Source: a virus
Direction: 5' to 3' (one strand)
IMG/VR virus record: IMGVR_UViG_3300033150_000686
Location: 1 to 39,349 of that record
Length of the DNA: 39,349 bases
Below the pieces are notes generated by a model. The model was not told where the DNA came from, did not search any database, and worked only from the letters and a program-made list of their open reading frames with translations. Numbering within the stretch: the first letter of the stretch is position 1; each line of letters starts with the position of its first letter. Below, piece after piece: positions 1 through 39,349 of this stretch. Both the position numbers and the translations under genes were made by a program.

Positions 1-114
1 CGCCGTTATTACTGCTTGGTTATGTTATCTAATTGCTTTAGGTTTGTTTATTTCAGCTATTTGGGATAAAGGTAAGAAAGCTCGTACTGCAGGAGCGATG
101 GGATTTTTATTTGT
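1..114. repeat. Terminal direct repeat, left copy (assembly overlap of a circular genome)
   Basis: Bases 1-114 are identical to 39236-39349. A reading frame that begins at 39204 continues through the repeat and ends at 190, which fits a circular molecule cut arbitrarily inside a gene. The length is that of a typical k-mer overlap, so this need not be a physical terminal repeat. Confidence 0.95.
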
Positions 115-190
115 AGGTACGGTTTTATTAATAGTACAAATTCTGCCGTTTAATTGGCAGGTATTATATAATATAGGAGGTATAAAATGA
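1..190 (+). CDS. Small membrane protein, 3' part (gene continues from 39204)
   Basis: This is the C-terminal part of a 73-residue protein whose start is at 39204 across the circular join; codons here are in frame from base 2 and the stop TGA is 188-190. The whole protein has two hydrophobic segments (about residues 10-31 and 44-61) around a short basic loop (DKGKKAR), so it should be a two-pass inner-membrane protein. It lies in the rightward early operon and its stop overlaps the next start (ATGA at 187-190). No family recognised. Confidence 0.8.
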   Translation, partial: AVITAWLCYLIALGLFISAIWDKGKKARTAGAMGFLFVGTVLLIVQILPFNWQVLYNIGGIK

Positions 191-366
191 CATGGGATGA
201 AGCCAAAAAAATATTTGAAGAAGCTGTACAAAATATTACTGATCCTATGCAAAAAATAACCGCATTAAGAATATATAAAGAATTATTTGGCTTTGATGTG
301 ATAGCTAAACCTGTTTTTCATATTGAAACAAAACCTTTGAATGGAGAAAACGCTGGAAATAAATAA
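187..366 (+). CDS. Hypothetical 59-aa protein
   Basis: Starts at ATG 187 behind a strong ribosome site (AGGAGG at 176-181) and overlaps the previous stop by four bases, so translation is probably coupled. The product is short and mostly helical by composition, beginning MTWDEAKKIFEEAV. No motif, signal peptide or membrane segment is seen and no function is proposed. It is one of a run of tightly packed small genes in the rightward operon. Confidence 0.7.
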   Translation: MTWDEAKKIFEEAVQNITDPMQKITALRIYKELFGFDVIAKPVFHIETKPLNGENAGNK

Positions 367-592
367 ACGCTATATTAATATTTCATGGAATATAATATTA
401 GATAGAAACGAAGCCCGAAAATGTAAATTACAAAGGTTTTATACGGTTCTTGAAAGTTATGTGTATGAAGACAAAGAGCATCATTATTTAGTTTATGATG
501 TGTTCGGGCACCGCATTACCAATAAAAGAGAAGAAGAAAAAATAGTAAATTTATTTAAGGAGTATATAAATGCACATAGACAGATTTCATGA
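341..592 (+). CDS. Hypothetical 83-aa protein
   Basis: Overlaps the end of the preceding gene by 26 bases and the next gene by 23 bases. No clear Shine-Dalgarno precedes ATG 341, so it may rely on translational coupling. The product is rich in charged and aromatic residues, with a KREEEKIVNLFKEYI helix near the end. No family recognised. The overlap on both sides keeps confidence moderate. Confidence 0.55.
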   Translation: MEKTLEINKRYINISWNIILDRNEARKCKLQRFYTVLESYVYEDKEHHYLVYDVFGHRITNKREEEKIVNLFKEYINAHRQIS

Positions 593-947
593 ATTGGTTA
601 AAGAAATTGATAAACATTGCTTTAATATACTCGGCGATCGAGGCAGTGTTTACACACAGGAAACTGACAGGCTTTCTAATTTCAAGAATGCAGGACGAAT
701 GCTTGGCAAAACACCCGAAGAAGCCCTTTGGGGAATGGTGGTTAAGCACATCATTGCAGTACAAGACGCAATATTCGAGAAAAAGGACGTTCATCTAGCT
801 AAATGGCTTGAATGGATTGGGGATATAATAAATTATATGAAACTTTTATATGCCTTAAAAGTTGAAGAAAATGAATTATTTAATAAATCAGTTAATATAA
901 TGAAGCGATTAATGAAAAGTAGTATAAAAGGAAACATCGAGAAATGA
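570..947 (+). CDS. DUF1599-like (nucleotide-modification-associated domain 1) protein
   Basis: 125 aa, start ATG 570 behind AAGGAG. The pattern of an N-terminal helix, then RGSVYTQETDRLSNF, then GKTPEEALWGMVVKHIIAVQD and a final helical segment with EWIGDIINYMKLLYAL resembles the all-alpha phage family DUF1599 (Pfam calls it nucleotide modification associated domain 1). Members sit in phage nucleotide-metabolism gene sets and may be MazG-like. This assignment is from pattern memory. The gene belongs to the rightward operon and overlaps the next start by four bases. The reaction is unknown. Confidence 0.6.
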   Translation: MHIDRFHELVKEIDKHCFNILGDRGSVYTQETDRLSNFKNAGRMLGKTPEEALWGMVVKHIIAVQDAIFEKKDVHLAKWLEWIGDIINYMKLLYALKVEENELFNKSVNIMKRLMKSSIKGNIEK

Positions 948-1165
948 ATATAAGAAATATAGTTAAAAAATATTTAATAAAAAATAATTATGACGGCCTA
1001 TATAATCCGAAGTTAGGATGTAGCTGTAATATAGAAGAATTAATGGATTGTGAATGGATTGATCAAGAGAATTGTAAAGCTGGTTATTATATTCCTAAAG
1101 AAAAGTGGACGATCGAAGAAATAGAGGATAATTGCAATTACGTAATAGGCGATTTACATGAATAA
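944..1165 (+). CDS. Conserved phage-type small protein with clustered cysteines
   Basis: 73 aa, start overlaps the previous stop (ATGA). The layout VKKYLIKNNYDGLYNPKLGC, then CNIEELMDCEWIDQENCKAGY, is a pattern common in small phage proteins: a short amphipathic helix, an NYDGLY turn and four or five cysteines suited to metal binding or disulfides. Function is unknown. It is in the early rightward operon beside nucleotide-related genes. Confidence 0.7.
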   Translation: MNIRNIVKKYLIKNNYDGLYNPKLGCSCNIEELMDCEWIDQENCKAGYYIPKEKWTIEEIEDNCNYVIGDLHE

Positions 1166-1202
1166 AAATGTAAAATCTTTAGATAAAAATAGGTGATTTA
1201 TA

Positions 1203-1496
1203 ATGAAAAAGTCGATATTTAGTACAGACTGGCCTGAAAAAGCTTTAAAATATTTAATGAGCAGTCCATCAGAAAATTATAGAGAAAAAGCCGAATTATG
1301 CCATCAATACATAGATATATGTCCTTCGATTATAATTCATTTTGTATTATATTATATGAGTTTTATAACTGATTATCTCGGACGCCATTTAAACGATACC
1401 GAGTTCATGGATATTATTAATGAGCACGCCGAAACAATCAAACTATTAAGAAAAGTAATGGAAGAAACTCTTGAAGAAATGCAGGAGAACAATTAA
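1203..1496 (+). CDS. Hypothetical 97-aa helical protein
   Basis: Starts at ATG 1203 behind AGGTGATTTATA, a moderate ribosome site. The middle (CPSIIIHFVLYYMSFITDYL) is hydrophobic and could be one membrane-associated helix; the C-terminus is a charged helix rich in Glu. No family recognised. Same operon and direction as its neighbours. Confidence 0.65.
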   Translation: MKKSIFSTDWPEKALKYLMSSPSENYREKAELCHQYIDICPSIIIHFVLYYMSFITDYLGRHLNDTEFMDIINEHAETIKLLRKVMEETLEEMQENN

Positions 1497-1497
1497 A

Positions 1498-1779
1498 ATG
1501 TTTTTTCAGAGAATACCAATTAAAGGTAAATTTTACGTTAAATGTCCTTGTTGCAGGGGAATGCAATTACACGAAAATTGCATAATTTTTTCTGGTGGTC
1601 ATAAAGGGTGGGAATGCACAGAATGTACTTATTGCTGGCATAATGGATGGATACCATTTAAAGGATGGGTTAAATGGTGGTTTTTATGGTTATTCAAAGG
1701 AGTTAGAAATTGTAGCGATACTGAACATAACGGATTTTATTTTTTTAAGAAAAAATTAAAGAAAATTGAGTGGGAATAA
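1498..1779 (+). CDS. Zinc-ribbon protein, 93 aa
   Basis: ATG 1498 is preferred over an upstream ATG at 1471 because GCAGGAG lies at proper spacing before it. The protein has CPCC near residue 16 and CTECTYC near residue 44, a four-cysteine zinc-ribbon layout, followed by a very Trp-rich stretch (WIPFKGWVKWWFLWLFKG) and a basic tail. It may bind nucleic acid or protein; the Trp-rich segment could also insert in a membrane. Nothing more specific can be said. Confidence 0.7.
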   Translation: MFFQRIPIKGKFYVKCPCCRGMQLHENCIIFSGGHKGWECTECTYCWHNGWIPFKGWVKWWFLWLFKGVRNCSDTEHNGFYFFKKKLKKIEWE

Positions 1780-1782
1780 TTA

Positions 1783-2235
1783 ATGTTAATCCTTTCTATT
1801 GATATAGGGCTTGCCAAACCCAACGCTTATGCTTGTTTTTTGCATAATAAAACTTATACAAATCTTGAAAACGTAGGTGTCGAGGAAGGCATTTATGGTA
1901 TTGAAGATAAACTTTCTATGACCGACATTATTGTAACCGAAAAACCTTACTATAAGAGAAATATAAAAGTATACGGGGATTTTTGGTTTAATATTGGTAT
2001 TTTAGATGCCTTGTCTAAAGCATACGGATGCGATTTGATACTGGTTCGCCCGTATGATTGGAAAAATAAATTAAAATTAACAGCCAAACAAAAGCCCGAG
2101 GATAGACAAAAAACAATAGAATCTATTTTGTCTTTATACGGCTGGAAAGATCGTAAAGAATTAACTGAAGACGAAATTACGGCAATATTAATAGGGCATT
2201 ATTATATCACGGAACAAAAATGTCATCAAGGCTAA
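1783..2235 (+). CDS. RuvC-like Holliday junction resolvase (RNase H fold)
   Basis: 150 aa. The N-terminus LSIDIGLAKPNAYACF supplies the first-strand Asp (D7) of the RuvC/RNase H fold, VTEKPYY holds the second acidic residue (E53), and TEDEITAILIGHYY near residues 129-141 holds the C-terminal acidic pair. This matches phage RuvC-type resolvases, which cut branched DNA before packaging. It is the last gene of the rightward unit and overlaps the convergent leftward gene by 29 bases with no terminator visible between them. Fold is confident; exact substrate is inferred. Confidence 0.8.
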   Translation: MLILSIDIGLAKPNAYACFLHNKTYTNLENVGVEEGIYGIEDKLSMTDIIVTEKPYYKRNIKVYGDFWFNIGILDALSKAYGCDLILVRPYDWKNKLKLTAKQKPEDRQKTIESILSLYGWKDRKELTEDEITAILIGHYYITEQKCHQG

Positions 2236-5200
2236 TTTCTTGTGGGCCATATTCAGTATTAACAATAAATATGGTTTTCCCGCCAAGTTGCTTTATTCCT
2301 GTTGCGATCTCCCTTAAATATTCTTCCATTCTTTCTTTAACTTCATTAAAACGTGGTGATTCCCTAAAATCTTGCAATAATTCCATTGTATGTCTATAAT
2401 CTTCAGAAATTTTATTATAAGCATCTATACTGATGGTTGTTATACCATCTTTCAATGAAAACTTTATTGGAATACCTAGTTGACCCTCTAAATATTTAAC
2501 CCTATTAATAGCATGTATATACCATTCTGCTACATCTTCATATTTTAGAAACGGCGGGCGCAATTTTGTAGGCTCATATTTAACGCCTACTTCTTTTATT
2601 TCCTTCAATTTAGCTGGTGGGATGTTTTCCTTTGTTATAGCGGCGGGTGTTAACTCTAATTCTGCTCCTTTAACTATAACTTTCATTGATTTTGTATTTG
2701 AAGTGATAGGAATTAAAAGTTGTCCACCTGGTAATCCTTGAATAATGTCAAGAGCTCGGCGTTGCATGGTTAAAATAGCCTGGCCGTTCTTATATCTAAC
2801 TCCTAAATCTAATGCTTTCCTGAACCAATCTTGGTTTAATATCTCTTTAGGTATCATAGCTACCCAAATAGGTGCATCGACTCTCTCTGGAAAAGCGGTT
2901 CCTTTACCTCTATACGGTACAGGATAAGGAAATGTTTTATATCCGGTAGCAGATAAAGCAGATTTAAAGAGGGGATTAAGCATGCTAAATATTTTGCCTA
3001 AATATTCGCCCGTAGTTTTAAAGTCTAATAATCTATAAGGCAAAGGTAACGAAACTGTTACGTAACCGCTTTCAGTAGGTATAGCAATGTCTGAATGTTT
3101 ATTTATATACTCACGTTCGAATTTAGTTTCGGGAATTCCAATGAGTTGCTGAACGTCGGCGTATCCCGAGCCGATTTGTTTTAATTTATACGTCTTAAAT
3201 CCAAATTTAACCATATCAGGAATAACATGATACCACCATCTAAAGAACGGGAAGAACATTCCCCATTTTCTCATTTTAGCTGGAATATCGCTGTAACGAT
3301 ACATATATTTGTACGTAACATCGGGGCCGATCTCCCGTAAGGTTTTTAAAACCAAATCTTCGGTTAATGGGATACCTTTCTTAACTGCTGCTTGTAATGC
3401 TTCTTCAGTAGCATGAAGAGCCAAACCAACCCTGAAAGCGCCGTCTAAGCTGTCGGCTAATTTACTTGGTGTTCGCCATATTTTAGCCATTGTGGAAGAT
3501 AGCTTACCTTGCTCAAAAGTTTCTCTTATAAACCTCATTAATACGTCAGCTCTATTACCTGAAATTAGCTCTGCTATACCTCTTGGAATACCAGCTTTCT
3601 GAGCTTCTTCGAGCAATTTTTCTGCACTTATACGTATCTTCTGACCACCAGCACGAAATACAATATCGCCTTCTTTTGTCATTACTTTAGCGCCTTGTAT
3701 AACCCTCGGCGGTATAAGCGGTGCTGGAACACCTGCCCGATATAACTGAAAAAAGTCAGTTCCAAAATATTTAAACCACCATCTTGGGTTCCATGAAGTT
3801 ACTGCCCCCATGAACGGGCGTTGCATTTTCATTAATAACTTGTATAAATAATCAGCGTCATTTGTTCCTAATTGAATTGTATCACGTAAAATAGGGTAAA
3901 TTTCTTTCGGTACAAGATAAACAGTAACATTTGTAGTAGCACCGAGAATTTTTTTACTTCCAGGCTGGCTTAATAATTTGAATATCTTATCGGAAACTTC
4001 TTCTATTGTTTTGTCAGTTAATCCATCTTCGGCGACTTTATCTATAATTTCTTTTGCTATTTTCTTTGTCTTGCCACTTAATTTATTATAGTTTGCACCG
4101 AGTTCTTTTATGAAGAACCGTAACCGGTTATTAGGGAAATATAACTTATAGTTATTTAAAACGCCTTTATAGGCTTTATTTTTCATAACAGCTTTCAGCT
4201 CATTGGTAGATTTGATAGTAAGCTTTCCGCTTTTTATTCCTTTTTCAATTGCTTCGGCGTTTTCTAATAATTTCGTTAGTCCTTTGTAGTGTGGTGTAAC
4301 TCTTACCACATCTGGCAAACTACGCAGTATCTTTTCACCTTCCGCTTGTAACCATACATTAATAGCATCGTTAGCATCTAAAAGCAATGCCTTGAAAACA
4401 TTGTATTCGGCGGGGTTGGTTATTTTGTCGTTATAAAGAATTGCTTTCTCAAATTCTTGAAATACGTCTTTTGTTCTCGCATATTGCGATGTCTTTTTAG
4501 ATGGCTTAAAAGCATAATAAATACCTTCATAACTGCCTTCTTTTCCTTTTATACGGCGAGGGAAATATTTTACTTTGTCTTCTGGAATAAAGCGGTAAGC
4601 TTCACTTGCTTTTTTAATTTCCTTTATTTCATCCTGAACTTTTCTTAAAGCTTCGGCGGTTTGCTTTGAGAAAATCCCTTCATTAACTCCCCGTTCTATC
4701 GAATCCTTAATGAACTGACGATTATCAATAAAATTAATATATTTAGATACGTGTTTATCATCTATTCCTATAACTTTTTTAACGTTTTCTGGCGTGAAAA
4801 ATTCGTCTAAATTATCATATTTTCTTAATATTCCACGCCCGCCTTTATTTACAAACCAATCTTCGTACTGTTTCATACCTTTTTCTAATTGCCTTAAATC
4901 AAACTTTTTACCAGCCTTACGGGCGTCTTCTGATGCTAATTTTATAACAGGGTCAAGGTCTTTCGTTATTTTTATTTTCTTATAAACAGCTTCAGCCTGC
5001 TTTTGAACCATCGGCTTTTCGAAAGCCTTTACTGTTTCGGGTTTGATATTAAACCACCGCATAAACCAATGAGTACCTGGATAATTCCACAATAATTTAA
5101 CTGCTTTTTGCCCGAACTTAGTTCCTTTTAATGCTTTAGAGGTTAACTTCATTCCAGCCGAAACGCCCGTTAGTTCCATAGGAGTAGGCATAAGAATATC

Positions 5201-6118
5201 ACCTATAAGACCAAGACTACCACGAAATTGCCATTCTTGAGTTCCTTTAATGGCACCTTCCATAAAGGCGGCTTGCAAGGAAGGTTCTCTAACTTCACCA
5301 CCATGCCTTCCCAGTATATAAACTTTTTTACCCTGTAACGCTTGTAAGCTATCATCAATTGTCTGTTTAAATATTCTTTGTATTTTTGTATTGCCTTCGG
5401 CATCGGGCGTCTTAAGATAGTCCATTAATTCGGTAACAGTAATCTGGGTAGGGATGGTAAAATATTTAGGTCTAACCTTTTTGCCTTTTTTAATTTCACC
5501 AGTTTTAATCTTTATGGCTATTTTTACTTTATCTAAATCTTCTGGACGGCGGGAAAAATAAGAAAGATGATCTTCGATAGTCAATCTACCCTTGCGGGGT
5601 ACATCCATATAATAGTCTATAGCTATATCATCGTCAGTTGCTTTTTCGAATGCTTTGGCAGAAACAGGCGGAAGTTTTATTTTACCATCATTAACTAATT
5701 CTCTAACGAAATTCTTCTTTTCGAGTTCTAATAAAGTAAGAAATTCACCAGTAGCTATTTCGGGCGTCCGTAAAAACTGCCAGAAACCCTTTAATATTCC
5801 GCCCGCATTTTCGATAGAAGTAAGCTGTTCTTGGGTCTTTGTTTGCTTGCCATAGACGTCAAATATAAAACTCGCTATTTCTCTTTGTATTTCTTCTGAG
5901 GGTTGAGATTTGCCAAATACCGATTCAGCTAACTCGCGTTGTGTGGTTTCCGATGTTTTTTCTGTAGTAAGTCCTGCTTGAGTAGATAGAAATCCACCAA
6001 ATACTAATTCAGCTAATTCCTTTTCTGGATTTATAATATTCTCTCTTGGCTTAGGTTCTTTTTGTTTTGATGAAACGCCCAACACTAATTCTGCTAACTC
6101 TCTTTCTACATCGCTCAT
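2207..6118 (-). CDS. Giant 1303-aa virion/ejection protein with N-terminal repeats
   Basis: Largest gene, last in the late operon; start ATG at 6118 behind AAGGAATTCAA. Residues 5-14, 32-41, 60-69 and 78-87 carry four copies of a short motif of form [EQ][RK]E[LI]AE.VFG, followed by a long, mostly helical body. Around residue 777 TSWNPRWWFKYFGTD and around residue 961 FFPFFRWWYHVIPD resemble signatures of the large polyvalent-protein domain (LPD38-like) found in big phage virion proteins. Size, position after two other Ala/Gln-rich proteins and P22/T7-style gene order suggest an internal virion protein ejected into the host. No lytic transglycosylase motif was recognised. Confidence 0.75.
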   Translation of the reverse strand: MSDVERELAELVLGVSSKQKEPKPRENIINPEKELAELVFGGFLSTQAGLTTEKTSETTQRELAESVFGKSQPSEEIQREIASFIFDVYGKQTKTQEQLTSIENAGGILKGFWQFLRTPEIATGEFLTLLELEKKNFVRELVNDGKIKLPPVSAKAFEKATDDDIAIDYYMDVPRKGRLTIEDHLSYFSRRPEDLDKVKIAIKIKTGEIKKGKKVRPKYFTIPTQITVTELMDYLKTPDAEGNTKIQRIFKQTIDDSLQALQGKKVYILGRHGGEVREPSLQAAFMEGAIKGTQEWQFRGSLGLIGDILMPTPMELTGVSAGMKLTSKALKGTKFGQKAVKLLWNYPGTHWFMRWFNIKPETVKAFEKPMVQKQAEAVYKKIKITKDLDPVIKLASEDARKAGKKFDLRQLEKGMKQYEDWFVNKGGRGILRKYDNLDEFFTPENVKKVIGIDDKHVSKYINFIDNRQFIKDSIERGVNEGIFSKQTAEALRKVQDEIKEIKKASEAYRFIPEDKVKYFPRRIKGKEGSYEGIYYAFKPSKKTSQYARTKDVFQEFEKAILYNDKITNPAEYNVFKALLLDANDAINVWLQAEGEKILRSLPDVVRVTPHYKGLTKLLENAEAIEKGIKSGKLTIKSTNELKAVMKNKAYKGVLNNYKLYFPNNRLRFFIKELGANYNKLSGKTKKIAKEIIDKVAEDGLTDKTIEEVSDKIFKLLSQPGSKKILGATTNVTVYLVPKEIYPILRDTIQLGTNDADYLYKLLMKMQRPFMGAVTSWNPRWWFKYFGTDFFQLYRAGVPAPLIPPRVIQGAKVMTKEGDIVFRAGGQKIRISAEKLLEEAQKAGIPRGIAELISGNRADVLMRFIRETFEQGKLSSTMAKIWRTPSKLADSLDGAFRVGLALHATEEALQAAVKKGIPLTEDLVLKTLREIGPDVTYKYMYRYSDIPAKMRKWGMFFPFFRWWYHVIPDMVKFGFKTYKLKQIGSGYADVQQLIGIPETKFEREYINKHSDIAIPTESGYVTVSLPLPYRLLDFKTTGEYLGKIFSMLNPLFKSALSATGYKTFPYPVPYRGKGTAFPERVDAPIWVAMIPKEILNQDWFRKALDLGVRYKNGQAILTMQRRALDIIQGLPGGQLLIPITSNTKSMKVIVKGAELELTPAAITKENIPPAKLKEIKEVGVKYEPTKLRPPFLKYEDVAEWYIHAINRVKYLEGQLGIPIKFSLKDGITTISIDAYNKISEDYRHTMELLQDFRESPRFNEVKERMEEYLREIATGIKQLGGKTIFIVNTEYGPQEISLDDIFVP

Positions 6119-6127
6119 TTGAATTCC

Positions 6128-7678
6128 TTACTTCCAGAATTTAAGTTTCTTAATGTATTCCCAGCCCGTTTCTAACATTTGTCTGAATTTACCACTTCTT
6201 TCAAGTTTGTCCATTTCTTCTGCGAGTTTTTTGACATCTTCTTCTTTAATTCCTTCTGGGTATTGTGGTTTTCGAGACTTTGGTTTAGTGGTTTTGGCAG
6301 AAGATTTCTGAGATTCAGGAATTGTTTTCTTTTTTGTAGATGATGGTGGTGAGCCGTAAAATAAACTCATCCGCTTTACGGCTTCATTAAGAGCCCCAAT
6401 ATTAGGAAAATCAAGACCAAATTTATCCCTAAGTTCCTGTAGTAATGCATCGGGATTTGTAAGCTTCGGATTGCGAGGATCGCTTAAATCATAATACTTA
6501 GCTATTGTTTCTCTTACTGCTTTAAAAGTATCATCAGAAACAGCGTAACCAAATTCACCACCAAGTGCCGCTTTTCTTTCTTCTTCTAGTGCTTTAATGA
6601 CTTTTTGTCTGACAATTGGGTCATCAATATCACTTTTTGCCCGTTTGATTGCTACATTCAATTCAGCAAGATATTGAGCATTATAAGTTTGGAGTTGTTC
6701 TGCAGTTAGATTCGATAATGCTATGTCAGCATATCCTGCTTTTGCTTTAGCTAGTTTAACAGCATCATTAAGATACCCTCGTGAAAAATTAAAAGCCATT
6801 TCGGCTCTATCCATTTTTTCTTTCTTAGCTTTTTCGTATTTTTCTTGTCTAGCTTTATATATAGAAAGATAATCATCAATCCATTCATCTACTTCATCTA
6901 CAAAATCTTTCCATTCGCCTTCTTTGTGTCCTTCAGCTATACCCAAAACAATATCTTCTATTAATTTTTCGTCATATAAGCTTGGGAAACTTTGCTTTAC
7001 TTTATTCTTAACGCCTCTCAAAAATCTTTCATTAACTTTTAATGCACCTGGTTTAGGAGTTGGCTTTACTACAAATCTTCGTTCTGTAACAGTTTCAGTT
7101 TTCGGTACTGGTATCGGCCCGCTCACTTCTGGCGGAGGTGCTGGTGTTTCTTCTTCAGGAATAGCTCCAGTTTTCGGTATATTATAACCAAACTGCTCGA
7201 CTGCTCCTGGAATGTTCCCATAAGCATAATTAATAAAAGGTGTTATATCAATTTCTTGCCCTAATACATCTGCCAGGCTACCCATTGTAACGCCACTCTC
7301 TAAAGCCGCCTGTCCTAATCCCCACTGTAAGCCTGCAATCTCATACGGAAATAATGTCTGCCCTCTTAAAAGATTCCAAAGTGATGTTGCAACTTGAGCT
7401 TTTTGTGCTGCTATTTGGTTCTGCAATTGTTCGGCCAAAAATTGATTTTGTATTTGTCGGGCTTTTTCCTGTGATTCCCACAATTTTGCCTGAGCGTCTA
7501 CCATTTTTTTATAAGCGCTCGCCCGTTCTCTTTCTAATTCTAATCTTTGTTTTTCTAATTCTTGCTGTCTTTGAAACTGATACATATTAGCAAACATACC
7601 AAGCCCTTGCTGTAGTCCTGAAACTATTCCACTAAGGGCGGTCGTTAAACTAACATTCGGATCATAAGATATTGCCAT
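6128..7678 (-). CDS. Candidate internal virion (ejection) protein, 516 aa
   Basis: Starts at ATG 7678 behind AGGAGGGATAAAA. An N-terminal hydrophobic segment (residues 10-33) is followed by a long Gln/Glu/Arg coiled coil (about 34-90), a Pro-rich linker (TPAPPPEVSGPIPVPK near 178) and more helical sequence ending in a basic tail with a Trp/Lys terminus. This architecture is typical of podovirus ejection proteins that form a channel through the cell envelope. The assignment rests on composition and on its place between the 376-aa and 1303-aa proteins; no named domain is visible. Confidence 0.65.
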   Translation of the reverse strand: MAISYDPNVSLTTALSGIVSGLQQGLGMFANMYQFQRQQELEKQRLELERERASAYKKMVDAQAKLWESQEKARQIQNQFLAEQLQNQIAAQKAQVATSLWNLLRGQTLFPYEIAGLQWGLGQAALESGVTMGSLADVLGQEIDITPFINYAYGNIPGAVEQFGYNIPKTGAIPEEETPAPPPEVSGPIPVPKTETVTERRFVVKPTPKPGALKVNERFLRGVKNKVKQSFPSLYDEKLIEDIVLGIAEGHKEGEWKDFVDEVDEWIDDYLSIYKARQEKYEKAKKEKMDRAEMAFNFSRGYLNDAVKLAKAKAGYADIALSNLTAEQLQTYNAQYLAELNVAIKRAKSDIDDPIVRQKVIKALEEERKAALGGEFGYAVSDDTFKAVRETIAKYYDLSDPRNPKLTNPDALLQELRDKFGLDFPNIGALNEAVKRMSLFYGSPPSSTKKKTIPESQKSSAKTTKPKSRKPQYPEGIKEEDVKKLAEEMDKLERSGKFRQMLETGWEYIKKLKFWK

Positions 7679-7690
7679 TTTTATCCCTCC

Positions 7691-8821
7691 TTAAAAACCA
7701 TAAACAGAGCCTAATGTCACTCCGTACGGGGAAAAAGCACCTGGATAAGTCGGAATAGGTGCTGAATAAGTCGTCGGTAATGTTCTATACGGTTGTGTAG
7801 TATAACCTGTCTGTTGCTGTTCTCTGCCACCGAATATTCCAGAAGTTCCGAAACCAGCAGCCATTAATAATGGATTTCCAGTTAAAGCGCCCGCTAATCC
7901 CATTGCTGGTCCCGCTATTTTACCTAATCCTCCGATTATCTGTGAAATCCCACTCGGCGCATAAGCTGGTAGTCCATAAGAAGCATTAATCGCCTGAGCT
8001 GCTGCTAATTGGTTAGCTATATTCTGTTGTTGTATTCCAGTAAGAGTCTTTCCTAAATCCTGCCAGCCACCAGCTACTCCCATAAGTCCACTTAATCTGG
8101 CTTGCTGAGCACCTAAGTTATATTGAGCTTGAGCTAATTGATTAGCTATGTTTTGTTGTTGTATTCCAGCTAACGTTTGACCTAATCCTTGGTATCCGCT
8201 GGCTATTCCCATAATCCCACTTAATGCAGCTTGGCGTTCTGCTAACTGTTGTTGTGGTATAAACTGAGCAGCGCCATACTGTCTCTGTAAAGCTCTTTGA
8301 TAAGCATCATAAGCCTGTTGCTGTAACAAATTAGAAAGTGAAGAAGTGGCACGTCCCGTCATTCGTTCAGCTGCACTTCCCCGCAAAAGCCCTTTGGTCG
8401 CCGCCTGAGTTGCTACTTGAGGTAATACATCTCTTTGGAAACTTTCCAAAGCAGCTTGCTGATACTGCTGATATGGAGACCCCGCTACATAAGGATTAAT
8501 TCCTCGCCCACTTAATATATCTTGCCAGTACTGACTGGCAGCCTGATTTAAAGAACCTTGTCCTATTCCACCTACTACTTCTCTAGCTTGTCCTAATAAA
8601 TTTTCGATAGATGGTGTATAACCAAAAGTTACTGATGGAAGTTCTAAAGGACTTACTCCTATTCCTTGAGCAGACAGTCCCGCCTGTGTTAAAAGTCCTT
8701 CAATTGTAGGTGTGTATCCAAATGATAATCCTGGCGACTGCAGTATATTCTGATATGCCGTTAATGATTCTTGACTTCCTAAGTATTCAGGCTTTATCTT
8801 CTCCTTTTTCCAGAAGCTCAT
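7691..8821 (-). CDS. Candidate ejection protein rich in Ala/Gln/Gly with internal duplications, 376 aa
   Basis: Start ATG 8821 behind AGGAGTAAATAAG. Two families of internal repeats are visible: FGYTPTIEGLL and FGYTPSIENLL in the first 75 residues, and LSGIMGIASGYQGLGQTLAG / LSGLMGVAGGWQDLGKTLTG, each followed by IQQQNIANQLA, in the middle. The C-terminus is Gly/Pro/Tyr rich after a hydrophobic patch. Such Ala/Gln-rich amphipathic proteins are typical first members of podovirus ejection-protein trios, upstream of the two larger ones as here. No enzymatic motif. Confidence 0.65.
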   Translation of the reverse strand: MSFWKKEKIKPEYLGSQESLTAYQNILQSPGLSFGYTPTIEGLLTQAGLSAQGIGVSPLELPSVTFGYTPSIENLLGQAREVVGGIGQGSLNQAASQYWQDILSGRGINPYVAGSPYQQYQQAALESFQRDVLPQVATQAATKGLLRGSAAERMTGRATSSLSNLLQQQAYDAYQRALQRQYGAAQFIPQQQLAERQAALSGIMGIASGYQGLGQTLAGIQQQNIANQLAQAQYNLGAQQARLSGLMGVAGGWQDLGKTLTGIQQQNIANQLAAAQAINASYGLPAYAPSGISQIIGGLGKIAGPAMGLAGALTGNPLLMAAGFGTSGIFGGREQQQTGYTTQPYRTLPTTYSAPIPTYPGAFSPYGVTLGSVYGF

Positions 8822-8822
8822 C

Positions 8823-9092
8823 TTATTTACTCCTTTCGAGAATTATATCTAATTTACGGTTTATTTCGTCAATTTCACGCCGTATATACTGAATTTCAGT
8901 GGTTATAGCGGCGTTTGATTCTTTAAGTTCTTGTACTTTCTCTTGATTGGCACGAGCCATAGCTTGTATATCATTTATGCGGTCAGCCTGAGAGGTTCGA
9001 ATAACCCCTAAAGATAGGCTGACCGAAGCTATAACGACAGAAACTATGATTGCAATCCATCTAATCGCTATTTTGCCGTTGCCGTTTGACAT
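8823..9092 (-). CDS. Membrane-anchored coiled-coil protein, 89 aa
   Basis: ATG at 9092 is preferred over GTG at 9098 because TAGGAG abuts the GTG but is well spaced from the ATG. One transmembrane helix near residues 9-30 (WIAIIVSVVIASVSLSLGVI) is followed by a long charged coiled coil ending near the C-terminus. The shape fits an inner-membrane spanin-like subunit or a holin partner. It lies just beyond the lysis cassette and before the ejection proteins. The role is inferred from topology only. Confidence 0.65.
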   Translation of the reverse strand: MSNGNGKIAIRWIAIIVSVVIASVSLSLGVIRTSQADRINDIQAMARANQEKVQELKESNAAITTEIQYIRREIDEINRKLDIILERSK

Positions 9093-9100
9093 ATGCACTC

Positions 9101-9886
9101 CTACAGGTATATGGGTTTTATCATGAAATCTTTATGATGCCTCAAATCCAATTCCAAAGCAATCGTCCCAGGCGGGTCGCCCCGCATAGGTCTTGCTGAA
9201 GCATAACTATCAGCTCGCTTTAAATAATGTCCCGTTATTAAATGAACTCTCGGCCGAACTAAAACCATATTATTCCGAGTATCTATCTCAAAATATTCCG
9301 TTATATGAACTACATTTTTATGTGTGTGTCCCCGCATTATTATCTGAAAATTACCAAACATCCTTTCTATATCACGTTCCAATGTATTTAGAGCAAGTCC
9401 GCCCGTTTTATTGCTTGTATAAGAATGAACCGCATAAAATTTATACGCCTTTCGGTCACCACAAATTGAACCGAAACACTCCCAGCCACAATAAGGCATA
9501 CCCAATTCATAACAAATCACGTCGGCAATATCGGTTCCCGATTCTTTAAAACTGCGCTCCTCATGGTTTCCTTTAACAAACCCTATACATTTATCGGCTA
9601 TCGGTTTTAAAAAACTCCGTAAGTATTTTATCTGTTCATTAGGGCTTATTAGCTGTTCATAAACACCAGCGCCTATACTTCTTTTGGTAGCACATTCACA
9701 AAAATCCCCCATCCCAATCCAGTAACAATTCTCGCTCTTTATGTAGTCCCTTACTTCTTTCGCTTTCTTTTCGTCATAAGTTTTAGCGCCGATATGCAAA
9801 TCGCCAAAACCTATAAGCTGAACTTTATCACTCTTAACATCAAGCTTTATGCAAACATATTCTTTTCTATTAACAGATAAATTCAT
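9101..9886 (-). CDS. Calcineurin-like metallophosphoesterase, 261 aa
   Basis: All signature motifs of the metallophosphoesterase fold are present in order: GDLHIG (D29, H31), MGD (D61), GNHEE (N107, H108), a lone H154 in AVHSY, and GHTH (H187, H189). These bind a two-metal centre that hydrolyses phosphoesters (phosphoproteins, nucleotides or nucleic-acid ends). The length is that of a single catalytic domain. It is translationally coupled to the 48-aa gene upstream (overlap of four bases) and lies between holin and ejection genes, an odd place for a nuclease-type enzyme. The substrate cannot be told from sequence. Confidence 0.85.
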   Translation of the reverse strand: MNLSVNRKEYVCIKLDVKSDKVQLIGFGDLHIGAKTYDEKKAKEVRDYIKSENCYWIGMGDFCECATKRSIGAGVYEQLISPNEQIKYLRSFLKPIADKCIGFVKGNHEERSFKESGTDIADVICYELGMPYCGWECFGSICGDRKAYKFYAVHSYTSNKTGGLALNTLERDIERMFGNFQIIMRGHTHKNVVHITEYFEIDTRNNMVLVRPRVHLITGHYLKRADSYASARPMRGDPPGTIALELDLRHHKDFMIKPIYL

Positions 9887-10029
9887 CTTCTCCTTTTTCT
9901 TCCAGTTCCTCTCGGTGGAAGCTCAGAAATTTTATGCTTCTTCCAATTTTTGCCGAAGTGGCGTTTTAACCGCTCAATATCAGACAGCGGTTTTCCACGC
10001 CTGCCCCGAGCTGGTGGTTTCCTTGCCAT
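9883..10029 (-). CDS. Highly basic 48-aa protein
   Basis: ATG at 10029 follows AAGGATTTCAAAA. The product begins MARKPPARGRRGKPLSD and ends GTGRKRRR, with about 18 Arg/Lys residues out of 48, so it should bind nucleic acid or acidic partners. Its stop overlaps the start of the metallophosphoesterase gene by four bases, indicating coupled translation. No family known to me. Confidence 0.7.
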   Translation of the reverse strand: MARKPPARGRRGKPLSDIERLKRHFGKNWKKHKISELPPRGTGRKRRR

Positions 10030-10056
10030 TTTTGAAATCCTTACGAAATAACATTG

Positions 10057-10476
10057 TTATTTTTTAAGATTATTAATTATCTTTTCACCGCTTCTCAGCG
10101 TAATATAACCACCTATGCCTATAAATAATAATTTCCATAATTCTGGCGGCATATTGATGGCTCTATTTAATCCTAATATAGGATTAATAATATAGTTCCA
10201 TGCCACAATAAAGATACAAACCCACATCAATATCGGGCGCCAGGCTCGTTGTATCCAGCTCTGTCCTTGAATTTCTGCAATAACCACATTTGATTGAAGC
10301 TTAGCAAGTTCTGATGTTATATCTAATATCTTTGAATATAAATCGGCTCTTTTTTCTGGCGGAATATCACCAGTTATGGCAGTCCGTATATCCTTTGCTA
10401 AATTTCCTATGCTTTCAGCAGTAGTTGATATTGCATTTGCTGCTGGTCTATTAAACAATTTGGATAAAAAACCCAT
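10057..10476 (-). CDS. Holin of the GTA_holin_3TM type, 139 aa
   Basis: The amphipathic N-terminal half is followed by QSWIQRAWRPILMWVCIFIV and PPELWKLLFIGIGGYITLRS, the characteristic W-x-R-P-x-L-M-W and P-P-E-L-W-x-L motifs of the 3TM holin family first described in gene transfer agents. Hydrophobic segments at about 82-102 and 113-128 form the membrane part. It would permeabilise the inner membrane so that the endolysin can reach peptidoglycan. It sits in the lysis cassette next to the secreted protease and endolysin. Confidence 0.85.
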   Translation of the reverse strand: MGFLSKLFNRPAANAISTTAESIGNLAKDIRTAITGDIPPEKRADLYSKILDITSELAKLQSNVVIAEIQGQSWIQRAWRPILMWVCIFIVAWNYIINPILGLNRAINMPPELWKLLFIGIGGYITLRSGEKIINNLKK

Positions 10477-10479
10477 TTT

Positions 10480-11247
10480 CTATTCCTCTGGAAATTGAAT
10501 TATTATCTGTCTCTTTTCTTTCTTTTCTGGTTTTCTTCCTTTATTCTTCTTATATTCATGAATATTCTTAATAACTGTAAGCCTCTTTCTGTCCTCTATA
10601 ATTAACATCTTAACTTCATCTACAAAGACTTTTACTTTAATAGCAAAAGCCATATCTTCGGCTGCAAAGGGTGGTATAGCAAGAGTAGGAACACCTACAA
10701 TCTTTCCAGCCTCATTAATCAAAAGCCCACCCGAATTGCCGTAATTAATAGCAGCATCTATTTGATAATATTGTGTGCCTTTGTCATCAATCCGATCATC
10801 GCTTGTTATAATTCCCTTTGTTACAGTCCATATCATACCACGCGGATGCCCTATTGCATAAACCGTATCTCCTACAAAAACCATGTGTTCGTTTGCGACA
10901 TCTTTTTCTGTAAAGTATTTTAACGGCTCATAAGGTTCTATTTTAATAACAGCAATATCCACAACCGAATGATAACCTACAAGTCTTGCGCCGTACCGAT
11001 TTAAATCTTTTGTATATATATCTATTTTAACGGCGTCAGCTACCACGTGTTTGTTTGTTACGATATACCCGTCTTCGGTAACGAGAAATCCAGAACCAAG
11101 CGCACCGCTTCCGTTATCGTATTTGGCTATTATAGCTACAACTCCTTTCTGATATTCTTTAAGCCAGACATTCTGCGAATAATCACAAAATGCGCCCGCT
11201 GGAAGAAAAATAAATACCACCAGTAAAATTAAAATTAGCTTTTTCAT
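10480..11247 (-). CDS. Secreted trypsin-like (S1C, HtrA/DegP-type) serine protease, 255 aa
   Basis: ATG at 11247 has TGGAGG at ideal spacing; a further ATG at 11259 overlaps the upstream stop and would add four residues. Residues 1-20 form a signal peptide (MKKLILILLVVFIFLPAGAF). The catalytic triad is clear: H67 in TNKHVV, D97 in VVDIAVIKI and S172 in NYGNSGGLL. No PDZ domain follows; the tail is basic. The product should act in the periplasm or outside. A degP-like protease inside a phage lysis cassette is unusual and may assist envelope breakdown. Confidence 0.88.
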   Translation of the reverse strand: MKKLILILLVVFIFLPAGAFCDYSQNVWLKEYQKGVVAIIAKYDNGSGALGSGFLVTEDGYIVTNKHVVADAVKIDIYTKDLNRYGARLVGYHSVVDIAVIKIEPYEPLKYFTEKDVANEHMVFVGDTVYAIGHPRGMIWTVTKGIITSDDRIDDKGTQYYQIDAAINYGNSGGLLINEAGKIVGVPTLAIPPFAAEDMAFAIKVKVFVDEVKMLIIEDRKRLTVIKNIHEYKKNKGRKPEKKEKRQIIIQFPEE

Positions 11248-11258
11248 AAAAACCTCCA

Positions 11259-11435
11259 TCAGTCACTGTTGTTAAGCTCTTTAGCTACTTCTTTGGTCAA
11301 GAAGTATCGTATGTAATCTTCACACAATTGTTTAATTTTTGTAACCGTTAAAATTATTTTCTCTCCTTTTGACCATTTTTTATAAAGTTGCTGCTGCAAA
11401 CGTTCAAATTCCGTAATATAAGATGCATCTGTCAT
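11259..11435 (-). CDS. Small 58-aa protein in the lysis cassette
   Basis: ATG at 11435 overlaps the stop of the endolysin gene by four bases, and its own TGA at 11259-11261 overlaps an ATG of the protease gene, so three genes are translationally chained. The product is charged and helical (TEFERLQQQLYKKWSKGEKI then KQLCEDYIRYFLTKEVAKEL) with no membrane segment. Function unknown. Confidence 0.7.
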   Translation of the reverse strand: MTDASYITEFERLQQQLYKKWSKGEKIILTVTKIKQLCEDYIRYFLTKEVAKELNNSD

Positions 11436-11887
11436 TCTGTCAAAGCTCCTATGAAATTAAGTAAATCGTAATCATAAGTTTGTTTGCCATTAACATTATA
11501 AGCAAGCCAAGTACTTATATAGTCTTGCTGGCGCAGGTCAAAATGAAATCCTGGATGTTGCCAATCTGGATAATAACCAAAACCTCGCACTCCCATTTTA
11601 GACATTATTATATAAACTTCTATCGGCGAAAGCCCTACAAAATGTCCGTCTACCGCAAGCCCTTTATAATGATAAGAATTAGGACTGTGCTTACCCTGAT
11701 TTATATCATGGATTATAAACATACCTTCTTGCCAGCCGTAAGAAAGTTTAGCTATCGTTACTGCCCTGTCAAGCCACCGCATAAACTTTGCATCTATTCC
11801 TTCAGCTTTCTCGAAAATTCGGCGCCCGAATATATCCCTTTCATTAATATCAAAATTATGAAGTTTTTTAATTTCTTCCTTAGTCAT
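11432..11887 (-). CDS. Endolysin: M15-family D,D-peptidase, 151 aa
   Basis: SYHYKGLAVD (residues 71-80) is the S-x-H-x-x-G-x-A-x-D zinc motif of M15_3 peptidases, giving H73 and D80, and WQHPGFHFD provides the third zinc histidine H115 with D117. M15 enzymes cut D-Ala or cross-link peptides of peptidoglycan; phage forms are endolysins. There is no signal peptide, so export through the holin is expected. Its ribosome site AAGGAGGTG lies in the loop of a perfect hairpin (11888-11916), directly downstream of the tmRNA-like element. Confidence 0.88.
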   Translation of the reverse strand: MTKEEIKKLHNFDINERDIFGRRIFEKAEGIDAKFMRWLDRAVTIAKLSYGWQEGMFIIHDINQGKHSPNSYHYKGLAVDGHFVGLSPIEVYIIMSKMGVRGFGYYPDWQHPGFHFDLRQQDYISTWLAYNVNGKQTYDYDLLNFIGALTE

Positions 11888-11916
11888 TACCCTACACCTC
11901 CTTAATTAGTAGGGTA
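11888..11916 (-). promoter_or_regulatory. Hairpin presenting the endolysin ribosome site in its loop
   Basis: On the minus strand TACCCTAC (11916-11909) and GTAGGGTA (11895-11888) are perfect 8-base complements separated by 13 bases that contain AAGGAGGT. The 3' arm ends at the base before the ATG. The hairpin exposes the Shine-Dalgarno in a loop while bringing it next to the start, which could tune or thermally gate endolysin translation. Confidence 0.6.
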
Positions 11917-11922
11917 AAATAT

Positions 11923-11998
11923 TGGAGACGTCGGGAATCGAACCCGACTCCAGCAGTTACCGTTTTGGTCTTACTGCTGTCGAACCCTCATCGTCCCC
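11923..11998 (-). ncRNA. Minimal tmRNA-like tRNA domain (76 nt, no tag or pseudoknot region)
   Basis: Read on the minus strand, GGGGACG (11998-11992) pairs over 7 bp with CGTCTCC (11930-11924), leaving discriminator A at 11923. The third pair is G-U, the alanine identity element. A 12-base D-loop with GGGTTCGA follows, as in bacterial tmRNA, which lacks a D-stem. Then comes a 7-bp P2-like stem (CAGCAGT with ACTGCTG, 15-base loop), GAG, and a perfect T-arm TCGGG-TTCGATT-CCCGA. From memory, both ends closely match B. subtilis ssrA, but the whole mRNA-like and pseudoknot part is missing and CCA is not encoded. A canonical tRNA is excluded: no D-stem and no 7-base anticodon loop. The stop codon of the overlapping ORF lies at 11957-11959. 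Confidence 0.75.
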
Positions 11999-12205
11999 GC
12001 CAAAACCTGTATAATTTATTGCTCCATCCGTAGTCTGTGGTATTATATATATAGGACAACCAGTATTAATTTCTTGCCCACAATATGGACATATTCTTTT
12101 ATTAGAAACACAATTAGGATATGGACATATATATCTATTTGTAAAAGGTTCTGGATACATTACAGAACCGTAATGTGGACAATAAAATGTAGTAACAATA
12201 GTCAT
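11957..12205 (-). CDS. Zinc-ribbon 82-aa protein whose 3' end overlaps the tmRNA-like element
   Basis: ATG 12205 follows CAGGAGAAATAA. The body contains CPHYG, CPYPNC and CPYCG motifs, a multi-cysteine zinc-binding layout, then a Gly-rich end. The last 13 codons (GDDEGSTAVRPKR) and the TAA stop are encoded by the 5' half of the tmRNA-like element, so translating ribosomes must disrupt that fold while terminating inside it. A shorter true protein is possible, but no earlier stop exists. Function of the protein is unknown. Confidence 0.7.
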   Translation of the reverse strand: MTIVTTFYCPHYGSVMYPEPFTNRYICPYPNCVSNKRICPYCGQEINTGCPIYIIPQTTDGAINYTGFGGDDEGSTAVRPKR

Positions 12206-12230
12206 TTATTTCTCCTGTAATAATTGTAAT

Positions 12231-12272
12231 CCGCCAGCTCAGGCTGACGGTGGCCTACCATCATTCGGTAGG
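12231..12272 (-). other. Two tandem intercistronic hairpins
   Basis: Minus strand: CCTACC (12272-12267) pairs with GGTAGG around a 7-base loop, and immediately after it CCGTCAGC pairs with GCTGGCGG around a CTGA tetraloop (12250-12231; 8 bp with one G-U). No T-run follows, so these are not simple terminators. They may stabilise or process the late mRNA between two zinc-ribbon genes. Confidence 0.6.
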
Positions 12273-12278
12273 GGATGA

Positions 12279-12488
12279 TTAATTATCAAAAGCAATTACT
12301 TCCGATTTTTCCCAACCGCAATCAGCATTTATACAATAATATTCGATGTAGTGATAATCATTAGTAATGCTTTGTCCTATATTACTCACAATACTTCCGC
12401 ACTTCGGACATCTTTCTATAAACTTTGGATTTTTCTTTATCTTAAATTCAGCTATATCATTCAATGCTTTTACAATTTGTATATTCAT
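12279..12488 (-). CDS. Zinc-ribbon protein, 69 aa
   Basis: ATG 12488 follows GGAGTTAAG. RCPKCGS near residue 27 and YCINADCGW near residue 52 form a two-knuckle C4 zinc ribbon separated by about 24 residues, as in Ogr/Delta-like or general phage zinc ribbons. It could be a small DNA- or RNA-binding regulator. It lies between the fiber-associated gene and the tandem hairpins. Exact role unknown. Confidence 0.7.
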   Translation of the reverse strand: MNIQIVKALNDIAEFKIKKNPKFIERCPKCGSIVSNIGQSITNDYHYIEYYCINADCGWEKSEVIAFDN

Positions 12489-12510
12489 CTTAACTCCATT
12501 TTAGTCCAGA

Positions 12511-12693
12511 TTAGGAATTGTTCTTTCTGTTTTTCTCTTCTAACGGTGCTTTTTCAATTGCCTCAATAAGCTCTATAATTTCATTCTTTTCGCCTTTGTG
12601 TATTTTTGCTAAAGCTACTGGAGATATGTTAAGTTGTATTGAACTGAGTAAATTAATTAGCAGTTGGCGTTGTTCCTCTGAATCTAAGCGCAT
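12511..12693 (-). CDS. Small fiber-linked protein, 60 aa
   Basis: The start at 12693 lies inside the last 41 bases of the fiber gene in another frame and is preceded by CAGGAG at proper spacing. The product begins MRLDSEEQRQLLINLLSSIQ and is helical and charged; short phage proteins of the pattern LDxxEQRQ-LL occur beside fibers in other podoviruses. The location suggests a small assembly factor or chaperone. Function unproven. Confidence 0.65.
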   Translation of the reverse strand: MRLDSEEQRQLLINLLSSIQLNISPVALAKIHKGEKNEIIELIEAIEKAPLEEKNRKNNS

Positions 12694-14431
12694 TGAGTTG
12701 CTCCTGTATTTGTTTTATTTGTACATTCATTTTTTTAATTACATTTAGCATTACAGCTATTATACTATTCCATTCTATCCCATCTGGTTCATTATTTTCA
12801 TTATACTTTACCCATTCTGGATTCACCTCTGCTATTTCATCGGCTATTAAACCATGAAATTCCCTTTTATCGAGCTTGGAATAATACCTTCGTGGTTTTA
12901 ACTGCAATAATTTTTGTGTATCATCATCATTAATATCCTGAATGTTATCTTTATATTTTATAGACGAAGTACTTCTATAGAATACGCCTGCGGGACTAAC
13001 TGCTATAAGAGCATTAGCTGAAGCAGTTGTAGTTGGCTCTGATACAATAGTCATTATAGTATGGCTTCCATTATATTCAAGTTTTAATCTATCTGAATTA
13101 TTTGTTCTAAAGTATATCTTTTTCCCATTTGCCGCATTGATGTATGTATATCCAGTAGAAGATTGTAATAAAGCATAATTTCCAGCCTGAGAATGGTCTA
13201 ATGTCGTATGCCCAAAAAAAGCATATGCAGTATCAGCTGGCCACGAACCAGTTTCGACCCTACCAATTATCAATTTGGCAACTGACCTATCAATGGTTAA
13301 TATAGCATTAGTATTGAGTGGGTCATCAACATCAGCAGTATTAGCAATTTTAAAAACACCTGACTGACTATTATCTATACCAATAGTCCAAGTATATCCA
13401 CCTTGACTTTTAAACACAAGTTTGGCATCAGCAGTGGGCAATATATTATATAAAGTTAATGCATTCCCTGAATATGGCAAACCTCCAATGCCGACATTGC
13501 CATCGTTATCTATTGCTAATCTATAAGCAGTATTAGTTCTATCATAAAGGCCTATTCCGTTATTTCCAACATCACCGCCTGAATACCATTCCCATTGGTG
13601 TCCTGAAGCCGAATTTTCCATCCGTACTAGTATTCCTATTTTCTTAACATGAAATCTTACCGTACTTAACACACTATCCTTATCAATCGTTACTCTTTCC
13701 GAACCTGCTGTAACGATATGAACCTTATTGTTATCATCTACATATATCTTTGTACTGCCGCTAGAATTAACTATTTTATCAGTTATAATACTTGACGGAA
13801 TTCTTATTGAAACCCTACTATCGTCTGTACCTTCCATGTAAATGGTTATATCGGGGTCTGTTCCGCCACCTGTTACATTAGCATATATTTTTAAAACCAG
13901 AACATCTGTACTTGCCATCGAAACATCAGAATTAAGAAAACCGCTCACAATTACTTGAGTTTTAGACCCTTTTTGTATTAAATCAGAAGCAGAAGTTTCT
14001 AAAAGTTCTGTTTCGGTTCCGCCCGAATCTCTTTTAAAGAGCTTAGTATAAACAGTTACATTTTTTGTTCCATTATGCTCAATCCATATACTAACCACAT
14101 ATAAACCAGCACTTAGTGTGTCTAAATCAGGAATAGTAGGGCTTATAAATGACCAAAGTAAAGTACCAGTTCCCGTTACATTATTCTTAGTTAAACTCGT
14201 ACTTGAACTTCCCGTCTCATTAAGTAACATATCATAATAACCACCTACAGCAGAAGACGGGTCATCCGTTAAAAATAAATTTAAGGTAGTAGCTGCCAAA
14301 GATGCATTAACATAATTCAAAGTAGCATATTTCTCGTTTATTAACTGGTTGATTTTATTACGGGTTTCGAATAATATCTTTGCTGTATTCGGATCGCTTA
14401 TTGGTACTTGTTCCCTAAGTTGCTCAACCAT
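12653..14431 (-). CDS. Tail fiber with C-terminal S74 self-cleaving chaperone, 592 aa
   Basis: The start overlaps the previous stop (TAATG). The N-terminal 30-60 residues are helical and would attach to the virion; the centre is beta-rich with Gly/Ser/Thr/Asn repeats typical of receptor-binding fibers. From about residue 486, STSSIKYKDNI, LKPRRYYSK, REFHGLIADE and a final coiled coil match the intramolecular chaperone/peptidase S74 domain, in which a Ser-Lys dyad releases the domain after trimerisation. The protein is a host-recognition fiber. Confidence 0.85.
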   Translation of the reverse strand: MVEQLREQVPISDPNTAKILFETRNKINQLINEKYATLNYVNASLAATTLNLFLTDDPSSAVGGYYDMLLNETGSSSTSLTKNNVTGTGTLLWSFISPTIPDLDTLSAGLYVVSIWIEHNGTKNVTVYTKLFKRDSGGTETELLETSASDLIQKGSKTQVIVSGFLNSDVSMASTDVLVLKIYANVTGGGTDPDITIYMEGTDDSRVSIRIPSSIITDKIVNSSGSTKIYVDDNNKVHIVTAGSERVTIDKDSVLSTVRFHVKKIGILVRMENSASGHQWEWYSGGDVGNNGIGLYDRTNTAYRLAIDNDGNVGIGGLPYSGNALTLYNILPTADAKLVFKSQGGYTWTIGIDNSQSGVFKIANTADVDDPLNTNAILTIDRSVAKLIIGRVETGSWPADTAYAFFGHTTLDHSQAGNYALLQSSTGYTYINAANGKKIYFRTNNSDRLKLEYNGSHTIMTIVSEPTTTASANALIAVSPAGVFYRSTSSIKYKDNIQDINDDDTQKLLQLKPRRYYSKLDKREFHGLIADEIAEVNPEWVKYNENNEPDGIEWNSIIAVMLNVIKKMNVQIKQIQEQLNALRFRGTTPTAN

Positions 14432-16209
14432 TATCTTAACCCCTGTGGTTCAAAAATTAATTTAAACCCATAAATCTTAAAATAACGCCCGCTGAACTGC
14501 AGTCTGCATGTACGTCCTACATGATTCCAGCCAAGAATTTTCCTTTGCCGTCTGCTTTCGTTATTATTTATCTGCTGTACGCTCGAAAAATTACTACCAC
14601 CATCGACCGAGATCTGCACATTTGTAACATCTCCTGCATCATCTGTTCCTTCATAATGAATTAACGTCTCTAAAAATCTGCACCAATTGTCTATTTCATC
14701 CCCTACATAGTCTTTGGTTACAGCTACAGCGTTTACATTGGCACCGTCTCCCGTTTTAATCGAAGGGTCTTCAATATAGACATATCCGTTTTCGTCTCCA
14801 AATACCACATCATCAAAAGCTCGGGCTTCTGAAAATGAATCTATTGGTTGTGTGTAACTGTCAATCGTTCCAGTTAGAGAATCGATTGTAGATGAAATTT
14901 TATAATTATAAGCTCCACTTGCGGTTGCCGATTTGTCTTCATAATACCATTCGCCCGTTTTTATATCATAAACCCAGCACTCATTTGGATAACTAGCATC
15001 CAATTTTGGTATAAAAATACGCCATTCATTATATCGGGGCGCATACGTTCCGTGTATTAAGTATTTCTTATTATAATCAAATCCATCAAAAAACGACGTT
15101 CTAACCTTACCTTGAGCTATACTCTTCAGCTCCTGAGTACCATCAAAAATTACAATATCGTCTTCTGTAATAAATCCGACCGTACCTTTTATATTACACC
15201 ATGCATTACATATTGCTCCTTTTCCAGTAACTACACTCTTGAACATTATCGGTGTATCAGCATCGCCCGTAGGAAATGCAATAACTATTTCATCCGATTT
15301 AACTATCGCTATGTTGTCTCCAAAATCAGCTATAAATTGTATCTCTCCTTCAGTATTATAGAGTTCTTGATACCCGCTTGCTCCCGTGCCATCCCAAGTT
15401 TCAGCGTCTGCCGTATCACTCCAGATAACAGTATACGGCGTAGCTGTACCAGTTCCGCCACTTTGCACTGTAGAAATATTAGCAAACAGAAGCATTCCAG
15501 CAAGTTTATATACATGCTTTGCTTTCGGCGGGTTGCCACCTAAATCTTCAAAATAACCCGTAGTATCTCCGTCCCATTTTATCGGATAATCATCGCCGTT
15601 AGTTGCTATAAGCAAGTTCTCGTCATCGCTTGCATGATAAAACGATACGGCTTCCCACCGTTTGTTCAGCGCACCGTTATAAGTTTTACGCAATACATAA
15701 TTAACACCTGATACCGACGGTGCGTCTTCCGCTAATGTAATTTGTGTAGAACTGTCTACAGTATCTACCTCATACCATGTACTAACTGAATCTATGTTAT
15801 TTGTATTAAATCCAATATAAAGTGTATTAGTGTCATCCCAAGAAGTATTCCATGTTCCTCCAGATAAAGTAACAGTTCTATTCCCAGTTCCGCCCGTAGA
15901 AACTGTGCCTGTATTATACCGCCATGTTAAGAATTTAAATGTCGTATTAGTGTCATCCCAGTAATAAATGTCAGTTGTCGTAAATACTACAAGAATTTCC
16001 GTCCCGTCTACTTTTGTATGTTTATAACATAAAAGCGGTATTCCCTGCAATGCGCTACTTTGTAGTTTAGACCACCCTGGTATAGCTTCCAGTACGCCAT
16101 CTCGAATTTTAAAATTTTTTGATGGGTACACTAATGCCCCATCAGGACACATATCTGGCGGTAAATCTGGATAATAACCTTTAAATCCGAATGAATTATA
16201 TGCTTTCAT
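14431..16209 (-). CDS. Beta-rich tail nozzle/hub protein, 592 aa
   Basis: Predicted to be almost all beta: strings of WYEVDTVDSSTQITL-type strands, DDTNTLYIGF, and repeated blade-like segments including WKWDG-like and VIWSDTADAETWDG motifs. The start, MKAYNSFGFKGYYPDLPPDMCPDGA, resembles the N-terminus of podovirus tail tubular gp12-like and related nozzle proteins that form the distal tail tube. It lies between the fibers, with its start coupled to a 27-aa ORF. Assignment is from composition, length and context. Confidence 0.65.
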   Translation of the reverse strand: MKAYNSFGFKGYYPDLPPDMCPDGALVYPSKNFKIRDGVLEAIPGWSKLQSSALQGIPLLCYKHTKVDGTEILVVFTTTDIYYWDDTNTTFKFLTWRYNTGTVSTGGTGNRTVTLSGGTWNTSWDDTNTLYIGFNTNNIDSVSTWYEVDTVDSSTQITLAEDAPSVSGVNYVLRKTYNGALNKRWEAVSFYHASDDENLLIATNGDDYPIKWDGDTTGYFEDLGGNPPKAKHVYKLAGMLLFANISTVQSGGTGTATPYTVIWSDTADAETWDGTGASGYQELYNTEGEIQFIADFGDNIAIVKSDEIVIAFPTGDADTPIMFKSVVTGKGAICNAWCNIKGTVGFITEDDIVIFDGTQELKSIAQGKVRTSFFDGFDYNKKYLIHGTYAPRYNEWRIFIPKLDASYPNECWVYDIKTGEWYYEDKSATASGAYNYKISSTIDSLTGTIDSYTQPIDSFSEARAFDDVVFGDENGYVYIEDPSIKTGDGANVNAVAVTKDYVGDEIDNWCRFLETLIHYEGTDDAGDVTNVQISVDGGSNFSSVQQINNNESRRQRKILGWNHVGRTCRLQFSGRYFKIYGFKLIFEPQGLR

Positions 16210-16289
16210 ACGCCTTCAACCATGTAAATGTATCCAGTAAGAACGCTTGCTATAAAACCTATAATAAAAGGTAAGTATGGTAAAAGCAT
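16206..16289 (-). CDS. 27-aa membrane micropeptide
   Basis: ATG 16289 follows AAGGAGAGTATAA, a very strong ribosome site. The peptide MLLPYLPFIIGFIASVLTGY plus seven more residues is almost wholly hydrophobic, one transmembrane helix. Its TGA overlaps the next gene's ATG by three bases, and the next gene has no ribosome site of its own, so this micropeptide may serve mainly to couple translation of the nozzle protein. It could also be a small membrane effector. Confidence 0.65.
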   Translation of the reverse strand: MLLPYLPFIIGFIASVLTGYIYMVEGV

Positions 16290-16303
16290 TTATACTCTCC
16301 TTA

Positions 16304-17200
16304 TTATGTTCTTGCTGCTGTTACAATTATTCTAAAGTAAACATAATAACCACTATTTACATTATCCATACATGTCAAAGTAAATGTAACTTTATTAGTA
16401 CCAAAACTTACATTCGTAAAAGTCATATAGTTCTCACTCCATGTGCCCCCATTATACATAAGGTCATATGTATAATTAGCTTCTCCAGGATCTGAGGTAC
16501 CAACTGCATATTTTATTATAAAATTCATAATAGCCGTCGGATTAAAAGAAAACCCCGTTACATCTACGGTAAATGTATGTTTTGTACCATTGCCAGCATG
16601 ACTGGATTTTACTGATTTTGTTTCTATTTGCATAGCAATCACCTCGTTTCCATTTTTATCTATAATTTTACCATTAAAGGTTTTATCGCCATATATAGTT
16701 TGTGACGACTTACTAAGCCTCACATAGGATGAGCCATCAGGTATGTTATCTAAACTTACTGACCCCGTTCCTGTTAAACCAGCTATATGTTCAGCTTGCA
16801 CTGCGTCATTAGCTATCTTTGCATTAGTAATTGCATCATTCGCAATACTATTAGCAGTTATCTGATGACTTGTGTTAACCCCAGTTACCTTTCTATAAGT
16901 AGAACCATCTGATAAATCATCTAAAGTCTTTCCATTGAAATATTTATTTGTAGAACCTTCAGGAATATTATCAGTATCTACATTTCCAGTACCCGTCAAA
17001 CCAGCTATGTGTTCTGCTTTTATTACATCGTCTTTAACATCAAGATTGGCTGGCGTATCAGGATCAGTAACCCAGTTATCAAAAAATGTTATCATTCGTT
17101 TATATATTTCACTGCGAGTTTCTCTTATTTTATCATCAATAGTTGAAGCCGCATCAGAACCTGCGGGCTCTGAATTGAACGTACTATCCCACGATCTCAT
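16304..17200 (-). CDS. Tail fiber / receptor-binding protein, 298 aa
   Basis: The ATG overlaps the end of the homing endonuclease gene by four bases, with its ribosome site AAGGAGAAGG inside that gene's last codons. Two copies of an AEHIAGLTGTG-x-V-x-x-DNIP[ED]GS motif appear at about residues 62-82 and 138-156, typical of fiber repeats, plus an N-terminal helical part. The C-terminal 120 residues form a beta-rich head domain with Thr/Tyr/Asn patches. It is likely a second fiber or adhesin. Confidence 0.75.
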   Translation of the reverse strand: MRSWDSTFNSEPAGSDAASTIDDKIRETRSEIYKRMITFFDNWVTDPDTPANLDVKDDVIKAEHIAGLTGTGNVDTDNIPEGSTNKYFNGKTLDDLSDGSTYRKVTGVNTSHQITANSIANDAITNAKIANDAVQAEHIAGLTGTGSVSLDNIPDGSSYVRLSKSSQTIYGDKTFNGKIIDKNGNEVIAMQIETKSVKSSHAGNGTKHTFTVDVTGFSFNPTAIMNFIIKYAVGTSDPGEANYTYDLMYNGGTWSENYMTFTNVSFGTNKVTFTLTCMDNVNSGYYVYFRIIVTAART

Positions 17201-17973
17201 GGTGCCTTCTCCTTACTTTCTTTTAGTCTTGCAAAATATTTTTTTAGACTTTCACTAATTTTTCTTTTAGTTTCTTCGCTATGATGTTTTCCGTACATAG
17301 GATTGTTTTCACCACGCGTATTTTGACTTATTTTATCTCTGACTCTTAAGAGACCTTCTCTTATTCTTCTTCTGTGTTCTTCTGAATACTTTAATCCTTT
17401 ATGTCCCTCGCTTATCTTCTTACGAACTTCGGGCGGAAGTTTTCGCCCAAGTAATTTACTTCTTCGTTTTTCCACCGCTTCACGTGGCATCTTTCTGCCT
17501 TTATTAAGCTCTGACATTCTTTTCTTGAACTCCTCAGAATGTCTTTTACCATAGAAAGGATTATTTTTACCTTTATTTCTTTCACTCCATAGTTTTCTGC
17601 GTTCTTCTGTCCACCAGTTCTTTATTTTTTCTTTAGCTTTCTCTATACTCTCCTTTGGTATTATATTGCTCTTAATCTCAGTCATTAAATTGTAACCATA
17701 TTCTTTTAAATAACTTTTATATTCATTTATATATAACTCCTCCATCAAATCTAAATATTCTTTTACTAAAGGTACCGTAGGTGCTTCTACTTTTGTTAAT
17801 ATCTGCCATCCCCAATTTGGATATTTTCTAAAAGCACAATTAAAATAACAATTTCTGTGCTTTGCTTGATATTTATGCTCTATAACTCTTATTCTTAAAC
17901 TACGAGCGGTTTGCCCAATATAAACTTTTCCATTATCCAAATTAATAGCCTTATAAATCAATCCAGTTGGCAT
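17197..17973 (-). CDS. GIY-YIG homing endonuclease with NUMOD3 repeats, 258 aa
   Basis: LIYKAINLDNGKVYIGQT (residues 5-22) is the GIY-YIG core, followed by the conserved Arg (R28) and Glu in MEELYI (E79), the catalytic pair. After residue 125 come DNA-binding modules of NUMOD3 type, GKNNPFYGKRHSEE and GENNPMYGKHHSEE, with HTH-like basic stretches between. It is a mobile free-standing endonuclease inserted between tail adaptor and fiber genes. Its last codons carry the ribosome site for the next gene. No intron is apparent. Confidence 0.92.
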   Translation of the reverse strand: MPTGLIYKAINLDNGKVYIGQTARSLRIRVIEHKYQAKHRNCYFNCAFRKYPNWGWQILTKVEAPTVPLVKEYLDLMEELYINEYKSYLKEYGYNLMTEIKSNIIPKESIEKAKEKIKNWWTEERRKLWSERNKGKNNPFYGKRHSEEFKKRMSELNKGRKMPREAVEKRRSKLLGRKLPPEVRKKISEGHKGLKYSEEHRRRIREGLLRVRDKISQNTRGENNPMYGKHHSEETKRKISESLKKYFARLKESKEKAP

Positions 17974-17982
17974 TATTTCTCC

Positions 17983-18627
17983 TTACAAATATGGATGTTC
18001 TAAAAGTTTATAATCACCCTCTAGTTGCTCATGTTGCCAATCAAGAAGTTTCGGTACTTCAAATCTGTAAAATTCCCGTTCCCAAATTGCTATTAATCTC
18101 TCAATACCGAGCTGTTTTGCTACTAACATCGTAGCGCCAGCTATTATAGGTCCATCGCCGTAAACCTGACTTAATATCGCTTCGTCCGTATCGTCTGACA
18201 ATTCGGTTTCTTTAGCATAATACCAAATCTTAACATTATAAGCATCATCGGGAATCGGCCGAAAATATATATATGGAGAATTGCTTACAAACCTTATCTC
18301 AAAATACTGTGGTTTGCCCGTACCAGAATCGTTATATTCTTCCTGAGCCATAGGATAAAGAGTAGTCCAGTCATCTCCATCTTCTACCGTTACGCCGTCT
18401 TTAACCACTCCGATAAATCCAGTAAGAGAAGAAAGGTCTATATATTCAGTATCGGCGGTCGTAGATACGGTCGTATTGTTTTTATACGGTCTTAATCCCT
18501 CTAATGGTAAATACTCAGTCAAAATTCTATTTATAGCGGTTTTTATCATGTCTTCTGTCGTAGTATCATTTACATCAGTTCGACCGATGTTCCGCCGAAC
18601 TTCTGTAATCAAATCGGATAATTGCAC
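17983..18627 (-). CDS. Head-to-tail adaptor protein, 214 aa
   Basis: Begins at GTG 18627 behind AAGGGGTAGTAGA. MQLSDLITEVRRNIG with TTEDMIKTAINRIL is the helical N-terminal bundle typical of podovirus adaptors (P22 gp4/T7 gp11-like), followed by a beta section (YFRPIPDDAYNVKIWYYAKE) and a C-terminal helix. It would extend the portal and dock the nozzle. It is downstream of capsid genes and before the fibers, as expected. Family assignment by pattern. Confidence 0.75.
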   Translation of the reverse strand: MQLSDLITEVRRNIGRTDVNDTTTEDMIKTAINRILTEYLPLEGLRPYKNNTTVSTTADTEYIDLSSLTGFIGVVKDGVTVEDGDDWTTLYPMAQEEYNDSGTGKPQYFEIRFVSNSPYIYFRPIPDDAYNVKIWYYAKETELSDDTDEAILSQVYGDGPIIAGATMLVAKQLGIERLIAIWEREFYRFEVPKLLDWQHEQLEGDYKLLEHPYL

Positions 18628-18639
18628 TCTACTACCCCT

Positions 18640-18870
18640 TTATTTCTTTTTCTTTTTTCTCGATACTTTAATAGCATTTTTAGCAAAAACCGCCTGCCGT
18701 ACAGTTTTAGTAGAGTATCGGTCTTTGTTTGCCAAAACATGTTTCGCATACTGTAAGGTCGTCATTCCAGCTCTTTTAGCTTTTCGGCTGAATTCACCTT
18801 TTGTTCCTTTTTCTTCCATTCTTTCGGCGGCGGCTTGCATCCACTTTTTTGGTCTTTTTCTTTTTGCCAT
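18640..18870 (-). CDS. Basic small virion-region protein, 76 aa
   Basis: ATG 18870 is preceded by AGGAGAAACAAAG. The sequence KKWMQAAAERMEEKGTKG, then SRKAKRAGMTTLQYAKHVLAN and a terminal SRKKKKK, resembles a small basic protein encoded near capsid genes in many environmental phages. Lys/Arg richness suggests DNA binding. Function unknown. Confidence 0.75.
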   Translation of the reverse strand: MAKRKRPKKWMQAAAERMEEKGTKGEFSRKAKRAGMTTLQYAKHVLANKDRYSTKTVRQAVFAKNAIKVSRKKKKK

Positions 18871-19033
18871 CTTTGTTTCTCCTAATATCTTCAGGCTTTA
18901 TTGTACCATGCTCAAGACCCTGCAAGAGCCTTAGAGCCTTTTTTGCATTCTCTACACTTCGGCAAACTTGTTTGAGCTCCCATTTGCCTGAAGCCTTCGT
19001 GTAGATTTTATTACCTATGCGTCTATAAGGCAT
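18794..19033 (-). CDS. Small basic protein, 79 aa
   Basis: Overlaps the next gene by 77 bases in a different frame. The front (YRRIGNKIYTKASGKWELKQ then AKKALRLLQGLEHG) resembles small phage proteins that combine a short beta hairpin with a helix; the rear is a Lys/Arg tail encoded within the overlap. It is paired with the 76-aa protein, and both may be DNA-binding virion components. The start overlaps the end of the sugar-enzyme fusion. Confidence 0.65.
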   Translation of the reverse strand: MPYRRIGNKIYTKASGKWELKQVCRSVENAKKALRLLQGLEHGTIKPEDIRRNKDGKKKKTKKVDASRRRKNGRKRNKR

Positions 19034-20202
19034 GGTTCTTTCCCACCTTCTATGTACTCATTATAGACTTCAGCCATTGTTTTAACTTCATACGGCTGTT
19101 CTTTTAACCATTCAATAAAAGCCGCAAATTCTGCGCTATTAATAGAAGCATATCCCTCGCCGTCCAAACCATGAAAGACAATCTGTTTCCAGAATACCTG
19201 TTCCCTTCTTACCATTTGTCCTAAATAATAAGCATCACAACTAAACTGCGGCATTATCACACCAAATCTTGTCCAGTCAAACGGGCTTGGATAAAAAATC
19301 TTCGGCGTTATCTCATACGGATAAGCTATGATATACGGTCGCCCGTGAAGTTCTTTGATAAATTCATACGATTCTTTAAATTCTCTTTCGTAATTTCTAT
19401 CCAAAATTCTGCTATGTGTAGCAGAATGGGATTGAACATCATGTCCCGCTTCTTGAACTTCTTTCCAGAATCCTATTTCACCTTTCTTTTTAGCCCAATC
19501 TGTAACGATAAAAAAACTTATTTTAAACGGCTCTGCTATTTCTATAGCCTTTTCACAGCTTTTCACAAGCCCGTCATCAAAACATATCGTAACTATTTCT
19601 TTAGGTTTTTTATCTAAAATCTCTAAAAGAGCTTTATATTCTTCTTTTGTATCAATATCACGCGTATAAATATCACACTCGTGCCATATGGAATGGTCAT
19701 ACCAAATCTTGTTTTTATTAGCCGTTAAAGGCATACCAGCCATATAATCGTAAAATTTCCAATCATAGAAATCTGTTTCAGTTAAGCATTCTATAATGAA
19801 TTTAAAATGTCTCTCATCGTAAGCACATGCATAACCTTCGCCGTAATGGATTCTTCGCCCGAAAAATTTCAAGCCTTGAGAAACCATTATTTCTTTTATT
19901 GTGCGATCACTAAAGTAAACATCACCCCATAAAATAACCGTTCTGCCTTTCCAGAAATCTTTTGTTTTATACCATGTTTCTTCAGCCGATTGTGTAAACC
20001 CAACGTCAATAATCTTACAATCTACGTTCTTTTTTACCTCTTTAACAGATGTTGCTACATACGGCTCAACTCCGTATTCCCTAACCTGTCTAATCGTCCT
20101 GCATATCAAAGGCTCATTATCAATAAGCGCTAGGCACTTATTTTCGCCGTTCCAGCGAGTATTCTGACCATTAGCCATTATAATAACAGTTTTATTTTTC
20201 AT
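19015..20202 (-). CDS. Fusion: nucleotidyltransferase plus NodB-type polysaccharide deacetylase, 395 aa
   Basis: ATG 20202 overlaps the glycosyltransferase stop (ATGA) and is better than a TTG 12 bases upstream. Residues 6-30 carry VIIMANGQNTRWNGENKC, like the G-x-G-x-R-x-G-x-x-K signature of MobA/GlmU-type nucleotidyltransferases, and LWGDVYF (D94) the metal Asp. From residue 204, TICFDDG (D209, D210) and SHSATH (H259, H263) are the NodB motifs of polysaccharide deacetylases. Such a fusion could activate a sugar and deacetylate it. Paired with the adjacent glycosyltransferase it suggests glycan work on virion or host surface. Confidence 0.8.
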   Translation of the reverse strand: MKNKTVIIMANGQNTRWNGENKCLALIDNEPLICRTIRQVREYGVEPYVATSVKEVKKNVDCKIIDVGFTQSAEETWYKTKDFWKGRTVILWGDVYFSDRTIKEIMVSQGLKFFGRRIHYGEGYACAYDERHFKFIIECLTETDFYDWKFYDYMAGMPLTANKNKIWYDHSIWHECDIYTRDIDTKEEYKALLEILDKKPKEIVTICFDDGLVKSCEKAIEIAEPFKISFFIVTDWAKKKGEIGFWKEVQEAGHDVQSHSATHSRILDRNYEREFKESYEFIKELHGRPYIIAYPYEITPKIFYPSPFDWTRFGVIMPQFSCDAYYLGQMVRREQVFWKQIVFHGLDGEGYASINSAEFAAFIEWLKEQPYEVKTMAEVYNEYIEGGKEPCLIDA

Positions 20203-20846
20203 ACAAACACCCAATGTTTTTCGTGACCTACTTTAACTAACGGGTCTACCCAAATTTTAAAGCCAGCTTCTTGAGCTCTAAGGCAGAAATCTACATCTTC
20301 AGACATCATTCTTACTTGCCCGTCTTCGGTTTTATAGATTCTCTGTCTAAACCAAGGATAGCCCAATTCCTCAAAAACGCCCCGTTTAATTAAAGTAAAA
20401 GCCAGACCATTCCATGATACCGTAAAGGGCTCTTTTTTCATTTGAGCTTCGTAAACTGACAACTTACGACTTTCACCCGTTTTCATATTATAATCTACAG
20501 CACATGAATAATACAGCCCGCCCGTCGTCATAAAAAGCCCAGAAGCTATATATTTATCCAGCTTAATTAAGCGCTGGAAATGATGAAAATTAAATACCAT
20601 ATCGCTGTCAATAAATAGGATATAATCATAATCAAGCCCATCAAACGGTTTCGGGTTATCGTAATCGTCGGGCTTTCCCAGCAATTGGTTTCGACTTGTA
20701 TAAATATCGGGGTCATAACCAAAATATACCCTCATTCGGTAATTTTCCCGCATCTTAAGCAAAAATAGTGTCCAGCATTCAAGAAATAAGCGGGAAAATT
20801 CCTTGCCAGGAATACATATTACCACCATAGGCGGCTTCTTTTCCAT
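20199..20846 (-). CDS. GT-A fold glycosyltransferase, 215 aa
   Basis: ATG 20846 follows AGGAGCCGTT. YDYILFIDSDMVF (residues 73-85) contains the DxD nucleotide-sugar/metal motif (D80, D82), SEDVDFCLRAQEAGF near 182-196 the acidic acceptor-side motif, and VGHEKHW the C-terminal His. It transfers a sugar from an NDP donor to an unknown acceptor. It is located directly after the capsid genes and a terminator and is translationally coupled to the nucleotidyltransferase-deacetylase fusion. Confidence 0.88.
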   Translation of the reverse strand: MEKKPPMVVICIPGKEFSRLFLECWTLFLLKMRENYRMRVYFGYDPDIYTSRNQLLGKPDDYDNPKPFDGLDYDYILFIDSDMVFNFHHFQRLIKLDKYIASGLFMTTGGLYYSCAVDYNMKTGESRKLSVYEAQMKKEPFTVSWNGLAFTLIKRGVFEELGYPWFRQRIYKTEDGQVRMMSEDVDFCLRAQEAGFKIWVDPLVKVGHEKHWVFV

Positions 20847-20860
20847 AACGGCTCCTATTT

Positions 20861-20884
20861 AAAAGGGGAGGGAAAACCCTCCCC
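20861..20884 (-). terminator. Terminator between capsid and sugar-enzyme genes
   Basis: Minus strand GGGGAGGG-TTTT-CCCTCCCC (perfect 8-bp GC stem, tetraloop) followed by TTTT. It lies just after the 94-aa capsid-associated gene, so it would lower expression of the downstream sugar and tail genes relative to capsid. A matching TTTT on the other side makes it potentially bidirectional. Confidence 0.8.
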
Positions 20885-20891
20885 GTTTTGT

Positions 20892-21176
20892 TTACTCACC
20901 TATAGCAATATAATGAATTGTCGTACCAGTTGTGGCTGTTGCAGCTGCGCCCGCATCATCGTAACCCGTAACTACTAAAGTGCCAGAAGTTGTATCGTAA
21001 TCCGGTACACAATAAGCAACTTCATTTGCAGCCTGGCTATTTCCTACTGGCCATGCAAAAGCCACATCTATTCTAGAAAGCCCTGTAGTGATGGACACAG
21101 TTCCAGTGGTGGTATCTACATCGTCCTCACCAAAGGCTATTCTTTTTGCTCCCATAAGTTTAGTAAATGTAGCCAT
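20892..21176 (-). CDS. Capsid decoration/head protein candidate, 94 aa
   Basis: ATG 21176 follows AGAGGAGGTTAGCTG, one of the strongest ribosome sites here, expected for an abundant protein. The sequence is Ala/Thr/Gly/Asp rich and beta in character (DTTTGTVSITTGLSRIDVAF, TSGTLVVTGYDDAGAAAT). It directly follows the major capsid gene. This fits a capsid-decorating protein but has no diagnostic motif. Confidence 0.6.
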   Translation of the reverse strand: MATFTKLMGAKRIAFGEDDVDTTTGTVSITTGLSRIDVAFAWPVGNSQAANEVAYCVPDYDTTSGTLVVTGYDDAGAAATATTGTTIHYIAIGE

Positions 21177-21203
21177 CAGCTAACCTCCTCTAATTTTAAT
21201 TCA

Positions 21204-21223
21204 AGCGGGGTCGAAACCCCGCT
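21204..21223 (-). terminator. Intercistronic hairpin after the major capsid gene
   Basis: Minus strand AGCGGGG-TTTCGA-CCCCGCT, 7-bp stem, directly after the capsid stop. No T-run follows, so it is more likely a 3' mRNA-stabilising element or weak attenuator than a full terminator. Confidence 0.6.
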
Positions 21224-21237
21224 AATTTAATTATTTA

Positions 21238-22272
21238 TCAGCTATGAGCCACTCCTGTCGGAGCAGTTGCGTAGGTATCGATAGCGAAGACAGCAAAGTC
21301 TACGCTATTGAAGATAGCTCTTCTCAGACCCCAAATCAGATCCATACCTACTGAATGTCTGTTTCCATGGTCGCTTACTTCATATGTAGCTTTCGGTCCC
21401 TTACCCATTGCCATCATTAGAGCCTGTGCACCGCAAAGAATAGCTCTTGCCTCATCGTCATCAGCATTCTCAAGGCAGTTCTGGTCGAGATAAATCAGAA
21501 CGCCGTCCCAGTAACCGATAAAGTTAAGCCCCGTAAAGAGTGGATTGTCCTTTCCACGAGGCATTGCTTCTCTCTGAGCTTGCTGGAATGTGGAATCCTG
21601 TTTGAGTGTAAATGCCTGTCTTGGATGTACGAACATCACAAAGTACTCTCCACCTTCAGCCTTAACTGGTCTGAATTTTGGTGAAGCCTGTACCGCAAGA
21701 GCTTTAGCCCTAGAAATCTCATAAACACCGAGCCAGTCATTGGAACCTATATCGCTGGAACCACTAAAGTCGGAAGCGCTTGCATCACCACCGAATATTA
21801 ATCTGCTTGATGCAATTGCTGGTACGGTTTCTGGCCATTTTAAGTCTGTATCACCACTCAGCCACCGTATACAATACTCATCAATAAGAGAAGAAAATCT
21901 CATCGAGAGTATCTGCTTTCCGATGGAGAGCAGGTCTTTGGAGCTGTACATATCATCCAGATCACCGTACTTTACGAAAGCATCTCTTGTTCTGTCAAGC
22001 AGAACGTCATCGGTGTATGATACGAGCTTCTTTTCATTTCCAGAAAGCTCATCATTTCCAGTGATAGGATCACCTGTCATCTGCATGAACATATCAAAGT
22101 AAATCCTATCACCTTTATTTTTCTGTATTTCATGTTTTCTCTGTACTATGCTATTCGGCCCATCTCCAATAAACTTTCCAATATTGGAGATTTTAACGGC
22201 CTCGTATATAACCTGTTTTGCCCATGCGGCCTGCTTTTGGGAACTTCCCCATACGGTAAATCCTGTTGCCAT
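21238..22272 (-). CDS. Major capsid protein, N4-gp56 type, 344 aa
   Basis: Start ATG 22272 behind ACAGGAGGGATAAT. Features of the N4 gp56 family (HK97 fold) are visible: an N-terminal arm with WAKQVIYEAVK, the RKHEIQKNKGDRIYFD segment, then an MRFSSLIDEYCIRWLSGDT helix, EYFVMFVHPRQAFTLKQD and ALMMAMGKG near the C-terminus. Together with the scaffold and P22-type portal upstream, it builds the head shell. It is one of the most recognisable proteins in the window. Confidence 0.9.
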   Translation of the reverse strand: MATGFTVWGSSQKQAAWAKQVIYEAVKISNIGKFIGDGPNSIVQRKHEIQKNKGDRIYFDMFMQMTGDPITGNDELSGNEKKLVSYTDDVLLDRTRDAFVKYGDLDDMYSSKDLLSIGKQILSMRFSSLIDEYCIRWLSGDTDLKWPETVPAIASSRLIFGGDASASDFSGSSDIGSNDWLGVYEISRAKALAVQASPKFRPVKAEGGEYFVMFVHPRQAFTLKQDSTFQQAQREAMPRGKDNPLFTGLNFIGYWDGVLIYLDQNCLENADDDEARAILCGAQALMMAMGKGPKATYEVSDHGNRHSVGMDLIWGLRRAIFNSVDFAVFAIDTYATAPTGVAHS

Positions 22273-22333
22273 ATTATCCCTCCTGTCCTAATTTATTAAT
22301 TTATCGATTTTATCGCAAGAGCCACAGTCCCCA

Positions 22334-23089
22334 TCAAGCAAGCCCGATAAGTTTATCTCTCTCTTCAGGTCTTAAGCTTTCTATATACCTTGCGTATTCG
22401 TCCAAAGACATATCTTCTACATTCCTAACGGGCGTCTTACGGGCACCCGCACTCCGTGCTGTCATTGTAGCTGGTGGTTTCTGCTGATTCGCTAAGGATT
22501 CAGCAGTTTCTTTCTTTTCTAAAGTACTTGTCTTTTGAACTTTCAAGCCTTTAGCAAAAGTATACGCCAACTCAGGCGCACGCTCGGGGTCAGACAGAAG
22601 TACCTGTCTGAGCGTTTCATTCTCGTGAAGAACGGGCTGAAGCTCTTTAATTACCTCATCATAATCGGGATACTTCTGCCGAGCTTGCATTTCAGCAGCC
22701 ATCAGCCTTGTTTGGTATTGTACTTGCTGTAACTGCTGAGCTTGAAGCTCCTGTGCGAGCCTCTGCCGTTCTTTTTCGAGAATCTTCTGAACATCCCCGA
22801 CTGTAGCGTATTCATCAGGGCTTAGCTGTTCCTCAGGCTCTTGAGGTTTTTGCATTTCCTCAAGCATACGCCTGAGTTTTTCATTTTCTTCCCGAAGCTC
22901 TTTTCTTCTTTCTCGCTCTTCCCTTAAAGCCGCTTTGATATTCTGTAATTCTTCAATAATTTTATCTTCGGGCTTGCTTTGAGGCTGCGCCTCTTGCTCG
23001 GTACCTTCTTCCTGAAGTACCTCTTCTTCCTGAACCTCTTCCTGAGGTTCTTCTACTACCTGTTCTTCGTTTACAGGTACATCACTCAT
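22334..23089 (-). CDS. Capsid scaffolding protein, 251 aa
   Basis: Glu/Gln-rich N-terminus, a long coiled coil (about residues 42-85), Gln-rich middle, and a basic C-terminal helix (residues ~212-250) that would bind the capsid inner wall. Position directly upstream of the major capsid gene and downstream of the portal is canonical. Scaffolds diverge fast, so the call rests on architecture and order. Confidence 0.8.
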   Translation of the reverse strand: MSDVPVNEEQVVEEPQEEVQEEEVLQEEGTEQEAQPQSKPEDKIIEELQNIKAALREERERRKELREENEKLRRMLEEMQKPQEPEEQLSPDEYATVGDVQKILEKERQRLAQELQAQQLQQVQYQTRLMAAEMQARQKYPDYDEVIKELQPVLHENETLRQVLLSDPERAPELAYTFAKGLKVQKTSTLEKKETAESLANQQKPPATMTARSAGARKTPVRNVEDMSLDEYARYIESLRPEERDKLIGLA

Positions 23090-23188
23090 GTTACACTCCT
23101 TTGATTTGATTTTAACGGTCGTTCAGATAACGGAGCGAATTACCTGACTTCCGCTAATAACGAGACAACGCCCCGCAACACAGGTATT

Positions 23189-24901
23189 TTACTGCCCCTG
23201 TGTCATGGCAGCCATCTGTGCTGCTTGCTGGGCTTGCTGAAACTGTTCTTGCAAAGCAGCAAGTACTTGCTTTTTCTGGCTCACATCTGAAGCATTAACG
23301 AGCGCCTCTAACATTCTTAAGTTAGGAGGCATGCCCGCTTGCATTAACATACCTATTATTTCTTTTAATTCCACAAACTCGGCCACACGCTGGGTGGGCG
23401 TACTGGGCGTATCGGATAACGCCACATCATACCGCCCTATATCCACATCGCTTAATATTTGCTGTATTGCCTGCAGTTCTTCTGGTTTCATAGTCATTAA
23501 AGTCCCATCAGGCGCTATAACACGGGCAATTCGACTTGCATTATATACCTGTGGTATTAAAGAAAGTACTAACCTTGCTACAATAAGCCTTGCAAGCCTT
23601 AAATTATCCTGATAAGGCGTTATAGAAATAGCACCCGACTGCTGTTTTATAAGTAAAGATTTGCCACTTTCACGAGTTCCTACCGAAAAACCAAGCTGCG
23701 CTGGATTAATTCCCGAAATATACCTCAAGTCCTCTACATCCTGTTGCCCTGTCGTAAATAGCGCTGGATGAGGAGCTTCACTTCTCTTTTCACGTATTTT
23801 ATTAAAGTCCAGAACCTCTATAATAACACCAGGCTTTGTTTGTAAATCTTGAATAGCCTGCTTATTGACAATATTATTTTTCGTAGTAATCCAGCCCGTA
23901 TTCACAGAACGGGCCAGAATATCAAGCCATTGACTTCTTCTTTTGTTTATATCTCTTTGCGGGTCTTTCAGGTCTCTTATAATTCCCACCCAATCTGGGT
24001 CGTTTTCATCGCCAAAAGACGGCAAAAATTCGGGTGTATACAGAACATACGGAAAATACGGCGATTTGTACGGCGATTGAGCTTCTTCAAGAATTTCCTC
24101 ACCGCTTAACACTACATAATAAACCTGCGGGACTTTCCGCCGATAAAGAGCATAATTACCAGATGAGATATAACGTTTGATAACTTCTTCGTCATCTTGC
24201 TCGGTAACCCTGTACATTTCATAATTCTGTTTATTTATTAAAAGCCGCTCAACTTTATATTCTCTGTACCAGCATTCTTTTACCTGATATAATTGCCGTC
24301 CATTAACTTTTCGTGTAGTATCGGCTGACATCTGAAGTTCATCAATATCTATATCCGGGTAAAGCCTTTTTACGTCCCGCTCATCGTACCAGTGTTCTAC
24401 AAACAAATAGCGGTGGTCAAGCATATCAAGTCGGCGCCCATATGGGTCGACTTTTATATAGTATGCATCATCGGTCGTAATTTTTATGTCGCCAAGAAGA
24501 TTAAAGTCATAATCCACATATACCTTAAACCAGCCCCGCCCGCATACTAAACCATGTTTATAAACATCACTCGAAACATAATCAAGCCGTTCTGTTCGCT
24601 CTATACCGTGCATTAGCCGAGTTAAAAGCCTCGCTTTGTCGTCATCCCCTTCTTCACCGACTGGATAAACCTTAATATTATAGCGAGTTCGCATCTCATA
24701 ACCGACCATTAACCGTATCAAAGAGCGCAAATAGTTCAGAGTCAAAACCGGCCTTTTTAGCTTCTCTAATCGGGCTTTGTCGCTTGCATCCCATTGATCA
24801 CCGTTATAAAAAGCCCAGTCTTCTTGTGCTTTTGTAGTCCAATCACTGTGTATCGAATCAGCTTCATTATACCAGTCTTGAATTTCGTTTATATCAGGCA
24901 T
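23189..24901 (-). CDS. Portal protein (P22-like), 570 aa
   Basis: The N-terminal part with WYNEADSIHSDW, AQEDWAFYNGDQWDA and RPVLTLNYLRSLIRLMVGYE is the stem/clip signature of the P22-type portal family: a residue stretch binding to adaptor and a conserved N-Y-x-R-x-x-x-x-x-x-x-G-x-E core. The C-terminus is Gln/Ala rich. It forms the dodecameric packaging vertex and lies between terminase and scaffold. Confidence 0.9.
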   Translation of the reverse strand: MPDINEIQDWYNEADSIHSDWTTKAQEDWAFYNGDQWDASDKARLEKLKRPVLTLNYLRSLIRLMVGYEMRTRYNIKVYPVGEEGDDDKARLLTRLMHGIERTERLDYVSSDVYKHGLVCGRGWFKVYVDYDFNLLGDIKITTDDAYYIKVDPYGRRLDMLDHRYLFVEHWYDERDVKRLYPDIDIDELQMSADTTRKVNGRQLYQVKECWYREYKVERLLINKQNYEMYRVTEQDDEEVIKRYISSGNYALYRRKVPQVYYVVLSGEEILEEAQSPYKSPYFPYVLYTPEFLPSFGDENDPDWVGIIRDLKDPQRDINKRRSQWLDILARSVNTGWITTKNNIVNKQAIQDLQTKPGVIIEVLDFNKIREKRSEAPHPALFTTGQQDVEDLRYISGINPAQLGFSVGTRESGKSLLIKQQSGAISITPYQDNLRLARLIVARLVLSLIPQVYNASRIARVIAPDGTLMTMKPEELQAIQQILSDVDIGRYDVALSDTPSTPTQRVAEFVELKEIIGMLMQAGMPPNLRMLEALVNASDVSQKKQVLAALQEQFQQAQQAAQMAAMTQGQ

Positions 24902-24910
24902 TCTTACTCC

Positions 24911-26251
24911 TTAAACAGCCATAAAGCTGTAATCTTCTATTTCTTCGTCAGATTCAATCCGTATTTCGGGTTTTGGTGGATTAGATGCTACCGAATACCG
25001 CAAAGCATCTACGCAATGAACTGGTTCACGTTGTGGGTCGTCATAGCTCCATTGCATGAGTTCTTCAAATAAATTCGGTAAATTTTCTTTAACGAAAAAG
25101 AGTTTCGGTGCACCCCGCTGTCCCGTTAATGGATGCTTATGTTCGGGGTCAGGCCGAAGTTTCTCCACAATTAAATCTATGCCAATAGTAATCGAATTTT
25201 CCGCTGGTACTGGATAAATACCATATTCTCTGTATCTATCTACCAGCGTCGTAAATGTATCACCAGCCCCCTGTTCTTTTCGCCAAGCGCTTGGGTCCAT
25301 AAATACCATATGGACTTTATCCATTCCACCCCACAGCTTTTTAATTCCTTCCGCATGTTCCTTTACTATTCTGTTTTTGCCGTAATATTCATTATAAATA
25401 ATCCAACTTCCATGTGGGTCTCGAACAAATCCCAAAGCACCAGTAATACCAGTACTACCAGCAGGGTCAATTGCCACAAACTTATACCAGCTATCGGGAA
25501 CAATAAATTTAGGTAATATATGATAAGGCTCAAGCTGTACAATCTGTCCGCTTATCGCTTCCCATTTGCCGTAAAGCTTAACTCTCTGCCATTCGGGCGG
25601 TCGCTGTAAGAGCGACTCTAAATAAGCCATGTTATTTGTTTCTTCAAAGAATACCAAATTATCAAAAGTAGTAGTTTCTATAAGCTCGCAATTTTTTAAT
25701 TCACCTTTTTTGAACCATCTATAACACCAGTTATGCCCTCTGTCGGTATTTCCTACAAACATTCCGACTTGAGGCATTCCTGGCTGTCTGAGTCGCTCTA
25801 TGATAAGTTCTACAATTTTCTCATCTAATTCCTCAGCCTGATCTATCAGAAACCAACCAAATTCAGGACCTCGATATAAACCTTCATCCGAAGTATGCTT
25901 AAAAAATACAATCGAACCATTAGTAAATTTAACCCAGTTTTCATTATTATTTATCGAATGTATAACTTTTTGTCCGTATGGCTTTCCAGAATCCAAAAGT
26001 TTTAAATGATCCAAAAAAATCTTCTTAGTCGACATCTCGAGCTCAGGGCTCGTATTTCGAATAACTACACCAATGCAACCTGGATAGCGTAAACAAAAAT
26101 CTATCCCAAGAAGACACGCCGTAGTGCTTTTACCAGAACAAATACCACCGAAAAAAGCCCTGAACCGAGCCTTAGAATGTATAAACGCCGACTGCTTTGG
26201 ATTTAATTTTATAATCTTAGGCTGCGAAACACCCTGTATTCCAGATTTCAT
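24911..26251 (-). CDS. terL: Terminase large subunit, 446 aa
   Basis: Walker A at residues 35-43 (GGICSGKST) and Walker B FLIDQAEE at 134-141 give the packaging ATPase. From residue 258, KFVAIDPAGSTGITGALGFV (D262), and further VFMDPSAW, give the RNase H-like nuclease that cuts concatemers. Length is standard. It follows the small subunit and a 62-aa ORF, and precedes the portal. Confidence 0.95.
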   Translation of the reverse strand: MKSGIQGVSQPKIIKLNPKQSAFIHSKARFRAFFGGICSGKSTTACLLGIDFCLRYPGCIGVVIRNTSPELEMSTKKIFLDHLKLLDSGKPYGQKVIHSINNNENWVKFTNGSIVFFKHTSDEGLYRGPEFGWFLIDQAEELDEKIVELIIERLRQPGMPQVGMFVGNTDRGHNWCYRWFKKGELKNCELIETTTFDNLVFFEETNNMAYLESLLQRPPEWQRVKLYGKWEAISGQIVQLEPYHILPKFIVPDSWYKFVAIDPAGSTGITGALGFVRDPHGSWIIYNEYYGKNRIVKEHAEGIKKLWGGMDKVHMVFMDPSAWRKEQGAGDTFTTLVDRYREYGIYPVPAENSITIGIDLIVEKLRPDPEHKHPLTGQRGAPKLFFVKENLPNLFEELMQWSYDDPQREPVHCVDALRYSVASNPPKPEIRIESDEEIEDYSFMAV

Positions 26252-26254
26252 TTT

Positions 26255-26443
26255 TTACCACAGCTTCCCTTTAAAACCAGTTTTGCCATAAAGTCCATAA
26301 GGGTCAGACCTTGTAGCTCTGGCTTTAGGTTTTCTTCTTTTCGGTTTCGGCAAGCCAGTTTTGGTTTTAACCCACTTGCCGTTTTGACAAACAAAATAAT
26401 TTAAGCCAATCCATTTACCTTCACCCTCTCTACATTTAGCCAT
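26255..26443 (-). CDS. Basic 62-aa protein
   Basis: Starts behind AGGAGTGCTGA. Contains a small W/F/C turn (KWIGLNYFVCQNGKWVKT) and a Lys/Arg/Pro-rich rear half. Nested between the two terminase genes with only three bases before TerL, so probably cotranslated. Function unknown; DNA binding is likely from charge. Confidence 0.65.
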   Translation of the reverse strand: MAKCREGEGKWIGLNYFVCQNGKWVKTKTGLPKPKRRKPKARATRSDPYGLYGKTGFKGKLW

Positions 26444-26459
26444 TCAGCACTCCTTCTAT

Positions 26460-26966
26460 TTACTCGACCTCTTGTGCCCGTGCCTGAATTTCTTTAACTT
26501 TCTCCATGTACTTCTGAACTTCTTCTTCAGGCATTACCTGCACAATTAAGGTCTGTTTATTTGTCTGTACATTGATTTGAGTTTGCGGTCCCCGCATTTT
26601 ATGTATATCAGCTAAAAGCTGAGTTGCCGACATTCTTACAGTTTCATCAGGAACTTCCGCTACAATTTCGCCTTTAGAAACTAAAGTTTTCGTAGCTTCA
26701 AGTCGTTTATTAATTTCCTGAAATAACCTGTCTTTTCCGAGCCCGTAGGCTTGAAGCATTTCTTCGGGTACCAGTTTCGAAACGTAACAATAATGCCGAG
26801 AAGCCAACTTCCTTGTGTACTCTTCCGTTCTCTTAAATCCGTAAACGTCACAATACGCCTTGTATTTAGCCTCATGTATAGGAAGCCCCTCTAAATGGTA
26901 CCGAGCATAAAGCTCCATGAACCGTCGCTGTTTTTCTGTAAGCCCAACTTCGTCTTTTCTACGCAT
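26460..26966 (-). CDS. terS: Terminase small subunit, 168 aa
   Basis: GLTEKQRRFMELYARYHLEG followed by a helical segment (HEAKYKAY, KRTEEYTRKLASRHY) is the DNA-binding helix arrangement of phage terminase small subunits. The C-terminal third (TQLLADIHKMRGPQTQINVQ, then a charged helix) is the usual oligomerisation part. The position beside TerL supports this. It chooses the packaging site on viral DNA. Confidence 0.85.
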   Translation of the reverse strand: MRRKDEVGLTEKQRRFMELYARYHLEGLPIHEAKYKAYCDVYGFKRTEEYTRKLASRHYCYVSKLVPEEMLQAYGLGKDRLFQEINKRLEATKTLVSKGEIVAEVPDETVRMSATQLLADIHKMRGPQTQINVQTNKQTLIVQVMPEEEVQKYMEKVKEIQARAQEVE

Positions 26967-27141
26967 AATCTATAACAGTCCATTCTTCTTCTGGAAGGTG
27001 TGTTTCGTCAGAAATCATGTTTTCTAAAGCAAGGGGATCACAAGGGTACTCAATACATTCAACTCTCTTTCCGTTAAAAAGCCTGTGCCTTTTTCTCTTT
27101 GGTTTTTCCAGAAAAACATCAACCCAGTGTTCTTTTTTCAT
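26959..27141 (-). CDS. Hypothetical 60-aa protein
   Basis: The start overlaps the stop of the sigma-like gene by four bases and the end overlaps the small terminase by eight, so this is a coupled cassette. Basic front (VFLEKPKRKRHRLFNGKRV), acidic rear. No family recognised. Confidence 0.65.
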   Translation of the reverse strand: MKKEHWVDVFLEKPKRKRHRLFNGKRVECIEYPCDPLALENMISDETHLPEEEWTVIDYA

Positions 27142-27335
27142 TCGCCAAGCTCCCTTTTCAGCTTCTCAACAGTTTTCTTAATTCTTTTCCTAACCGCAAC
27201 TGCACTCAATCCCAATATTTCCCCAATCTCATCCAATCGGTACCCATACCTGTAGTACATCCTTAACAACTGGTATTCGTCTTTCTCTAATACCCTTCGA
27301 GCATCAATCCAAAATAACACTATGTCAGAGGTCAT
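27138..27335 (-). CDS. Sigma-70 region-4-like late regulator, 65 aa
   Basis: Almost the entire protein is a sigma region 4 helix-turn-helix: LEKDEYQLLRMYYRYGYRLDEI then LGLSAVAVRKRIKKTVEKLK. Genes of this kind (ArpU/RinA-like or short sigma-like) often sit immediately upstream of the small terminase in phages and switch on late transcription. It is the first gene of the leftward unit; AGGGGAAAT serves as ribosome site. Role inferred from motif and place. Confidence 0.8.
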   Translation of the reverse strand: MTSDIVLFWIDARRVLEKDEYQLLRMYYRYGYRLDEIGEILGLSAVAVRKRIKKTVEKLKRELGE

Positions 27336-27643
27336 AAAGTATATTTCCCCTTTCTACTTAACATAGGGACAAACAATAAACCATTTTAACTTTTCTGTAT
27401 ACTTTTTTATAATATCTCACTTCCTTATAACATAATACATTTGTCTCCTTATGTGAATAAAAGTCCAGTGTCAAAAATGTCAAAAGTAACATTTCGGTCA
27501 GACCGTCGTGCGTGCGAGGAGTCATATAAGCCTGCTAGGGGGTACGCCTGGGGGCTTTTGGCTTGGGCTTTCGGGCAAAACGGGTTTTTGGTTTTTCTGC
27601 TAGTTAGCTGGCAGGCGCGCATTTTGGCAAACAGTTTGACAGG

Positions 27644-27670
27644 ACGTATAGCATTTTGGAAAATGTACGT
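27644..27670. repeat. Imperfect 27-base inverted repeat
   Basis: ACGTA-tag-CATTTT-gg-AAAATG-TACGT: 11 paired bases with a 3-base bulge, next to a TTGACA at 27636-27641. A likely regulator or replication-protein site in the control region; no binding protein can be named. Confidence 0.55.
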
Positions 27671-27714
27671 ATAGGTAGGGCGAATGTGTAGAAGAAAGGT
27701 GGTTGATATTAAAA

Positions 27715-27774
27715 CGCTCGCTTAATCGCTCAACTGAACGCTTAACCGCTCTATTACTCGCTATCGCTCGCTTA
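27715..27774. repeat. CGCT iteron-like cluster
   Basis: Eight CGCT tetramers lie within 58 bases (starts at 27715, 27719, 27727, 27739, 27747, 27759, 27765, 27769). CGCTCGCTTA occurs twice (27715 and 27765) and a further CGCTTA at 27739. The dense, roughly 4/8/12-base spacing suggests cooperative binding of a replication or regulatory protein, near the start of early transcription. Confidence 0.6.
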
Positions 27775-27912
27775 GTGAAGTGTTTATACCACTTGTTAGT
27801 GTTTGTACATATATCGTTAGGTTAAGTATTAGGAATATTGTTAGAGAACTGTGATTATTTACATTTATTTTAACGGGCAAGGAAAAAATATATAAAAAAG
27901 TTAAAAAAATAC

Positions 27913-27941
27913 TTGACAAATATTAGAAAGTGTGTTATAGT
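27913..27941 (+). promoter_or_regulatory. Strong sigma-70 promoter for the rightward early unit
   Basis: TTGACA (27913-27918), exactly 17 bases, then TATAGT (27936-27941): consensus -35 and five of six in the -10. An A/T-rich stretch precedes it. The first gene starts at 27976 behind AAGGAGGC. Confidence 0.9.
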
Positions 27942-27975
27942 GATTTTCAGAAATTAAATCTAAGGAGGCTTTAAA

Positions 27976-28401
27976 ATGAAAAAGATTTATAAAGATTTTT
28001 TAAAAGAAGGGAAATTTATGATGGTTGGCCATACTTCGAAAGGATATGAAGTATGGCAATCAAACAAAGAAAACTGGGTACTTATACTTAAAAGAGTACA
28101 GTATGAGTACTCAGGAGATACAATCCGAGATGGAGATAATGTACATCTCCATTTCGAGATTGTAGACTCTTTTTCTTTCTCCGAATGGGGAAAGAAGAAA
28201 GAGGAATATATTAAAGAAGCTGAGGTTAAAATAATTAGGTTTAAAAAAGTAGAAAAACCATGGCCATGGAATATATATACGATCATGATAAACGACAACA
28301 AGTACTCATTCAAAACATTAGATAAGTATGAAGATGAAGATAAATTAAAAAAAGATATTTTATTTAGATACAAAAGAGGCGACCTTACTCCAATTGAGTA
28401 A
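27976..28401 (+). CDS. First early gene, 141-aa protein of unknown function
   Basis: ATG 27976 with AAGGAGGCTTTAAA upstream, 35 bases after the promoter. The product is beta/alpha mixed, rich in Lys, Glu, Tyr and Trp, with no membrane segment and no motif I know. First place after the strongest promoter suggests early, abundant expression, for example host takeover. Its last codons and stop are built into a terminator. Confidence 0.75.
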   Translation: MKKIYKDFLKEGKFMMVGHTSKGYEVWQSNKENWVLILKRVQYEYSGDTIRDGDNVHLHFEIVDSFSFSEWGKKKEEYIKEAEVKIIRFKKVEKPWPWNIYTIMINDNKYSFKTLDKYEDEDKLKKDILFRYKRGDLTPIE

Positions 28402-28420
28402 GACTTGCCTCTTTTTTTTA
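28374..28420 (+). terminator. Terminator overlapping the end of the first early gene
   Basis: AAGAGGC (28374-28380) pairs with GCCTCTT (28407-28413), and inside it CTTACTC (28384-28390) pairs with GAGTAAG (28396-28402), followed by a run of eight T (28412-28419). The stop codon TAA (28399-28401) is inside the inner arm. It should reduce transcription into the following small genes. Confidence 0.85.
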
Positions 28421-28444
28421 TTTTAAATTAATGGAGGTGATAAA

Positions 28445-28612
28445 ATGAAAAAGATTATTGATTTAAGGAACAATCCTATTAAATGTCATTTGAGCAAAGT
28501 AAAGGCTATTTATGGAGATCATTTAGTTTACACTGACTATGGCTTATCACTAATAAAAGAAGATACTAAACGATTTCCGACATATGTACATATTTTAGTT
28601 ATTTACAAATAA
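28445..28612 (+). CDS. Small early protein, 55 aa
   Basis: ATG 28445 follows ATGGAGGTGATAAA. The product starts MKKIIDLRNNPIKCHLSKV, mixed alpha/beta, no motif. Its stop TAA (28610-28612) is directly joined to the first, degenerate tRNA-like element. Function unknown. Confidence 0.7.
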   Translation: MKKIIDLRNNPIKCHLSKVKAIYGDHLVYTDYGLSLIKEDTKRFPTYVHILVIYK

Positions 28613-28659
28613 CTCTAGCGGGCAGGTGCTTTTTCTGGGGTTAATTCACAAAGGGAGCA
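28613..28659 (+). ncRNA. Degenerate acceptor/T-arm minihelix (sister of 28842-28885)
   Basis: Aligns well with the element at 28842: CTCTAGCGGGCAGGTGCTTT here, against CTCCAGCGGGTGCTTTT there, and both end GGGAGCA/GGAGCA followed by AAATA. Here the T-arm has lost several pairs (CTGGG against CACAA). An alternative stem TGCTTTTT with AAGGGAGCA remains. It begins straight after a stop codon, like its sister. Confidence 0.5.
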
Positions 28660-28689
28660 AATATTAAATTAATTTAAGGAGATTTTAAA

Positions 28690-28842
28690 ATGAGAAATCA
28701 AAAACTATTCATTTTTTACTCGAACTTGTATAACAAACTCATGAATGTATATGACTTCTACTTTCAAAATAAAAACAGAAAACAAGCTGATATTATTCCC
28801 AAACTTATGCTTAAGATCATCAATATACTTTATACTGTTTAG
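28690..28842 (+). CDS. Small early protein, 50 aa
   Basis: ATG 28690 behind TTTAAGGAGATTTTAAA. The product begins MRNQKLFIFYSNLYNKLMNV, aromatic and basic, likely helical. The stop TAG (28840-28842) contributes its final G to the acceptor stem of the following minihelix. Function unknown. Confidence 0.65.
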   Translation: MRNQKLFIFYSNLYNKLMNVYDFYFQNKNRKQADIIPKLMLKIINILYTV

Positions 28843-28885
28843 CTCCAGCGGGTGCTTTTCCTGGGTTCAATTCCCAGGTGGAGCA
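28842..28885 (+). ncRNA. tRNA-like acceptor/T-arm minihelix
   Basis: GCTCCA (28842-28847) pairs with TGGAGC (28879-28884); CCTGGG (28860-28865) pairs with CCCAGG (28873-28878) around TTCAATT, a canonical seven-base T-loop. Together they give 12 stacked pairs, the length of a real acceptor plus T arm, followed by a discriminator-like A (28885). D and anticodon arms are replaced by a 12-base strand. An alternative fold pairs TGCTTTTCC with GGTGGAGCA. The element starts in a stop codon and precedes the next ribosome site. Confidence 0.65.
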
Positions 28886-28912
28886 AATAAAATTAGTTTA
28901 GGAGAAAATAAA

Positions 28913-29101
28913 ATGATTTATGATTACAAAATAAAAAAAGCTAAGAGAAATTACCAATGTAATAAATGTAAGCGAATGATTAAAAAAGGTGAGGAATATT
29001 TAAGATTAACATCATCTTCGGGTAGCACAGCTTATCATTATAAATGCATGCGTGATATTTTCATAAAAAATCTAAACCAATTTAAGGAGCAATCAAAATG
29101 A
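28913..29101 (+). CDS. Zinc-finger-like protein, 62 aa
   Basis: ATG 28913 behind TAGGAGAAAATAAA is chosen over a longer frame opening inside the previous gene. YQCNKCKRMIKKGEEYLRL, then YHYKCM, give a C-x2-C and H-x2-C pattern, like a small zinc finger with a KKGEEY turn seen in several phage proteins. The end overlaps the next start by four bases. It probably binds nucleic acid. Confidence 0.75.
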   Translation: MIYDYKIKKAKRNYQCNKCKRMIKKGEEYLRLTSSSGSTAYHYKCMRDIFIKNLNQFKEQSK

Positions 29102-29349
29102 AAACTAAAGATTATCAAGAACTATTTAATAAAAAATTAGAAAAACTAAACAATCTCAGAAACAAACTTTACGAAGCTATCGATCCAAATAACTGTATTG
29201 TAAAAAACAAAACAAAAATACGTAATATTTGTTATGTTTGTCCGTTATATTCATTGTGTTATAACCTTGATGATATTACTTATCACTTCAGCAAAACTGT
29301 ACAAGAAATATCTAAAAAAATAAATCAATCTAAGGAGAAGATAAAATGA
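29098..29349 (+). CDS. Hypothetical 83-aa protein with Cys motif
   Basis: Overlaps its neighbours by four bases on each side. Two amphipathic Lys/Glu helices flank RNICYVCPLYSLCYN, which with an upstream Cys (PNNC) could hold metal or an Fe-S cluster. No family recognised. Confidence 0.7.
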   Translation: MKTKDYQELFNKKLEKLNNLRNKLYEAIDPNNCIVKNKTKIRNICYVCPLYSLCYNLDDITYHFSKTVQEISKKINQSKEKIK

Positions 29350-29549
29350 CAACAAAAGATTTAGAAAATAAAGAATTAATATTAATTACTGATTATAATG
29401 AGATTCTAGAATTAGAAAAACTTACAGGTATCGATTTATCGGAATACCGGTGCTTGTTTGTAAAAGAAGATAACGGAGAAATTGTCGAGATTTATGCATG
29501 TGTTAATAGCGTTCCATATCTTGATAAAAATGTATACAAGATATTATAA
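29346..29549 (+). CDS. Hypothetical 67-aa protein
   Basis: Start overlaps the previous stop; CTAAGGAGAAGATAAA precedes it. Acidic mixed alpha/beta product (DYNEILELEKLTGIDLSEY, then IVEIYACVNSVPYLD). No recognised motif. Small early gene of unknown role. Confidence 0.7.
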   Translation: MTTKDLENKELILITDYNEILELEKLTGIDLSEYRCLFVKEDNGEIVEIYACVNSVPYLDKNVYKIL

Positions 29550-29588
29550 ATCCCAGAATCTACTACAATAATTCAAGGAGGATTTAAA

Positions 29589-29771
29589 ATGCTTACCAAT
29601 TTACAAAATTATTACAGAGATTCTTATGAAAACTATCTAAGATTAAAAAACCAGTTTGAATTACAAGACATCGAGCACGAATTAGAGATCGAACAAATGG
29701 AATTTGTAGAGGAAAGTCTAGGGTATCATGATAATTTAGACAGAATTCTTAAAGAAGAAAATATTATTTAA
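29589..29771 (+). CDS. Acidic helical protein, 60 aa
   Basis: ATG 29589 behind CAAGGAGGATTTAAA. Strongly helical and acidic (LQDIEHELEIEQMEFVEESL), likely a short coiled coil. Function unknown. The acidic nature would suit a small protein inhibitor, but that is speculation. Confidence 0.7.
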   Translation: MLTNLQNYYRDSYENYLRLKNQFELQDIEHELEIEQMEFVEESLGYHDNLDRILKEENII

Positions 29772-29787
29772 TAAAAGGAGGCTAATC

Positions 29788-29952
29788 ATGAATAGAATAA
29801 AAGAAAAGATTAAACAGTTAGAAAAAGAATTAAAACCTTATAAAATGAAAACATTTAAAGAATTAGAACAGCAAGGATTATATAAAGTTATTGAAAAACA
29901 AAAAGAATTATGGTATTTAGCTTATCTTCAAAGAAAACAATACAAATTTTAA
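29788..29952 (+). CDS. Coiled-coil protein, 54 aa
   Basis: ATG 29788 follows AAAAGGAGGCTAATC. Lys/Glu/Gln-rich helix throughout (IKEKIKQLEKELKPYKMK). No motif; the stop is 45 bases before a hairpin. Function unknown. Confidence 0.65.
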   Translation: MNRIKEKIKQLEKELKPYKMKTFKELEQQGLYKVIEKQKELWYLAYLQRKQYKF

Positions 29953-29997
29953 ACTCAATGAATATTTTAAAAAAAGAAAATACTACTTAAAACTTAT

Positions 29998-30019
29998 CGG
30001 CTAGTCTTTCGGCTAGCTG
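29998..30019 (+). other. Intercistronic hairpin
   Basis: CGGCTAG (29998-30004) pairs with CTAGCTG (30013-30019) over 7 bp with one G-U; loop TCTTTCGG. No T-run follows. One of several such elements between the small early genes. Confidence 0.6.
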
Positions 30020-30062
30020 AATAATTTATTTAATCTAAAATCAAGTATCAAGGAGGGTAATC

Positions 30063-30392
30063 ATGAATGTAATGTTAAGGCGAAATATCTACAAAAAATA
30101 TTACTTAGGTTACGTTAATAATGGATATGATATGGAAATAGCAAAAATTAATGGAAAATTTTACCTTGCTTATCATAATTCGGGCAATAAAATTTATTTA
30201 TCAAAATTTACAAAAGAAGATTATAAATTATTAGAAAAGCTTGAATTACCAGTTAAAAATTGTATCATTAATACTATTTTTGAAGATGCAAGAAATAAAT
30301 TGTATTATAGATTAAAATATTGCAAGGAAAATTGCCAATATAAATGTATTAAAGGATTAGATTATAAAACTATAGAATATCAAGGAGGTTAA
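30063..30392 (+). CDS. Hypothetical 109-aa protein
   Basis: ATG 30063 with CAAGGAGGGTAATC. Basic and Tyr/Lys rich, beginning MNVMLRRNIYKKYYLGYVNN; a short cluster (YCKENCQYKC) near residue 88 has three Cys. No family recognised. Followed after two bases by the next start. Confidence 0.7.
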   Translation: MNVMLRRNIYKKYYLGYVNNGYDMEIAKINGKFYLAYHNSGNKIYLSKFTKEDYKLLEKLELPVKNCIINTIFEDARNKLYYRLKYCKENCQYKCIKGLDYKTIEYQGG

Positions 30393-30394
30393 TC

Positions 30395-30589
30395 ATGAGA
30401 AAAGGAAACCTTATAAAAGCAGAGATTAACTACCCTAATAATCCTAAACTTAATGGTATTTACATCGGCAGAGTTATTCAATTAGGTTGTTTTCGGTCGG
30501 GCTTTGCTTATTTTAAGCTCGATTGTAAACCTGACCTTGCTTTACCGAATAGCAAAAAATATACTAAAATACAGATATTGCGGAGGTAA
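30395..30589 (+). CDS. Hypothetical 64-aa beta-type protein
   Basis: AAGGAGGTTAATC before ATG 30395. Probable small beta barrel (LIKAEINYPNNPKLNGIYIG, then FAYFKLDCKPD). Basic end. Function unknown. Confidence 0.7.
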   Translation: MRKGNLIKAEINYPNNPKLNGIYIGRVIQLGCFRSGFAYFKLDCKPDLALPNSKKYTKIQILRR

Positions 30590-30592
30590 AAA

Positions 30593-30760
30593 ATGATTAT
30601 CAAAAAACCAGTTTTTATAAAGCTCAAGGACGGGACATTAATTTACCGAAAAGAAAAAAGAATTTATTTAAAAAATAGAGAAGACAAAATCGGTATAGTC
30701 ATTAAAGATAACGCACCTGTAAGATTGGTAGATGGTATATGGGTTTATGAAGCAAAATAG
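30593..30760 (+). CDS. Hypothetical 55-aa basic beta protein
   Basis: ATG 30593 behind GCGGAGGTAAAA. The product begins MIIKKPVFIKLKDGTLIYRK; alternating pattern suggests a small beta sheet. Its last codons and TAG stop (30758-30760) are part of a 14-bp hairpin. Function unknown. Confidence 0.7.
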   Translation: MIIKKPVFIKLKDGTLIYRKEKRIYLKNREDKIGIVIKDNAPVRLVDGIWVYEAK

Positions 30761-30789
30761 CAAGCTCGATTTCGGTCGGGCTTGCTATT
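30756..30789 (+). other. 14-bp hairpin containing a stop codon
   Basis: AATAGCAAGCTCGA (30756-30769) pairs with TCGGGCTTGCTATT (30776-30789), loop TTTCGG, one G-U. The TAG stop sits in the left arm. There is no downstream T-run, so it may stop ribosome read-on, protect RNA or serve as an RNase site. Confidence 0.7.
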
Positions 30790-30821
30790 ATAAAAAAATA
30801 TAAGCATTAGGAGGGTAAAAA

Positions 30822-31025
30822 ATGAAAATAATAAAACTTAACAGTGATTATTGGGACTTTTATTTAGCAGTTTATCCTGACATTAACCAAAAAGATTTTG
30901 CAAAAATATTAGAAAAACATAAAGAAAACATGGAAGATTATACAATTGACACTTTCGTTAACTATCTCAATGAGCAGGGTTTTAGAGCTTTAATTATTGT
31001 ACCAGATTTCGAAATATACTTTTAA
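30822..31025 (+). CDS. Hypothetical 67-aa protein
   Basis: ATG 30822 behind TTAGGAGGGTAAAA. Mixed alpha/beta acidic protein (YWDFYLAVYPDINQKDFAKI). No family recognised. Bracketed by two hairpins that share the same stem. Confidence 0.7.
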   Translation: MKIIKLNSDYWDFYLAVYPDINQKDFAKILEKHKENMEDYTIDTFVNYLNEQGFRALIIVPDFEIYF

Positions 31026-31033
31026 ATTACAAT

Positions 31034-31082
31034 AAGCAAGCTCGATAGGACTTCAATTCCAGTCGGGCTTGCTTTATTTTTT
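31034..31082 (+). terminator. Terminator with the same stem as the 30756 hairpin
   Basis: AAGCAAGCTCGA (31034-31045) pairs with TCGGGCTTGCTT (31063-31074) over 12 bp, then TTTATTTTTT. The 17-base loop holds GGA-CTTCAAT-TCC, a small inner stem that recalls a T-arm. The loop differs entirely from that of 30756-30789, while the stem is the same. Confidence 0.75.
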
Positions 31083-31114
31083 CCTTAATAATAACTCAAA
31101 CAGGAGAATTAATC

Positions 31115-31291
31115 ATGCGCTATGTCGAAAAAATACAGGAAAATACCATTTGTACACTCTGCGGTCGGCCGACCGTAACAAACATGGTAATCATACGACA
31201 GGGAAATAAAATCGTTTCAGTTACGGCCGAACCGCCGATTTGTCAGGAGTGTTTAAAGCGACTACAGAGCGCACGTATAGTTGAAAAATAA
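31115..31291 (+). CDS. Zinc-ribbon protein, 58 aa
   Basis: ATG 31115 after CAGGAGAATTAATC. CTLCGR (residues 13-18) and CQECL (43-47) make a C4 zinc ribbon on a beta core. GC content is higher than that of its neighbours (for example GCGGTCGGCCGACCG), hinting at separate origin. Probably a small regulator. Confidence 0.75.
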   Translation: MRYVEKIQENTICTLCGRPTVTNMVIIRQGNKIVSVTAEPPICQECLKRLQSARIVEK

Positions 31292-31300
31292 AACCTATAT

Positions 31301-31316
31301 TGGATTATCTAATCCA
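31301..31316. promoter_or_regulatory. Palindromic operator-like site
   Basis: TGGATTATCTAATCCA: perfect 7-base arms around TC, just before the candidate switch RNA and near a TATAAG (31327-31332). It could bind a dimeric repressor, or be a small hairpin. Confidence 0.4.
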
Positions 31317-31347
31317 TATTTATTCTTATAAGATTTAAAAAACATTA

Positions 31348-31570
31348 GGGGGGGGGATAGGTCAAAAGACAGAGCTCCCGCAAGGCATTTTTTTAAGATG
31401 CGTTTTTTTTGCTAAAACGCTTCTTGTTATCTAGGTAACCAAATCTTAGTTTGATTACCCGATCGAAGTACATTTAATTAATCAAACAATCAAGAAGAAA
31501 CAGCTAAGAAGCTGTTTGGAATATACACCAAAAAGTGCCTTTTGTCTATACCCCCTAGGGGTATTTTTTT
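31348..31570 (+). ncRNA. Candidate structured leader RNA with terminator/antiterminator switch
   Basis: A long-range closing stem joins GGGGG-ATAG-G-CAAAAG (31352-31369, one bulged T) to CTTTTG-T-CTAT-a-CCCCC (31540-31555), about 16 bp. The CCCCC it uses is also the left arm of the terminator at 31548-31570, so the two folds exclude each other. Inside are local hairpins: GCGTTTT/AAAACGC (near 31397-31418), GGTAA-c-CAAA/TTTG-a-TTACC (near 31435-31460) and AAACAGCT/AGCTGTTT (near 31498-31517). The layout is that of a riboswitch or attenuator, or of a stand-alone ncRNA. Confidence 0.6.
31548..31570 (+). terminator. Intrinsic terminator
   Basis: ATACCCC-CTA-GGGGTAT (31548-31564) followed by seven T (31564-31570). 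Standard strong terminator insulating the small-gene leader from the AbrB/replication unit. Confidence 0.85.
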
Positions 31571-31579
31571 AAAAAATTT

Positions 31580-31655
31580 TTAACAAAAATAATTTTTTTT
31601 GTTAATAGGATAGATGAAAATAATTTTCGTTGTGATATTAGATATTTTTTGTTAA
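31580..31655. promoter_or_regulatory. TTTTTGTTAA operator-like repeats upstream of the AbrB-like gene
   Basis: Three copies of TTTTTGTTAA: one inverted at 31580-31589, direct copies at 31596-31605 and 31646-31655. They lie just before the promoter of the AbrB-like gene and would suit autoregulation by a dimeric protein. The first two also form a hairpin. Confidence 0.5.
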
Positions 31656-31672
31656 TTTTAATTAAAAAATCC

Positions 31673-31701
31673 TTGACTTTTTATTAATTTTGTATTATAA
31701 T
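31673..31701 (+). promoter_or_regulatory. Strong sigma-70 promoter for the replication unit
   Basis: TTGACT (31673-31678), 17-base spacer, TATAAT (31696-31701). First gene starts at 31746 behind AAGGAGCGG. Confidence 0.9.
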
Positions 31702-31745
31702 ACAAAGCAATAAATAATAATCATAACTGACAAGGAGCGGTAATA

Positions 31746-31922
31746 ATGGAAAAGATTAAAGAATATAAAGTTTCACGGCAGGGGCTTAGGGGTTTTGCAA
31801 TAACTCTGCCTAAAATATGGGTAAAAGACATGAACCTTAAGCAAGGCGATTATATAATTTTTTATCGTGAAGGCGAAAAGTTAATTTTAATTCCTGAAAG
31901 AAAGGAAGGCAATAATGGATAA
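31746..31922 (+). CDS. AbrB/SpoVT-type DNA-binding regulator, 58 aa
   Basis: EYKVSRQGLRGFAITLPKIW, then LKQGDYIIFYREGEKLILIP, is the swapped-hairpin AbrB fold: a beta hairpin, a short helix, then G-D-x-x and a second hairpin. Such proteins act as dimeric regulators or antitoxin-like partners. It is the first gene after the second promoter and probably binds the nearby TTTTTGTTAA repeats. Its end overlaps the next gene by eight bases. Confidence 0.8.
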   Translation: MEKIKEYKVSRQGLRGFAITLPKIWVKDMNLKQGDYIIFYREGEKLILIPERKEGNNG

Positions 31923-32115
31923 AAATGACTTATTAGATTTAGAATATTTCCGAGAAAATATGAAACATTGGGAAGACCTTGTAACTAAATGGATTAAAAA
32001 GAATAAAGAGCGAGAAAAGTTTTATTATTTTAAAATGAAACTCAACGAGATAGTGTTAGATTTAGATTTAGAAATAATGAATTTAAGGAGAGAATTAAAT
32101 GAGTCAAATAAGTGA
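31915..32115 (+). CDS. Coiled-coil protein, 66 aa
   Basis: Overlaps the AbrB-like gene and the annealing-protein gene. Entirely charged helix (LEYFRENMKHWEDLVTKWIK, LEIMNLRRELNESNK). Possibly an accessory factor for the regulator or recombinase; no direct evidence. Confidence 0.7.
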   Translation: MDKNDLLDLEYFRENMKHWEDLVTKWIKKNKEREKFYYFKMKLNEIVLDLDLEIMNLRRELNESNK

Positions 32116-32710
32116 TTTGCAAAAACCTTTTCACGATAACGAAATAGAATGGCGGGTTCAGATGTGTGGGAAGACTCAAGAGAGTAGAATATGGGCTTTA
32201 TTAGTCCCATACCCAGACTCCCGCCGTATAATGGAAAGGCTTGACGAAGTTTTAGGTGTTCATAATTGGCATGATGAATATCGAGTAAATGACAAAGGTG
32301 TTATATGTAGACTTACTATTAACGCTGATGGCAAAGTAATATCTAAAGAAGACGGCGCTGATTTTACGGGCAATTCACCGCTTAAAGGTGCTATGACAAA
32401 TGCATTTAAACGAGTTGCGGTTAAATTTAATATCGGTAATATTCGAGCACTTTACGGAATAGGAGATATTCTTGCTAAAGAAATTAGAACAGACTACCCG
32501 CCGAGAAATGAACATGTTATAAAGATTATTGATAGGAATAAAGGAATTCGAGCGTGGTGTTACCCGCCGAAGGTTTCTGAAATATTAAACAAAAAATCTA
32601 AAACAGAAATAAAGATTGAAGAAAATGGTAATGTGGGTATTGGTGAAAAAGTAAATGGATTTTCGGATGAAGAACTAGATTATCCACTAGATCAAGGAGA
32701 ACTATTTTAA
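32099..32710 (+). CDS. Rad52/22-family single-strand annealing protein, 203 aa
   Basis: LQKPFHDNEIEWRVQ, WALLVPYPDSRRIMERLDEV, NWHDEY and SKEDGADFTG, then PLKGAMTNAFKRVAVKF, match the Rad52-type core fold that anneals single-stranded DNA. The C-terminal 60 residues are acidic and disordered, ending DYPLDQGELF, a typical SSB-type or partner-binding tail. It is followed without a gap by a RecB-like nuclease; together they form a Red-like recombination pair. Confidence 0.85.
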   Translation: MSQISDLQKPFHDNEIEWRVQMCGKTQESRIWALLVPYPDSRRIMERLDEVLGVHNWHDEYRVNDKGVICRLTINADGKVISKEDGADFTGNSPLKGAMTNAFKRVAVKFNIGNIRALYGIGDILAKEIRTDYPPRNEHVIKIIDRNKGIRAWCYPPKVSEILNKKSKTEIKIEENGNVGIGEKVNGFSDEELDYPLDQGELF

Positions 32711-33607
32711 ATGGAATATACTAATGTATATAACCTACCGGATTCTTTATCTTATGTTCTTTCTAACATTCGTGGTGAATATGATGTTGACCCAAATAAC
32801 TTGAATTATATTTCAGCTACTACTCTTAATCTTCCGCCCCGTATAAGACTTTTAAAAGCACGCCATTATAAAGAAATTAAAAGAGATGTATCAGAGGAAC
32901 TTTGGAGTCTTCTCGGTGAAGCAACTCATATGGCTTTAGGGCTTTTATTGAAATCCAAAAAAGATAGGTATATGATAGAACAAAGACTTGAATTGGATTT
33001 TGACGGAGTTAAGGTTACGGGGCGATTTGATGTTTATGACAAGGAAAAAGGAATTATCGAAGATTGGAAAATAACTTCGGTTTGGGCTTATATGTTTGGT
33101 AAGCCTGAATGGGAAAAGCAATTAAATGTTTATTCATATTTATTAAGAAAAAAATTAAACATCGAGCCGAAAAAAATTAGAGTTATTGCTATATTAAGAG
33201 ACTGGAAAAAATCTGAAATGTATCGATATCATGATTATCCAGAAGTACCGTTCGGAGAGATGACTTTTAGATTATGGTTTCCGTCCGAACAGGAAAAGTA
33301 TATAAAATCAAGAATTAAAGTACATCAAGAAGCTATCAATCTACCTGATGATGAATTACCTTTATGTACTCCAGAAGAGCGGTGGCAACGTCCGAATGAA
33401 TGGGCTGTAATGAAGAACAAAAATAAAACGGCTTTAAGAAAATTTTATTCTAAAGAGGAAGCTGTAAAATATTTAGAAGAAAAAACTCGCAAAGATAAAA
33501 AAAATAAATACAGGATTGTATTTAGGGAAGGTGTCGACCGTAGGTGTATAGAATATTGTCCTGTAAAAGAATTTTGTAATTATTATAAAGAAAAATATGG
33601 AGAATAG
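32711..33607 (+). CDS. PD-(D/E)XK exonuclease with likely Fe-S cluster, 298 aa
   Basis: LGEATHMALG (H73), RLEL, GRFDVYD (D107), EDWKIT (D118, K120) and QLNVYSYLL line up with the RecB/Cas4-type nuclease core. Four cysteines, C219 and a C-terminal C279, C283, C289 set (RRCIEYCPVKEFC), are placed as in 4Fe-4S-bearing AddB/Cas4 nucleases. It would resect double-strand ends for the Rad52-type partner. Confidence 0.8.
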   Translation: MEYTNVYNLPDSLSYVLSNIRGEYDVDPNNLNYISATTLNLPPRIRLLKARHYKEIKRDVSEELWSLLGEATHMALGLLLKSKKDRYMIEQRLELDFDGVKVTGRFDVYDKEKGIIEDWKITSVWAYMFGKPEWEKQLNVYSYLLRKKLNIEPKKIRVIAILRDWKKSEMYRYHDYPEVPFGEMTFRLWFPSEQEKYIKSRIKVHQEAINLPDDELPLCTPEERWQRPNEWAVMKNKNKTALRKFYSKEEAVKYLEEKTRKDKKNKYRIVFREGVDRRCIEYCPVKEFCNYYKEKYGE

Positions 33608-33611
33608 GTAG

Positions 33612-33704
33612 ATGGATATTCTTATAGGAATAGCGGTCAGTATTATAACAGTTTATTTGGGAATTGACCTTTTACTGTGGTGGAAAAATAATGGAAAAAG
33701 TTAA
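33612..33704 (+). CDS. 30-aa membrane micropeptide
   Basis: MDILIGIAVSIITVYLGIDL plus ten residues (LLWWKNNGKS): one transmembrane helix with a charged end. Its frame overlaps the start of the helicase gene by 14 bases. Weak ribosome site (AGAATAGGTAG). It might couple helicase translation or act at the membrane. Confidence 0.5.
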   Translation: MDILIGIAVSIITVYLGIDLLLWWKNNGKS

Positions 33705-34971
33705 TAATCAGGCGAAGGTGCTTTACTGCATGATAAACTCTAAATGGGCTTATGAAAAGATTTTATCGAGCGGAGTAAACCAAACAATGTTCAGTGGTGT
33801 ATACCGAAAGATATTTAATTCAGTTTGCAGGTATAGAGCGGAGCATGATGTTAATACCATACTTGTAACTAATTTAGACATTAAAGACACACGAACGGTT
33901 TCTAAACTCTTTGATTTTGAAGTAATGACAAGCCTTTGGTCTGAATATGTTAAGGGATTAAAGAAAGATTTCGTTAATAGAAAATGGCGTGAAATAACAA
34001 GAGCAAAAGAAATAAAATTAACCGATATAAGCAAAATTATAGAGGAACTGGAAGCATTGCGGACGCTCGAAGAATGCGAGGATTATTCGCTTAAAGACAT
34101 TATTTCGAGTGCAATAGAAACAATCGAGGCTCGCCAGTCTAAAGATTATATAAACGAGTTTAAACTTGGGCTTCCTGATTATGACATGCTTGGTCATTTT
34201 GAACGAAAATCTTTATTAGTTATAGGTGGCGAAAGTGGTCATGGAAAATCAAGTCTTGTACTCAATATGGTATATCGCTGGATTAATAACGGGCTTAGTG
34301 TTATATATTTTAGCTATGAAATGAGCGCTATTGTTATAGCGACAAAGCTTAATCTTTTATATACTGCTCTTGATTGGAATAAGACTTTCGTGATACGGGA
34401 CGATCGATTAAATGATAAAGAATTTTCTAAACTCATTGATGGTTTCAAATGGCTTGAAGGTAAAAAAGTGGTTATAATAGAAAAAATGAAAACGGTCGAT
34501 ATGATGGAAACAATAATCCGAAGCTATCAGCCTGATGTATTTGTCCTCGATACCATTAACACGATGATTAAAGAGCAACATCGAGTAGATATAGCGCTCG
34601 GAGATATTGCAAGAAGGCTAAAAAGAATTGCAGTCGACACCAATTCACTAGCAGTTATTATAGCTCAATTAAAAGATATTCCAGAACGGCCGACCGATAA
34701 AAACATGATAAAAGAAAGCCGACAAATTAGAGATGAAGCAGATTATATGGATTTTATTTACCGAGAAGAAGAAAAAAATATCGTAGATTGCCCTGAAAAA
34801 ATGAGAGGTATAATAGAGATATATAGAGTTAAAGGAAGGCTTACAGGCGTGGGGTATTGTTATTTGGGATTTGATAAATCTACTGGGCGAGTATTTCCGT
34901 TGCTCGAAGACAAAGTAAAAGAAATTGATAATTATAAATACGAATGTCGCATGAAAGGAATAAAAAGGTAA
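33691..34971 (+). CDS. DnaB-like replicative helicase, 426 aa
   Basis: ATG 33691 is chosen over an upstream TTG. An N-terminal helical region is followed by the RecA-like core: GGESGHGKS (Walker A, 179-187), YFSYEMS (206-212), VFVLDTINT (Walker B), AVIIAQLKDIP and KESRQIRDEAD with the arginine finger region. It would load onto and unwind the phage origin; primase and polymerase must come from the host since neither is seen. Confidence 0.88.
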   Translation: MEKVNNQAKVLYCMINSKWAYEKILSSGVNQTMFSGVYRKIFNSVCRYRAEHDVNTILVTNLDIKDTRTVSKLFDFEVMTSLWSEYVKGLKKDFVNRKWREITRAKEIKLTDISKIIEELEALRTLEECEDYSLKDIISSAIETIEARQSKDYINEFKLGLPDYDMLGHFERKSLLVIGGESGHGKSSLVLNMVYRWINNGLSVIYFSYEMSAIVIATKLNLLYTALDWNKTFVIRDDRLNDKEFSKLIDGFKWLEGKKVVIIEKMKTVDMMETIIRSYQPDVFVLDTINTMIKEQHRVDIALGDIARRLKRIAVDTNSLAVIIAQLKDIPERPTDKNMIKESRQIRDEADYMDFIYREEEKNIVDCPEKMRGIIEIYRVKGRLTGVGYCYLGFDKSTGRVFPLLEDKVKEIDNYKYECRMKGIKR

Positions 34972-34986
34972 GAAAGGAGTAAAGAT

Positions 34987-35127
34987 ATGAATACAATTGT
35001 ATTTATGATATTAGCATTTCTTGCTGGTTTTGGAATTAGTAATATTGTATGGTGGAATATAATGAAATCTTATGAAGAAGTAATAAATATATACCAAGAC
35101 AAAAAATACAAAGAGGAGAATGATTAA
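34987..35127 (+). CDS. Small membrane protein, 46 aa
   Basis: ATG 34987 behind AAAGGAGTAAAGAT. One transmembrane helix (MNTIVFMILAFLAGFGISNI) and a charged cytoplasmic tail. Its stop overlaps the next ATG by one base. No family recognised. Confidence 0.65.
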   Translation: MNTIVFMILAFLAGFGISNIVWWNIMKSYEEVINIYQDKKYKEEND

Positions 35128-35336
35128 TGTTTGTTACAGTTTTTATTAATGAAAACTCGACTTATGGTATATATTTGAAAAAATTAGCTGACGCTAAAAA
35201 TAATGAATTTTATAGTCTTGATTTTATAGATAGTGATGGGAATATAATAACTTTGAATATTGATAAAGAAGTGGCGCCAATATTCAAAAGAGATTTAATA
35301 AAGAATCTTGAATTAATAGAAGGAATAGAAATATGA
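35127..35336 (+). CDS. Hypothetical 69-aa protein
   Basis: Preceded by AGAGGAGAATGATTA and coupled to both neighbours. Small beta/alpha acidic protein (YSLDFIDSDGNIITLNID). Function unknown. Confidence 0.65.
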   Translation: MFVTVFINENSTYGIYLKKLADAKNNEFYSLDFIDSDGNIITLNIDKEVAPIFKRDLIKNLELIEGIEI

Positions 35337-35554
35337 GATGTTATTTATGCGGAAAACCAATTTCGCCCGATGAAGAAAAAGAATGTCGTCGCAAAGCTGT
35401 GCCATATAAAATGCCCGATGGTAGAAAAGTAAAAATATGCGAATGTTGCTGGCTTGAGGTAATAGAAGAAAGCATACATAATCGATATAAGTTAATGGGG
35501 CGCCGATGGTTAATTAAACACGAAAAAGATAAAAAAGAAATAGGGTTATTTTAA
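35333..35554 (+). CDS. Zinc-ribbon protein, 73 aa
   Basis: RCYLCGKPISPDEEK near the start and ICECCWLEV near residue 35 make a treble-clef-like C4 metal site; the rest is a basic helix. Many phage replication regions carry such small zinc proteins. Role unknown. Confidence 0.75.
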   Translation: MRCYLCGKPISPDEEKECRRKAVPYKMPDGRKVKICECCWLEVIEESIHNRYKLMGRRWLIKHEKDKKEIGLF

Positions 35555-35564
35555 GGAGTTAATT

Positions 35565-35774
35565 ATGTATATTCAATTTAAAGAAGGGGAGTTTGATTAT
35601 TTAATTCAAAGAATAATTGATACAATTATACCGCTCAGGCGGTCGCAACCCGTTAATCTAAAGCAGGACGAGTATGGTAATTTAATGATTAACTTAGACT
35701 TCTTAACATTTCATGAAATGAGGGCATTGGTTTACAGTGCAATGGAAGATGCGGGGTTTATCGTGTATGAATGA
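35565..35774 (+). CDS. Hypothetical 69-aa protein
   Basis: ATG 35565 behind TTAAGGAGTTAATT. Amphipathic helical/beta acidic sequence (DYLIQRIIDTIIPL, FLTFHEMRALVYSAMEDAGF). No motif. It overlaps the next start by eight bases. Confidence 0.65.
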   Translation: MYIQFKEGEFDYLIQRIIDTIIPLRRSQPVNLKQDEYGNLMINLDFLTFHEMRALVYSAMEDAGFIVYE

Positions 35775-36027
35775 GAAAATCCGTAATCTTTTTTGGTTGG
35801 CTTTTAGATACTATTGCAGAAAAACTGGAATTACGGGTGATAAAGAAGAAAAACTATTAAGGCGGGGACTTGAGGAACAGTATGAATTTAGAGTTAAAGA
35901 TGATTATGAACAGGCATTTTGGGCTTTGGTTACAGAAGCTCAAGCTCAAGCACCCGCTATTGATATGACTTATTACATTAAAAAAATGTGGGAGATAAAA
36001 AATGAAATTAATAAAGATAGGAAATAA
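35767..36027 (+). CDS. Hypothetical 86-aa protein
   Basis: ATG 35767, inside the end of the previous gene, is preferred over an earlier in-frame ATG at 35737 with no ribosome site. Helical with RYYCRKTGITGDKEEKLLRR and an acidic/aromatic rear (FWALVTEAQAQAPAID). The end overlaps the HNH-like gene. No family recognised. Confidence 0.65.
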   Translation: MNEKIRNLFWLAFRYYCRKTGITGDKEEKLLRRGLEEQYEFRVKDDYEQAFWALVTEAQAQAPAIDMTYYIKKMWEIKNEINKDRK

Positions 36028-36346
36028 AACTTATCGTCTGGCTAACAATCTTAACGAATGGCGTAAAGAAGTACGTAAACTCTGGTGGAATAGAGAAGGT
36101 GAACCTCATCATATCATGGGACGGTGGGGGATATTAAAACATCTTGTGGAGAATGGAATAATAATCTCGCCCGAAATACACAGAAAAGAAAAAAGTAAAT
36201 CTTTAGAAGAGCGTATAGAATTTCATAAACTTATTAGAGATTTAGTCATTAATCGGTTCGGCGAGGAGTTTTATGTTAACCTCCTTAAAATCAGAGATAA
36301 GGAAAAATATATGCCCAAAACCCTAAAATGGGAGATTATAGAATGA
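36002..36346 (+). CDS. HNH-like nuclease-type protein, 114 aa
   Basis: GEPHHIMGR (about residues 33-41), LKHLVENGIIISPEIHR and a downstream helix match the beta-beta-alpha HNH/recombination-nuclease pattern: paired HH, Asn in ENG and the final His in IHR. It resembles small phage HNH proteins in replication regions. Coupled by overlap to both neighbours. Nicking or structure-specific cleavage is the likely activity. Confidence 0.7.
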   Translation: MKLIKIGNKTYRLANNLNEWRKEVRKLWWNREGEPHHIMGRWGILKHLVENGIIISPEIHRKEKSKSLEERIEFHKLIRDLVINRFGEEFYVNLLKIRDKEKYMPKTLKWEIIE

Positions 36347-36726
36347 GAGAAATAAAATTTAGAGGTAAGAGAAAAGATAATAATAAATGGGTTTATGGTT
36401 ATCTTGTTATTGAAGATAAAAAATATGCCTATATTCATACTGGAGAATATGATTCGTATTATAATTGGGATGTTTGTTATGAAGTAATTCCAGATACAAT
36501 AAAAGAATATACAGGTCTTAAAGACAAAAACGGTGATGAAATATATGAAGGAGATATTGTAAAGGCAAAAGGCATTTATAGTATTAGGGTGCGACCTGTT
36601 ATTTTTAAAAATGGAATGTTTTGTATTGCTGGGGAATGGAGTCTTTTACCATTGGGATATTTTATAGAATTAGAAATTATTGGAAATATTTATGAAAATC
36701 CAGAACTATTAGGAGATAAAAGATGA
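36343..36726 (+). CDS. YopX-family protein, 127 aa
   Basis: Start ATG 36343 (MREIKFRGKRKD), overlapping the previous stop. The sequence REIKFRGKRKDNNKWVYGYL, then the IKEYTGLKDKNGDEIYEGDI block, is the signature of phage YopX proteins, a beta-rich family of unknown function common in early phage regions. Confidence 0.9.
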   Translation: MREIKFRGKRKDNNKWVYGYLVIEDKKYAYIHTGEYDSYYNWDVCYEVIPDTIKEYTGLKDKNGDEIYEGDIVKAKGIYSIRVRPVIFKNGMFCIAGEWSLLPLGYFIELEIIGNIYENPELLGDKR

Positions 36727-36941
36727 AACTAATAGAAACTTATAAAATAACTTATAAACCTGCTGCCATGCTTTTAACTAAAAAATATTACCTTGATATT
36801 TATATCGACGATGATCTGAACCGAATAGCAAAACTGATAGACGATAAAGGAAATGAGATAGGACAGCTTGAAGAATTTGAGACATTAAGGTTTATCGGCA
36901 TGATGAAAAATATAGATAGGGAGTACGCAAGAAATGGTTAA
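36723..36941 (+). CDS. Hypothetical 72-aa protein
   Basis: Start overlaps the YopX stop; TTAGGAGATAAA is before it. Mixed alpha/beta acidic protein (YYLDIYIDDDLNRIAKLIDD). No known motif. Overlaps the next gene by eight bases. Confidence 0.65.
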   Translation: MKLIETYKITYKPAAMLLTKKYYLDIYIDDDLNRIAKLIDDKGNEIGQLEEFETLRFIGMMKNIDREYARNG

Positions 36942-37143
36942 GAAAATTTATTTTTGCCGTAATTGTGCTACTAGTTTTATCGGGCGGAGTTTGCGTTACT
37001 GCATATTCTGTGGCGGAATGCTCGAAAAGATAGAAGATGTTGATATTAAACGTATAACACAGTACACAAAAATTGGTTGGGATTATGTCCTGCATAAAAA
37101 AGCACGTGTGGATAATAGAGGAAGGTATGTCAAGGCAATATAA
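36934..37143 (+). CDS. Zinc-ribbon protein, 69 aa
   Basis: YFCRNCATSF and YCIFCGGML give a C-x2-C ... C-x2-C zinc ribbon in the first 30 residues; the C-terminal half is basic. Likely nucleic-acid binding. Its end overlaps the SANT-like gene. Confidence 0.75.
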   Translation: MVKKIYFCRNCATSFIGRSLRYCIFCGGMLEKIEDVDIKRITQYTKIGWDYVLHKKARVDNRGRYVKAI

Positions 37144-37624
37144 AGAATGGAGTAAAGAAGAAATAGAAAAATTAATAGCAATGTGGCCGACATATAAAAT
37201 TGTAGAGATCGCTAAAGAACTCGGCCGAACTCCGAAAAGTATAGCAAGTAAAGCTCAATCGCTAAAGCTTAGAGTTTCTGATAAGAAAGTAAAAGAAAAC
37301 TATTCTTGGGGCGTTCATTATAGTGAAGCATTTTGGTGGACACCTTATACTGATAAAGATAAAGAATTTATTAAAGCTAATTATAAAACGATGACCTTAA
37401 AGCAGATGGCTCTTGCTCTTGGTCGCAAACCGTATGGTATTGCATACCAAATACAAGTATTGGGATTGAAAAAAGGGAAAGGGCGACCGAAAAAGAAAAA
37501 AACACTTATTCCAGAATATGTAGACGAAGATAGGTTTTATTATAATTATCAAGCAATACATTTTTTTAGTAAGCACGAAGGTATAATCGATTATATTTTT
37601 AATTTTAAATATGAAGGACAATAA
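37127..37624 (+). CDS. Double SANT/Myb-like HTH protein, 165 aa
   Basis: ATG 37127 with AGAGGAAGGT is preferred over in-frame ATGs at 37073 and 37085. Two Myb/SANT-type helix units: residues 5-48 (EWSKEEIEKLIAMW ... KELGRTPKSIASK) and 70-110 (YTDKDKEFIKANY ... LALGRKPYGIAYQ), then a basic GRPKKKK stretch and a YVDEDRFYYNYQAI motif. It is DNA binding and shares its C-terminal motif with the following gene, its paralog. Confidence 0.8.
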   Translation: MSRQYKEWSKEEIEKLIAMWPTYKIVEIAKELGRTPKSIASKAQSLKLRVSDKKVKENYSWGVHYSEAFWWTPYTDKDKEFIKANYKTMTLKQMALALGRKPYGIAYQIQVLGLKKGKGRPKKKKTLIPEYVDEDRFYYNYQAIHFFSKHEGIIDYIFNFKYEGQ

Positions 37625-37625
37625 A

Positions 37626-37916
37626 ATGCCTCTAACAAGGGTTGGTCGAGTTGACCGCTGGACAGAAGAAGAAATGAATATCTTAAAAAATTTATATGGA
37701 AAAATATCCGTAAGCGAAATCGCAAGAAAGCTCGGCCGAACTCATAAAGCTGTATTATCTAAAATTAAAAAAGAAAAAATAAGATTGCCCGAAAAACTGG
37801 AAAGAGACTTATTGCCGAAATATGTAGACGAAGACCGATTTTATAAGAATTGGTATACAATTTGGTGGTGGTTTCATGAAAAAGATAGATTTAAGAGTTA
37901 TGAGGAGATAACATGA
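37626..37916 (+). CDS. Single SANT/Myb-like HTH protein, 96 aa
   Basis: ATG 37626 after GAAGGACAATAAA. One SANT/Myb-type unit (RWTEEEMNILKNLYGKISVS ... LGRTHKAVLSKI), then LLPKYVDEDRFYKNWYTIWW, clearly homologous to the end of the previous protein. Likely a half-size paralog from tandem duplication; may heterodimerise or compete for sites. Coupled to the next gene by four bases. Confidence 0.8.
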   Translation: MPLTRVGRVDRWTEEEMNILKNLYGKISVSEIARKLGRTHKAVLSKIKKEKIRLPEKLERDLLPKYVDEDRFYKNWYTIWWWFHEKDRFKSYEEIT

Positions 37917-38443
37917 AAGAAATATTTAGTAGTGAAAACTTTAGTATTACAGAAGTAGAGGAAAGCGATTTTGAAGAATGGATAAAAGAAAAATTTGAGG
38001 AGACGCACCCCGAAACCATTGTTCAAGAGGTGTTTAGAAAAGACGTAATGGATATATTAACGAGTGATCGTCATAAAACACGGGATGGCATTTTAACTAT
38101 CTCTTATGATTACTGGGATAAAAAGTGGTATATAGAACATCCTGGATATGTGCGAGAAGCAGAAGCTGAAGGAGATAGCTATTTAGAAGCTGTGCGAAAA
38201 TTCATGAGCAAGATGAGACGGGAAAATAATTATGTCCTCTATCAAGAGATCGAAGATAGGGCAAACTCAAAGCTTCCACCCGAAATATCGATAGAAATTG
38301 AGAAAGATTGGATAAGCATTTATCGTACTGTGAAAGGCCAGAATAGATTAGAAGTAGTTGCCCGTTATCATATTGAGGGTTCAGATTTAAAAGATATACT
38401 TCAAAGAGTAAAAAATATTATCGAGGAGTATATAAATGAATAA
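37913..38443 (+). CDS. Hypothetical 176-aa acidic protein
   Basis: Starts by overlap with the previous stop. Highly charged (Glu/Lys), with a small beta middle section (ILTISYDYWDKKWYIEHPGY) followed by helices. No domain I recognise. Possibly an early regulator; it sits behind two DNA-binding proteins. Confidence 0.7.
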   Translation: MKEIFSSENFSITEVEESDFEEWIKEKFEETHPETIVQEVFRKDVMDILTSDRHKTRDGILTISYDYWDKKWYIEHPGYVREAEAEGDSYLEAVRKFMSKMRRENNYVLYQEIEDRANSKLPPEISIEIEKDWISIYRTVKGQNRLEVVARYHIEGSDLKDILQRVKNIIEEYINE

Positions 38444-38684
38444 AAGAATAAAAAGATATACAATGAGCATTGTTACTAAAAAACCTTTTCTAGGTTCACC
38501 AGATGAGTTTGATTGTTTACACCCTATAGAAGCTCCAAATGGTGAATGGGTAAAATGGGAAGATGTAAAAGATTTAATAGCTTTACAAAAACATTTTGAA
38601 GAATCGGGTAAATTAGATGCAAGGGATGAAAAATTATATAAAAAAGAGGGGGTTGGAGAATATGAAACTGATAATGAAATCTGA
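38436..38684 (+). CDS. Hypothetical 82-aa protein
   Basis: ATG overlaps the previous gene's end by eight bases. Contains WVKWEDVKDLIALQKHFE, common in small phage proteins, and an acidic tail. Overlaps the next start by 23 bases. Function unknown. Confidence 0.65.
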   Translation: MNKRIKRYTMSIVTKKPFLGSPDEFDCLHPIEAPNGEWVKWEDVKDLIALQKHFEESGKLDARDEKLYKKEGVGEYETDNEI

Positions 38685-38895
38685 TTTTGAAGGATTTACT
38701 ACTTATTGTGATTTTAGAATGTCTGTAGATAGTATTGAAGAAGAGAGAGTTTTGGTTAAAGTTTCGTCTCCCAAAAAACAGTTTTACATTGATATGCATT
38801 TGAGTGAGTTTAGATTTTTTATAGATTCTTTTTTGAAAAATTTGGAAAAGAAATCTAATGAAAGAGATAAAGAACTGTATGGAGGCAAAAAATGA
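38662..38895 (+). CDS. Hypothetical 77-aa protein
   Basis: ATG 38662 behind GTTGGAGAAT is chosen over in-frame ATGs at 38617 and 38626. Beta-rich first half (DFEGFTTYCDFRMSVDSIEE), helical Lys-rich rear. No family recognised. Confidence 0.65.
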   Translation: MKLIMKSDFEGFTTYCDFRMSVDSIEEERVLVKVSSPKKQFYIDMHLSEFRFFIDSFLKNLEKKSNERDKELYGGKK

Positions 38896-38945
38896 TTTAT
38901 GCTGTTAATGAAAGTTTATACGAGGATAACGATGGACAAATATAA
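38892..38945 (+). CDS. Possible 17-aa leader peptide
   Basis: ATG 38892 has the best local ribosome site (TGGAGGCAAAAA) and encodes MIYAVNESLYEDNDGQI. It overlaps the start of the 86-aa gene and may couple its translation, or the next gene may itself start at 38899 using the same ribosome site. Confidence 0.4.
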   Translation: MIYAVNESLYEDNDGQI

Positions 38946-39192
38946 AAAATATCTTATAGATGGTAATTTACTTATATATGCTTTCCGATATGCACTTAAA
39001 CGACATTCTTATGCAGTAAGTGATGTAGTAGAAGCTATTAAAAGTTTATGGAATGATTTACCAGTTAATCATAAAAAATTAATTAAAAAAGAAATTGAGC
39101 TTCAATTAGACCTTGTTAAGTTGGGAGTAGAAAAAGAATTTGAAAAGATTGATAGCGATATGTGGAGAGAAATTCTAAAATTAGGAGAATAA
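38932..39192 (+). CDS. Conserved small phage protein, 86 aa
   Basis: Starts at ATG 38932 behind ACGAGGATAACG; ATG 38899 (97 aa) is the alternative. The sequence FRYALKRHSYAVSDVVEAIK, then DLPVNHKKLIKKEIELQ, matches a small conserved family in phage early regions with the R-x-x-Y-x-V-x-D-V and a K-K-x-I-x-x-E-I core. Role unknown. Confidence 0.7.
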   Translation: MDKYKKYLIDGNLLIYAFRYALKRHSYAVSDVVEAIKSLWNDLPVNHKKLIKKEIELQLDLVKLGVEKEFEKIDSDMWREILKLGE

Positions 39193-39203
39193 GGAGAAAA
39201 ATA

Positions 39204-39349
39204 ATGGATTTTAGAATCTGGTTTCTTAGTACTGGCGCCGTTATTACTGCTTGGTTATGTTATCTAATTGCTTTAGGTTTGTTTATTTCAGCTATTTGGG
39301 ATAAAGGTAAGAAAGCTCGTACTGCAGGAGCGATGGGATTTTTATTTGT
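39204..39349 (+). CDS. Small membrane protein, 5' part (continues at 1-190)
   Basis: ATG 39204 behind AATAAGGAGAAAAATA. Encodes the first 48 residues plus two bases of a 73-aa two-pass membrane protein; the frame continues over the circular join. Residues 10-31 (VITAWLCYLIALGLFISAIW region) form the first membrane helix. Confidence 0.8.
   Translation, partial: MDFRIWFLSTGAVITAWLCYLIALGLFISAIWDKGKKARTAGAMGFLF
39236..39349. repeat. Terminal direct repeat, right copy
   Basis: Exact copy of bases 1-114. Joining the two copies gives a circle of about 39,235 bp, implying a circularly permuted or circularised phage genome. Confidence 0.95.

Follow-up and report, generated by a model that had tools for sequence, protein, structure and literature searches.

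Among phages, a tmRNA reduced to its tRNA-like domain (TLD) has been described for mycobacteriophage DS6A (Mao et al. 2009, as summarized in the tmRNA Website entry, PMC4131195 and PMC11915505). In E. coli, a DS6A-like TLD molecule "strongly inhibits tmRNA", for which titration of SmpB may be the reason (as summarized in PMC4131195 and PMC11915505), and this inhibition is reported to be independent of alanylation (Mao et al. 2009, as related in PMC4131195). Loss of the tag reading frame is also known from organelles: the mitochondrial tmRNAs of jakobids and oomycetes lack it (RF02544; Jacob et al. 2004, as cited in PMC11915505) and are conserved together with SmpB (PMC11915505), and the ~65-nt plastid tmRNAs of Mallomonadaceae lack the tag (PMC11915505). 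The 2025 tmRNA database holds 79 phage tmRNAs in all and, among its 97,179 sequences, 9 that are unpermuted and devoid of a coding sequence (PMC11915505). Full-length tmRNAs are found in mycobacteriophages Bxz1 and Wildcat, in Bacillus phage G, and in Stenotrophomonas and marine myophages; that of Wildcat is expressed 15-fold above the structural genes (PMC7474061). No report of a TLD-only tmRNA as a widespread phage RNA was found in the freely accessible papers and few preprints searched.

The RNA analyzed here is encoded by a 39-kb virus record (IMG/VR IMGVR_UViG_3300033150_000686; the window is this whole stretch of 39,349 nucleotides). Its kind is already known from DS6A; what is new is the breadth of its occurrence, the architecture common to its relatives and the conservation of the G3•U70 pair (100 of 100 aligned copies). 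Like the DS6A RNA, the window RNA is unpermuted, and a short stem-loop that holds no tag frame connects its 5' and 3' TLD halves; unlike the DS6A RNA, which is reported from one phage and is compared here by description only, it belongs to a set estimated at a few hundred contigs from unrelated phages, mostly with a 76-80-nt architecture. It shares with the organellar tag-less tmRNAs a retained TLD and a lost tag frame, but mitochondrial tmRNA genes are usually permuted, with a nucleus-encoded partner SmpB, whereas the phage RNA is unpermuted and, unlike the organellar ones, presumably acts in a host equipped with a normal tmRNA. Full-length phage tmRNAs are ssrA homologues with an alanine-type TLD, as is the window RNA, but they also carry the tag and pseudoknots, and one of 49 TLD-only carriers has such a gene. 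With the standard tmRNA (RF00023) the window RNA has in common the G3•U70 acceptor, the D-loop, the base of P2, the linker and the T-arm; it lacks ~280 nt of pseudoknots and tag frame, in place of which a short loop or small hairpin caps its P2-like stem. A sequence-only reading of the window had recognized this domain and had known of no tag-less tmRNA in phages; on the latter point DS6A is a published counterexample (as summarized in PMC4131195).

The TLD-only tmRNA of the window phage

The element occupies positions 11923-11998 (76 nt, 5' end at 11998), and each of the parts that the sequence-only reading had described lies at these coordinates, on the minus strand, which it had left unsaid. 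From 11998 to 11923 the order is GGGGACG / ATGAGGGTTCGA / CAGCAGT-AAGACCAAAACGGTA-ACTGCTG / GAG / TCGGG-TTCGATT-CCCGA / CGTCTCC / A. The 7-bp acceptor stem (helix 1 of the alignments discussed below) is formed by GGGGACG at 11992-11998 and CGTCTCC at 11924-11930, with G3 (11996) paired to U70 (11926); the discriminator A73 is at 11923. CCA is not encoded, so the host CCA-adding enzyme would be needed. The stemless 12-nt D-loop (11980-11991) includes the positions of U17-C18-G19-A20, which SmpB contacts in E. coli tmRNA (PMC8363625). The P2-like stem (helix 2; 7 bp, CAGCAGT at 11973-11979 and ACTGCTG at 11951-11957) encloses a 15-nt inner loop (11958-11972) at the site of the pseudoknots and tag frame of full tmRNA; a small ACC-aaaac-GGT hairpin is possible within it, and such an inner hairpin is common to most relatives. 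The 3-nt GAG linker (11948-11950), whose A is the equivalent of E. coli A334 (PMC8363625), leads to a perfect T-arm (helix 3; 11931-11947, 5-bp stem, 7-nt loop). The tag reading frame, the resume codon and pseudoknots PK1-PK4 are absent from this RNA of 76 nt, with its inner loop of 15.

The Rfam tmRNA model, which the sequence-only reading had proposed as a check, matches the element with 61.7 bits (RF00023, E 6.7e-22, gathering 47). The alignment spans model positions 1-374, end to end, with the tag and pseudoknot region missing, and it is the sole Rfam match in the whole window. A custom covariance model, the second check proposed, gives 75.9 bits for the window sequence, which was in its training set. 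The z-score of the fold is -2.9, 1 of 200 shuffles being as good. ARAGORN, run for tRNA and tmRNA, called neither in the window. The element is confirmed as a real tmRNA tRNA-like domain without the tag-encoding part, encoded, as had been proposed, among phage genes. Two other assignments were tried and rejected. A canonical tRNA (RF00005) is contradicted by the lack of a D-stem, by a loop that is free in sequence and length (2-5 nt in some copies), by the negative ARAGORN search and by the clan competition, which RF00023 wins; a permuted or two-piece tmRNA (RF01849-RF01851, RF04321) is contradicted by the 5' half preceding the 3' half, and no such Rfam match was obtained.

The window encodes a Phage_capsid_3 major capsid protein, a portal, a terminase, and tail-fibre/S74, endolysin-like, 3TM-holin and DnaB-like proteins (Pfam/PHROG), and by these genes it is a tailed phage. 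The RNA lies on the same strand as the structural and lysis genes, and ~36 nt downstream of it starts an endolysin-like gene (11432-11887, minus; PHROG 894, endolysin, E 3.1e-5) whose context is a late lysis and structural gene block. On the other side an 82-aa ORF from the ORF list, with zinc-ribbon-like CxxC pairs (11957-12205, minus) and no family match in the Pfam/PHROG search, overlaps the 5' half of the RNA with its final 14 codons, counting the stop. An ordinary protein-coding end, an outcome that the sequence-only reading had allowed for, does not account for the region. RNase P cleavage at 11998 would strip the stop codon from this ORF. Upstream genes seem often to stop at or inside the RNA in other carriers as well (28 nt inside the element in L046; also L027, L040 and L121, as at window 11957-12205), and the message that RNase P cleavage releases there would lack its stop codon or finish right behind it.

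A promoter-like TTAATA-16-TATAAT (12042-12069, minus) ends 44 nt upstream of the RNA, but it is weak and set in an AT-rich background; 11 such sites were found against 5.5 expected from shuffled sequence, so that this one is unremarkable and by itself no evidence. No terminator-like site was found around the RNA. Elsewhere in the window, a trypsin-like serine protease with an apparent signal peptide (Trypsin_2, E 5e-27; 10480-11259, minus) is encoded between the endolysin and holin genes, and a 258-aa ORF (17197-17973, minus) between structural genes looks, judged from sequence alone, like a GIY-YIG homing endonuclease. Used as queries, neither the 592-aa structural protein nor the major capsid protein retrieved any relatives of the window phage; blastn of 4 kb of the window against 50,697 phage records gave no match; the terminase has remote relatives only, at no more than 26% identity among the matches listed; and no other viral contig matched the acceptor pattern GGGGACG/CGTCTCC. 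With no close relatives of the phage found in these searches, conservation of the RNA had to be shown on distant phages.

Carriers, covariation and conserved determinants

Viral contigs were scanned with the pattern GGGGN{6,9}GGNTTCGACN{16,46}GGTTCRANTCC, which sets the two TLD halves too near each other for a normal tmRNA. At least 120 IMG/VR viral contigs match this strict pattern, and the matches have the look of TLDs that a short stem-loop caps. A complete scan with a sub-pattern yielded 15 contigs, 7 of them already among the first 120 matches listed, which suggests a total of roughly 250 viral carriers (our own estimate, with a wide error). In bacterial and archaeal genomes, 257 Gb in all, the pattern extended by TCCA occurs at 22 places; the TLD-only element is therefore strongly enriched in viruses. 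All 17 relatives tested were called RF00023 tmRNA, not tRNA, by Rfam, with the centre deleted likewise, and the RF00023 cut-off is exceeded in 48 of 49 carrier records. Apart from the one carrier that also has a full tmRNA, these records have a single strong tmRNA-type match, further weak ones being tRNA-like. A 124-kb viral contig (L011, IMGVR_UViG_3300025362_000004) encodes both a TLD-only RNA (1769-1847) and a full-length tmRNA (77588-77979). No SmpB is encoded in any of the 49 carrier records, in a search for which control genomes were positive, so the SmpB of the host must serve.

An intact copy is present in at least 6 cultured phages, in none of which it is annotated as tmRNA: Stenotrophomonas virus Jojan60 and the Streptomyces phages Shaeky, LuckySocke, GiJojo, pSt2308 and BRock, where it lies in or beside tRNA arrays. 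In LuckySocke (OR725497) it spans 17977-18054. Streptomyces phage Alone3 has a decayed copy (L158, 601-677; 48 bits, against 68-71 in its relatives), from which the UUCGAC D-loop and one T-stem pair are gone but in which G3•U70 is kept. In most carriers the element has no tRNA close by, and the ARAGORN tRNA search calls it in 2 of 94 loci, as a tRNA. Most of the ORFs that overlap elements look spurious. In one viral contig (L083) an Rfam RAGATH-24 RNA (54.1 bits; 9494-9696, minus) lies ~1 kb from the TLD-only RNA. Two copies in Microvirga lenta (L123 2189-2276 and L126 6794-6881) have an identical matched sequence on different scaffolds; they represent a divergent element whose acceptor pairing is imperfect and may belong to a repeated or mobile element.

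Selection on the fold was assessed in two alignments. In the first, 30 sequences aligned with MAFFT, 97.2% of the cells are paired, and 174 double-sided changes compare with a shuffled mean of 51; the covariation score is 0.765, whereas slid partners reach no more than 0.12. At E ≤ 1e-5, the model built from these 30 sequences recognizes a single element per locus in 100 loci and picks up no ordinary tRNA. The second alignment, of 100 copies, was fitted to the structure and so leans in its favour; 97.0% of its cells are paired, with 588 double-sided changes against a shuffled mean of 175 and a score of 0.728. All three helices (acceptor, P2-like and T) covary strongly, among homologues that are distant and include phages, where the sequence-only reading had left room for no covariation. 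On the evidence of sequence comparison, then, the TLD has been selected as an RNA structure across many phages. Element size is mostly 76-80 nt. Most copies have an inner motif, AAAnCCN-CANG-NGGA, inside the P2-like stem, and its third pair covaries as well (CCG/CGG, CCC/GGG, CCA/TGG, CCT/AGG); in some copies without the motif P2 is closed by 2-7 nt. Extra-small copies of 61-65 nt, with a short P2 stem and a tiny loop, occur at L018 4080-4143, where P2 is closed by a TTCG loop, at L019 6437-6497 and at L029 10530-10594; they resemble the TLD construct of the SmpB crystal structure. The copies offer no room for a tag frame, and a two-alanine tag hidden in the inner loop is ruled out: at 2 to 30 nt the loops are short and variable, and no reading frame is common to them.

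The collection pattern forced GGGG, GGNTTCGAC and GGTTCRANTCC, and conservation at those positions is no evidence; U70, A73, the linker and the stems were free and can be used. G3•U70 is present in all 100 aligned copies, and U70 in 93 of 94 unique viral elements, position 70 being free in the viral pattern (114 of 115 unique elements when the set includes the 22 genome matches, whose pattern forced U70). A G3-C70 version of the pattern gave zero matches in 2.9 million viral contigs, against at least 120 for the unconstrained pattern. A73 is found in 143 of 143 loci. Of the 94 unique viral elements, 93 retain the linker A that corresponds to A334, a position left free by the search pattern; this A alone is independent evidence for SmpB recognition, since the D-loop motif was forced by the pattern. 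The window RNA has G3•U70, A73, the stemless UUCGA D-loop, the A334-type linker and G19. In cryo-EM structures with E. coli tmRNA, A334 helps to form the pocket for Trp122 of SmpB and G19 packs on SmpB (PMC8363625), and G3•U70 and A73 are the keys to recognition by AlaRS (PMC3968760). From the kept U70, A73 and linker A and these contacts we infer, on good grounds, that the window RNA would be alanylated and bound by SmpB, much as the sequence-only reading had supposed when it named these determinants.

TLD-only tmRNAs were also encountered in a bacterial lineage. The pattern scan found them in eight Candidatus Poribacteria genomes, and a sample of the phylum added two or three more. In the eight (L122, L124, L127, L128, L132, L134, L140 and L141) the RNA is 83 nt long and has a conserved place that looks chromosomal, flanked in 7 of 8 by a PLP-dependent decarboxylase-type gene of opposite orientation and in 4 of 8, on its other side, by a Na/Ca exchanger-type gene. 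A normal ~355-nt ssrA adjoining smpB is also present in 6 of the 8 genomes. Poribacteria may thus use the same tag-less device as phages.

What the RNA may do for the phage

We think it rather probable that the RNA is an alanylatable, dominant-negative competitor of host tmRNA that acts through host SmpB. It would be matured out of the late transcript by host RNase P and the CCA-adding enzyme, charged by host AlaRS and bound by host SmpB and EF-Tu, and the complex would be a rival of host tmRNA, both for SmpB and for ribosomes that have stalled on truncated mRNAs. Since it has no resume codon, the RNA could not add a degradation tag, and trans-translation in the host would be suppressed, or would end untagged, during infection. 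The phage would gain in that its incomplete proteins are spared tag-directed proteolysis and ribosome rescue is diverted to untagged routes. The block or decoy at which the sequence-only reading had guessed agrees with the published TLD experiment (Mao et al. 2009, as summarized in PMC4131195 and PMC11915505); its further suggestion, a marking of mRNA 3' ends, found no support.

Several observations sit less easily with competition as the whole of the function. The decayed copy in Alone3 indicates that the function is dispensable. The usual assumption about full phage tmRNAs is that the phage benefits from them, not that they block the pathway. A second, tag-less copy on the chromosome of Poribacteria is not what a purely anti-host role predicts. 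Above all, titration of SmpB should not need charging, and the reported TLD inhibition does not, yet G3•U70 is kept without exception among the aligned copies. This speaks for an RNA that acts, as Ala-RNA, on the ribosome; entry into the ribosome, and perhaps a productive role, may be more important than titration.

A productive, tag-less rescue is accordingly a possible reading, if an unlikely one: the charged RNA with SmpB would enter the stalled ribosome, take over the nascent chain and add at least one alanine without a template, the chain then being dropped or hydrolysed, as with the tag-less mitochondrial tmRNAs or in alanine tailing. Conserved G3•U70 and A73 mean that charging is under selection, and the smallest natural copies (e.g., L018) are similar to the TLD construct of the crystallographers. 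To our knowledge, however, a ribosome without a resume codon has no way to terminate. That mitochondrial tmRNAs without a tag frame have been conserved with SmpB speaks for such a route (PMC11915505), as does the untemplated synthesis of polyalanine by TLD and SmpB in vitro (Shimizu & Ueda 2006, as cited in PMC3929946); against it, what a TLD is reported to do in E. coli is to inhibit tmRNA (as summarized in PMC4131195 and PMC11915505). A broader version strikes us as somewhat more speculative still: that phages of many lineages carry an Ala-charged mini-tmRNA that uses host SmpB for untemplated termination or alanine tailing and replaces host tagging late in infection, and that Poribacteria adopted it as a second chromosomal tmRNA.

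It is improbable that the RNA acts in trans on another target, as a competitor for AlaRS or EF-Tu or as a counter-defence against a host system that attacks tRNA or tmRNA, with the tmRNA determinants as docking sites. A single copy per genome in most carriers, in varied neighbourhoods, would fit an accessory anti-host gene, and an RNA with no anticodon would presumably escape anticodon nucleases; but a competitor for AlaRS or EF-Tu does not need the SmpB-contacting bases of D-loop and linker that are conserved, of which the D-loop bases were forced by the pattern and the linker A alone is independent. Very improbable is a role in cis, as a processing signal in late mRNA that separates or stabilizes the flanking messages. 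The recurrent setting of the element, between the genes for head maturation protease (upstream neighbour of six elements) and major head protein (downstream neighbour of six), would suit it, as would the position of the window RNA just ahead of the endolysin gene. An RNase P site, however, needs neither G3•U70 nor the A334 equivalent, both nearly invariant; neighbourhoods are otherwise diverse, tRNA arrays included, and no consistent gene partner was found among the carriers. That the element is a remnant (attachment site, decayed ssrA or chance resemblance to tRNA) is scarcely credible and for the family is refuted, even though phages often integrate in ssrA and Alone3 proves that decay happens, by the covariation and near-complete pairing over 100 sequences, by a complete 5' half where no more than the 3' end is expected of an attachment site, and by the tmRNA model outscoring tRNA in Rfam, with no tRNA seen by ARAGORN.

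The tag-less phage tmRNA has been a curiosity from one mycobacteriophage, and the common annotation program ARAGORN is largely blind to these RNAs. With the copies collected here, natural RNAs are at hand to probe directly how a charged TLD behaves on a stalled ribosome when it brings no resume codon. If the competitor reading is right, interference with ribosome rescue would become a recurring phage strategy rather than an exception; the breadth of the family suggests that many phages interfere with, or short-circuit, the quality control that their hosts exert through ribosome rescue.
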